Source of the DNA: Syntrophaceae bacterium
GTDB taxonomy: Bacteria; Desulfobacterota; Syntrophia; Syntrophales; UBA2185
Length of the DNA stretch: 34,736 bases
Direction: 5' to 3'
Assembly: GCA_003142295.1 (NCBI GenBank)
Contig: PLLV01000235.1
Span: forward strand, 33,856-68,591
Part shown: positions 1-34,736 of the stretch, one piece after another
Position numbering within the stretch: the first letter of the stretch is position 1
Layout: each line of letters opens with the position of its first letter
Made by a program: the position numbers and the translations under genes
Notes under the pieces: generated by a model
Told to the model about the DNA's origin: nothing
The model's database searches: none
Seen by the model: only the letters and a program-made list of their open reading frames with translations

Positions 1-108
1 ATAATGAAATGATGTACTTAGTTCAGCCGGAAATCAAAATGATAAAGGCCCGACATACGGAAAGGCGGACATTGTCTTGAGTCGATTAGTACTTGCATTA
101 ACAAGTTG

Positions 109-114
109 TATAAT
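109..114 (+). promoter_or_regulatory. Candidate -10 element upstream of livK
   Basis: A perfect TATAAT lies 44 bases before the livK start codon in an AT-rich stretch. No good -35 hexamer sits at the usual 16-18 base distance, so this is only a partial promoter match. A GAGGGGG Shine-Dalgarno follows just before the ATG. Confidence 0.35.
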
Positions 115-157
115 TTAAATAACGCAATCACATCTCAAGACGAGTGAGGGGGATTGT

Positions 158-1291
158 ATGAAAACACGTTTCACGAGGATCCTGCTTGTCTCAATTATAG
201 CAATCACATGCCTGAATTTTACGATGCCCGCCGCAATACCGGCTGCGGACACCATCAAGCTGGGGGTTGCCGTCCCACTAAGCGGCGATCTCGCTTCATA
301 CGGTATCCCCAGCGCCAGGGCTGCAGAACTGGTAGCAAAGGATATCAATGAAAAAGGAGGCATCCTCGGCAGGAAAGTGGAGGTTCTCGCTGAGGACGAT
401 GTCTGCAAACCTGAGGTCGCCACCAACGCCGCAATGAAACTTGTTTCTAAAGGCGTTAATGTAGTTCTTGGACATATCTGCAGCGGGGCAACTAAATCAG
501 CCCTGGGCATTTATAAAGAGGGAAATGTAATCGCGATGTCACCATCTGCCACAAATACGGAACTGACATTAAGCGGCAAGTATCCCAATTTTTACCGGAC
601 AATCGGTTACGATAAGAACCAGGCAAAGCTGGCGGTAGATTTTGCCGTCAAGAACCTCAATCTGAAAAAGATAGCGGTCCTGCATGACAAAGGCGACTAC
701 GGCAAGGGATTTGCGGAAAACGTGAAGAAAAATATCGAGGATTCGAAAAAAGCTCATGTCGTCCTCTTTGAGGGAATCACCCAGGGCGCTGTTGACTACT
801 CTGCCGTAGTTCAAAAAATCAAGCAATCCGGTGCGGAAGCCGTTATATATGGCGGTTATCACCCGGAGGCCGCCTCGATAGTCACGCAGATGCGCAAGAA
901 AGGTTTGAAGACACTCCTTATCTCCGATGACGGCGTCAAGGATAACACTTTTATCAAGGTGGCTGGAAAATATGCCGAGGGGGTCTATGCGACGAGCCAT
1001 AAAGACACATCGAAAAACCCCCTGGCCATCGCCGCCATAGAGGCACATAGAAAAGCATACGGCTCTGAGCCCGGCGCCTTCTTCCTGAATGGCTACGCAG
1101 GCGCGCAGGCGCTTCTGTATGCTATTAAAAATGCCGGTTCTACAGATTACGAAAAGGTAAGAAAAGCCCTCCGTACCTATACCGTGGACACCCCTCTCGG
1201 AAAAATTAAATTTGATAATAACGGAGATGCCATCGGCGTCGGTTTTTCCGTGTACCAGGTCAAGAACGGGGCTTATGTGGAAGTAAAATAG
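158..1291 (+). CDS. livK: Branched-chain amino acid ABC transporter, periplasmic binding protein (LivK type)
   Basis: 377 residues, the usual size for this family. Residues 1-30 form a signal peptide (basic start, hydrophobic core, Ala-rich end near IPAADT). The mature part opens with KLGVAVPLSGDLASYG, the typical start of a type I periplasmic ligand-binding fold, and includes the family features NEKGGILGRK and LNGYAGAQAL. The ATG at 158 is preceded by GAGGGGG at good spacing. It heads a livK-cupin-livHMGF cluster and would deliver ligand to the LivHM permease. The exact ligand cannot be read from sequence; leucine/isoleucine/valine is the default, but relatives bind amides, urea or aromatic acids. 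Confidence 0.9.
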   Translation: MKTRFTRILLVSIIAITCLNFTMPAAIPAADTIKLGVAVPLSGDLASYGIPSARAAELVAKDINEKGGILGRKVEVLAEDDVCKPEVATNAAMKLVSKGVNVVLGHICSGATKSALGIYKEGNVIAMSPSATNTELTLSGKYPNFYRTIGYDKNQAKLAVDFAVKNLNLKKIAVLHDKGDYGKGFAENVKKNIEDSKKAHVVLFEGITQGAVDYSAVVQKIKQSGAEAVIYGGYHPEAASIVTQMRKKGLKTLLISDDGVKDNTFIKVAGKYAEGVYATSHKDTSKNPLAIAAIEAHRKAYGSEPGAFFLNGYAGAQALLYAIKNAGSTDYEKVRKALRTYTVDTPLGKIKFDNNGDAIGVGFSVYQVKNGAYVEVK

Positions 1292-1480
1292 ATTTGTCTG
1301 TCTGAGGAGCCACACTGTCATAAAGCTTTTTACCGATATCATAGCAATAAGCCCCTCCCTCAATCCCTCCCGCCAGGAGAGCGAAGTCCAGGAAGCTTAA
1401 GCCTACAGCATTGCCCGCCGTGGGAGAACGAAATTGAACTCTGAAACGCTCTAACAGTGAAACATAAAAAAGGAGAAGGC

Positions 1481-1798
1481 ATGATCGTAACAACCGATAA
1501 AGGTCTGAGAAGAAGTTTTTTAGGCGTAGATTTTTTAGTTCTATCCCATGGGCCGGATACTATGATAACTAAAATGCTGTACAAGAAGGAGGATAATGTC
1601 CCGGTTCATAAGCATCCAAATGAACAAAGCGGATACGTGATATCAGGGAAATACAGAATCCGATTTGGCAATTACGATCAGATTATAGGACCGGGAGATA
1701 CATATTCGATCCCTAAGAACGTTGAACACAGGATAGAAATAATCGAACCTGGTGAAGTGTTGGACTTCTTCTCTCCGCCAAGAGCAGATTATTTGTAA
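1481..1798 (+). CDS. Small single-domain cupin protein
   Basis: About 105 residues, one conserved beta-barrel cupin. Motif 1 is visible as HKHPNEQSGYVISG, with the two His and the Glu/Gln of a metal site. Motif 2 is GPGDTYSIPKNVEHRIEI, with a further His. I start it at ATG 1481 because AGGAG lies 5 bases upstream; the ORF-track GTG at 1457 has no ribosome site. The gene sits between livK and livH in the same direction, with about 190 bases before it and 85 after. Such cupins can be metal-dependent enzymes or small-molecule binders. The position hints at a link to the transported substrate, which is inference only. Confidence 0.8.
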   Translation: MIVTTDKGLRRSFLGVDFLVLSHGPDTMITKMLYKKEDNVPVHKHPNEQSGYVISGKYRIRFGNYDQIIGPGDTYSIPKNVEHRIEIIEPGEVLDFFSPPRADYL

Positions 1799-1883
1799 CT
1801 TCTGACAGCCCGCTGCATCGAGCGGGATTCGCGCGGTATATCTCAGCATTGGAAGATATTGTCATTTACAGCGTTTTATTAAG

Positions 1884-2786
1884 ATGAATTATTTTTTTGA
1901 ACTTCTTATCAGCGGGCTCACGCGCGGCAGCATCTATGCCCTCATTGCCCTTGGCTACACCATGGTCTATGGCATTATCGAGCTGATAAATTTTGCCCAT
2001 GGTGAGATCTACATGATCGGCGCCTTTACGGCCCTGATTATTGCGAGCGTCCTCGCCATGGCGGGGATGAGCGGTCTTTCCGTTCTGATTCTTGCTGCGG
2101 TTGTCGCTGTAATTTACTCCGCCGCCTACGGGTTCACCGTGGAGAAAGTCGCCTACAAGCCTCTCCGCCAGGCTCCCCGTCTTTCGCCTCTGATCAGCGC
2201 CATCGGCATGTCCATCTTTCTCCAAAATTATGTTCTCCTGGCCCAGACCTCAGACTTCCTCCCCTTCCCCAATCTTCTGCCCGAGCTCCCATTCATGGCG
2301 CCTTACGCCGGTTTCATCGGCTCAACGGAATTTATTATTATTGCGACTACTGCAGTGATCATGGTCCTGTTGACCCTGCTGATCAAATTCACAAGAATGG
2401 GGAAAGCCATGCGGGCTACGGCACAGGACAGGAACATGGCCATGCTGGTCGGCGTCAATGTGAACCGCGTAATCTCCAACACCTTCATTATCGGTTCGGC
2501 ATTGGCCGCTGTCGGAGGGGTCTTGATTGCCTCTCACATAGGACGGATCAACTTTTATGCCGGTTTTATTGCTGGGATCAAGGCCTTTACTGCCGCAGTT
2601 CTGGGAGGAATAGGCAGCATCCCCGGGGCGGTTCTGGGCTCTCTGGTGCTGGGTTGTACGGAGAGCTTCGCCACCGGTTACGTATCCAGTGATTACGAAG
2701 ACGTCTTCGCCTTTGTCCTCCTCATCTTTATTTTGATAATCAAGCCCTCAGGGCTCTTAGGTCATAAAGCAGCGCAGAAGGTATGA
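1884..2786 (+). CDS. livH: Branched-chain amino acid ABC transporter permease LivH
   Basis: 300 residues with about eight hydrophobic segments. The N-terminus GLTRGSIYALIALGYTMVYG and the following ELINFAHGEIYMIGAF are hallmark LivH sequences, as is the C-terminal AVLGGIGSIPGAVLGSL loop that contacts the ATPases. It is an inner-membrane protein pairing with LivM to form the translocation pore. The stop overlaps the livM start (ATGA), implying translational coupling. The ribosome site before the ATG is weak. Confidence 0.92.
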   Translation: MNYFFELLISGLTRGSIYALIALGYTMVYGIIELINFAHGEIYMIGAFTALIIASVLAMAGMSGLSVLILAAVVAVIYSAAYGFTVEKVAYKPLRQAPRLSPLISAIGMSIFLQNYVLLAQTSDFLPFPNLLPELPFMAPYAGFIGSTEFIIIATTAVIMVLLTLLIKFTRMGKAMRATAQDRNMAMLVGVNVNRVISNTFIIGSALAAVGGVLIASHIGRINFYAGFIAGIKAFTAAVLGGIGSIPGAVLGSLVLGCTESFATGYVSSDYEDVFAFVLLIFILIIKPSGLLGHKAAQKV

Positions 2787-4012
2787 GTAATTTGTACAAT
2801 ACAAAATACATGGAAGGCATGAAACAATCCGTCGTCGTTTCGTTGTGGTTCATGTTTCTCACCTTCCCCATCATGGTAATCCGGGTCAATACCATTGAAA
2901 ACATCATCGAATGGCGCTGGATGAACATGATCTATGTCGGCGCCGGCAGTTTCATCCTTTCATTTATCTGGCGCTATTTATCAGGAAAGGACATATCCAA
3001 GAGGACGGAGAGCATCGATGCACGGGGAGAACGCAGGTCTATCCTCCAACGCCTCGTGAGCGAGAAGAAGCTGTCTCTCCCCACCCTCGCAATTGTATTC
3101 GGTATCGCTATCATCTTTCCCTTTGTCTCATCCACCTACCAGACAAATATAATGACCACTGCCCTCATGTATGTTGTTCTGGGCCTCGGTCTTAATATCG
3201 TCGTGGGTCAGGCGGGCCTTTTGAATTTGGGCTACGTAGCCTTCTATGCAGCAGGCGCCTATACTTATGCCCTTCTATATCACCATTTTGGAGTTGGTTT
3301 CTGGGTGGCCTTGCCCCTGGGTGCGCTTGCCGCTACTATCCTGGGTGTTCTCCTCGCTTTGCCGATACTGCGACTTCAGGGCGATTATTTGGCTATCGTC
3401 ACTTTAGGTTTTGGTGAAATCACCAGATTGGTCTTGGAAAACTGGAACGAGTTTTCCTTTGGCCCCAGCGGCATCTCAGGGATCCCCCGGCCCGGCCTTT
3501 TCGGCATGGAGATGGGGATGCACGATGCCACAGTATATCTGTATTTTCTTATGATAATGCTCTGCATCATCACAATTTTTGTAGTGAACCGTCTGCAGGA
3601 TTCGCGGATAGGAAGGGCACTGCTTGCCCTCCGGGAGGACGAAATCGCCTGCCAGGCCATGGGTATTGATAAGACCAGGGTCAAACTGACGGCCTTTGCC
3701 TTAGGTTCTACCTGGGCTGGCCTTGTCGGTGTTATCTTCGCGGCGAAGACGACCTTCGTCAACCCTGCAAGCTTTACCTTCCTTGAGTCGGCCATGATCC
3801 TCTCCATTGTCGTTCTGGGCGGAACGGGTTCTATCATAGGCATCATTATCGGCGCCCTCCTTCTAATCCTGCTGCCGGAATACCTCCGGGCCTTCAGCGA
3901 TTACCGCATGCTCCTCTTCGGACTCATCATGGTCATCATGATGATCTTCCGCCCCCAGGGGATTGTAACCGGCGTCCGTAGGACCTACGAATTTCACACG
4001 GAGGAAAAATAA
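2783..4012 (+). CDS. livM: Branched-chain amino acid ABC transporter permease LivM
   Basis: 409 residues, longer than a minimal LivM. The first ~100 residues carry two extra hydrophobic segments and a charged linker, a layout also seen in enteric LivM. The core begins near residue 105 and includes LGLGLNIVVGQAGLLNLGYVA, the coupling region REDEIACQAMGIDKTRVK, and VVLGGTGSIIG near the C-terminus. It starts within the livH stop codon (4-base overlap), so the two permeases are probably made in equal amounts. Confidence 0.92.
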   Translation: MSNLYNTKYMEGMKQSVVVSLWFMFLTFPIMVIRVNTIENIIEWRWMNMIYVGAGSFILSFIWRYLSGKDISKRTESIDARGERRSILQRLVSEKKLSLPTLAIVFGIAIIFPFVSSTYQTNIMTTALMYVVLGLGLNIVVGQAGLLNLGYVAFYAAGAYTYALLYHHFGVGFWVALPLGALAATILGVLLALPILRLQGDYLAIVTLGFGEITRLVLENWNEFSFGPSGISGIPRPGLFGMEMGMHDATVYLYFLMIMLCIITIFVVNRLQDSRIGRALLALREDEIACQAMGIDKTRVKLTAFALGSTWAGLVGVIFAAKTTFVNPASFTFLESAMILSIVVLGGTGSIIGIIIGALLLILLPEYLRAFSDYRMLLFGLIMVIMMIFRPQGIVTGVRRTYEFHTEEK

Positions 4013-4069
4013 AGAGGATATTTACTTCTTATCGTCAGTCCCGTGCATGTGGTAAGCAGAAAATAAATT

Positions 4070-4858
4070 ATGAATACCATCCTTGAAGCAAGAAAACTCA
4101 GCATGAATTTCGGCGGTTTGAGGGCATTGGACCGTGTTGATATCGATGTCCTGCCCGGACAGATTACCGCCCTTATCGGTCCCAACGGCGCAGGCAAAAC
4201 GACTTTCTTCAATTGCATTACCGGCATTTACTCTCCCACAGAAGGAGATATTTTCATTACCCCTCCGGGCGGCAGGCAGAAGAGGATCACCGGTCTCAAT
4301 ATTCACAGAGTGACGGAAAGCGGCGTTGCCAGGACATTTCAGAATGTACGCATCTTCCCTGACATGACCGTGCTGGAAAATGTAATGATAGGCCGTCACT
4401 GCCGCACGAATACCGGTGTCCTGGGCGCCATCCTCAGGGACAAAGGCACAATGGAAGAGGAAAAAGCCATTGTTGCCAGAAGCTATGAAATCCTGAAAAA
4501 GATCGGTCTCACGGAGCACGTAAATCTGCTGGCCAGAAACCTCCCTTACGGCGCCCAACGCCGCCTTGAGATCGCAAGAGCTTTGGCAACCGATCCCTTC
4601 CTGCTGCTCCTCGATGAGCCCGCGGCGGGAATGAGTCCCCAGGAAACAAAAGACCTGGAAGCGTTAATTATCAGCATCCGCGACGAATGGGAAATATCCG
4701 TCTTTCTTATTGAGCACGATATGAGACTGGTCATGGGACTTTCGGACTCTGTTTACGTCATGGACTACGGCGAGATGATCGCCCGCGGGACACCGCAGGA
4801 AATCAGACAGAATCCGGAAGTGATAACGGCATATTTGGGAGAAGACGTCAGTGCTTAA
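4070..4858 (+). CDS. livG: Branched-chain amino acid ABC transporter ATPase LivG
   Basis: 262 residues. Walker A GPNGAGKTT is at residues 37-45, the signature is the LivG variant LPYGAQRRLEIARAL, Walker B is LLLLDEPAAG, and the switch His lies in IEHDM. ARTFQNVRIFPDMTVLENV is the usual LivG Q-loop region. It powers transport with LivF on the cytoplasmic face. The gap of 57 bases after livM holds no strong ribosome site. The last 8 bases overlap livF. Confidence 0.93.
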   Translation: MNTILEARKLSMNFGGLRALDRVDIDVLPGQITALIGPNGAGKTTFFNCITGIYSPTEGDIFITPPGGRQKRITGLNIHRVTESGVARTFQNVRIFPDMTVLENVMIGRHCRTNTGVLGAILRDKGTMEEEKAIVARSYEILKKIGLTEHVNLLARNLPYGAQRRLEIARALATDPFLLLLDEPAAGMSPQETKDLEALIISIRDEWEISVFLIEHDMRLVMGLSDSVYVMDYGEMIARGTPQEIRQNPEVITAYLGEDVSA

Positions 4859-5558
4859 GCTCTACAACGTCCAGACTTTTTACGGCAACGTCCAGGTATT
4901 GAAAGATCTCTGTATAGAAGTATCCCCGGGAGAGATCATCACCCTTATCGGCGCCAACGGCGCCGGCAAGACAACAACCCTCATGTCCATCTCCGGCATT
5001 GTGCCTCCGAGGGCCGGTGAAATCCTGTTCGACGACAAACCGATCCACAATTTAAGTCCCGACGAGATCGTCGCATCAGGAATTTCTCTGGTGCCTGAGG
5101 GCCGCCGCATATTCCCACGCCTGACGGTCATGGAAAATTTGGACATGGGTGCATTCCTCCGCAGAGATAAGGCAGACATAAAAAAGGACGTGAGTCACAT
5201 CTTCGAACTCTTTCCCATCCTCGCGGAAAGGCGCAACCAACCCGGCGGCACCCTGAGCGGTGGGGAACAGCAGATGTTGGCCATCTCGCGGGCGCTTATG
5301 GCAAGACCGCGCCTGCTCCTTCTCGACGAGCCATCCTTAGGTCTCGGCCCTATTTTCGTCAAACTGATTTTTGACATTATCAAGAAAATCAATGCGGAAA
5401 GCAGAACGACAATTTTCCTGGTGGAACAGAATGCCCATATGGCCCTCAAGGTCGCCCACCGCGGCTACGTCATGGAAAACGGCCGGATCACCCTGGAAGG
5501 TTCTGCCGACACCCTTCTCCATAACGAGGACGTGAAAAAGGCCTATCTGGGAATATGA
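4851..5558 (+). CDS. livF: Branched-chain amino acid ABC transporter ATPase LivF
   Basis: 235 residues, the normal LivF length. It has Walker A GANGAGKTT, the signature LSGGEQQMLAISRAL, Walker B LLLLDEPSLGL, and the LivF-typical VPEGRRIFPRLTVMENL. The start codon is GTG at 4851, inside the end of livG; no downstream start would preserve the beta strand LKLYNVQTFYG. It closes the operon. Its stop lies 9 bases from the stop of a convergent gene, and I see no clear terminator between them. Confidence 0.93.
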   Translation: MLKLYNVQTFYGNVQVLKDLCIEVSPGEIITLIGANGAGKTTTLMSISGIVPPRAGEILFDDKPIHNLSPDEIVASGISLVPEGRRIFPRLTVMENLDMGAFLRRDKADIKKDVSHIFELFPILAERRNQPGGTLSGGEQQMLAISRALMARPRLLLLDEPSLGLGPIFVKLIFDIIKKINAESRTTIFLVEQNAHMALKVAHRGYVMENGRITLEGSADTLLHNEDVKKAYLGI

Positions 5559-5567
5559 TGCGGAGAC

Positions 5568-6278
5568 CTATTTTAACTTTTTTTCTATCTCTCTCCAATT
5601 CTCTACGACTTCTGCGTCCTCCATGGAATCAAAACTGAAGGCAAGCGGTTTATACATCCGGGCGGATTCAATAACGTCCGGCCCGCCGATTATCGCCTTA
5701 ATCTGCAAATCCCTTTCTTTGATTTCCCTGAATACTTCACCCTGACCCCAGGGCAGCACAGGCGCAACGGGGAAATTATTCTTCTTCAGCCATGATCTCA
5801 CAGCTTCCACACTCAAAAGACCCTTTAGGAGATAGACTATGGGAAATCTCTTATGGATTCTTGTTATGGCCTTTCTGCTCTCCGGTTTTTCTTTTTCTCC
5901 AAACGGCCCTTCCAGCAAGGAGCCCGCAACATCAATAAAGACTATCCGCGTTTTCCTGTCCAATGCCAGGAGTATCCCGCTATCCTTGTCATCGCCGGAT
6001 CTCACGCTTATTTTGTAGAGACCTGTTCTTGCCGGGATAAATCCTTTGACTGCAAAGCCGTCTCTGCCTGAAAGGTTCTTGCCGATAGGTCTCCCATCGA
6101 CGATAAACTCCACAACCTCCCCGCCTTTGCTGAGCAACGTTCCCCTTGTCTCCGCTCTCAGCATGACCTCCTGTCCCTTCAGAGCCACATCATCATAGAC
6201 TAAGACCCTGGATAGCGCCGCATCCGGACATATGCCGAAGAGAAAAACAGACAAAATCAAAGCTAAGAGAATTCTCAT
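5568..6278 (-). CDS. Exported HAD-like protein of unknown function
   Basis: About 236 residues from the chosen ATG at 6278, which has TAAGG 6 bases upstream and begins directly with a signal peptide (MRILLALILSVFLFGICPDA). The ORF-track start adds 14 residues that would spoil it. Residues ~20-115 look like an all-beta adhesin/Ig-like domain (VDGRPIGKNLSG, GFIPARTGLYKISV). The C-terminal half resembles a HAD-fold phosphatase: RIVFIDVAGSLLEG parallels the nucleophile strand, but the usual second Asp is replaced (DVAGS instead of DxDGT). Catalytic activity is therefore doubtful. It is monocistronic and convergent with livF. No specific function can be assigned. Confidence 0.7.
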   Translation of the reverse strand: MRILLALILSVFLFGICPDAALSRVLVYDDVALKGQEVMLRAETRGTLLSKGGEVVEFIVDGRPIGKNLSGRDGFAVKGFIPARTGLYKISVRSGDDKDSGILLALDRKTRIVFIDVAGSLLEGPFGEKEKPESRKAITRIHKRFPIVYLLKGLLSVEAVRSWLKKNNFPVAPVLPWGQGEVFREIKERDLQIKAIIGGPDVIESARMYKPLAFSFDSMEDAEVVENWREIEKKLK

Positions 6279-6408
6279 ACAGTGCCTTACCGCAGTAAAA
6301 ATATGGGCATTCTCACACATGATGCCGTTGGCAAGAAAAATCCCGGAGTTTTCAAATTAAATTAAGACAATGACCAGCGTTATTAAATAAGCGATTCAAC
6401 TATTTTTA

Positions 6409-6898
6409 TACTAGATAATGCCGGTTCAGGCAAGGTGAAAGTGGGAATGGCATTGACATTTTTCGATTTCTATAATAGCATCTTCTGTTCATACTAATTG
6501 ATTATGAAACAATTAATTGTAAGAAATATAATCGAGCCGAACGGCAGCAAAAAAGGCAGATGTCTTGCCTGCGGCGCTACTCTGAATACGGCCAGGCGCA
6601 AATACTGTTCCATGGAATGCCGGAAACGCCTCCACTATAAGTTAGAGGTGCGAACAGGCCTGATAAGAGCCCTGAATGCAAAGTATGCAACGTTCTATTT
6701 TTCCGAAGTCATGATAATAATGGACATGCTCCCCTACGGATCTGAGCAAATATTCAGCTTCTTCTATCCGCGGTCTCCCGGAAGCAAACCTGCCGAAGAC
6801 TTCAGCAAGATGGCCGACATGCTGGGAAATATCTGGTGGAATGAAAGAAAGCGGACAAACAAGAGATACCTGGCGTCATTCCATCTTCTCGGAAAAGC
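6409..6898 (+). repeat. Long direct repeat, copy 1 (zinc-ribbon gene and leader)
   Basis: About 490 bases that recur at 7848-8340, at roughly 94% identity by eye. The match starts before the gene (TAGATAATGCCGGTTCAGG) and stops abruptly at the codons for LLGKA. Most differences in the coding part are silent. Confidence 0.9.
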
Positions 6899-7058
6899 GC
6901 AATCCTTATCGGGGTCGGACCAAGTTAAGCATTTGATATGCCGTAAATTATGTTCCATAAAAACGTATTTTCCAGCCTTAGAGCATTGTTTTAGGTATCA
7001 AAATGGGTGCAGTAAGGATAGGGAAGTTATAATCCTGTCGCCCACAGCAGGCCAATGA
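6504..7058 (+). CDS. Truncated paralogue of the zinc-ribbon/J-domain gene (probably decayed)
   Basis: 184 residues from ATG 6504. Residues 1-~131 are nearly identical to the product at 7946-8686, including the Cys motif CLACGATLNTARRKYCSMEC. After LLGKA the reading frame runs into unrelated sequence (QSLSGSDQVKHLIC...) with no counterpart in the other copy, so the J domain is missing. The tail is low in recognisable features and is probably accidental read-through. No ribosome site is visible. I regard this as a 3'-truncated duplicate that may still be translated. Confidence 0.6.
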   Translation: MKQLIVRNIIEPNGSKKGRCLACGATLNTARRKYCSMECRKRLHYKLEVRTGLIRALNAKYATFYFSEVMIIMDMLPYGSEQIFSFFYPRSPGSKPAEDFSKMADMLGNIWWNERKRTNKRYLASFHLLGKAQSLSGSDQVKHLICRKLCSIKTYFPALEHCFRYQNGCSKDREVIILSPTAGQ

Positions 7059-7068
7059 CCAAGCATTG

Positions 7069-7350
7069 TTAGCCAATCTGGATAATCAATCTTTTACCGA
7101 GAGAGGTTGCCGCTTTATCCAATGTCTTCAATGAAACCGACTGATTCTTGGGATCTAATAATCTGTCAAGTGCAGATCGACTTGTACCCATCATTCTCGA
7201 CATTTCAACTTTAGATATTTTTTTACTCATCATTAGTTGTGATATTTGCTTTGCCACGACCTCTTTAATGGCGGCTTTTTCAACTTCTGCTAATATCCCC
7301 TCTTCCCGAAGAAAGTCATCAAACTTACTTCCAATGTTTTTGTGTTTCAT
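7069..7350 (-). CDS. XRE/HigA-like antitoxin
   Basis: 93 residues. The central helix-turn-helix reads ISKVEMSRMMGTSRSALDRLL, typical of antitoxins paired with Gp49-like toxins. The gene starts 4 bases after the toxin stop, so the pair is toxin-first as in higBA. The N-terminal ~35 residues are the likely toxin-contact part. It probably binds the palindrome before the toxin gene to repress the operon. Confidence 0.8.
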   Translation of the reverse strand: MKHKNIGSKFDDFLREEGILAEVEKAAIKEVVAKQISQLMMSKKISKVEMSRMMGTSRSALDRLLDPKNQSVSLKTLDKAATSLGKRLIIQIG

Positions 7351-7354
7351 AACA

Positions 7355-7705
7355 CTATCCTTTCTTAAATAAGGATTTGCGTTTCCTTGCTAAATCCATT
7401 TCTTTTTTGGGTGTCTTCTTGCTCTTCTTAATAAACCCTTGTAACAAAACAATTTGGTTATTGTGAACTATAAATAACACTCTGGCAATTTTATTATCTA
7501 AGTTGCTTCTAAGTTCCCATAATCCTTCACCCAGAGATATTACAAGGGGCGGGCCAACCGGCCAGCTGGTTTCTAATATTTTTATGTCCCTGCCAATAAT
7601 AAACCTTTCCTGTGATGTTAGCTCATATTTTAGCCATTCTCTAACAGGTTCATTACCCGAATCTGTTTGAAAAAACACCACGGATAACTTTATCTGCACT
7701 TTCAT
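7355..7705 (-). CDS. HigB/RelE-like toxin (phage Gp49-like family)
   Basis: 116 residues from ATG 7705. The family core is visible: SGNEPVREWLKYEL at the N-terminus, IGRDIKILE, then GLWELRSNLDNKIARVLFIV and LLQGFIKKSKKTPKKEMDLA. These match Gp49-like/HigB toxins, which cleave mRNA on ribosomes. The longer track start (7723) lies inside the palindrome and promoter, so the internal ATG (MKVQIKL) is more likely. The operon sits between two copies of a duplicated gene, a typical spot for a selfish module. Confidence 0.8.
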   Translation of the reverse strand: MKVQIKLSVVFFQTDSGNEPVREWLKYELTSQERFIIGRDIKILETSWPVGPPLVISLGEGLWELRSNLDNKIARVLFIVHNNQIVLLQGFIKKSKKTPKKEMDLARKRKSLFKKG

Positions 7706-7709
7706 GGGG

Positions 7710-7740
7710 TTTATATGTACCAATTTTGGTACTATGTCAA
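7710..7740 (-). promoter_or_regulatory. Promoter with palindromic operator for the toxin-antitoxin operon
   Basis: On the minus strand TTGACA (7740-7735) is followed by an AT-rich -10 region (CATATAAA). Between them lies GTACCAA-TT-TTGGTAC (7717-7732), a 7+2+7 inverted repeat exactly where a HigA-type repressor would block polymerase. Transcription would begin at or very near ATG 7705, suggesting a leaderless message. Confidence 0.6.
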
Positions 7741-7847
7741 GTAAAAAAAATTGTTCGATGTTGTTTTTATATCGGGGAAAACCTCACCTGACTTTAGAAC
7801 ATTAAGCAAATATGGTTCATGTAAATAGATGGGCCATGTCTTCATTT

Positions 7848-8340
7848 TTGTATTAGATAATGCCGGTTCAGGCAAGGTGAAAGTGGGAATGGCATTGACA
7901 TTTTTCGATTTCTGTAATAGCATCTCCCGTCTATATTATTTGATTATGAAACAATTGATTGTAAGAAATATAATCGAGCCGAACGGCAGCAAAAAAGGCA
8001 GATGCCTTGCCTGCGGCTCTACGCTGAATACGGCCAGGCGCAAATACTGCTCCATGGAATGCCGGAAACGTCTCCTTTACAAGTTGGATGTGAGAACGGG
8101 CCTGATAAGAGCCCTGAATGCAAAGTATGCAACATTCTATTTTTCCGAAGTCATGATAATAATGGACATGCTCCCCTACGGGTCTGAGCAGATATTCAGC
8201 TTCTTCTATCCGCGGTCTCCCGGAAGCAAACCTGCCGAAGACTTCAGCAGGATGGCCGACATGCTGGGAAATATCTGGTGGAATGAAAGAAAGCGGACAA
8301 ACAAGAGATATCTCGCGTCATTCTACCTTCTCGGGAAAGC
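7848..8340 (+). repeat. Long direct repeat, copy 2
   Basis: Second copy of the 6409-6898 unit. It includes about 95 bases of leader and the first ~131 codons of the zinc-ribbon gene. The copies share orientation and lie about 1.44 kb apart, with the toxin-antitoxin operon between. Confidence 0.9.
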
Positions 8341-8686
8341 CGTCAAAACTGGCGCGCCGTTAATCTCTGTTAAACCATCAATGGTAAAAGTTCCTTCCAT
8401 TAAGGCGGCGCACTTATCTCATCTTAAACTCGACAAATCCCAATTGAACGCGGCGGAACTGCAAAAAAGCGTAAAAGAAGCATATCGCAGGCAGGCGAAG
8501 GTACATCATCCCGATCTCGGAGGCGATGCGGCGACGTTCAGAAAACTCCACCAGGCCTACAGAGAGCTGACTTCATGGGCCAGGAGACCCTCTTTCACAA
8601 AGCGCCGTGGATTCCCTGATAAGTGGTTTTACGATGGGCGTACGAACAAATGGGTGCAGCCGATACCCTCGCAAATGCAAAGGTGA
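7946..8686 (+). CDS. Zinc-ribbon protein with C-terminal J domain
   Basis: 246 residues from ATG 7946, the start shared with copy 1. The track start at 7829 lies in the duplicated leader and has no support. Residues ~18-42 hold a zinc-binding knuckle (CLACGSTLNT..KYCSMECRKRL). The middle is unassigned. A J domain occupies roughly residues 165-220: LNAAELQKSVKEAYRRQAKV, then the diagnostic HPD in HHPDLGGDAATF, then KLHQAYRELTSW. The tail is RRPSFTKRRGFPDKWFYDG. The HPD loop implies stimulation of an Hsp70 ATPase; the client, perhaps nucleic acid or ribosomal, is unknown. Neighbours give no pathway hint. Confidence 0.8.
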   Translation: MKQLIVRNIIEPNGSKKGRCLACGSTLNTARRKYCSMECRKRLLYKLDVRTGLIRALNAKYATFYFSEVMIIMDMLPYGSEQIFSFFYPRSPGSKPAEDFSRMADMLGNIWWNERKRTNKRYLASFYLLGKAVKTGAPLISVKPSMVKVPSIKAAHLSHLKLDKSQLNAAELQKSVKEAYRRQAKVHHPDLGGDAATFRKLHQAYRELTSWARRPSFTKRRGFPDKWFYDGRTNKWVQPIPSQMQR

Positions 8687-8750
8687 CGCCCTCGTAAAAA
8701 ACATGCCCCTGGTTTTTCAAACTGCGGATGACGGAAAGTGATGTCGCCCC

Positions 8751-9620
8751 GTGTCATGGTTTTTTCTTTCTCTGCTGGCCGCGCTCAGTCTCGCCACATC
8801 CGATGCCCTGACAAAAAGATTTTTCAGCAATCTCCCGCCGCTTATGATGGGGATTACCAGGTTGGGCTATGCCGTGCCGTGGCTCCTCGCAGCGCTCTTC
8901 TTTATACCCTGGATAATTCCTGACACGACATTCTGGTTCTGCATCGCTGTTGGCCTGCCCTTGGAAGCTTTGGCGTTTTACTGCTACATGAAGGCCCTCA
9001 AGGTTTCACCTTTGTCTTTAACAGTGCCATTCCTGGCCTTCACTCCCGGGTTCATCATCTTGACGGGATGGATCATCTTAGGTGAGGAAATCAGTCCCGG
9101 CGGCTTCTGCGGAATAATTCTAATAATTGTGGGGGCATATTTTCTAAATCTTTCCAAGACCAGGTACGGGCTCCTGGCCCCTCTCATGGCTATCTTCAGA
9201 GAACCGGGGTCCCGTCTGATGTTGCTGGTATCTTTCATATATGCCTTCACCTCAACAATCGGCAAGCTCGCCATCATTCACTCCAATCCCTATTTTTTCG
9301 GCATAACTTACAACATGGCTCTTGCCATGTTAATGACCCTTTTTCTTCCCGCAGCAGCAAATGCCGAACCTGTGAAAAATCTTGTCAGAAGGCCTCTAAT
9401 AGGCCTGATCCTTGGTGCACTTGTAGCCACCACTATCTTCAGCCATATGCTCGCCATATCGATGACGAATGTCGCCTACATGATATCGCTGAAACGCACT
9501 AGTCTTTTATTCGGCGTGCTGTACGGTGCGCTGTGGTTCAAAGAGGAAAAAATTACGGAGAGGCTGACGGGGGCCATCATCATGATAACAGGCGTTTTTT
9601 TGATAGGATGGTTCGGATAA
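8751..9620 (+). CDS. EamA/DMT-family membrane transporter
   Basis: 289 residues with ten hydrophobic segments arranged as two EamA repeats. LALATSDALTKRFFS-like sequence opens the first half, and SFIYAFTSTIGKLAI opens the second. FKEEKITERLTGAIIMITGVFLIG is the classic closing segment. The start is GTG 8751, since the nearby ATG at 8741 is out of frame. Substrates in this family include amino acids, nucleotide sugars and metabolites; none can be chosen here. Confidence 0.85.
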   Translation: MSWFFLSLLAALSLATSDALTKRFFSNLPPLMMGITRLGYAVPWLLAALFFIPWIIPDTTFWFCIAVGLPLEALAFYCYMKALKVSPLSLTVPFLAFTPGFIILTGWIILGEEISPGGFCGIILIIVGAYFLNLSKTRYGLLAPLMAIFREPGSRLMLLVSFIYAFTSTIGKLAIIHSNPYFFGITYNMALAMLMTLFLPAAANAEPVKNLVRRPLIGLILGALVATTIFSHMLAISMTNVAYMISLKRTSLLFGVLYGALWFKEEKITERLTGAIIMITGVFLIGWFG

Positions 9621-9742
9621 ATAGCGGGCAGAATCTGAGGACGTCTACCCTTCGACGCGGTGCACTCGCTCAGTGTCAATTCGACTAAGGCCTTATCCTC
9701 TGCCGCTGTCCTGGAAAAGGCCAAGTCTCATTGAATTTATTC

Positions 9743-9771
9743 TTGACAAATAAATCCTCCTCTGTTACTGA
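9743..9771 (+). promoter_or_regulatory. Candidate promoter for the riboswitch-led B12 transcript
   Basis: TTGACA at 9743-9748 is followed after 17 bases by TACTGA, a weak -10. Its position about 25 bases before the first riboswitch stem makes it the best candidate for the start of the B12 transcript. Confidence 0.4.
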
Positions 9772-9794
9772 TCAATCAAATAACAAAAGAATAC

Positions 9795-9938
9795 CGATGG
9801 ATGTGTGGAAGAGGGGTTAGATGCCCCCGCTGCCCCGCAGCCGTGAAGGGAACGAAAACCCGAAAAGCCACTGTCGTGAAAATGCATGACGGGAAGGCGG
9901 GTGAGTAGGGAGCCCGAAGCCGGAAAACCAATCCATCG
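9795..9938 (+). promoter_or_regulatory. Cobalamin riboswitch 1
   Basis: All the diagnostic pieces of a cobalamin aptamer are present in order: GCTGCCCCGCAGCCGTGAA, GGGAACGA, GCCACTG, GGGAAGGCGGG and the B12-box-like AAGCCGGAAAACC. The closing stem P1 pairs CGATGGAT (9795-9802) with ATCCATCG (9931-9938), 8 bp. Just downstream, CCCTCGAGGG (9943-9952) can fold on itself and bury the purine-rich ribosome site, suggesting translational control. The first ORF after it is decayed, so its effective target is probably tonB-btuFCD. Confidence 0.93.
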
Positions 9939-9961
9939 TGGTCCCTCGAGGGGGGAGTGCT

Positions 9962-10234
9962 ACGTTAACATTACTTTTCATACCTTTTCTAATTCTAATC
10001 TACCAGCCCGTCATTTCAGACAGCAAGGATGCAAGCGGTCCGGCTACATCTCTACGCCGGTTTAGCCATGCCGGAATCTCTGGACACACACCCAGTTGCC
10101 ATTATGTCATTGCGAGGTTGAGCCGAAGCTCCGAGCGATTGAGAAAGTTCGCAAGCGTCATGAGTTATTATGAAACGTTTCTAACGCGAACGGGAAGCAG
10201 GGAGGTTTTTTGCGATTTCATCAATTGTCATTAG
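9962..10234 (+). pseudogene. Decayed small ORF behind riboswitch 1 (lost start codon and 3' part)
   Basis: After GGGGGAG comes ACG TTA ACA. Read as if ACG were once ATG, the frame gives a signal-peptide-like start, (M)LTLLFIPFLILIYQP, followed by VISDSKDASGPA. Beyond ~30 codons it turns into low-information sequence that includes a TGTCATTGCGAGG-type dispersed-repeat piece near 10105-10145. The only legal start in frame is GTG 9938, which lies in the riboswitch P1 stem. I read it as the remnant of an exported or outer-membrane protein gene, perhaps another TonB-dependent receptor. Confidence 0.45.
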
Positions 10235-10291
10235 CAAGGAAAGATATAAGCGTAACATGTGAGCTGATGCGAATGTAAAAGGTGTTTACGA

Positions 10292-11098
10292 ATGCAGTTT
10301 CGGGGATTATTTAAGAGGGATTATTCAATTTCACGCAGATTGAAGCATTTGGCCTCCAGAGAAACACATAGAGACACTTTCTATGCCGTTTCTGCATCTC
10401 TGGCCATGCATATAGGCTTAGCCTTGATCCTGACGACGGCCACTGTCATGTCTGCCAGCTTAAAGCTGGGGGAAGTTTCCATTATACATGTATCGCTGGT
10501 TTCCATGAACACAGAGGGGATATCATCTACGAGTTCGTTGCCTGACGCTGGACATCAGGAGTCTGGCAAAGACAGAGAAAGAATTATCGAAACCGTTACA
10601 GTAGTCAAACCGGTTGATAAGCAGGACAGGCAAGAGTCGGCTGTAGCATTAGTTGCCCATAATGTGATTGCAACGCAGTCGCTCAATACCCCCGTTGCTC
10701 AAAGACTTCAACTGTTTGGTTCTGGAGAGAAAGATACATCACCAGCACAACAGGACCGTATAGGACAAGGTAGTTCTGTTATGTCCATCAATTCATCGTC
10801 TGGAGAGGTATCTCTGGCTATACCGCGGTATCGTGAAAACACCCATCCGGCCTATCCATTAATCGCACGCATTAGGGGACATGAAGGAATCGTCATACTT
10901 TCTGTGGAGATTTTTACCGACGGAAGTGTTGGCAGTTTAAAGATCAAGAAATCATCTGGATATACTGTGCTGGATAAATCCGCACTTGAGGCAGTAAAGA
11001 CCTGGAAGTTTGAGCCCGGCAGAAAGATAGGCAAACCTACCATTATGTGGGTTGATGTTCCTGTAAAATTCGTACTTAAAGATACCGAACCGACGTAG
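10292..11098 (+). CDS. tonB: TonB-family energy transducer
   Basis: 268 residues. A short basic cytoplasmic start is followed by one membrane helix at ~35-55 (YAVSASLAMHIGLALILTTA), which includes the family's conserved His. A long polar periplasmic linker follows. The TonB C-terminal domain runs from ~185: YPLIARIRGHEGIVILSVEI, then SSGYTVLDKSALEAVKTWKF. It passes proton-motive-force energy to outer-membrane receptors, here most likely the btuB-type receptor at 14128. ExbB and ExbD are not in the window. A weak AAAGGTG precedes the ATG. The btuF gene follows 27 bases later. Confidence 0.88.
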   Translation: MQFRGLFKRDYSISRRLKHLASRETHRDTFYAVSASLAMHIGLALILTTATVMSASLKLGEVSIIHVSLVSMNTEGISSTSSLPDAGHQESGKDRERIIETVTVVKPVDKQDRQESAVALVAHNVIATQSLNTPVAQRLQLFGSGEKDTSPAQQDRIGQGSSVMSINSSSGEVSLAIPRYRENTHPAYPLIARIRGHEGIVILSVEIFTDGSVGSLKIKKSSGYTVLDKSALEAVKTWKFEPGRKIGKPTIMWVDVPVKFVLKDTEPT

Positions 11099-11125
11099 CG
11101 GGATGGTAGAGGGAAGCGACTTTTC

Positions 11126-11962
11126 ATGATGAGGAAGGTTGGTTATCTGATAATTTTGCTATGGCTTTCACTTTCCGGTATCGTTTTTGCCTCGCCGCCG
11201 GGAAGAATTGTCTCCCTGGCGCCCTCTGTCACAGAGATCCTTTACGACCTCGGCCTCGGAGACCAGATCATAGCAGTTACTACCTTTTGCGACTATCCGC
11301 CACAGGCAATGGATAAACCAAAAATAGGCGGTTATTCGAATCCATCCATCGAGTCCATCATCGCCATGAAGCCTGATCTGGTCGTTATGATAGATGATGG
11401 TAACCCCATAGAAATCCAGGATAGGTTAAAGAAACTCGATATTAAGACGTATGTTTTCAGGGCAAAGCGCCTGAAGGAACTTCCGCAGGGCATCCGTGAT
11501 TTAGGAATAGTGCTTGGTATAAGAGATCGGGCTTTCAAGCGTGCGGCAAAAGTTGAGAATGTGATTCACAAGTATGAACGGCAGGCGCAGAAATCCCCGC
11601 CTCGTTATTTTAGAAAAAAGGCAATTTTTATAATTCAACCGGAACCGCTAATTGTTGCAGGGCCTGACACTATCATTGATGATGCCCTTAAACTCCTGGG
11701 ATTACAAAATATCGCCTCCGATGCTACTTCACCATACCCAAAATATTCCATTGAGGAGGTAATCCGGCAATCTCCCGATATAATCTTTATGGGGCAAGGC
11801 CCGATGACAAGAGAAATTTCAAAGGGTCTCTTGAGAAGGCTGGGCAGTGTTGAGGCCATCAAGAAAGGACGGGTCTATTATACGAGCGAATCACTGTACA
11901 GACTGACACCTAAGGTTATTTCCGGCATCGAGGAAATAGCTGGTTATCTTGGCGGGTATTAA
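11126..11962 (+). CDS. btuF: Periplasmic cobalamin-binding protein BtuF
   Basis: 278 residues. A signal peptide (residues 1-~23, LIILLWLSLSGIVFAS) precedes RIVSLAPSVTEILYDLGLGD, the standard opening of class III corrinoid/siderophore binding proteins. IAVTTFCDYPP and PKIGGYSNPSIESIIAMKPDLV are also typical. It captures corrinoid in the periplasm for BtuCD. The ribosome site is a distant GAGGG. Context (TonB, BtuC, BtuD, two cobalamin riboswitches, CbiR, CobQ) supports B12 over heme or iron. Confidence 0.9.
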   Translation: MMRKVGYLIILLWLSLSGIVFASPPGRIVSLAPSVTEILYDLGLGDQIIAVTTFCDYPPQAMDKPKIGGYSNPSIESIIAMKPDLVVMIDDGNPIEIQDRLKKLDIKTYVFRAKRLKELPQGIRDLGIVLGIRDRAFKRAAKVENVIHKYERQAQKSPPRYFRKKAIFIIQPEPLIVAGPDTIIDDALKLLGLQNIASDATSPYPKYSIEEVIRQSPDIIFMGQGPMTREISKGLLRRLGSVEAIKKGRVYYTSESLYRLTPKVISGIEEIAGYLGGY

Positions 11963-12020
11963 TATGGACACCACCTCGGATCAGAATTGAAGTTTATCCC
12001 CCAAAAGGATGTAACCTAAG

Positions 12021-12051
12021 ACCAATCCATCGCGAATATCCTCGCGGGAGG
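12021..12051 (+). promoter_or_regulatory. btuC leader resembling the 3' end of riboswitch 1
   Basis: ACCAATCCATCG (12021-12032) is identical to the last 12 bases of riboswitch 1 (9927-9938). In both places it is followed by a short hairpin (CGCGA...TCGCG here) and a G-rich ribosome site (GGGAGG). No aptamer core precedes it here, so it looks like a leftover or copied expression platform. Confidence 0.5.
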
Positions 12052-12055
12052 AACA

Positions 12056-13150
12056 ATGCTTAAGTACTTTTTCATACCCATTTTTATACTTTCTTCTATT
12101 TTCGTTTTTGCGACAACCAGAGACGTAAATAATAAGGTTGTTACTCTATCTCGCGTCATACGGGTGAGTCTCTTTCTGCTTGCCGTCTTTATCATCATTT
12201 CGGTAATTTCGATGCTCGTGGGGCCCAGTCACTTGGGTATGATATATCTTCTCAAAGGCTTGCTTTCAGGTATATACAGTGGAGACCTCAGTCTCATTCC
12301 GACGGAAAAAACGATCCTTTTTTCCATTCGTCTGCCCAGAATCATCTTCGCAGGCATTGTTGGCGCTTCCCTCTCGGCAGCCGGTGTCGTATTTCAGGGA
12401 CTCTTTCGCAACCCCCTTGCGGACCCTTATATCTTGGGAATATCCGGTGGAGCGGCAGTCGGGGCAATCATAGGCATCATTGCGGGAGCAAGTGTCATTC
12501 CTTTTGGAATTCCCGGTCTGGCCGTTTCAGGGGCGCTGCTTACAATCGCTCTGGTTTACGGAATCGCCCGAACAAAGAAAGAACTCCACTCCACCACACT
12601 TCTCCTGGCAGGCGTTATCGTCAATGCCTTTTTTTCTGCAGTAATTATGTTTCTGATTTCCACAACCAACAGTAAAGAACTGCGCAGTGTTATATTCTGG
12701 ATAATGGGAGATCTGAGTCTCGCCGAATGGAACGAGGTTATTTTGACAGGCTTTTTTCTAATGATCGGTTTCATTGTCATGTACGTCTATTCGAGACACC
12801 TGAATCTCATCGTCTCCGGAGAAGAGACGGCCATGCAACTTGGTGTGAATGTGGAACAAACCAAGAAGATCCTCTTGCTTGCCGCCTCACTTGTTACGGG
12901 AGTAGCCGTATCTGTTAGTGGCACCATCGGGTTTGTCGGCCTGATTATTCCGCACATGATGAGGATGCTTTTGGGTTCAGACCACAGACTTCTTTTGCCA
13001 GCTTCTGCCCTCTTCGGCGGTTCATTTCTTATTGTTGCCGACACCCTCGCCAGAACAGTCACAGCCCCCGCAGAGCTACCGGTGGGCGTAATTACTGCAA
13101 TGTGCGGGGCTCCCTATTTCATTTACCTCTTACGCAGGAGGGCCGTCTGA
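12056..13150 (+). CDS. btuC: Vitamin B12 ABC transporter permease BtuC
   Basis: 364 residues, FecCD/BtuC family. An extra N-terminal hydrophobic segment (residues 1-~20) precedes the ten expected helices. Family signatures are SIRLPRIIFAGIVGASLSAA, GLFRNPLADPYILGISGGAA and VSGTIGFVGLIIPHMMR. The ATG follows GGGAGGAACA, the best ribosome site in the cluster. The stop is 3 bases before the btuD start. Confidence 0.92.
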   Translation: MLKYFFIPIFILSSIFVFATTRDVNNKVVTLSRVIRVSLFLLAVFIIISVISMLVGPSHLGMIYLLKGLLSGIYSGDLSLIPTEKTILFSIRLPRIIFAGIVGASLSAAGVVFQGLFRNPLADPYILGISGGAAVGAIIGIIAGASVIPFGIPGLAVSGALLTIALVYGIARTKKELHSTTLLLAGVIVNAFFSAVIMFLISTTNSKELRSVIFWIMGDLSLAEWNEVILTGFFLMIGFIVMYVYSRHLNLIVSGEETAMQLGVNVEQTKKILLLAASLVTGVAVSVSGTIGFVGLIIPHMMRMLLGSDHRLLLPASALFGGSFLIVADTLARTVTAPAELPVGVITAMCGAPYFIYLLRRRAV

Positions 13151-13153
13151 TCT

Positions 13154-13984
13154 ATGTCCATAATCAAACTTGAACAGATAGGATTCAAATACAACGAGCA
13201 CCAGGTTCTCAAGAATGTCTCTTTTGAGGTACGAAGGGGCGAGTTCATGGGAATCCTCGGCCCCAACGGCTCCGGCAAAACAACCCTGTTGAATGTTATC
13301 GATGGCATCCTCATACCCCAGGAAGGAGAGCTATGGATAAACGGTACATCCTGCAATAAGCTCAAAAGGGAAAATCTGGCGAAGATTATCGCTGTCGTTC
13401 CCCAGGAATCCCTGATGATCTTTCCCTTCACTGTTCAGGAAATCGTTTTAATGGGACGGGCGCCGCATTTAGGCAAATGGAGGTTTGAAGGAGAAACAGA
13501 CTTCAAAATTGCCCACCAAGCCATGGAGATGACAGATACCCTTTCTTTAATGAACCGCAGCATGAATGCCTTAAGCGCTGGTGAGCGTCAAAGGGTCCTG
13601 ATTGCGCGAGCCCTTGCCCAGCAGCCGCAGATTATGCTGCTTGATGAGCCTACGGCCTTTTTGGACATCAGGCATCAGATTGACTTTTTCGATTTGATAA
13701 AGGCGCTGAATAAAAACCAGACTCTCACGGTAATTGGAGTCACACACGATATCAATTTGGCATCGCTTTATTGTGACAGGATTATTCTCTTGCGTGACGG
13801 TCATATTCACTGCATGGGAAGTCCTGAAGAAGTAATAGCAGAATCACATATCAGGGAAGTTTACGAAACCAATGTAACAGTAGACAGAAATCCGGTGACC
13901 GGTCAGCCACGGGTCACCCTTTTGAGTTCACATCCATCAGAGGGAGGAAGCCGGTCCAACTCCGGCGCTGCCCCGCAACTGTGA
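13154..13984 (+). CDS. btuD: Vitamin B12 ABC transporter ATPase BtuD, 3' end fused into riboswitch 2
   Basis: 276 residues. Walker A GPNGSGKTT is at 36-44, then LSAGERQRVLIARAL, Walker B MLLDEPTAFLD, and the switch His in GVTHD. The fold ends around VTGQPRVTLL (~residue 257), where relatives usually stop. The last ~16 residues (HPSEGGSRSNSGAAPQL) are encoded by the 5' half of the second cobalamin aptamer, and the TGA stop lies inside the conserved aptamer core. The added tail is probably not functional protein. Confidence 0.92.
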   Translation: MSIIKLEQIGFKYNEHQVLKNVSFEVRRGEFMGILGPNGSGKTTLLNVIDGILIPQEGELWINGTSCNKLKRENLAKIIAVVPQESLMIFPFTVQEIVLMGRAPHLGKWRFEGETDFKIAHQAMEMTDTLSLMNRSMNALSAGERQRVLIARALAQQPQIMLLDEPTAFLDIRHQIDFFDLIKALNKNQTLTVIGVTHDINLASLYCDRIILLRDGHIHCMGSPEEVIAESHIREVYETNVTVDRNPVTGQPRVTLLSSHPSEGGSRSNSGAAPQL

Positions 13985-14085
13985 GCGGAACGAAATCCAC
14001 ATAATGCCACTGATTTTTCCTGTAAGGAATCTCGGGAAGGCGTGGATGTAGGGGAAAGCCGCAAGCCAGGACACTCGTCTGATGG
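13934..14085 (+). promoter_or_regulatory. Cobalamin riboswitch 2 (overlaps btuD, precedes btuB)
   Basis: The conserved elements are GCGCTGCCCCGCAACTGTGA, GCGGAACGA, GCCACTG, CGGGAAGGCG and AAGCCAGGA. P1 pairs CCATCAGA (13934-13941) with TCTGATGG (14078-14085), 8 bp. The first 51 bases are coding for the BtuD C-terminus. The leader then runs CCCGAGGGGGAGAGGAG to the receptor ATG at 14128, so ligand folding may hide that ribosome site. No promoter is seen in front of it, so it probably controls the second half of one long transcript. Confidence 0.94.
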
Positions 14086-14127
14086 ACCTAATCACTACGA
14101 TCCCGAGGGGGAGAGGAGAAACGTCAG

Positions 14128-16221
14128 ATGAATACCGTATCAAAATTAATCGTCATCCCTGTCATTTTCTCATTAATCATTGGTATGGCCTGTTTTGCAC
14201 TCGCGGCACCGAAGGATGATTCTCAGGAAAAAGCGATAGTCATGGAGGAAGTCGTTGTCACTGCAACACGGGATACAGAAGAGATTCGGAAGGTTCCGGC
14301 AAATGTCTCTGTGATCACAGCCAAGGACATTGAAAAATCGGGCGCAACGTCTATTGTAGAAGTTCTCGATAAGTTAGAGAGCATTCAGTTCCGCGACTAC
14401 AGCGGCAATTCCTCTCAATCGGTCATCGACTTGCGCGGCTTTGGAGGGGATAATCCTTTTGGGAAGACCCTGATCATGCTCGACGGCAGAAAAATGAACA
14501 GACCCGACATGTCCTCCATTAACTGGCTGCAGATTCCTTTGAATAACATTGAAAGGATCGAGGTCGTCCGTGGCGCAAGCAGTGTCCTCTATGGTGACGC
14601 AGCCATTGGTGGTGTCATAAACATCATCACCAAGAAAGGAGAGGGAAAAACGAAATTCAATGCCTCCGTTATGGCAGGAAGCTATGGTCTCCACAATGAA
14701 CGGGTTGGCGTCACCGGTTCTGAGGACAAATGGACCTACGCGTTGAACGGAGAAAACAATTTCAACTCCGGCTACCGGGAACGATCGCAATTATCATCAC
14801 AGGGAGGGGGCTTAAATGTAGGTTACGATGCAAGCGAGTTGTTCAATATTTCTCTGGGACTATCCTTCAACAAGACAGATTATCAGATGCCGGGCTACCT
14901 CACGAAGGTCCAGATGGAGCAGGACAGGCGGCAATACCAGCAAGCGACACCGGCATTATTTAGTGTCGCAACTCCCGATGATGACGGCTCGGATAAATAT
15001 ACAAACGTCAATCTGGGCATCAAGTCAATCTTAGGGTCCTTGGGAGAAATTGATATCAATTTTCTTTATGGTAATAAGGATATTCAGACTAATATGACGT
15101 CATGGTCTCAGTTCTCAAATACCAAGATGGATACATACAGCATTACTCCAAAATACATACTGGCGAAGGATATCTTCGGCTTTAAGAACAAATTGGTTCT
15201 CGGCCTGGATTATTACAACGAACCCTATAAGAAGGATTTTTTCAGCAGCCGGGAGAGAACCATAAAAACAAGCTGGGCGGATTTGACAAGGGACAGCCTT
15301 GGATATTATATCCGGGATGAATTCAGTATCCTGAAAAGTCTGATTCTGAATGTCGGGTATCGATCAGAGCAGGCATCCATCAAGGCGTCCAACACGGACA
15401 CGGTGACGCCGGCCAACAGCTTCACGAATCAAGACAAAACCTACAATGCCGAGGCTTACGAAGCGGGACTGACATGGCTCGTCGGCAAGAAATCGAAGGT
15501 CTACGGGAAGTATTCCACCATTTACCGCATCCCTTTTTTGGATGAAGTGGCCTCTTACAATGGTTTCGGCGGTACCTTATTTAACAATAACCTTGAGAAA
15601 GAAAAAGGGGTCAGTACAGAGGTGGGGATGGAAATTTATCCCCTGGATAACCTGAAAATAGGGCTGACCCTGTTCAGGATCGATATGGAGGATGAAATCT
15701 CATGGTTCGCTACAGGTATGTTCACAGGGTATAATAAAAATCAAGATAAAACGCGCCATGATGGTGCTGAGGTTTCTCTGTCCTATCTGTGGGAAAAGCG
15801 GGCTAAACTCTATGGGAATTTCACCTACCACAAGGCCACCTTTGAGAACGGCGCCAACAATAAAAAGGAAATGCCTCTGGTACCCAACCGGATGGCGAAT
15901 GCCGGCCTGGAGATCTATCTGCCCTATAATCTGATGTTGCGTCCCGAAGTGCGCTATGTTGGAGATGCCTTTCTCTCCCAAGACTACAACAACATTTCCG
16001 AGAAGCTGGAGTCTCACACACTCTACAATCTTTATCTTTCTTACAAGCCATCTTTTAGAAAAGTCACTATGACGGCGTTCTTCGGGGTGGAGAATCTGAC
16101 CGATGTAAAATATTCGTCATTTGGCTCGTATAATGTCCCGGCATATGGATCGGGGGCTCCCAGTACCTACTACCCTATGCCGGGAATCATGTTTAAGGGA
16201 GGACTTTCCTTTGAATTTTAA
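14128..16221 (+). CDS. btuB: TonB-dependent outer-membrane corrinoid receptor (BtuB type)
   Basis: 697 residues. A signal peptide ends near ALAAPKD. A TonB box, EEVVVTATRD, is at ~40, like the BtuB box. The plug domain contains IDLRGFGGDNPFGKTLIMLD and IERIEVVRGASSVLYGDAA. A 22-strand barrel follows, ending in Phe (GGLSFEF) as required by outer-membrane assembly. A cobalamin riboswitch directly upstream, with cbiR and cobQ downstream, makes corrinoid the likely ligand. Its last codons overlap the cbiR start. Confidence 0.9.
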   Translation: MNTVSKLIVIPVIFSLIIGMACFALAAPKDDSQEKAIVMEEVVVTATRDTEEIRKVPANVSVITAKDIEKSGATSIVEVLDKLESIQFRDYSGNSSQSVIDLRGFGGDNPFGKTLIMLDGRKMNRPDMSSINWLQIPLNNIERIEVVRGASSVLYGDAAIGGVINIITKKGEGKTKFNASVMAGSYGLHNERVGVTGSEDKWTYALNGENNFNSGYRERSQLSSQGGGLNVGYDASELFNISLGLSFNKTDYQMPGYLTKVQMEQDRRQYQQATPALFSVATPDDDGSDKYTNVNLGIKSILGSLGEIDINFLYGNKDIQTNMTSWSQFSNTKMDTYSITPKYILAKDIFGFKNKLVLGLDYYNEPYKKDFFSSRERTIKTSWADLTRDSLGYYIRDEFSILKSLILNVGYRSEQASIKASNTDTVTPANSFTNQDKTYNAEAYEAGLTWLVGKKSKVYGKYSTIYRIPFLDEVASYNGFGGTLFNNNLEKEKGVSTEVGMEIYPLDNLKIGLTLFRIDMEDEISWFATGMFTGYNKNQDKTRHDGAEVSLSYLWEKRAKLYGNFTYHKATFENGANNKKEMPLVPNRMANAGLEIYLPYNLMLRPEVRYVGDAFLSQDYNNISEKLESHTLYNLYLSYKPSFRKVTMTAFFGVENLTDVKYSSFGSYNVPAYGSGAPSTYYPMPGIMFKGGLSFEF

Positions 16222-17011
16222 GGGAGATTTGTCTCTGAAAAACCGATTCCCCTTCCGCCTGGGAGCGACCTCATACATCATTCCGGCGGATCTCCTGTCA
16301 AATGTCAACTTTCTGGCAGACAAGGTGGACGATATCGAATTGGTGCTGTTTGAGTCGGATGAAATCACCAACCTGCCCGATGCCGCCACGGTAAAGATGC
16401 TGAAGGAGATGGCAGAACGGTATGATCTGACCTACACCGTCCATCTGCCTCTCGACACCTGGATGGGACACGAAGATGAGTCTGTGCGGCAGCGATCTGT
16501 GGACAAATGCCTCCGCGTTATCGAGTGCACCGCTCCGCTTTCGCCCTTTGCCTATGTTATCCATTTCCATGGGGATCATCCGGGTGAAAGTCCATCGCTT
16601 GACCTGGCACGCTGGATCGGTGGTCACCGGCTCTCTGTGGAGAGGCTCCTTCGGGATGTTAATTCACGGGATTTGTGCGTGGAGACACTTGATTATGCTT
16701 ATGATCTTATAGAAGACATTGTCAGTGATTACGGACTGAGCGTCTGCCTGGATATTGGCCATCTCCTTCTTTGCGGGCATGCGCCGGGAGATTATCTCGA
16801 CCGTTATTTACCGCAGACGCGGGTAATCCACATCCATGGGGTTGAGGACGGACATGACCACCGTAGCCTGTCCTTCTTGCCCACCGGTTTGTTGACAACC
16901 CTCATAGACCGGTTGGTTAACGGTTCGAATAATTCCAGGGTTTTAACAATGGAGATCTTCGATGAAGGGGCGTTGAATCAATCGCTGGATGTTCTGAGCA
17001 GCTTTGTATAA
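16211..17011 (+). CDS. cbiR: Cobamide-remodelling phosphodiesterase CbiR
   Basis: 266 residues from TTG 16211, chosen because AAGGGAGGA lies 7 bases upstream; the track start is buried in the receptor gene. It is a TIM barrel of the AP-endonuclease/xylose-isomerase-like superfamily. The CbiR-type start is RLGATSYIIPADLL followed by VDDIELVLFE. Likely metal ligands lie in VHLPLD, VIHFHGD, VETLDYA, LDIGHLLLCGH, HIHGVEDGHDH and MEIFDE. CbiR cuts the nucleotide loop of cobamides so the cell can rebuild them with its preferred lower ligand. It overlaps btuB by 11 bases and is followed by cobQ, a context that strongly supports the call. It could also act on another sugar phosphate, but that is less likely. 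Confidence 0.82.
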   Translation: MNFKGDLSLKNRFPFRLGATSYIIPADLLSNVNFLADKVDDIELVLFESDEITNLPDAATVKMLKEMAERYDLTYTVHLPLDTWMGHEDESVRQRSVDKCLRVIECTAPLSPFAYVIHFHGDHPGESPSLDLARWIGGHRLSVERLLRDVNSRDLCVETLDYAYDLIEDIVSDYGLSVCLDIGHLLLCGHAPGDYLDRYLPQTRVIHIHGVEDGHDHRSLSFLPTGLLTTLIDRLVNGSNNSRVLTMEIFDEGALNQSLDVLSSFV

Positions 17012-17034
17012 TGATTTACTGATAAAACAGGAAG

Positions 17035-18597
17035 ATGAAGAAGACAGAGAAACACCGCAAAGCAAAGTGTGTCGCCATATTCGGAACAGGTTCGGATGTA
17101 GGGAAAAGCGTCGTGGTAGCAGCCCTCTGCCGTATTTTCAACGATCTTGGCATTCATGTCGCGCCATTTAAAGCCCAGAATATGTCCAACAATTCCTACG
17201 TCACGCCCGAGGGCGGAGAGATGGGGCGGGCTCAGATTGTTCAGGCGGAGGCAGCGCGGATAGCCCCACACGTGGATATGAATCCGGTCCTTCTCAAACC
17301 ATCAACAGACACAGGTGCCCAGGTTGTCCTTTACGGACAACCCCTGGGAAACAGAGAAGCAAAGGAATACTTTTCCGACACAAACTACCTTTATGAAAAG
17401 GCCTTGGCCAGTTTAGAACGCCTCAGGACTTTGTACGCCCTTATCTTCATGGAAGGCGCCGGCTCCTGCGCCGAGGTCAACTTGCGATCCCGTGATTTTG
17501 TGAATTTCCGCATGGCACATGCCGCCAATGCACCGGTTATTCTGGTCGCCGACATAGACAGGGGAGGTGTCTTCGCCCAGCTTATCGGCACACTAAACGT
17601 GATCCCCAGAGAGGACAGACAGCGGGTGGCGGGTATCATCATCAACCGCTTCCGCGGCGACCCGGATCTTTTCAGAACAGGCATTGAATTTATCGAAGGC
17701 GAAACCGGTCTTCCCGTCCTGGGACTCGTTCCATACTTTCATCACATTCAGATAGACTCTGAAGACGGCCTGCCGCTTGATTTCCTGATTGACCCGCCAT
17801 TCGGTCCCGAACCGGGAAAAGTGAACATTGGTGTCATTCGGTTGCCGCATATCTCCAATTTTACTGACTTCAATCCTTTCGAGCGTGACGCATTCATTAG
17901 TCTCCACTACCTTGCTCGACCCCGGACTCTGTATGGATACGACGCGATCTTTATCCCTGGTACGAAAAACAGCCGTTTTGACATGGAATGGCTCAGGCAT
18001 ACAGGCTGGGCAACTCACCTCGCAGAATTCGTCCATGACGGCGGCCAACTCGGCGGCATATGCGGCGGCTACCAGTTGCTTGGGAAGCTGATCCGTGATC
18101 CTTACGGTATTGAAGGGACACCGGGAGAGACATATTGTCTTGGTTTTCTGGATGTCGAGACAACCCTGCAGAGCGAAAAAATACTGTCCCGTTCCAAAGG
18201 CATCTGGGAACGCAGTGGAGAGAATGTGGAAGGTTACGAGATACATATGGGCATCACAGAACGTGGCCCCGGCGCATTGCCAGTGATACGGGTTCTGTCG
18301 CAAAACGGAAGACCCGCCAACAGTTTTGATGGGGCTGCAACGCCAGATGGCAGGGTATGGGGCACTTATTTTCATGGATTGTTTGATGTGCCCGGCTTCA
18401 GGCACGCCTTTCTGAAAACGATCTCGGCCAATTATAAACCCGGTGAAAACGATCGCGACACCGGTCATGTATCAAATTTTAAAGATCACCAGTATGACCT
18501 TCTGGCCGAACACTTCCGAGCGCATTTAGATATGGAGAAATTGTTTAAGATCGTAGGTTTTGATAAAGAGACCTGCAAACTGATAAGAACCTTCTGA
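17035..18597 (+). CDS. cobQ: Cobyric acid synthase CobQ/CbiP
   Basis: 520 residues. The N-terminal ATP-binding domain starts AIFGTGSDVGKSVVVAAL, then PFKAQNMSNNSYV and EMGRAQIVQAEAA, and includes DIDRGGVFAQLIGT. The C-terminal class I glutamine amidotransferase domain has the nucleophile Cys343 in GGICGGYQLLG and His447 in TYFHGLFD. It amidates the b, d, e and g side chains of the corrin ring to give cobyric acid. It is the last gene of the riboswitch-2 unit. With CbiR beside it, the operon can receive corrinoids at more than one stage. A GGAAG lies close to the ATG. Confidence 0.94.
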   Translation: MKKTEKHRKAKCVAIFGTGSDVGKSVVVAALCRIFNDLGIHVAPFKAQNMSNNSYVTPEGGEMGRAQIVQAEAARIAPHVDMNPVLLKPSTDTGAQVVLYGQPLGNREAKEYFSDTNYLYEKALASLERLRTLYALIFMEGAGSCAEVNLRSRDFVNFRMAHAANAPVILVADIDRGGVFAQLIGTLNVIPREDRQRVAGIIINRFRGDPDLFRTGIEFIEGETGLPVLGLVPYFHHIQIDSEDGLPLDFLIDPPFGPEPGKVNIGVIRLPHISNFTDFNPFERDAFISLHYLARPRTLYGYDAIFIPGTKNSRFDMEWLRHTGWATHLAEFVHDGGQLGGICGGYQLLGKLIRDPYGIEGTPGETYCLGFLDVETTLQSEKILSRSKGIWERSGENVEGYEIHMGITERGPGALPVIRVLSQNGRPANSFDGAATPDGRVWGTYFHGLFDVPGFRHAFLKTISANYKPGENDRDTGHVSNFKDHQYDLLAEHFRAHLDMEKLFKIVGFDKETCKLIRTF

Positions 18598-18598
18598 A

Positions 18599-18660
18599 GC
18601 ATCCCCCCTTGTCCATCCTGGCGGACGATCTGTCTGGATCAGGGCATGGGGGGGTGAGTC
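18599..18660 (+). repeat. C/G-rich hairpin element, copy A (also a candidate bidirectional terminator)
   Basis: GCATCCCCCCTTGTCC opens it and GGGCATGGGGGGGTG closes it, forming a long imperfect stem between the convergent cobQ and typA. Aligned to copy B at 20518, about 48 of 58 positions agree, in the same orientation. There is no T-run after the stem. Confidence 0.75.
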
Positions 18661-18670
18661 ATTTCGGCGT

Positions 18671-20494
18671 TTACGGATTATTGTCTTCCCTGCGCTTCGA
18701 TCCCCGTTTATTGGGATCAAGCTCCATCTTCCGCAGGCGTATGTGTTGCGGGGTTATTTCCACAAGTTCATCCTCAGCGATAAATTCAATGGACTGATCC
18801 AGGGAAAGCGGTCGCGGCGGCCTTAAGGTCACGGTCGCTTCCGCCGTCGAACTCCTGATATTTGTGAGTTTCTTTTCCTTGGTAATATTCACGGGCATGT
18901 CACCGGTGCGATTGCGCTCGCCAATAATCATCCCGCCGTAAACCTCGGTTCCCACCTCAACGAGGAGTTCACCGCGGTCCACCATGGCCAGGCTGGCATA
19001 GTTAGTTACCCTGCCGTTTCTATCGGCCAGAAGAGCGCCGCTTGCCCGCTGCGGGATCGGCCCGAACCACGGTTGATAGTCTTCAAAGAGCGTATTCATC
19101 ACACCCGCCCCCTTGGTATCAGTCAAAAAATGGCTGCGAAAACCGATCAGGCCGCGGCAGGGAACAAGAAACTCCATATTGACCCGGCCGCTTCCCTTAT
19201 TAATCAGGTGGACCATGCGTCCTTTTCTCACCGAAAGTTTTTCCGTCACAATGCCGACGAACGCTTCGGGGATATCGAGAAAAACACGCTCCACAGGCTC
19301 CAGGGTTTTGCCATTTTCTTTTTTCGTGATAACGTTTGGTTTCGATACCATGAGCTCATAGCCTTCCCGGCGCATGGTCTCGATCAGCACGGCCATCTGC
19401 AGCTCTCCCCGCCCACAGACCTCGAAGGCGTCCTTACGTTCCAATGGTTTGAGTTTCAGCGCTACGTTCCGGAAACTCTCCTTTTCCAAACGTTCAAGAA
19501 GATGACGCGACGTCAGATACTTTCCTTCCCTGCCGGCAAAGGGACTGTTGTTCACGTAAAAGATCATGGAGACGGTCGGCGCGTCGATAAGTATCCGGGG
19601 GAGCGGCATGGGATTGTCCTGCGATGTAATCGTATCGCCGATACTGATAGCCTCGACGCCGGTAACAGCGACGATGTCACCGGCCTCTACGACATCCACC
19701 TGCTTTTTCTTCAAACCGTAAAACGTATAAAGGGCGGAAAACCTGACACCTGGTGTGATCGCATTTTCTCCGCAAAGGGCATATGTCTGATTCATCGCGA
19801 GCCTTCCGTTGATCAACCGCCCTATGCCAATCTGCCCCACATAGGGATCATAATCGAGATTCGTAACCAGGAACTGGGTAACCTGTTCGTCATCGGCAGC
19901 AGGACCGGGTATTGTGGAACAGATGGCGTCAAACAGGGGTTTCAGGTCTTCCGATTGATCTCCCGGCTTCTGATGGGCAATGCCCCGTTTTGCGTTGGTA
20001 TAAAGGATGGGAAACTCGATCTGCCGCTCGTTCGCATTGAGATCGATAAAAAGGTCGTAAACCTCATTAATGACCTCCTCGATCCGGGCGTCACCGCGGT
20101 CGATCTTGTTGATGACGACCACAATGGGCAGTTTTTTTGCGAGGGCTTTTTTAACGACGAATCGTGTCTGCGGAAGCGGTCCCTCACTGGCATCGACCAG
20201 CAGAATGGCCCCATCGACCATATTCAGGCTGCGTTCAACCTCACCGCCGAAATCCGCATGACCGGGTGTATCGACGATATTGATCTTGATATTGTCGTAC
20301 CATATGGCCGTATTCTTCGCCATGATGGTAATCCCCCGCTCCCTTTCGAGATCCATGGAGTCCATAACCCGCTCTGCGATCTCCTGATTCTCCCGGAAGG
20401 TGCCAGTTTGCTTGAGCATGGCATCGATGAGGGTCGTTTTACCGTGATCAACGTGGGCGATGATAACAATATTTCTTATGTTCTGCTTTCGCAA
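18671..20494 (-). CDS. typA: Ribosome-binding translational GTPase TypA/BipA
   Basis: About 607 residues. G domain: IAHVDHGKTTLIDAML (G1), RGITI (G2), DTPGHADFGGEVERSL (G3) and VINKIDRGD (G4). EF-Tu-like domain II, EF-G-like domains and the BipA-specific C-terminus (GLIGFRSHFLTDTKGAG, GPIPQRASGALLAD) follow. BipA acts in ribosome assembly and stress adaptation. I prefer TTG 20494, giving MRKQNIRNIVII, which matches the family start and has AAGGGAG upstream. The track ATG at 20521 is the end of a hairpin with no gap to a ribosome site. ATG 20521 remains possible. Confidence 0.93.
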   Translation of the reverse strand: MRKQNIRNIVIIAHVDHGKTTLIDAMLKQTGTFRENQEIAERVMDSMDLERERGITIMAKNTAIWYDNIKINIVDTPGHADFGGEVERSLNMVDGAILLVDASEGPLPQTRFVVKKALAKKLPIVVVINKIDRGDARIEEVINEVYDLFIDLNANERQIEFPILYTNAKRGIAHQKPGDQSEDLKPLFDAICSTIPGPAADDEQVTQFLVTNLDYDPYVGQIGIGRLINGRLAMNQTYALCGENAITPGVRFSALYTFYGLKKKQVDVVEAGDIVAVTGVEAISIGDTITSQDNPMPLPRILIDAPTVSMIFYVNNSPFAGREGKYLTSRHLLERLEKESFRNVALKLKPLERKDAFEVCGRGELQMAVLIETMRREGYELMVSKPNVITKKENGKTLEPVERVFLDIPEAFVGIVTEKLSVRKGRMVHLINKGSGRVNMEFLVPCRGLIGFRSHFLTDTKGAGVMNTLFEDYQPWFGPIPQRASGALLADRNGRVTNYASLAMVDRGELLVEVGTEVYGGMIIGERNRTGDMPVNITKEKKLTNIRSSTAEATVTLRPPRPLSLDQSIEFIAEDELVEITPQHIRLRKMELDPNKRGSKRREDNNP

Positions 20495-20517
20495 GTGTGT
20501 TGCCGCTCCCTTAAAAG

Positions 20518-20577
20518 GCATCCCCCCTTGTCCATATCGACGGATGATCAGTTTGGATCAGGGCAAGGGGGGATGAT
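20518..20577 (+). repeat. C/G-rich hairpin element, copy B (between aor and typA)
   Basis: CATCCCCCCTTGTCC pairs with GGGCAAGGGGGGATG, about 15 bp with one G-T wobble. The 5' edge contains the complement of the first possible typA ATG. It is a direct repeat of copy A. It may end the aor transcript and at the same time structure the typA leader. Confidence 0.75.
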
Positions 20578-20602
20578 AATAACGTATTCTTTATGTATAT
20601 GT

Positions 20603-22786
20603 TCAGCTGTTCATTTCGGTAATTTTCGTTTGTGTTTCTTTATTGAGGAACTCCCATAACCCGACCTGTTTCAGGGTCTCCACTTTCGGCACCCCGTTCG
20701 CATTCCAGCCCCGCTCGCGATAGTACGTCTGTATCAATTTTTGCAGTTGTTCTTTCCTGAAGTTCATCAGGATTTCCCTTTTATCTTTCGTATGCATCTC
20801 CTCTGCGTCTTCGAGAGGCTTCCCCAATATTTTGCTCACTTCCGCATCGTGGAAATCCTTCTCGGCATCATAGAGATCATCATCTGTAGGCCCTATTGCC
20901 CGGTCAGGCACCCAGTCATGCTCGCCCGTTCCTTCACCGAAGATCATGGCATTCATGACCCTCTGCAGATTTATGTCCCTATCTGTCCGCTCGTAGATCT
21001 TCTCCCATGTGAGGTTCGCACCCAGCATGCCGTTATAGAACTCCGCATACAGCTCCTGGGAGGCAGGGTTTATGTATATATCGGTGTTCTTCATTTTTTC
21101 CGAATCCGGATTGAAGACATCCACCCAGGGAAGTTTGCAGAGACCCAGGTTGTCATTACCGAGACGAACCCTCGGATAGGTTATAAGGGCGTTAGCTTTG
21201 TCTTTGAAAGAAGGAAAAGCACCGAGGAGGTCTGCTTTAATCAGCCATGCCGCGGCGTGATGCGCCCCTATATCACTGGCTGCCGCATATGACGCCTGCA
21301 TGCACAGAGACCTGTGCGTCCTGTAAAGAGAAAATGGAAGGCCCTTCACCTGCATGGCAAATTTCATGAGTTCCTTCTTGGGATTTTCGCGGCCCGTTCT
21401 TTTAACATACCTGCGGGACACCCAGTCCAGCAAGCTAATCATTCCTTTTCCCGCTTCCCTGGCGCACTCCGTCTCGCCGCTGCTAATCTGGTGCAGGAAA
21501 CCGAGTACCGCTTTTTCATTTCCCCATGTGAGTTCCAGACCGCCCGTATCGTCCTTCGTGAGATAACCCCTCTGGAAGCACTCCATCAAAAAGGCAATAA
21601 TAACGGCGGCAGTTATGGTATCGATACCGAAGTTATCGCAATGCCAGTTGGCTTCCATGATGGCTTCAGCATTCCATATGCTTAAATTCGATCCGAAACC
21701 GCACGCTGTCTCATACTCAGGCCCATCGACCCAGACCTTCCTGCCTTTTTGACCACCGACCGATATGGTAACACAGCCGCCCTTGGTGCACCGCAAAGAG
21801 CAGCCGGGGTAACACCCGTCCATCCCTCTATGATCGAAGAGGTTTTCCGCGTAAAATTTACCGCTGATCTGTTCCGCTCTGGGATCGGAACCATACTGGT
21901 AGTTCTTGACCGGCAGAGACCTGTAATTTTCTTTATTCATGAAACTGATTAGCCCTGCACTTCCCTTACGGTACATTTTAAGTGATACCGGATCAACCTC
22001 CCTCACAACCTTGGAAAGCTTCGAGCCCGCCTTTTTCGCCTTCTCCCAGTCTGCTGCACCATACGGATTTTCGCCACGCGGATATTCCGCCATGACGATG
22101 ACGGACCGTATTTTTTTATCGACCATCACCGAGCCAAGGCCGGTTCTTCCTGCCTGTTTCGTCCTGAAAAACCCCTTCTGGCCGTTAGTCGTTTTCGTAG
22201 GGTCATAATAATGGCTGTTGATACATCCATATGTCGTACTGGCCGCACCTACACCGGTTGTAACAAAGGCCATGTTCTTTTTTTCATAGCCTTCCTGTGT
22301 GAATTTATCGGCAATGAATTTCTCCAGCTCAAAGACGTGTTCTATCTTCGGCGCTTCAATTATCCTTACCTCATTCTTAAACCCATCGATGACAATAAAA
22401 ACGTCTTTTTCCGATTTACCCGTGATCTCAATTACGTCAAACCCGGCGAATTTCATGTTGGCCCCGAAATGTCCGCCAAAATTCGATACCCCCGGGATTC
22501 CCGTGTGAGGAGACAGAGAGAGCGCCATGCATTTGCTTGTACCGGGGAAATTGGGAACACCCGCCAGCGGCCCTGGGGAAAAAATTAATGGATTCTCCGG
22601 AGCGTAGGGGCTCGTATTCGGGGTTATTCGCCTGTAGAGTAGATATAAGCCCAAGGCTCTCCCCCCGACGAAGTAATCCCTCGCACGTGAATCAAGGCCT
22701 TTCGCGTCTATCGCACCAGTATGAAGATCGATAGTGAGAATCTTATTGGCGTATCCACGCGTCAGATTTGATTTGGCGTATTTCAT
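20603..22786 (-). CDS. aor: Aldehyde:ferredoxin oxidoreductase (tungsten-type)
   Basis: 727 residues, longer than the ~605 of the archaeal enzyme. The N-terminal domain (RGYANKILTIDLHTGAI, DYFVGGRALG, LIFSPGPLAGV, GGHFGANMKFAGFDVIEITG) is the AFOR molybdopterin-binding fold. The [4Fe-4S] cysteines appear to be C325, C329, C333 (GCYPGCSLRC) and C550 (NLGLCKLP). It oxidises aldehydes or reduces carboxylates with ferredoxin in the cytoplasm. The ribosome site TAAGGAGAACTAAATG is strong and a promoter lies upstream. The substrate is not deducible. The CX3CX3C spacing differs from the usual CX2CX3C. Confidence 0.92.
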   Translation of the reverse strand: MKYAKSNLTRGYANKILTIDLHTGAIDAKGLDSRARDYFVGGRALGLYLLYRRITPNTSPYAPENPLIFSPGPLAGVPNFPGTSKCMALSLSPHTGIPGVSNFGGHFGANMKFAGFDVIEITGKSEKDVFIVIDGFKNEVRIIEAPKIEHVFELEKFIADKFTQEGYEKKNMAFVTTGVGAASTTYGCINSHYYDPTKTTNGQKGFFRTKQAGRTGLGSVMVDKKIRSVIVMAEYPRGENPYGAADWEKAKKAGSKLSKVVREVDPVSLKMYRKGSAGLISFMNKENYRSLPVKNYQYGSDPRAEQISGKFYAENLFDHRGMDGCYPGCSLRCTKGGCVTISVGGQKGRKVWVDGPEYETACGFGSNLSIWNAEAIMEANWHCDNFGIDTITAAVIIAFLMECFQRGYLTKDDTGGLELTWGNEKAVLGFLHQISSGETECAREAGKGMISLLDWVSRRYVKRTGRENPKKELMKFAMQVKGLPFSLYRTHRSLCMQASYAAASDIGAHHAAAWLIKADLLGAFPSFKDKANALITYPRVRLGNDNLGLCKLPWVDVFNPDSEKMKNTDIYINPASQELYAEFYNGMLGANLTWEKIYERTDRDINLQRVMNAMIFGEGTGEHDWVPDRAIGPTDDDLYDAEKDFHDAEVSKILGKPLEDAEEMHTKDKREILMNFRKEQLQKLIQTYYRERGWNANGVPKVETLKQVGLWEFLNKETQTKITEMNS

Positions 22787-22878
22787 TTAGTTCTCCTTAC
22801 CGGGGGATTCTGCCTCTGCTGCCGTTTAAGTCACATCTACTCCCAGCGCAGAACAGGAGCCCGTTTTTTAGAAGGCGC

Positions 22879-22908
22879 ACTATAAGCCAAAGCAATTTGC
22901 CTTGTCAA
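22879..22908 (-). promoter_or_regulatory. Sigma70-like promoter for aor
   Basis: On the minus strand TTGACA (22908-22903) is followed after 18 bases by TATAGT (22884-22879), the best promoter match I found in the window. It implies a leader of about 85 bases before the aor ATG. Confidence 0.6.
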
Positions 22909-23016
22909 TTGGAAAAGTGAATTAGCTTGACATTCTCGGCAATTCGTGGTTGAGCCTCCCTTCAGTTAATAGTTGTTTTAAGATAGGGAGCAACTCACAC
23001 GCAGGGAAGCATTGAA

Positions 23017-23904
23017 ATGAATAACCAATGGGTCTGGATCGATACACAGGTAAGAATGGATGAGGCAAAAGAAGATATCGGCAATGCATCCATTATCTGT
23101 GTTGATACAGAGTATGATTCCTTCAGGTATTTTCGCGAAGTCCTCTGTTTAATTCAGATAGATGCGGGTGGAAGGACTTACCTCTTCGACCCTCTGGGCA
23201 GCCTTGATTTTTTCTTCTTAGGAAAGATTTTCACAGATCTTGCAATCCTCAAAATCATGCACGCCGGTGATAATGATATCCGGCTTCTAAAAAGGGACTA
23301 CGGTTTCGAATTCGAGAATATTTTTGACACACATCAGGCTGCATCCATCCTCGGTTGTCACAATCTTTCTCTCTCGACATTGATAAGCCAGTATCTCGGC
23401 ATGGAACTCAAGAAAGATAAGAAAATGCAGCGTTCCAAGTGGGAAACCCGCCCCCTGACGGAAGAACAGATACACTATGCCGTAGAGGACACAGCGCACC
23501 TCACGGCCCTGTATCGGAGGCTTGAGTCTGAGATCCAGTTGAAGGGTCTCAAGAGAAAAGCGGCAAGGGCTTTTGACAAGATCGCCGCTGTAACGTGGAG
23601 CGAAAAATTATTCAATCCTCAGGCATGCAAAGGTATCAAGGGGTACGACTCCCTTTCAGCGCACCAGAAGCATTATTTGCTGAACCTCTACCGCTGGCGC
23701 TTCCAGAAGGCAAAGAAGACAAACATGGCACGCTTCAGGATATTGCCCGATCAGGCCCTGCTTGACTTAGCAAGATCCGAGGCATCCTCCATGGAAATGC
23801 TGAGGAAGACAGAGATACTTTCTCCTGAAAAGATAAGACTCTATGGACGGGAAATTATCGAGACCATTAGCGGCGGCAGAGGGTCGGAACAGAACCTCCA
23901 ATAA
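23017..23904 (+). CDS. rnd: Ribonuclease D-family 3'-5' exonuclease
   Basis: 295 residues. DEDDy exonuclease motifs: Exo I VDTEYDS (D30, E32), Exo II HAGDNDIRLL, Exo III YAVEDTAHL. FDTHQAASILG and KKMQRSKWETRPLTEEQIHYA are typical RNase D. An HRDC domain fits residues ~215-285 (YLLNLYRWRFQKAKKTNMAR, LPDQALLDLA). It trims 3' ends of tRNA and other small RNAs. It is shorter than E. coli Rnd (one HRDC instead of two). It is divergent from aor and convergent with the TPR gene. Confidence 0.88.
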   Translation: MNNQWVWIDTQVRMDEAKEDIGNASIICVDTEYDSFRYFREVLCLIQIDAGGRTYLFDPLGSLDFFFLGKIFTDLAILKIMHAGDNDIRLLKRDYGFEFENIFDTHQAASILGCHNLSLSTLISQYLGMELKKDKKMQRSKWETRPLTEEQIHYAVEDTAHLTALYRRLESEIQLKGLKRKAARAFDKIAAVTWSEKLFNPQACKGIKGYDSLSAHQKHYLLNLYRWRFQKAKKTNMARFRILPDQALLDLARSEASSMEMLRKTEILSPEKIRLYGREIIETISGGRGSEQNLQ

Positions 23905-23993
23905 AACAGCGCTCTACATTTGGATTAAATTTGTTTTCAGGCGACGCATAGCAATAACTACAGGCAGATTGATTAAACTGCAATATTTCGTCT

Positions 23994-25697
23994 TCACCTT
24001 TTAAATCCCTCGCGCGCCAGATAATCCTGTGCCGCTTTGAGTCCCAGCCATGCTGCGGATATCATGTCCTGGAGGGATTCATCAAAGGCCCATAGTTCCT
24101 CGTACGCCCGTGCACGGATGTAGTAAGCCATGGCCTCCTTCCGATTAATGGCGATGGCCATGCTGCAATACTCGACGGTCTGAGAAAAATTTCCCAGTTT
24201 CCCATAGGCTATACCCCTGTAGAGATAGGGCTTCGTATCTTTCGGGGCCAGTTTCATGACCTTGTTGAAATCCTCGATTGCCCTTTCATACTCGCCCAAT
24301 TCCCAGAAGGCTATCCCACGGTAGAGGTAGCCCGTAGCATCAGCGGGTTTCATCTCCTTTATTTTTCTGAATTCGCGAATGGCCCTCGCATAGTTTTCTC
24401 CGTCTCCGTAAAACTTCGTGAGGGAACCGTAGTCCAGGATTTGACTCGGGTTAATCTCTAAGGCCTTCTGGTAATCGCTTAACGCTTTTTTATGATTACC
24501 CAGACGACCGTAAGCAATAGACCGGAGCAGATATACCCTTTCATCCCGTGGATTCATTTCCAGAACGACGTCATAGTCCTTGATTGCATTATCATAGCGG
24601 CCGGCAGCCCAGTCAGCCACGCCTCGACCATAATAGGCGCTCACCTGTTTCGGATTACGTGTGATGAGGCTGTCATAGTACTCTTTGGGCGTATCTCTCT
24701 TTCCCAGTTTCTGGTAAGCCTGGTCAAGGCTTGCTTTTGCTTGCGGATGTTTCTCATTCTTTTCGACAGCACGGTGATAATCATTAATGGCAAGGAGAAG
24801 GTTGCCGGTTTTCTCATAGATCCTTCCCCGTTGATAGTAGGCCTCGGAAGATCCGGCGTTGATTTCAACAGCCCTTGTGCAATCCTCCAGTGCCTTATCG
24901 ATATCTCCCATTTTCTCCTCAAGAGCGGCGCGTTTGAGGTACAGGGACTCTTCCCGGGGGCTCAGTTCTATGAGCCTGTCCAAATCCCCTTTGGCTTTTT
25001 GGTATTCGCCTATTTTCTCAAGGATCCTTTCCCGGCAAAAGTAGAAGAACTTTTCTTCTTTCTGAAGTTCGATGGCCTTCGTGAAGGCCTCTGCTGCTTC
25101 CCGGTCCTTGTCCGAGATGAGGAGCCTGTATCCCTCGAGGCATAAGTTCCAGGCAATGAGATCATCAACAGCGCGGCGATATTGCTGTTCCCCCGATGCA
25201 TCCCCGCCTTTGGAAGAGAGTTTCTTTCGCAGACCGTCAATCTTGATAAGCGCCGCTTCCAGCTCTCTTCCGATCTCCACCAAGTCCTTGCTCCTTTGGG
25301 AATCCTTCCGGAGCGAATTCAAAGCCTTCACAAGGGCCGGGGGGTCAGTCGCTGTTTTTGCACTGAAGGAAAAAGATTTTCCATCCTTACTTTCTGAAAC
25401 CGTCTCCACCGGGACCAGCGCTGATACCATAGATCGGATCTCTTTTTGGCCAAGGAGAAACAGCCTTGCCTCTGTATGTTCCAGGAGATAATTCCCGAGT
25501 TCACTGTAGAGAAGCCCTTCTGCCTGTGCACGGCCAATGGCCTTCGCGCATGCCTCGTTGTCCAGTTCACTCGCCCGATAGGTGTATTTCTTTTCAAAGG
25601 TCTTTGCTTCAGCGAAGACAGGGCTCATGATGAACTGGAGCAGCAGTATCATGATTAAAACGGAACACTTGATATTAATCGGAGTCTTCCAGTTCAT
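23994..25697 (-). CDS. Exported TPR-repeat protein
   Basis: 567 residues. A signal peptide (LIMILLLQFIMSPVFAEA) ends near residue 31. Residues ~35-130 form a compact domain of unknown type, followed by a short charged/coiled linker (DLVEIGRELEAALIKIDGLRKKL). From ~185 to the end are about ten tetratricopeptide repeats with the canonical spacing of W/Y, L, G, Y, A and P (AYGRLGNHKKALSDYQKALEINP is one unit). TPRs scaffold protein complexes; here this happens in the periplasm or on a membrane. It stands alone in the region with no operon partner, and its specific role is unknown. Confidence 0.85.
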   Translation of the reverse strand: MNWKTPINIKCSVLIMILLLQFIMSPVFAEAKTFEKKYTYRASELDNEACAKAIGRAQAEGLLYSELGNYLLEHTEARLFLLGQKEIRSMVSALVPVETVSESKDGKSFSFSAKTATDPPALVKALNSLRKDSQRSKDLVEIGRELEAALIKIDGLRKKLSSKGGDASGEQQYRRAVDDLIAWNLCLEGYRLLISDKDREAAEAFTKAIELQKEEKFFYFCRERILEKIGEYQKAKGDLDRLIELSPREESLYLKRAALEEKMGDIDKALEDCTRAVEINAGSSEAYYQRGRIYEKTGNLLLAINDYHRAVEKNEKHPQAKASLDQAYQKLGKRDTPKEYYDSLITRNPKQVSAYYGRGVADWAAGRYDNAIKDYDVVLEMNPRDERVYLLRSIAYGRLGNHKKALSDYQKALEINPSQILDYGSLTKFYGDGENYARAIREFRKIKEMKPADATGYLYRGIAFWELGEYERAIEDFNKVMKLAPKDTKPYLYRGIAYGKLGNFSQTVEYCSMAIAINRKEAMAYYIRARAYEELWAFDESLQDMISAAWLGLKAAQDYLAREGFKR

Positions 25698-25939
25698 TAA
25701 TTCAGCCTCTCAAGGTCGGTCAACGATTATCCTCCAGAACCTCTATGGATGGCGATTGTGGAAAGGTGAATTTCTATTTTCCCTTCATTTTCTTTGTTTC
25801 TTGCGTCTCCCTGAATGTGAGGGCCAAATTAAGCTGCTTGATTGCTCTCTGGCAGTCTAATATGGCCGCAGCCTTGTGGCCGCCATGATTTAGGAAGTGT
25901 TCGACAGTCGGCAGGACTTTTATTCTGCTTTGCGGAATA

Positions 25940-26320
25940 TCAGGAGTCAACTTTGTAAATGTTTTTTTCTACGAGCAGCTCTGTCGCCCTTTTGAGCCTC
26001 AAGGAGAGTGTTCGTAAAATTACCTGAAAATATTGTGACAGCTTGTTGTATTCTGTGTCTAAGAAAGCGCGATCGATGAGCCCGACCGTTGTTTCTCCCA
26101 CTGCCCGTGCTGTGGCAGTTCTGGGAATACGGGCTAGAAAAGCTATTTCTCCGAAGACATCCCCGGATTGTAAGACCACGATGACGGCCCTTCCTCCTTT
26201 AACTGCCTTGGACAGTTCCACAGCACCGGATTCTATCGCATATATCCAATCACCATGACTCCCTTCCTCAAAAATAATCTGGCCATCCTGATAGGTTTCG
26301 TATGTTGCGATGGGTATCAT
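25940..26320 (-). CDS. Stand-alone cyclic-nucleotide-binding domain protein
   Basis: 126 residues, essentially one CAP_ED fold. The beta-roll reads YQDGQIIFEEGSHGDWIYAI and SGAVELSK. The phosphate-binding cassette GEIAFLARIPRTATARA keeps the Gly-Glu and Arg-Thr-Ala residues expected for cAMP/cGMP binding. The C-terminal helix ends without any helix-turn-helix, so it is not a Crp/Fnr regulator. It probably acts by contacting a partner. AAGGAG precedes the ATG by 9 bases. The gene is short but complete. Confidence 0.85.
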   Translation of the reverse strand: MIPIATYETYQDGQIIFEEGSHGDWIYAIESGAVELSKAVKGGRAVIVVLQSGDVFGEIAFLARIPRTATARAVGETTVGLIDRAFLDTEYNKLSQYFQVILRTLSLRLKRATELLVEKNIYKVDS

Positions 26321-26448
26321 TTTTACATACTCCTTGAAAGTTTCCTCGATTTAACTGTTTTATCGTTTATAAGAAATAATGGTTGAGAAGGTTTATTTGT
26401 GCAAGCTTGCCTTCCTGTATACCTTCAGGAAGACGCCGTTGACTTCTT

Positions 26449-26581
26449 GAGACTTTTGCAAAACTGCATAAAACCAGCAATTTTGTCATTCCGGCGAAAG
26501 CCGGAATCCAGTATTATCAAGTATTTCCTAGATTCCGGGTCAAGCTCGGAATGACGAATAGAGGAGTTATGCAAAGGTCTC
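26449..26581. mobile_element. MITE-like element with 16-bp inverted ends and TTCTT target duplication
   Basis: The ends are GAGACTTTTGCAAAAC (26449-26464) and GTTATGCAAAGGTCTC (26566-26581), 14 of 16 matching as inverted repeats. TTCTT flanks both sides (26444-26448 and 26582-26586). The interior is a large hairpin, GTCATTCCGGCGAAAGCCGG against GGGTCAAGCTCGGAATGAC. There is no coding capacity, so a transposase acting in trans is implied. Confidence 0.75.
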
Positions 26582-26600
26582 TTCTTATCTTTCACTGACT

Positions 26601-26981
26601 CTAATGGTCAGGTTTCGCCGGAAGCTCTTTTTCATCGCCTATGCCAGGAAAGCTTCTTTTTCCTATTTTATAGGCGTCTGCCACAGAAAAGAGCCAACAG
26701 CATAAAACAAATAATAAGATAAGCCTAAGATAAATCCCACTATGTGCGGAATCAATACTGGCGAGATTAGAGATTGTCTCCATGTCAGCGATTCCGCCTC
26801 CACTCTGAATTGCCTTAAGACTTTCCAGGGCGCTGACAGTCACTGTTCCGATAATTATGCCGAGCGCCAATAGTACAAGTATCAGAATTGTGAGACCCCG
26901 CTTGTACCTCTTAAGATAAATCTGACCCAAGCCGGGAAACACAAAGCCTGATAATAAGGCGGCCTTAATAGCAGTTTTCAT
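26601..26981 (-). CDS. Small membrane protein with TM2-like N-terminus
   Basis: 126 residues. FPGLGQIYLKRYKRGLTILI is the Pro-Gly-x-Gly-Gln-Tyr motif of TM2/DUF5683-type proteins, leading into the first helix (residues ~28-50). A second helix lies near 88-105 (LRLILLFVLCCWLFSVADAY), ending in the ADAY-type turn typical of this group. The tail is polar. The role is unknown. It ends 20 bases from the MITE right end, and the gene seems intact. Confidence 0.75.
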   Translation of the reverse strand: MKTAIKAALLSGFVFPGLGQIYLKRYKRGLTILILVLLALGIIIGTVTVSALESLKAIQSGGGIADMETISNLASIDSAHSGIYLRLILLFVLCCWLFSVADAYKIGKRSFPGIGDEKELPAKPDH

Positions 26982-27177
26982 GTGTCATCTTCTATCAGTA
27001 TCATTGGTCAACCTACGGTACTTATCATACCATATTCTTAAAGGGGAATGCTGCTATTTTCTTGTTAGGAAAATACCTCAAACATCAGCGCGGAGCTTTC
27101 ACTTATTTCCCGTCATACTTTGCGATAAAGGACAAGACGGAAAAACCGATGCCGGACCAAAATAATGTCTCTGCACC

Positions 27178-28050
27178 TTACTCATTGGGATTATAGAGTC
27201 TTTCCTTTTTCGGCGCTATCCCTTTTTCCTTTGACCTCGTTTCTACGAACCAGTCTATCAGCTCTCGGGCAATACTTATCTTGCCGGGTATGGTCGGGAG
27301 TCTTTCAGGATCAAACCAGCCTGCATCAGCGATCTCCGCCTCGTCAATCTTGATCTCGCCGCTCTCATATTCTGCGGTGAAACCTATCATCAGGGAATCA
27401 GGAAAAGGCCAGGGCTGGCTTCCGAAATAACGGATATTCTTGACCCTGATACCGACCTCTTCATCTATCTCGCGTTGTACCGCTTCTTCGAGCGTTTCGC
27501 CCGGTTCGACAAACCCTGCGAGGACGCTGTACAGCTCTGAAGTGAATCGTTTAACCCGTGCTAGGAGCACCCTATTCTCCCTTTCTACAAGAACGATGAC
27601 TGCAGGAGAGATGCGGGGGAAAATCAATAATTCGCAACACGGGCACTCTTTGGCGATCATGCCTCTTGCACGAATCGTTTCCATTCCGCAGTACCCGCAA
27701 TATCTTGTGGTCCTGTCCCACTCAATCATATGCACCGCTTTCATTGCTATCCTGTGGAGGAATTCTTCAAGGCGTCCGTAAAGATACCTTAACCCGCGAA
27801 AAGCCATTTTGTCGGGAACAGAAGCGGTCTCGGAAATCTCAGTACAATAGCAGTGGCGTCCGGCAAGGGTCCCAAGATACCATTCCCTGATCGGTTCTAA
27901 CCCGAGCTCCGCCGGATTTGTGAAACACGGGACAGAGATTTTTTCTCCTGCCTCTGCAACCATCATCTTGTCGGACATAAACACGAACCACCACGCCGGT
28001 TCTAACTTTTTCGGCGGCGCTTCAACTGAAGGGATAAGTCTATTTTCCAT
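27178..28050 (-). CDS. nudC: NADH pyrophosphatase (NudC, Nudix family)
   Basis: 290 residues. An N-terminal alpha/beta region is followed by a four-Cys zinc ribbon (CGYCGMET, ECPCCELLIFPR) and the Nudix box GFVEPGETLEEAVQREIDEEVGI, all catalytic Glu present. The NudC-diagnostic SQPWPFPDSLM follows. The enzyme hydrolyses NAD(H) to NMN(H) and AMP and may remove NAD caps from RNA. No strong ribosome site is visible. It is monocistronic or follows the GNAT gene at a distance of about 80 bases on the same strand. Confidence 0.93.
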   Translation of the reverse strand: MENRLIPSVEAPPKKLEPAWWFVFMSDKMMVAEAGEKISVPCFTNPAELGLEPIREWYLGTLAGRHCYCTEISETASVPDKMAFRGLRYLYGRLEEFLHRIAMKAVHMIEWDRTTRYCGYCGMETIRARGMIAKECPCCELLIFPRISPAVIVLVERENRVLLARVKRFTSELYSVLAGFVEPGETLEEAVQREIDEEVGIRVKNIRYFGSQPWPFPDSLMIGFTAEYESGEIKIDEAEIADAGWFDPERLPTIPGKISIARELIDWFVETRSKEKGIAPKKERLYNPNE

Positions 28051-28131
28051 AGTTTAAATTTTAGCCTTTTTTCCTATTTAGTTGTGAAAAAGATTCGAGG
28101 ATTCCGATGCAGATAATTAGTTTGACTGCTT

Positions 28132-28656
28132 TCACATCAGTACTTTCGAGAACACCAGCTTATCATCACCGATTCGGTAAAAATCCTTGATACGTGCCGC
28201 CAGTTGGTAACCGTTCCTCTCATAAAACCGTATGGTTGCGCCGTAAGATTCCTGCGATGACGTCTCAATGAGGAGCATGCGCCCGCCTTGCTTTATGACT
28301 TCATGTTCGACATATTCCAAGAGATAGCGTCCAATTCCCTTCTTCTCGGCCGCTGGATCGACTACGATCCAGTACAAATCATATACGCCCTGCGTCAGGG
28401 GAATCGGACCGTAACAAGCGAAGCCCCGTAACATGGGATTGCTCTTTCCGTATTCAAGGACGGCGAAGATGTAGCCGCTCGCATCTCCTTCTTTAATGGC
28501 CTCATCAACCAGTTCCAGCGCAGTCTCTATCTCGACATCATTGAATTTGCCCGATGAAACAACCATCTCTTCGATTCGGGATCTGTCGCGCGGTTCCAGT
28601 TGACGGATTCGTTTCTCTTGATCCACTTTTCTTTCACTCCGATACCGTGGCATCAT
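28132..28656 (-). CDS. GNAT-family N-acetyltransferase
   Basis: 174 residues. The acetyl-CoA motif is clear: YWIVVDPAAEKKGIGRYLLE, followed by GGRMLLIETSSQESYGATIRFYERNGY, the classic beta5/alpha4 of the fold. The first ~20 residues are basic and polar and may not all be translated; a GTG at codon 12 has a GGAG 10 bases upstream. The substrate is unknown. The same strand continues to nudC. Confidence 0.85.
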   Translation of the reverse strand: MMPRYRSERKVDQEKRIRQLEPRDRSRIEEMVVSSGKFNDVEIETALELVDEAIKEGDASGYIFAVLEYGKSNPMLRGFACYGPIPLTQGVYDLYWIVVDPAAEKKGIGRYLLEYVEHEVIKQGGRMLLIETSSQESYGATIRFYERNGYQLAARIKDFYRIGDDKLVFSKVLM

Positions 28657-28839
28657 CTACACACCCGAAGCTATATTTGACAGCTTAATCCCAAGGATAA
28701 GGTTACACATAGTTTGCTTCCCCGATCCTTGTACCATATTTTAAACAAGAAAACGTCGGTTATCAATTGTGCGGCCTCAGCCGTAATCCGTGTCCCAAGA
28801 ACGTCGATAAGGCAAACGATTGCGAATATCATGGAGGGA

Positions 28840-29355
28840 TCAGTTCTTCACGACTTCCAGAGCCAGATCGATCTCATCCGCTTGAGACTTCGCGGGGCTC
28901 CAGCGCAGCTTCCATTGATGCTTTGGTGTTTGCCGCGGCGTGGCGACATCCGGAGTGCGGTATTCAGCCCACGCGACAAAATCGAGCCACCAGTCCAGTA
29001 CCGCCTTGTAACCCCACAGGTGAACCTTGCTGGCCACACCCGGGTGCGCAACAAGCAACAGGTCATATACATCCCATTTGACTGCCTCTCCGGGCTGTAT
29101 GGATTCCACGATTTTTGATCGGGAGAGGGCATCAGTGGCATCATGAATTATACCGCGTTCTTGCGCAAACGTGGCATGCGGAACAACACCGATCAATGTC
29201 GCATGGCCGGTATTCGCCATCGAGAGCATCGCCCGGGTAAACGCAATCTCTCTGCCCCCGTTCACCTGAAGTTTTGAAGGAACCGCTTGCAGGAAAATCT
29301 CCAGGCATATTTCTTGGCTTTTCGTCTTGGTTTCCGCAGCCTTTGTGTCTGGCAT
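28840..29355 (-). CDS. Unknown conserved-looking soluble protein
   Basis: 171 residues with no signal peptide or membrane segment. GGGAG stands 9 bases before the ATG, and the frame has a protein-like composition, unlike the overlapping plus-strand ORFs, so I take it as real. Visible features are an alpha/beta pattern (GREIAFTRAMLSMANTGHATLIGVV), a His-rich middle, and a Trp-rich end (GYKAVLDWWLDFVAWAEYRT). I do not recognise the family. It stands alone between the GNAT gene and a gene-poor stretch. Confidence 0.6.
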   Translation of the reverse strand: MPDTKAAETKTKSQEICLEIFLQAVPSKLQVNGGREIAFTRAMLSMANTGHATLIGVVPHATFAQERGIIHDATDALSRSKIVESIQPGEAVKWDVYDLLLVAHPGVASKVHLWGYKAVLDWWLDFVAWAEYRTPDVATPRQTPKHQWKLRWSPAKSQADEIDLALEVVKN

Positions 29356-29903
29356 AATTGCATACTCCCTTCTGACTCATTGCCGATCTGACATTTTGTT
29401 CAAGGTATTTCTCAAGAAATCTACGGCAATTATCGGCATGGCTTAGTCAAGGCGCTACCCACCTCTTAATCATATAACCCATCCTAACTACTTTTACCAC
29501 ATTTTGAGAGAGACTCATGACATTTTATTCCATCGCGCTGAACTGTTCTCATTTGCCGGAGGTGCAACTTTTCTGCTTATCTCCGGCAGATATATCGGGT
29601 AAATCTTCAGGCCATCTTCTCGACGAGCCTTCCCAGATAAAGGCGGATTCTTTGCCGATATTTATCGTGTATTTCCTTGAGATCCTCTTCACGATTTGTC
29701 CATCTTTCATTCTCCCTTCGGTTCAGCTTTTTGTTTCTGCGCGTTTTTTGGCTTTCACACATTTGGACGAAACGGGAACCAAAATTGCGATCGAATATTG
29801 GCAGGAAAAGAATTCTCATAAGAGAGATAAGGCAGGGTCAGAAACGGCATTGCCTTTTTTATTGCTGAATTTTAACGCTTACTGTGCGGAAGATTAAGAA
29901 AAT
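29356..29903. other. Gene-poor stretch of about 550 bases
   Basis: Two overlapping ORFs exist (plus 29517-29897; minus 29607-29819), neither with a ribosome site. The minus one ends in a charged helix-like segment (NREEDLKEIHDKYRQRIRLY) that could be a fragment of a small basic protein. I see no RNA gene or repeat. Confidence 0.4.
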
Positions 29904-30713
29904 CTAAGGCGTCCTGGTGAGGCGGAATCCGATGTAGCGGGTCATGCCGGCCGGGTTGGAGTATAGACGATGAGCCGAACGGCTGTACTTGGCGCCGTCG
30001 CTCCAGCAACCGCCCCGCATTACCCTGTACGTACCCGATGAAGGGCCGGAAGGATCCGAAAGGCGGCTCCTCCAGGAATAATCGTCGAACCAGTCCTGGC
30101 ACCATTCCCATACGTTGCCGTGCATGTCGTAGAGACCCCACGCGTTGGGGGCAAAACTTCCGACGCGTACCGTCTTATCCCTGTATTCTCCCTTCGGACA
30201 GCCGGAAAGAGGGTAATTGCCATTATAGTTCGCCTGATCCGTGGAAAGACAGTTTCCCGTATAGAAGGGTGTTGTCGTCCCAGCCCGGGCTGCGTACTCC
30301 CATTCCGCCTCTGTGGGCAGTCTATACTTGTCTGTTCCCTCCGTCTTGTTGAGCTTCCGGATAAAGTCCTGGGCATCGTTCCAGGAGACCTGCTCTACAG
30401 GACAATCATCGCCGCAGTTCTTAAATTCTGAAGGATTGTTCCCCATGACCTTCTTCCATTGTCCCTGGGTAACCTCCGTGGTCTGCATGTAAAAGGGTTT
30501 GCTGATCTTGACCTTGTACTGCTTCTCATTACTCGACCGCTCCGGTTCATTGTCAGGTGATCCCCTCTTAAAAGTCCCCGCCGGGATGAGGACAAACTTC
30601 GCTCCGATGGTGGGGCTCGTGAAAACCTGTTCATCTGCTGCCAGGTATGAGAGAGGAATGAACAAGGCAACCAGAAAAAAGATCAGGATAATTCGCAAGA
30701 AGGCATATTTCAT
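29904..30713 (-). CDS. Exported SUMF1/FGE-fold protein
   Basis: 269 residues. A signal peptide (LRIILIFFLVALFIPLSYLA) is followed by the formylglycine-generating-enzyme-like domain: FVLIPAGTFKRGS, TTEVTQGQWKKVMG, PVEQVSWNDAQDFIRKL, YRLPTEAEWEYAARAG, GLYDMHGNVWEWCQDWF, RVMRGGCWSDGAKYSRSAHR and GFRLTRTP. The second active-site Cys of true FGE is not at its expected place (SRSAHR), so sulfatase-maturing activity is unlikely. Most such bacterial homologues are non-catalytic or have other roles. Extra Cys pairs (KNCGDDCP, GNCLSTD...GCP) suggest disulfides in the periplasm. Confidence 0.88.
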   Translation of the reverse strand: MKYAFLRIILIFFLVALFIPLSYLAADEQVFTSPTIGAKFVLIPAGTFKRGSPDNEPERSSNEKQYKVKISKPFYMQTTEVTQGQWKKVMGNNPSEFKNCGDDCPVEQVSWNDAQDFIRKLNKTEGTDKYRLPTEAEWEYAARAGTTTPFYTGNCLSTDQANYNGNYPLSGCPKGEYRDKTVRVGSFAPNAWGLYDMHGNVWEWCQDWFDDYSWRSRLSDPSGPSSGTYRVMRGGCWSDGAKYSRSAHRLYSNPAGMTRYIGFRLTRTP

Positions 30714-30929
30714 CGGCTTGTACTCTTACTTTAAAATTCGATGCCCCTCTTATACATTAACCGTGCACAAATCACAAGACATGTTGTAAATCTCTATTTG
30801 ATATGTTTAATCGACGGACATATTTAGAAAAACAATGCTTCAGAAATTATCAGATCGTTGATTTCATCTACAACTCAGCGACTTTCAATTTGGAATTTAG
30901 GTAAGGATTATTGTATGTAACCGGCATTT

Positions 30930-31136
30930 TTAGAGCAGACAAAAGTCGATGTGCAGATCGCCACAATCGAGATACAGATCAATTACCTGCTGAAGATAAG
31001 GTCGCCAGAATCCGTACTGCCGGGAGAAATCCGCATCATAGATACGGACAAAGGTTTCAAAATAGTCCTCCACGCAGCGGTAATAATCGGATAACTGCGG
31101 GTTCCGGGGACGATAAGCAGCGGCAGGAGCGGACAT
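30930..31136 (-). pseudogene. IS91-like transposase, N-terminal remnant
   Basis: 68 residues from ATG 31136, preceded by AAAGGAGAG. The sequence YYRCVEDYFETFVRIYD and RQYGFWRPYLQQVI...YLDCGDLH is the region just before the zinc-binding domain of IS91-family transposases. It breaks off after GDLH, before the Cys-rich domain and the catalytic HUH part, so it cannot transpose. The insertion-sequence ends are not visible. Confidence 0.7.
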
Positions 31137-31278
31137 GACTTCTCTCCTTTGAGAAAATCAAACCGCTCTACAATAGAATCATTCAAGGCTACAGCACAGC
31201 CCTTCCTATTTTCAGGCTTAGTAAATTTCAAACCTTCTATCGTTGCACCGGCCATCAGCCCGGCATGGCAGTCTCCTG

Positions 31279-31953
31279 CTATTTCACGGTATACCCGCGG
31301 CCATCGAGGCAGGCACCCATCGCCCGCTGATAGTCCGCGTTTTTCTGGGTCATCTGAGCCTGGGGGATGCCTCCGGGCGGCTGAGTCGGATCATAGCCAG
31401 CCTGGCCCACACCCCAGCGGTGGCATTCGTATCGATCATTGGCCTGCTGCTGTTCGCTTTGCCCTTTGCGTGGATAGATGAACAATTGTGCTGCTGACGG
31501 TGGTGGCTCAATAACGTCGCCTTTTGGCGGTTCAACTACCATATAGCCGTCCGGGCTTTGAGCGTAATAGGCTTCGTTGGCATAGTAGTAAGGCATGCCG
31601 CCTACCCAGATAGTCGTGTAATACGGAGGCAAAAAAGGGACTACAATACCGATCGGGGGAGCAATGATTTCGAAGCGCGGACCATAAGGACGGTACCAGA
31701 CCCCTCCGAAGAAGAAGAGCCGCGTCCCGCGGTGAACCACAACGTGGTGGCCTGTGGGCAGCGCATCAACGAAATGGCCGCGAGAGGGATAGTGATGGTT
31801 ATGATTATAACGCGAATCCACGAATTCGTGAGCGCGGAAATCCCGCTGATCTGCGTTCACCACCTGCATGAACCCGAACAACACGACGGCTAAGAACATT
31901 GCCAACATGAGGCCTACTGTAAAGAATCGACTCCTATTGAGAATATATGACAT
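31279..31953 (-). CDS. Exported protein, Tyr/Pro-rich (DUF6515-like) plus a Cys-containing C-terminal module
   Basis: 224 residues. A signal peptide or membrane anchor covers residues ~12-34 (VGLMLAMFLAVVLFGFMQVV). The middle, FFFGGVWYRPYGPRFEI...PPIGIVVPFLPPYYTT...GGMPYYYANEAYY, is the Tyr/Pro-rich pattern of DUF6515-type envelope proteins. From ~157 the C-terminal module reads FIYPRKGQSEQQQANDRYEC and ends RAMGACLDGRGYTV, with two Cys. The same module occurs, split, in the next gene. CGGAGG lies 8 bases before the ATG. The function is unknown, probably envelope. Confidence 0.82.
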   Translation of the reverse strand: MSYILNRSRFFTVGLMLAMFLAVVLFGFMQVVNADQRDFRAHEFVDSRYNHNHHYPSRGHFVDALPTGHHVVVHRGTRLFFFGGVWYRPYGPRFEIIAPPIGIVVPFLPPYYTTIWVGGMPYYYANEAYYAQSPDGYMVVEPPKGDVIEPPPSAAQLFIYPRKGQSEQQQANDRYECHRWGVGQAGYDPTQPPGGIPQAQMTQKNADYQRAMGACLDGRGYTVK

Positions 31954-31995
31954 GACTATTGCCTCCGTAAACTCAGGATAGAATCTTATTGTCCC

Positions 31996-32619
31996 TCACT
32001 GAACGCTATACCCGCGGCCTTCAAGGCAGGCAGACATGGCCCGCCGGAAGTCGCCCGCATTGCCTTCATATCGAGGGTCGAGCGCTTGATCGCGGTTGGC
32101 ATAGGCTTCCTGCAATTGCTGGGCATACTGCTGTCTTGATGCGTCTGATGCAGCGCCGGCAACGGCCCCCGTTCCTGCGCCGATCAATGCACCGCCCGCT
32201 GCGTGTCGCGGTCCGGCTATTAACGCGCCGAGCACCGCACCTGCCACAGCGAGGACGGCGGTATCATGACCGGGTGGGGGCATGGGCACCACTTTAACGC
32301 GCCTCTGAGGCGGGATGGACGACTTACTCGGATCGAAGCCGGTTTGTGTCATTGCCCAGTTGTAACATTCATAGTGGTCACGTGACTGTTGCTCGGTTGT
32401 CTGGCCGGCTTTCGGATAAAAATAGACTTGGGTAATGGGAGCTCTTGGGCTTCCGCCGGTATCTCCGGGCATGGGTCGTGAAACCTCGCGATACGGCGCA
32501 GGATAACATCCGGCCAACGCCAAGACTGTGAAGACAAGGAAAAGCCGAAGACCAGCTCTTGATACCCGCTTTTCAGGTACATGTTTGTCTGTCAACACCT
32601 TACTCATTGACATCATCAT
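31996..32619 (-). CDS. Lipoprotein with glycine-zipper domain
   Basis: 207 residues. The lipobox LALAGC marks a lipoprotein with Cys at ~38. A first half-module FYPKAGQTTEQQSRDHYECYNW comes at ~68-90. A glycine zipper (VAGAVLGALIAG, AAGGALIGAGTGAVAGAA) occupies ~125-160, and the second half-module RAMSACLEGRGYSV closes the protein. Glycine zippers insert in or pack against membranes. AAGGAG precedes the ATG. It lies just upstream of the DUF6515-like gene on the same strand (42-base gap), so they are probably one operon. Confidence 0.85.
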   Translation of the reverse strand: MMMSMSKVLTDKHVPEKRVSRAGLRLFLVFTVLALAGCYPAPYREVSRPMPGDTGGSPRAPITQVYFYPKAGQTTEQQSRDHYECYNWAMTQTGFDPSKSSIPPQRRVKVVPMPPPGHDTAVLAVAGAVLGALIAGPRHAAGGALIGAGTGAVAGAASDASRQQYAQQLQEAYANRDQALDPRYEGNAGDFRRAMSACLEGRGYSVQ

Positions 32620-32842
32620 TTACATTCTCCTTCGTAGCGGAACGCCACAAAAACCATCGAGACAAAGAGGACGGCTACTCGCGTTACTGCTAATTTCTTT
32701 ACTCTTTTCATGACCATTAAATCTGTTTTATGCATCTAAAGCAAAGGGTGTGCCAATTTAATCATGTTAGAGTGTAACACATTGAATTTAAAGAAGCATT
32801 TTTCATTTACGGGAGATCGGGACAATTCTCTCCCGGACAAAA

Positions 32843-32895
32843 GGTGGATAGAAAGTATACGATTTAAATACCCACCTGTGAACAAAATATCCACC
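32843..32895. repeat. Inverted repeat GGTGGATA-N37-TATCCACC
   Basis: Perfect 8-bp arms at 32843-32850 and 32888-32895, separated by 37 bases. The half-site resembles the inner part of a DnaA box (TTATCCACA), though the flanks differ. Confidence 0.6.
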
Positions 32896-33208
32896 CGACA
32901 ATGGAAAGTCAATGGGGGCAAACTTGAATTCAGGCTGCCCGCATGTAATCGTGAAAAGCCAAAAAAAGTGGAAAGATACGAATATCTATGTGAGAAAAGG
33001 ATTGTTTTTTTCCAATTTCATTAATATTAAAAATTTAAATGTATAGAAAATGAGATATTGTAGAGGTGTGTCATAGGTTAGGTGCGTAGAATCTGCATTG
33101 ATACAACATTCACACATTCCGCAAAAAATCCTGATCATTTCTGTCGATGTAATCTTTTTGCTGAATAATTAAATTTCAACAGTACCCTATTCATGACTAA
33201 ATAATTTT

Positions 33209-33263
33209 AAGTGGATACTTTTTATTCAATTGGATATTACAGTTGCATACTTATTATCCACTT
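33209..33263. repeat. Inverted repeat AAGTGGATA-N37-TATCCACTT
   Basis: Perfect 9-bp arms at 33209-33217 and 33255-33263, again with exactly 37 bases between. The inner half-site GTGGATA is the same as in the pair at 32843; the spacers are unrelated. Confidence 0.6.
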
Positions 33264-33391
33264 TCATCCTTGATGGCGCTAAGAAAAAGGATTAAAAAAA
33301 CACAACGATTTGTAGATAATCAAGTTATATGGATAGCCTAACGGGTATGAAGCAGTTTTTCACATTCATATTCTTTGAAAGTTGATTCACG

Positions 33392-33690
33392 GTGCGATAA
33401 CAACCAGCCTGAAGTCGGTTGTAAGTCACGAGAGAAAACAAATCCCGAAAGGGAGGGATGAAACAGAGTGTCGGCCTAAGGGTTGTAGGGTCGCCAGCAA
33501 ACTGAAAGATGGCAATTTTAAGATTCTTGCTTACACCTCCTACTTATCATTTATGGTAAGTGGTAATCATGATAGGTGTTATAGAGGCAAGGCAGGAGAA
33601 CGGGCTTTCACCTGGGTCATAGAACCCTTCTTGTAGTGTGTTCCCTACAAGTCAGCAAGTTTAGGTTCAAAATTGAGGTGATGATTACCG
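33392..33690 (+). mobile_element. 5' part of a group II intron ribozyme (domain I)
   Basis: It begins with the group II 5' consensus GTGCG. CAACC...GGTTG forms the first stem, then come AAGTCACGAGAGAAAAC, GGGATGAAACAGAGTGTCGG and CTAAGGGTTG, in the style of bacterial domain I. Further on, GGCAGGAGAACGGGC and a perfect 7-bp hairpin CTTGTAG...CTACAAG (33630-33651) fit later domain I helices. No reverse transcriptase and no domain V follow, so the intron is truncated. The 84-codon ORF over it is not a gene. The 3' limit is approximate. Confidence 0.55.
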
Positions 33691-33722
33691 CTTGGAGTCA
33701 TCTTAATGAACATCCTCAAGTC

Positions 33723-33759
33723 CCCTCCCATATCGATTGCTATTTCCGATATGGGAGGG
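33723..33759. repeat. Perfect 13-bp inverted repeat (hairpin)
   Basis: CCCTCCCATATCG (33723-33735) and CGATATGGGAGGG (33747-33759) with an 11-base loop. It lies between the truncated intron and the truncated radical SAM fragment, as expected for a terminator or a transposon end. No T-run follows on either strand. Confidence 0.7.
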
Positions 33760-33802
33760 CTCAGATGCATCTTATTGTCTTGTCCAGTTTTTGGGGAGAG
33801 GC

Positions 33803-34058
33803 TCACATCTCGCGAATTGCAGAAATAAGCTGTTGATATCCGTTAACATAAGTTTTCGTCTCGAAGGCATCCATATTATCTACGTTCCGGATGAATAACC
33901 CGATCAAGCGGGGGCCAAAATCTCCGATGAGACCTGCCAGCCTCTCCATGCTGTGCTTCTCAAGCAGATCAACGATCTTCATCTCATGGCGAGGGGAGAC
34001 CATCCCTGCCACATAATCAAGCCCGATAGGATAAACAGGTGTAGGACTATTTTTTCCA
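33803..34058 (-). pseudogene. Fragment of a B12-binding radical SAM protein
   Basis: The frame reads TPVYPIGLDYVAGMVSPRHE, then MKIVDL, DFGPRLIGLFIRNVDNMD and YQQLISAIREM, which matches the N-terminal cobalamin-binding (Rossmann) part of B12-dependent radical SAM enzymes. The first beta strand is missing because the upstream gene ends there. A stop follows REM, so the radical SAM domain is absent. Residues upstream of SPTPV in the track ORF belong to another frame of the neighbour. Confidence 0.6.
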
Positions 34059-34316
34059 GAAGAGGTCGGCTTCCTTCTCCATGTTGTGCAAGCGGGTATA
34101 ATAGTCCGGGAATTCATTCAGATGGGCCAGGGCGATCTTGCCAGTGGTCAGCGGATCGTCGTTGGTGACGTTGGTTTCCGGACTACGCAGGCCGTGTTCC
34201 AGCTCCACGTCCATGCCCATGCGGAATTGCTCCACATCGAATTTGCTCCAGTCGAGTCCCAGTTTTTCCCCAATAGCTTTGGCTTCCTCGGCGGTAAAAT
34301 CCTTCTTGCCTGACAT
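34047..34316 (-). CDS. DUF5661-type small protein
   Basis: 89 residues from ATG 34316, with GAGGAGGGGA upstream; the track TTG start two codons earlier is unnecessary. DFTAEEAKAIGEKLGLDWSKF, FRMGMDVELEHGL, ETNVTNDDPLTTGKIALAHL and EFPDYYTRLHNMEKEA are the conserved pattern of the DUF5661 family, whose function is unknown. It is all-helical and cytoplasmic. The gene is complete and abuts the radical SAM fragment. Confidence 0.8.
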   Translation of the reverse strand: MSGKKDFTAEEAKAIGEKLGLDWSKFDVEQFRMGMDVELEHGLRSPETNVTNDDPLTTGKIALAHLNEFPDYYTRLHNMEKEADLFWKK

Positions 34317-34364
34317 ATGCAAATCCCCTCCTCTATTATTTATTGATTGACCGGCATCGTAGTG

Positions 34365-34577
34365 TTAAACGGCCTCCCCTCCTTCCCGTCTTTCTTGCGC
34401 GTCTTGGGTCGCAGAAACATGACGCCACATTGCACGAGCGACGTCAGGCCGTAAAGGGGGTAGGTCTGCACTACAGGCCAATTCCACAAACTCGGCCAAT
34501 GAAATCAACCAGCGACGAGCCAAGACCCGACCCAAAAAGCGTTCCCTGCAGGCGAATTGCGAAAGTCGAGCTAGCAT
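34365..34577 (-). CDS. Uncertain short ORF near the window edge
   Basis: 70 codons. The frame stays open upstream to a stop at 34608-34610 (adding ...EECAKINLH). The composition is Arg/Leu/Ala rich (ARRWLISLAEFVELACSADL) and the DNA is visibly more GC-rich than its neighbours. No ribosome site was found. It may be a fragment of a foreign or transposon gene; I do not recognise it. The overlapping plus-strand ORF is no better. Confidence 0.25.
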   Translation of the reverse strand: MLARLSQFACRERFLGRVLARRWLISLAEFVELACSADLPPLRPDVARAMWRHVSATQDAQERREGGEAV

Positions 34578-34682
34578 ATGGAGGTTGATCTTGGCGCATT
34601 CCTCGAACTACGCCATCTTCCGTGAGTCGTTATCGAGCAATGAGTGCGATTTTTCGGGACGCACGACCAGAATCGACCGACC

Positions 34683-34736
34683 TCAATGCGCGATCAACAT
34701 CAATCCCGCAATGCCGATAACGAACGCAAGTATAGC
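34683..34736 (-). CDS. Possible C-terminus of a membrane protein running off the window
   Basis: In one minus frame the last bases read AILAFVIGIAGLMLIAH followed by TGA, a plausible terminal membrane helix. Only 17 codons are visible, so this is weak. Confidence 0.2.
   Translation of the reverse strand, partial: AILAFVIGIAGLMLIAH

Follow-up and report, generated by a model that had tools for sequence, protein, structure and literature searches.

The window, by which we mean the whole 34,736-nucleotide stretch of DNA that was analysed, carries a run of seven genes on the forward strand, tonB-btuF-btuC-btuD-btuB-cbiR-cobQ, all of which lie where a first-pass annotation had placed them and whose order is confirmed by open reading frames and family profiles (Table 1). 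That annotation put the run under a single riboswitch. Riboswitch control is borne out by RF00174 matches, but there are two of these within the gene run, one heading the import operon and one before btuB; the only other match in the genome lies before cobU. BtuB, BtuC, BtuD and BtuF belong to the right families, though all four score below the B12-specific equivalog cut-offs, and the B12 specificity of the transporter is therefore assigned from the riboswitches and the gene context. On that contextual footing, the proposed role in corrinoid import appears supported.

Table 1. Features of the corrinoid gene run, in window coordinates.
Feature	Position	Strand	Evidence
Putative promoter, TTGACA box at ~9744	9737..9781	+	Conserved in alignments of G001, G002, G003, G004 and G006
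Cobalamin riboswitch 1, heads import operon	9782..9950	+	RF00174, 68.1 bits (gathering 31.5)
Leader from riboswitch 1 to tonB, possible decayed btuC 5' end	9951..10100	+	Tentative
tonB	10292..11098	+	PF03544, 79.6 bits
btuF-like periplasmic binding protein	11126..11962	+	PF01497, 109.5 bits; NF002894 (BtuF), 108.6 bits, cut-off 234 not reached
Pre-btuC stretch, 38 bases	12018..12055	+	BLAST match starts at 12018; resembles 3' end of G004 riboswitch 1 plus Shine-Dalgarno
btuC permease	12056..13150	+	PF01032, 324.8 bits; NF007081 (BtuC), 334 bits, cut-off 461 not reached
btuD ATPase	13154..13984	+	NF007082, 268 bits, cut-off 537 not reached
Cobalamin riboswitch 2, before btuB	13888..14096	+	RF00174, 84.0 bits (gathering 31.5)
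Short CCC/GGG hairpin overlapping btuB Shine-Dalgarno	14101..14121	+	Sequence conserved in nine relatives
btuB-like TonB-dependent receptor	14128..16221	+	PF07715, PF00593; TIGR01779, 138.6 bits, cut-off 600 not reached
cbiR, cobamide-remodelling phosphodiesterase	16229..17011, alternative start 16211	+	NF041277, 275.9 bits
cobQ/cbiP, cobyric acid synthase	17035..18597	+	NF001989, 603.9 bits

The protein encoded between two cobamide genes, btuB on one side and cobQ on the other, has an uncertain start: a TTG at 16211 gives 266 residues, with a TTG at 16229 and a CTG at 16235 as alternatives. Score, conserved metal positions and tree placement agree in identifying it as CbiR, as first proposed. 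It matches NF041277 with an E-value of 2.9e-82 and a score well over the cut-off of 105 bits, which two paralogous TIM barrels of its own genome do not reach (71 and 66 bits) and which was exceeded in none of 14 control genomes. Across 15 homologues from several phyla, H72, H112, E152, D175, H178, H201, H203, D210, H211 and E242 are invariant, and all positions expected for the metal-binding His, Glu and Asp are conserved; we take these residues to correspond to the metal ligands of EndoIV, to which they were matched by motif (AP endonuclease 2 superfamily). In the tree the protein falls with its Syntrophaceae relatives inside a CbiR subclade supported at 99/97, apart from other TIM barrels of its own and related genomes; the branch joining all CbiR is weak (82/38), and the comparison set comprised non-CbiR TIM barrels of the order rather than characterised sugar isomerases. 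That the protein is instead a sugar isomerase or a DNA-repair TIM barrel, as membership of the common Pfam superfamily PF01261 would allow, is extremely improbable in the face of the CbiR score, the far lower scores of the paralogues, the control genomes and the position inside CbiR in the tree. Its closest solved structure, 3wqo (E 1.4e-4), is not a close relative, and CobQ has no close relative among solved structures. In Akkermansia muciniphila, CbiR cleaves the phosphoribosyl bond by hydrolysis, releasing cobinamide-phosphate and alpha-ribazole (PMC7733943); the window's CbiR is predicted, from its family membership and metal ligands, to make cobinamide-phosphate, in a reaction expected to depend on metal and to be sensitive to oxygen.

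The window belongs to a MAG of 3.28 Mb (G000; 93% complete, 5% contamination) whose named relatives are Syntrophaceae and Syntrophales MAGs, and whose contents we assessed by family searches. The nucleotide-loop genes cobU, cobT and cobS are all present, about 30 kb upstream on the window's contig behind the third cobalamin riboswitch, with cobA further on. The search for cbiB and early ring genes turned out otherwise. No ring-building genes were found in G000, CbiC included, and the sole PF00590 match is the 16S rRNA methyltransferase RsmI; with CobU, CobT and CobS present and ring genes absent, the genome falls among the cobinamide salvagers. It encodes one cobyric acid synthase. PF03186 matches only a CbiB fragment of about 50 residues directly behind cobS, made up of an intact-looking N-terminus joined to sequence from further along the gene, after which comes a repeat element. 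This element, which follows the fragment at L032:14298-14444 (contig C212, minus strand), is palindromic, with inverted ends CCTTTGCA...TGCAAAGG. In the same place behind cobS, the congener G001 has a whole cbiB; in the congener G002 the gene is broken by a different internal deletion, and a third congener, G003, has no PF03186 match. The gene was lost separately in G000 and G002, perhaps recently. No CobD match over the cut-off was found in G000, G002 or G003. Because G000 is an incomplete MAG, single absences weigh little, a caveat mitigated by the cbiB fragment and by the equal absences in G002 (95% complete) and G003 (99%). A CbiA-like protein on contig C115 (L035) is encoded next to dsrM and a dsrK-like gene, and its identity to the corrin CbiA of G001 is only about 35%; on these grounds it was set aside as a corrin CbiA, and its neighbourhood and divergence suggest that it is probably DsrN, although no uroporphyrinogen-III methyltransferase (SUMT) was found in G000.

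We read the locus as an operon with which a relative of Syntrophaceae, auxotrophic for the corrin ring, takes up and remodels cobamides, and put the probability of this full explanation at roughly 83%. Judging from family and context, TonB, BtuB and BtuFCD would import cobamides, CbiR would cut the nucleotide loop to give cobinamide-phosphate, and CobU, CobT and CobS would attach the preferred lower ligand, with CobA carrying out adenosylation. If the two riboswitches act as RF00174 elements usually do, plentiful cobamide would turn the operon off. CobQ would be the remainder of an ancestral btuB-cbiR-cobQ-cbiA-cbiB-cobD, its gene intact and constrained, and incomplete corrinoids without the aminopropanol arm would be unusable for want of ring genes, cobD and cbiB. 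The breakage of cbiB behind cobS matches a prediction from CbiR biochemistry, namely that CbiB is no longer needed once remodelling proceeds via cobinamide-phosphate: the CbiR product enters at CobU, so the loss of cbiB fits a CbiR-based life.

The first-pass annotation had taken cobQ as a sign that the cell also accepts incomplete corrinoids, and this part of its salvage strategy is not supported, the missing CbiB and CobD speaking against it. Use of cobyric acid, the CobQ product, needs CobD and CbiB; with CobD below the cut-off and cbiB fragmentary, cobyric acid has no known onward route, and the usual pathway context of CobQ, with ring synthesis upstream and CbiB downstream, is absent from G000. 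One could suppose that CbiB and CobD are merely missing from the assembly and that incomplete corrinoids are salvaged via CobQ after all, given that the MAG is incomplete and that G004, of an outgroup genus, retains cobQ, cbiA, cbiB and cobD without CbiC. However, the cbiB fragment sits within a contig, the gene is independently broken in G002 and absent in G003, and CobD is absent from all three congeners, which makes this very unlikely. G004 itself (L110; 100% completeness), with cobQ, cbiA, cbiB and cobD present and CbiC absent, is a candidate for the use of corrinoids that are not fully amidated and stands nearer to the idea of dual salvage than the window does.

CobQ scores far above the NF001989 cut-off of 273 bits, and its translation carries GTGSDVGKS, GICGGYQLLG and GTYFHGLFD (P-loop; GATase_3 Cys/His). 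The G004 locus reads btuC-btuD-riboswitch-btuB-cbiR-cobQ-cbiA-cbiB-cobD-typA, and in the window typA comes immediately after cobQ, a junction common to G000, G002 and G003. The cbiR-cobQ pair therefore represents the beginning of what was a longer operon, and the deletion is older than the split of the three congeners. Among these, cobQ has an omega of 0.13-0.19 and no stops, and cbiR an omega of 0.15-0.19. Changes in cobQ private to each branch, synonymous/nonsynonymous, number 16/5 in G000, 25/5 in G002 and 11/11 in G003, where neutrality would give about 3 nonsynonymous per synonymous change. Loss alone does not account for a cobQ that is intact and under constraint.

A repair function could account for this constraint: CobQ would re-amidate imported cobamides or cobinamide at propionamides (b, d, e or g) that had undergone hydrolysis in the environment, making the damaged molecules usable again, for which CbiA and CbiB would be unneeded. 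The gene is intact and as constrained as cbiR in three congeners without cbiB or cobD, and the counts in G000 and G002 lie far from neutrality. An independent case, G050, from an unrelated family and with 100% completeness, has cbiR-cobU-cobT-cobS-cobQ and neither cbiB nor CbiC. The pattern is rare, however, since 29 of 30 sampled CbiR+ CobQ+ genomes across the phylum have CbiB, and a literature search found no paper on corrinoid amide repair. Moreover, since cbiB was lost independently, and perhaps recently, in G000 and G002, part of the constraint on cobQ may be older than those losses. We consider repair a rather unlikely candidate, and rate it below a second possibility, to which we give about an even chance: that CobQ is a recent leftover, its role lost after the deletion of cbiA, cbiB and cobD, with the gene decaying and its low omega reflecting an earlier time. 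A nested series within one family fits such decay, with cobQ, cbiA, cbiB and cobD in G004, cobQ only in G000, G002, G003 and G008, and cobQ lost too in G005 and G007. The equal counts in G003 point the same way, and in a large survey CbiA/CobB is kept by 46% of precursor salvagers (PMC6461909). What a leftover does not readily accommodate is that the deletion predates the split of G000, G002 and G003, yet cobQ is without stop or frameshift in all three while cbiB is in pieces. The intact cobQ poses a testable question, whether CobQ acts on finished corrinoids.

The same slot is filled differently in G001. Its flanks are collinear with the window at about 82-94% identity, on the left up to window position 8765 and on the right from 18684, and both share riboswitch 1 and the roughly 130 bases that follow it. 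Within the slot (window 9737-18684 against contig C94; L150, L114), the import genes are replaced by cobDQ, cobA, cbiA, cbiC, cobalt-transporter genes, cbiD, cbiE, cbiL, cbiF, cbiH and cbiJ, a corrin operon that sits between the orthologous riboswitch 1 and typA. A WD40-caspase-like protein is encoded between this operon and typA (L150:14970-17441). The CobQ of G001 falls, with full support, in a distinct clade made up of CobD-CobQ fusions of other members of the order that make the ring de novo, and no CbiR over the cut-off was found in G001. Because G004 has the import state beside typA, parsimony favours the import cassette as ancestral and the G001 arrangement as derived, from which we infer a swap from import to de novo synthesis in G001. 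That one genus can hold both ring makers and salvagers is already known from Akkermansia (PMC6974653). Here, one genus offers a natural comparison in which one riboswitch-headed slot holds opposite strategies, ring making in one case and import with remodelling in the other. Among 60 genomes of the order, CbiR occurs in 21 and CbiC in 7, with both in one, a near-exclusion that fails across the phylum, where CbiC is present in about 26 of 43 CbiR+ genomes.

The start of the import operon also differs in arrangement from that in other genomes, in that riboswitch 1 lies directly before btuC in G004, G006 and G007, whereas tonB and btuF intervene in the window. The leader that follows riboswitch 1 may, tentatively, be a decayed btuC start; its similarity to the btuC 5' end was matched by 0 of 1000 shuffles against G006 and is weak against other genomes. 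By its resemblance to G004, the short stretch before btuC probably survives from an ancestral state in which riboswitch and btuC adjoined. At window 10080-10234, in the leader before tonB, there is a GTCATTGCGAGG-type stretch that resembles a dispersed repeat. A consensus scan for promoters and terminators gave nothing above chance and did not call the putative promoter upstream of riboswitch 1.

Riboswitch 2 starts inside btuD, and the overlap (13888-13984) contains the last btuD codons and the stop. In its outer stem, 13932-13941 pairs with 14078-14087, the 5' strand consisting of btuD codons, and the btuD stop (UGA or UAA) falls in the conserved aptamer sequence ACUGU(G/A)A in 8 of 9 relatives, the frame of G040 stopping earlier. 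Over nine genomes the outer stem is 93% paired, against 22-46% when slid, and its covariation does not exceed that of shuffles. The hairpin before btuB, whose fold is no stronger than shuffles, may serve as a translational expression platform. A ribosome at the end of btuD would sit on part of the aptamer, and btuD translation could therefore disturb its folding and favour translation of btuB; we offer as a hypothesis that btuD translation gates the btuB riboswitch. Compact spacing without regulatory meaning is the simpler reading of the overlap. A literature search that covered few subscription journals turned up no B12 aptamer that extends into a complete gene upstream of it. We think it improbable that a combined picture holds, in which CobQ repairs side chains of cobamides or cobinamide in CbiR-type salvagers independently of the de novo pathway, the 3' end of btuD gates the btuB riboswitch, and import/remodelling and de novo cassettes are exchanged in one slot, including a regain of biosynthesis in G001.

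The closest known parallel is A. muciniphila, whose cbiR locus comprises cobDQ, cbiB, cobT, cobS, cobU and cbiR (PMC7733943), with a TonB-dependent receptor near it (PMC6974653). The window genome is likewise a ring auxotroph with a CbiR family member, and has cobQ, nucleotide-loop genes and a TonB-dependent receptor nearby. The pairing of cbiR with cobQ that was first singled out is real, but it is not new, cobDQ being present at the A. muciniphila cbiR locus (PMC7733943). Unlike Akkermansia, which keeps cbiB and cobD(Q), the window genome has lost cbiB and cobD, its cobUTS lie at a distance of 30 kb, and the import operon, btuB and cobUTS each have a riboswitch in front. It resembles the cobinamide salvagers (PMC6461909) in assembling the nucleotide loop without corrin ring synthesis, and differs from them in adding CbiR and in keeping cobQ without cbiB. 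As in CbiZ remodelling in Rhodobacter sphaeroides, the lower part of imported cobamides would be removed; CbiZ, however, yields cobyric acid and needs CbiB, whereas CbiR yields cobinamide-phosphate and does not, and this freedom from CbiB fits the loss of cbiB in the window genome. The B12 riboswitches of Mycobacterium tuberculosis with translated uORFs (PMC11260477) show an interplay of translation and aptamer that is only proposed for the window, and involve short leader uORFs, whereas here it is the end of btuD, a complete gene upstream, that extends into the aptamer. A CbiR import and remodelling locus is already a known type; the cassette swap, the orphan cobQ and the overlap of aptamer and gene are the parts worth following.

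Follow-up and report, generated by a model that had tools for sequence, protein, structure and literature searches.

Two inverted repeats in a gene-free stretch

The window (i.e., the whole 34.7-kb stretch of DNA that we analyzed) contains two inverted repeats that share a half-site and a gap length, and they raise the question of which protein, if any, would read them. An exact scan of the window for GTGGATA-N37-TATCCAC placed them with their starts 367 bases apart, as follows.

32844..32894, minus strand: site 1, 51-bp candidate ZraR-type UAS (PWM score, 36.2), facing a minus-strand promoter
33211..33261, plus strand: site 2, 51-bp candidate ZraR-type UAS (PWM score, 61.4), in the opposite direction to site 1

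The equal geometry reported by the first-pass annotation is exact, and the pattern was absent from all 100 dinucleotide-shuffled versions of the window. The genome-wide count which that annotation had proposed returned only these two GTGGATA/TATCCAC pairs in 3.28 Mb, even when gaps of 20 to 50 bases were allowed. The surroundings are also as described there: the region around both sites is AT rich (28 to 38% GC), and no credible gene lies from 32620 to about 33800. Its statement that the spacers are unrelated, on the other hand, does not hold, since after reverse complementation of site 1 they agree at 22 of the 37 positions (shuffle P of about 2e-4); without reverse complementation, 15 agree. 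Because the spacers are related in this manner, the two sites are evidently diverged copies, facing outward, of a single asymmetric 51-bp element rather than half-site pairs with random filling.

Rfam returned no RNA family at site 1 or site 2, and its low-scoring matches (CRISPR-DR60, TCV_H5, and others) were chance. Elsewhere in the window, it identified cobalamin riboswitches at 9782..9950 (68 bits) and 13888..14096 (84 bits), the latter preceding a TonB-dependent receptor gene; a FecCD-type permease and a CobB/CobQ-like enzyme are encoded near them.

Anatomy of the 51-bp array

We searched 155 genomes of the order for the pattern TATCCAC-N75..105-TGGCACN5TTGC and found it in 20 of them, whereas the reversed pattern, used as a control, gave 2 matches. 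Alignment of the loci with this motif-spacer-promoter pattern revealed that a full 51-bp array is common upstream of TATCCAC (consensus, CTGGATACTTTTTAnCCAACTGGATACCnCAnTTGGATACnTATTATCCAC). The array consists of two partly degenerate GGATA-N5-TATCC palindromes with centers 32 bp apart, the left one being degenerate on its inner side, and an additional TGGATAC half-site between them. It therefore shows the tandem arrangement of dyad-symmetric sites, spaced by about three helical turns, that characterizes an NtrC-type UAS.

A PWM was built from 14 foreign sites; the search pattern dictated its last seven columns and left the other 45 free, so that part of each score arises by construction. With this matrix, site 2 scored 61.4 and site 1 scored 36.2, while the foreign (zraP) sites ranged from 49 to 72 and the maximum in 150 shuffles of the local region was 3.5. 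Exact-pattern matches in viral and genome collections, none of which scored above 22.2, were apparently chance. No paper reporting the motif letters was found in the literature searched, which did not extend to subscription papers; the operator sequence is apparently undescribed, and it is of a known kind of regulatory site. In this way, a spaced inverted repeat spotted by eye could be traced to an established type of site.

Site 1 and its predicted sigma54 promoter

Site 1 faces a -24/-12 promoter and two genes on the minus strand.

32740..32756, minus strand: predicted sigma54 -24/-12 promoter TTGGCACACCCTTTGCT, score 25/26, 87 bp downstream of site 1
31996..32619, minus strand: first operon gene, product lipoprotein-like (by eye), 207 aa, with a glycine-zipper region (Pfam PF05433/PF13441)
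31279..31953, minus strand: second operon gene, DUF6515 protein, 224 aa (PF20125, E = 2.4e-18)

The score of TTGGCACACCCTTTGCT is the best in the window, and 30 Markov-shuffled versions of the full window gave none as high; its distance from site 1 falls within the roughly 70 to 150 bp at which a sigma54 promoter follows an NtrC-type UAS. The product of the first gene matches PF05433/PF13441 at E values of 1e-4 to 3e-4, below the curated cut-offs, and its orthologs in relatives are up to 84% identical; the DUF6515 gene starts 42 bases past it on the same strand. The orthologous promoters of four relatives (G134, G125, G151, and G002) have for the most part preserved the -24/-12 boxes, the inner ATA element, and the outer half-sites, whereas the far upstream flanks have diverged. 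G004 has a gene that is 84% identical but no such UAS upstream, which implies that control by the site is not universal.

The stretch from 31267 to 32972, comprising the glycine-zipper operon and its candidate UAS, shows 72 to 88% DNA identity to copies (L264, L265, and L262) in genomes of other families. This is closer than expected across families and may reflect either horizontal transfer or mis-binned contigs.

Linkage to zraSR and distribution in the order

In G011, the genes divergent from the site encode a ZraS-like kinase and a ZraR-like activator, the latter with receiver, sigma54 AAA+, and Fis-type HTH_8 domains. ZraR and ZraS were the best NCBIfam models for the two proteins, both below the curated cut-offs; since the activator reached 577.7 bits against a cut-off of 760 for the ZraR equivalog, we regard it as ZraR-like and not as a proven equivalog. 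The ZraR ortholog of the window genome (G000:C32:46921..48333) is 75% identical to this NCBIfam-scanned G011 protein, and its own zraP-zraSR locus carries a UAS scoring 68.1 with the promoter CTGGCACAGCCCTTGCT 96 bp away. The arrangement expected of ZraPSR, with zraP divergent from zraSR and the site between them, was found in this locus, in G011, and in many other genomes; it belongs to the home locus and not to sites 1 and 2. At most loci, the downstream gene is ZraP/Spy-like and the divergent gene encodes a ZraS-like kinase, the typical home-locus site lying between these two, 73 to 96 bp before a sigma54 promoter. Two genomes of the order have an exact match upstream of a ZraP/Spy-like gene, 93 to 94 bp before the strong sigma54 promoter TTGGCACAGCCGTTGCT.

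An absence of conservation in relatives, which the first-pass annotation had named as grounds against its own reading, is the opposite of what we observed: a sequence-only model of the site matched in 116 of the 155 order genomes. ZraR orthologs (E ≤ 1e-150) were found in 116 order genomes as well, 101 genomes having both, 15 the site only, 15 ZraR only, and 24 neither (Fisher P of about 1e-8, uncorrected for relatedness). For each genome in which a listed site shared a contig with the ZraR gene, the two were paired; at least 71 genomes had them 1.67 to 2.06 kb apart, a distance of about the length of zraS. In a phylum sample of 297 genomes, only two outside the order matched at E ≤ 1e-6, both with altered length.

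Among 36 distinct sites from the window genome and related genomes, 32 are followed by a sigma54 promoter at 73 to 96 bp, with the distances grouped around 74, 84, and 95 bp; part of the 36 came from the 75-to-105 gap search, so that the spacing range, but not the clustering, is partly due to selection. The clusters agree with a repeat of about 10.5 bp (vector strength, 0.68; broad peak), as expected for an activator that needs the same face of the helix.

Taken together, these results make it very probable that an NtrC-family activator uses the sites as enhancer-type UASs; the ZraR ortholog of this genome is the most likely candidate. The site anatomy, the promoter, the conservation, and the zraSR linkage can be read from the sequences themselves, and it is from the linkage that we infer ZraR as the binding protein. 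The signal, phosphorylation, binding, and activation might proceed as follows: the ZraS sensor kinase would detect envelope or metal stress and phosphorylate ZraR, ZraR dimers would occupy the site and form an AAA+ ring, and looping would bring the ring to sigma54-RNA polymerase waiting at the -24/-12 promoter, which would thereby be opened. Site 1 would then drive the glycine-zipper/DUF6515 operon, and site 2 would probably be a relic that has lost its promoter, or else a distal auxiliary enhancer.

Site 2 and its surroundings

Site 2 matched the model at E = 8.5e-12 in its own genome and is 87% identical over 54 nt to the zraP UAS of the same genome. No recognizable sigma54 promoter was found within 200 bp downstream (best score, 14/26), and site 2 thus differs from an NtrC-type UAS in this respect. 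One candidate remnant was noted.

33357..33373, plus strand: possible sigma54 promoter remnant TTTTCACATTCATATTC, 95 bp from site 2 (weak, post hoc)

This sequence stands where a promoter of site 2 would be expected from the spacing; it retains CACA and lacks both the GG and the GC elements, and its reading as the decayed promoter of site 2 is a weak hint obtained after the fact. The relatives that share site 1 have no site 2, and homology with them stops upstream at 32755..32972.

We favor the view that site 2 is probably a relic. Next to it we place, tentatively, a distal auxiliary enhancer of the site 1 promoter that would raise local ZraR by looping over about 450 bp, which would be compatible with ZraR acting at site 1. 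Enhancers of this class generally work at a distance and in either orientation, site 2 outscores site 1, and it has no promoter of its own; however, the relatives with site 1 have one site only, their homology ending where stated above, and in G061:C127 both members of an outward-facing pair are followed at the usual spacing by a promoter-like sequence. This latter pair (L374 977..1293) lies between Spy-like and OmpH/Skp-like genes on one side and an outer-membrane barrel-like gene on the other, as identified by eye.

Short dispersed repeats of the order, arranged as a mosaic, make up the sequence from 33371 onward.

33371..33519, plus strand: gene-free element of about 140 nt, 73 to 92% identical to copies at at least 13 other places in the order
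33531..33646: dispersed repeat of the order
33644..33806: dispersed repeat of the order (with the preceding one, 79 to 89% identical to copies)
33723..33759: hairpin CCCTCCCATATCG/CGATATGGGAGGG within the repeat at 33644..33806

The first element, of which a second, partial copy is present at G000:C32:38633, aligns with a conserved hairpin, ACAACC...GGTTGT, in which 8 of the 12 predicted pairs show at least one compensatory change each; the covariation term is small. It matched no Rfam family and is possibly an undescribed structured RNA or part of a mobile element. The final 36 bases of the repeat at 33644..33806 recur in many genomes. A c-di-GMP-type riboswitch and a group II intron fragment were also considered downstream of site 2, and Rfam gave no support for either; no reverse transcriptase was apparent near the inspected repeat copies.

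Alternative explanations

The main binder of site 1 might be another NtrC-family paralog and not the ZraR linked to zraSR, in which case site 1 would still be a UAS for a sigma54 activator. About 18 proteins in the window genome match the ZraR AAA+ domain, so another activator could bind; moreover, site 1 scores below the zraP sites (36.2 versus 49 to 72), and 15 genomes have the motif without ZraR at E ≤ 1e-150, some of them maybe owing to assembly gaps. We nevertheless consider a paralog unlikely, given that at least 71 genomes carry a site at zraSR itself and that half-sites and promoter spacing are the same at both kinds of locus.

The first-pass annotation had taken the equal geometry to suggest selection by a DNA-binding protein. 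It was right in this, as a sequence-specific binder is supported, and wrong in the candidates that it named. Its DnaA site or minor replication origin has very little to recommend it: a single base separates TTATCCAC, found in one arm of site 2, from a DnaA box, but this likeness is limited to that arm, TTATCCAC occurs just once in the window, the GC-skew check revealed no clear inflection at the sites, and the entire 51-bp array is conserved beside sigma54 promoters and zraSR, with which it travels. The several TTATNCACA boxes, skew inflection, and origin genes of an origin were not found in the window, and dnaA and dnaN were not among the Pfam-checked genes, a subset of the window ORFs. Its other candidate, the terminal repeats of a mobile element lost from between the sites, is just as improbable; the two copies are mutually inverted, but at least 71 genomes have the array upstream of zraS, and the loci inspected each carry it as a single site. 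Chance pairing of short inverted repeats is negligible, because the scores of both sites (36 and 61) exceed the highest value from the shuffles (3.5). The 14 fixed bases by themselves are nevertheless frequent: two very large collections each contain more than 100 such stretches.

Predicted targets

Apart from the operon at site 1, sites were predicted before the following genes of the genome.

C32: zraP (site-model match)
G000:C212:33552..33602 (coordinates of the site), just left of the window: MdtA/MdtB/MdtC-like RND pump operon, 615 bp downstream of the site
C27: gene resembling the DUF6515 partner (product read by eye)
C35: second ZraP-like gene (product read by eye)

The site before the pump operon has a non-standard promoter, CCGGTATATTTCTTGCT, at 74 to 75 bp, which is kept in G001 and G002. 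All of these predicted targets have envelope functions, and together these genes may form an envelope-stress regulon that includes an MdtABC-like efflux pump. The array thus offers a searchable operator, with predicted targets, for a sigma54 stress regulator in an uncharacterized order. A wider and rather speculative reading is that one sigma54 two-component system controls such a regulon throughout the order (ZraP/Spy chaperones, an MdtABC-type pump, and glycine-zipper, DUF6515, and outer-membrane proteins) via an undescribed five-half-site operator, with promoter-less orphan copies such as site 2 serving as distal enhancers or ZraR decoys.

Comparison with known systems

In Escherichia coli, ZraR binds the zraP-zraS spacer (PMC8249747, PMC7657598) and is reported to be nearly a single-target regulator by gSELEX (PMC8249747), whereas several promoters carry the site here. 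The divergent zraP/zraSR layout is the same. The spacer in E. coli K-12 has two GAGT-N7-ACTC palindromes with centers 31 bp apart (32 bp in the array of this order), which precede the promoter TTGGCACGGAAGATGC (TTGGCAC...GC), and the layout relative to a sigma54 promoter is likewise shared. The half-sites differ, being GAGT/ACTC in E. coli and GGATA/TATCC in this order, the conserved middle half-site is extra to this order, and the E. coli zraP-zraS region scores -26.5 with our motif and does not contain the same operator. With the architecture the same and the sequence different, the site would work like the ZraR enhancer.

At glnA, the NtrC enhancer precedes a sigma54 promoter and is built of palindromes in tandem, about 32 bp apart; it resembles the array in these features and differs in sequence, in signal, and in having no middle half-site. 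The NorR enhancer has more than two binding elements upstream of its sigma54 promoter, namely, three equal palindromes, in contrast to the two palindromes and a single half-site found here. The pairing of a Spy-type chaperone with an MdtABC-type pump, which the predicted targets would link under a sigma54 system, exists in E. coli under the unrelated regulator BaeR, which jointly controls a Spy/CpxP-type chaperone and an MdtABC-type pump. BaeSR and CpxAR, however, use OmpR-family regulators at sigma70 promoters, whereas the regulator predicted here is a sigma54 activator.
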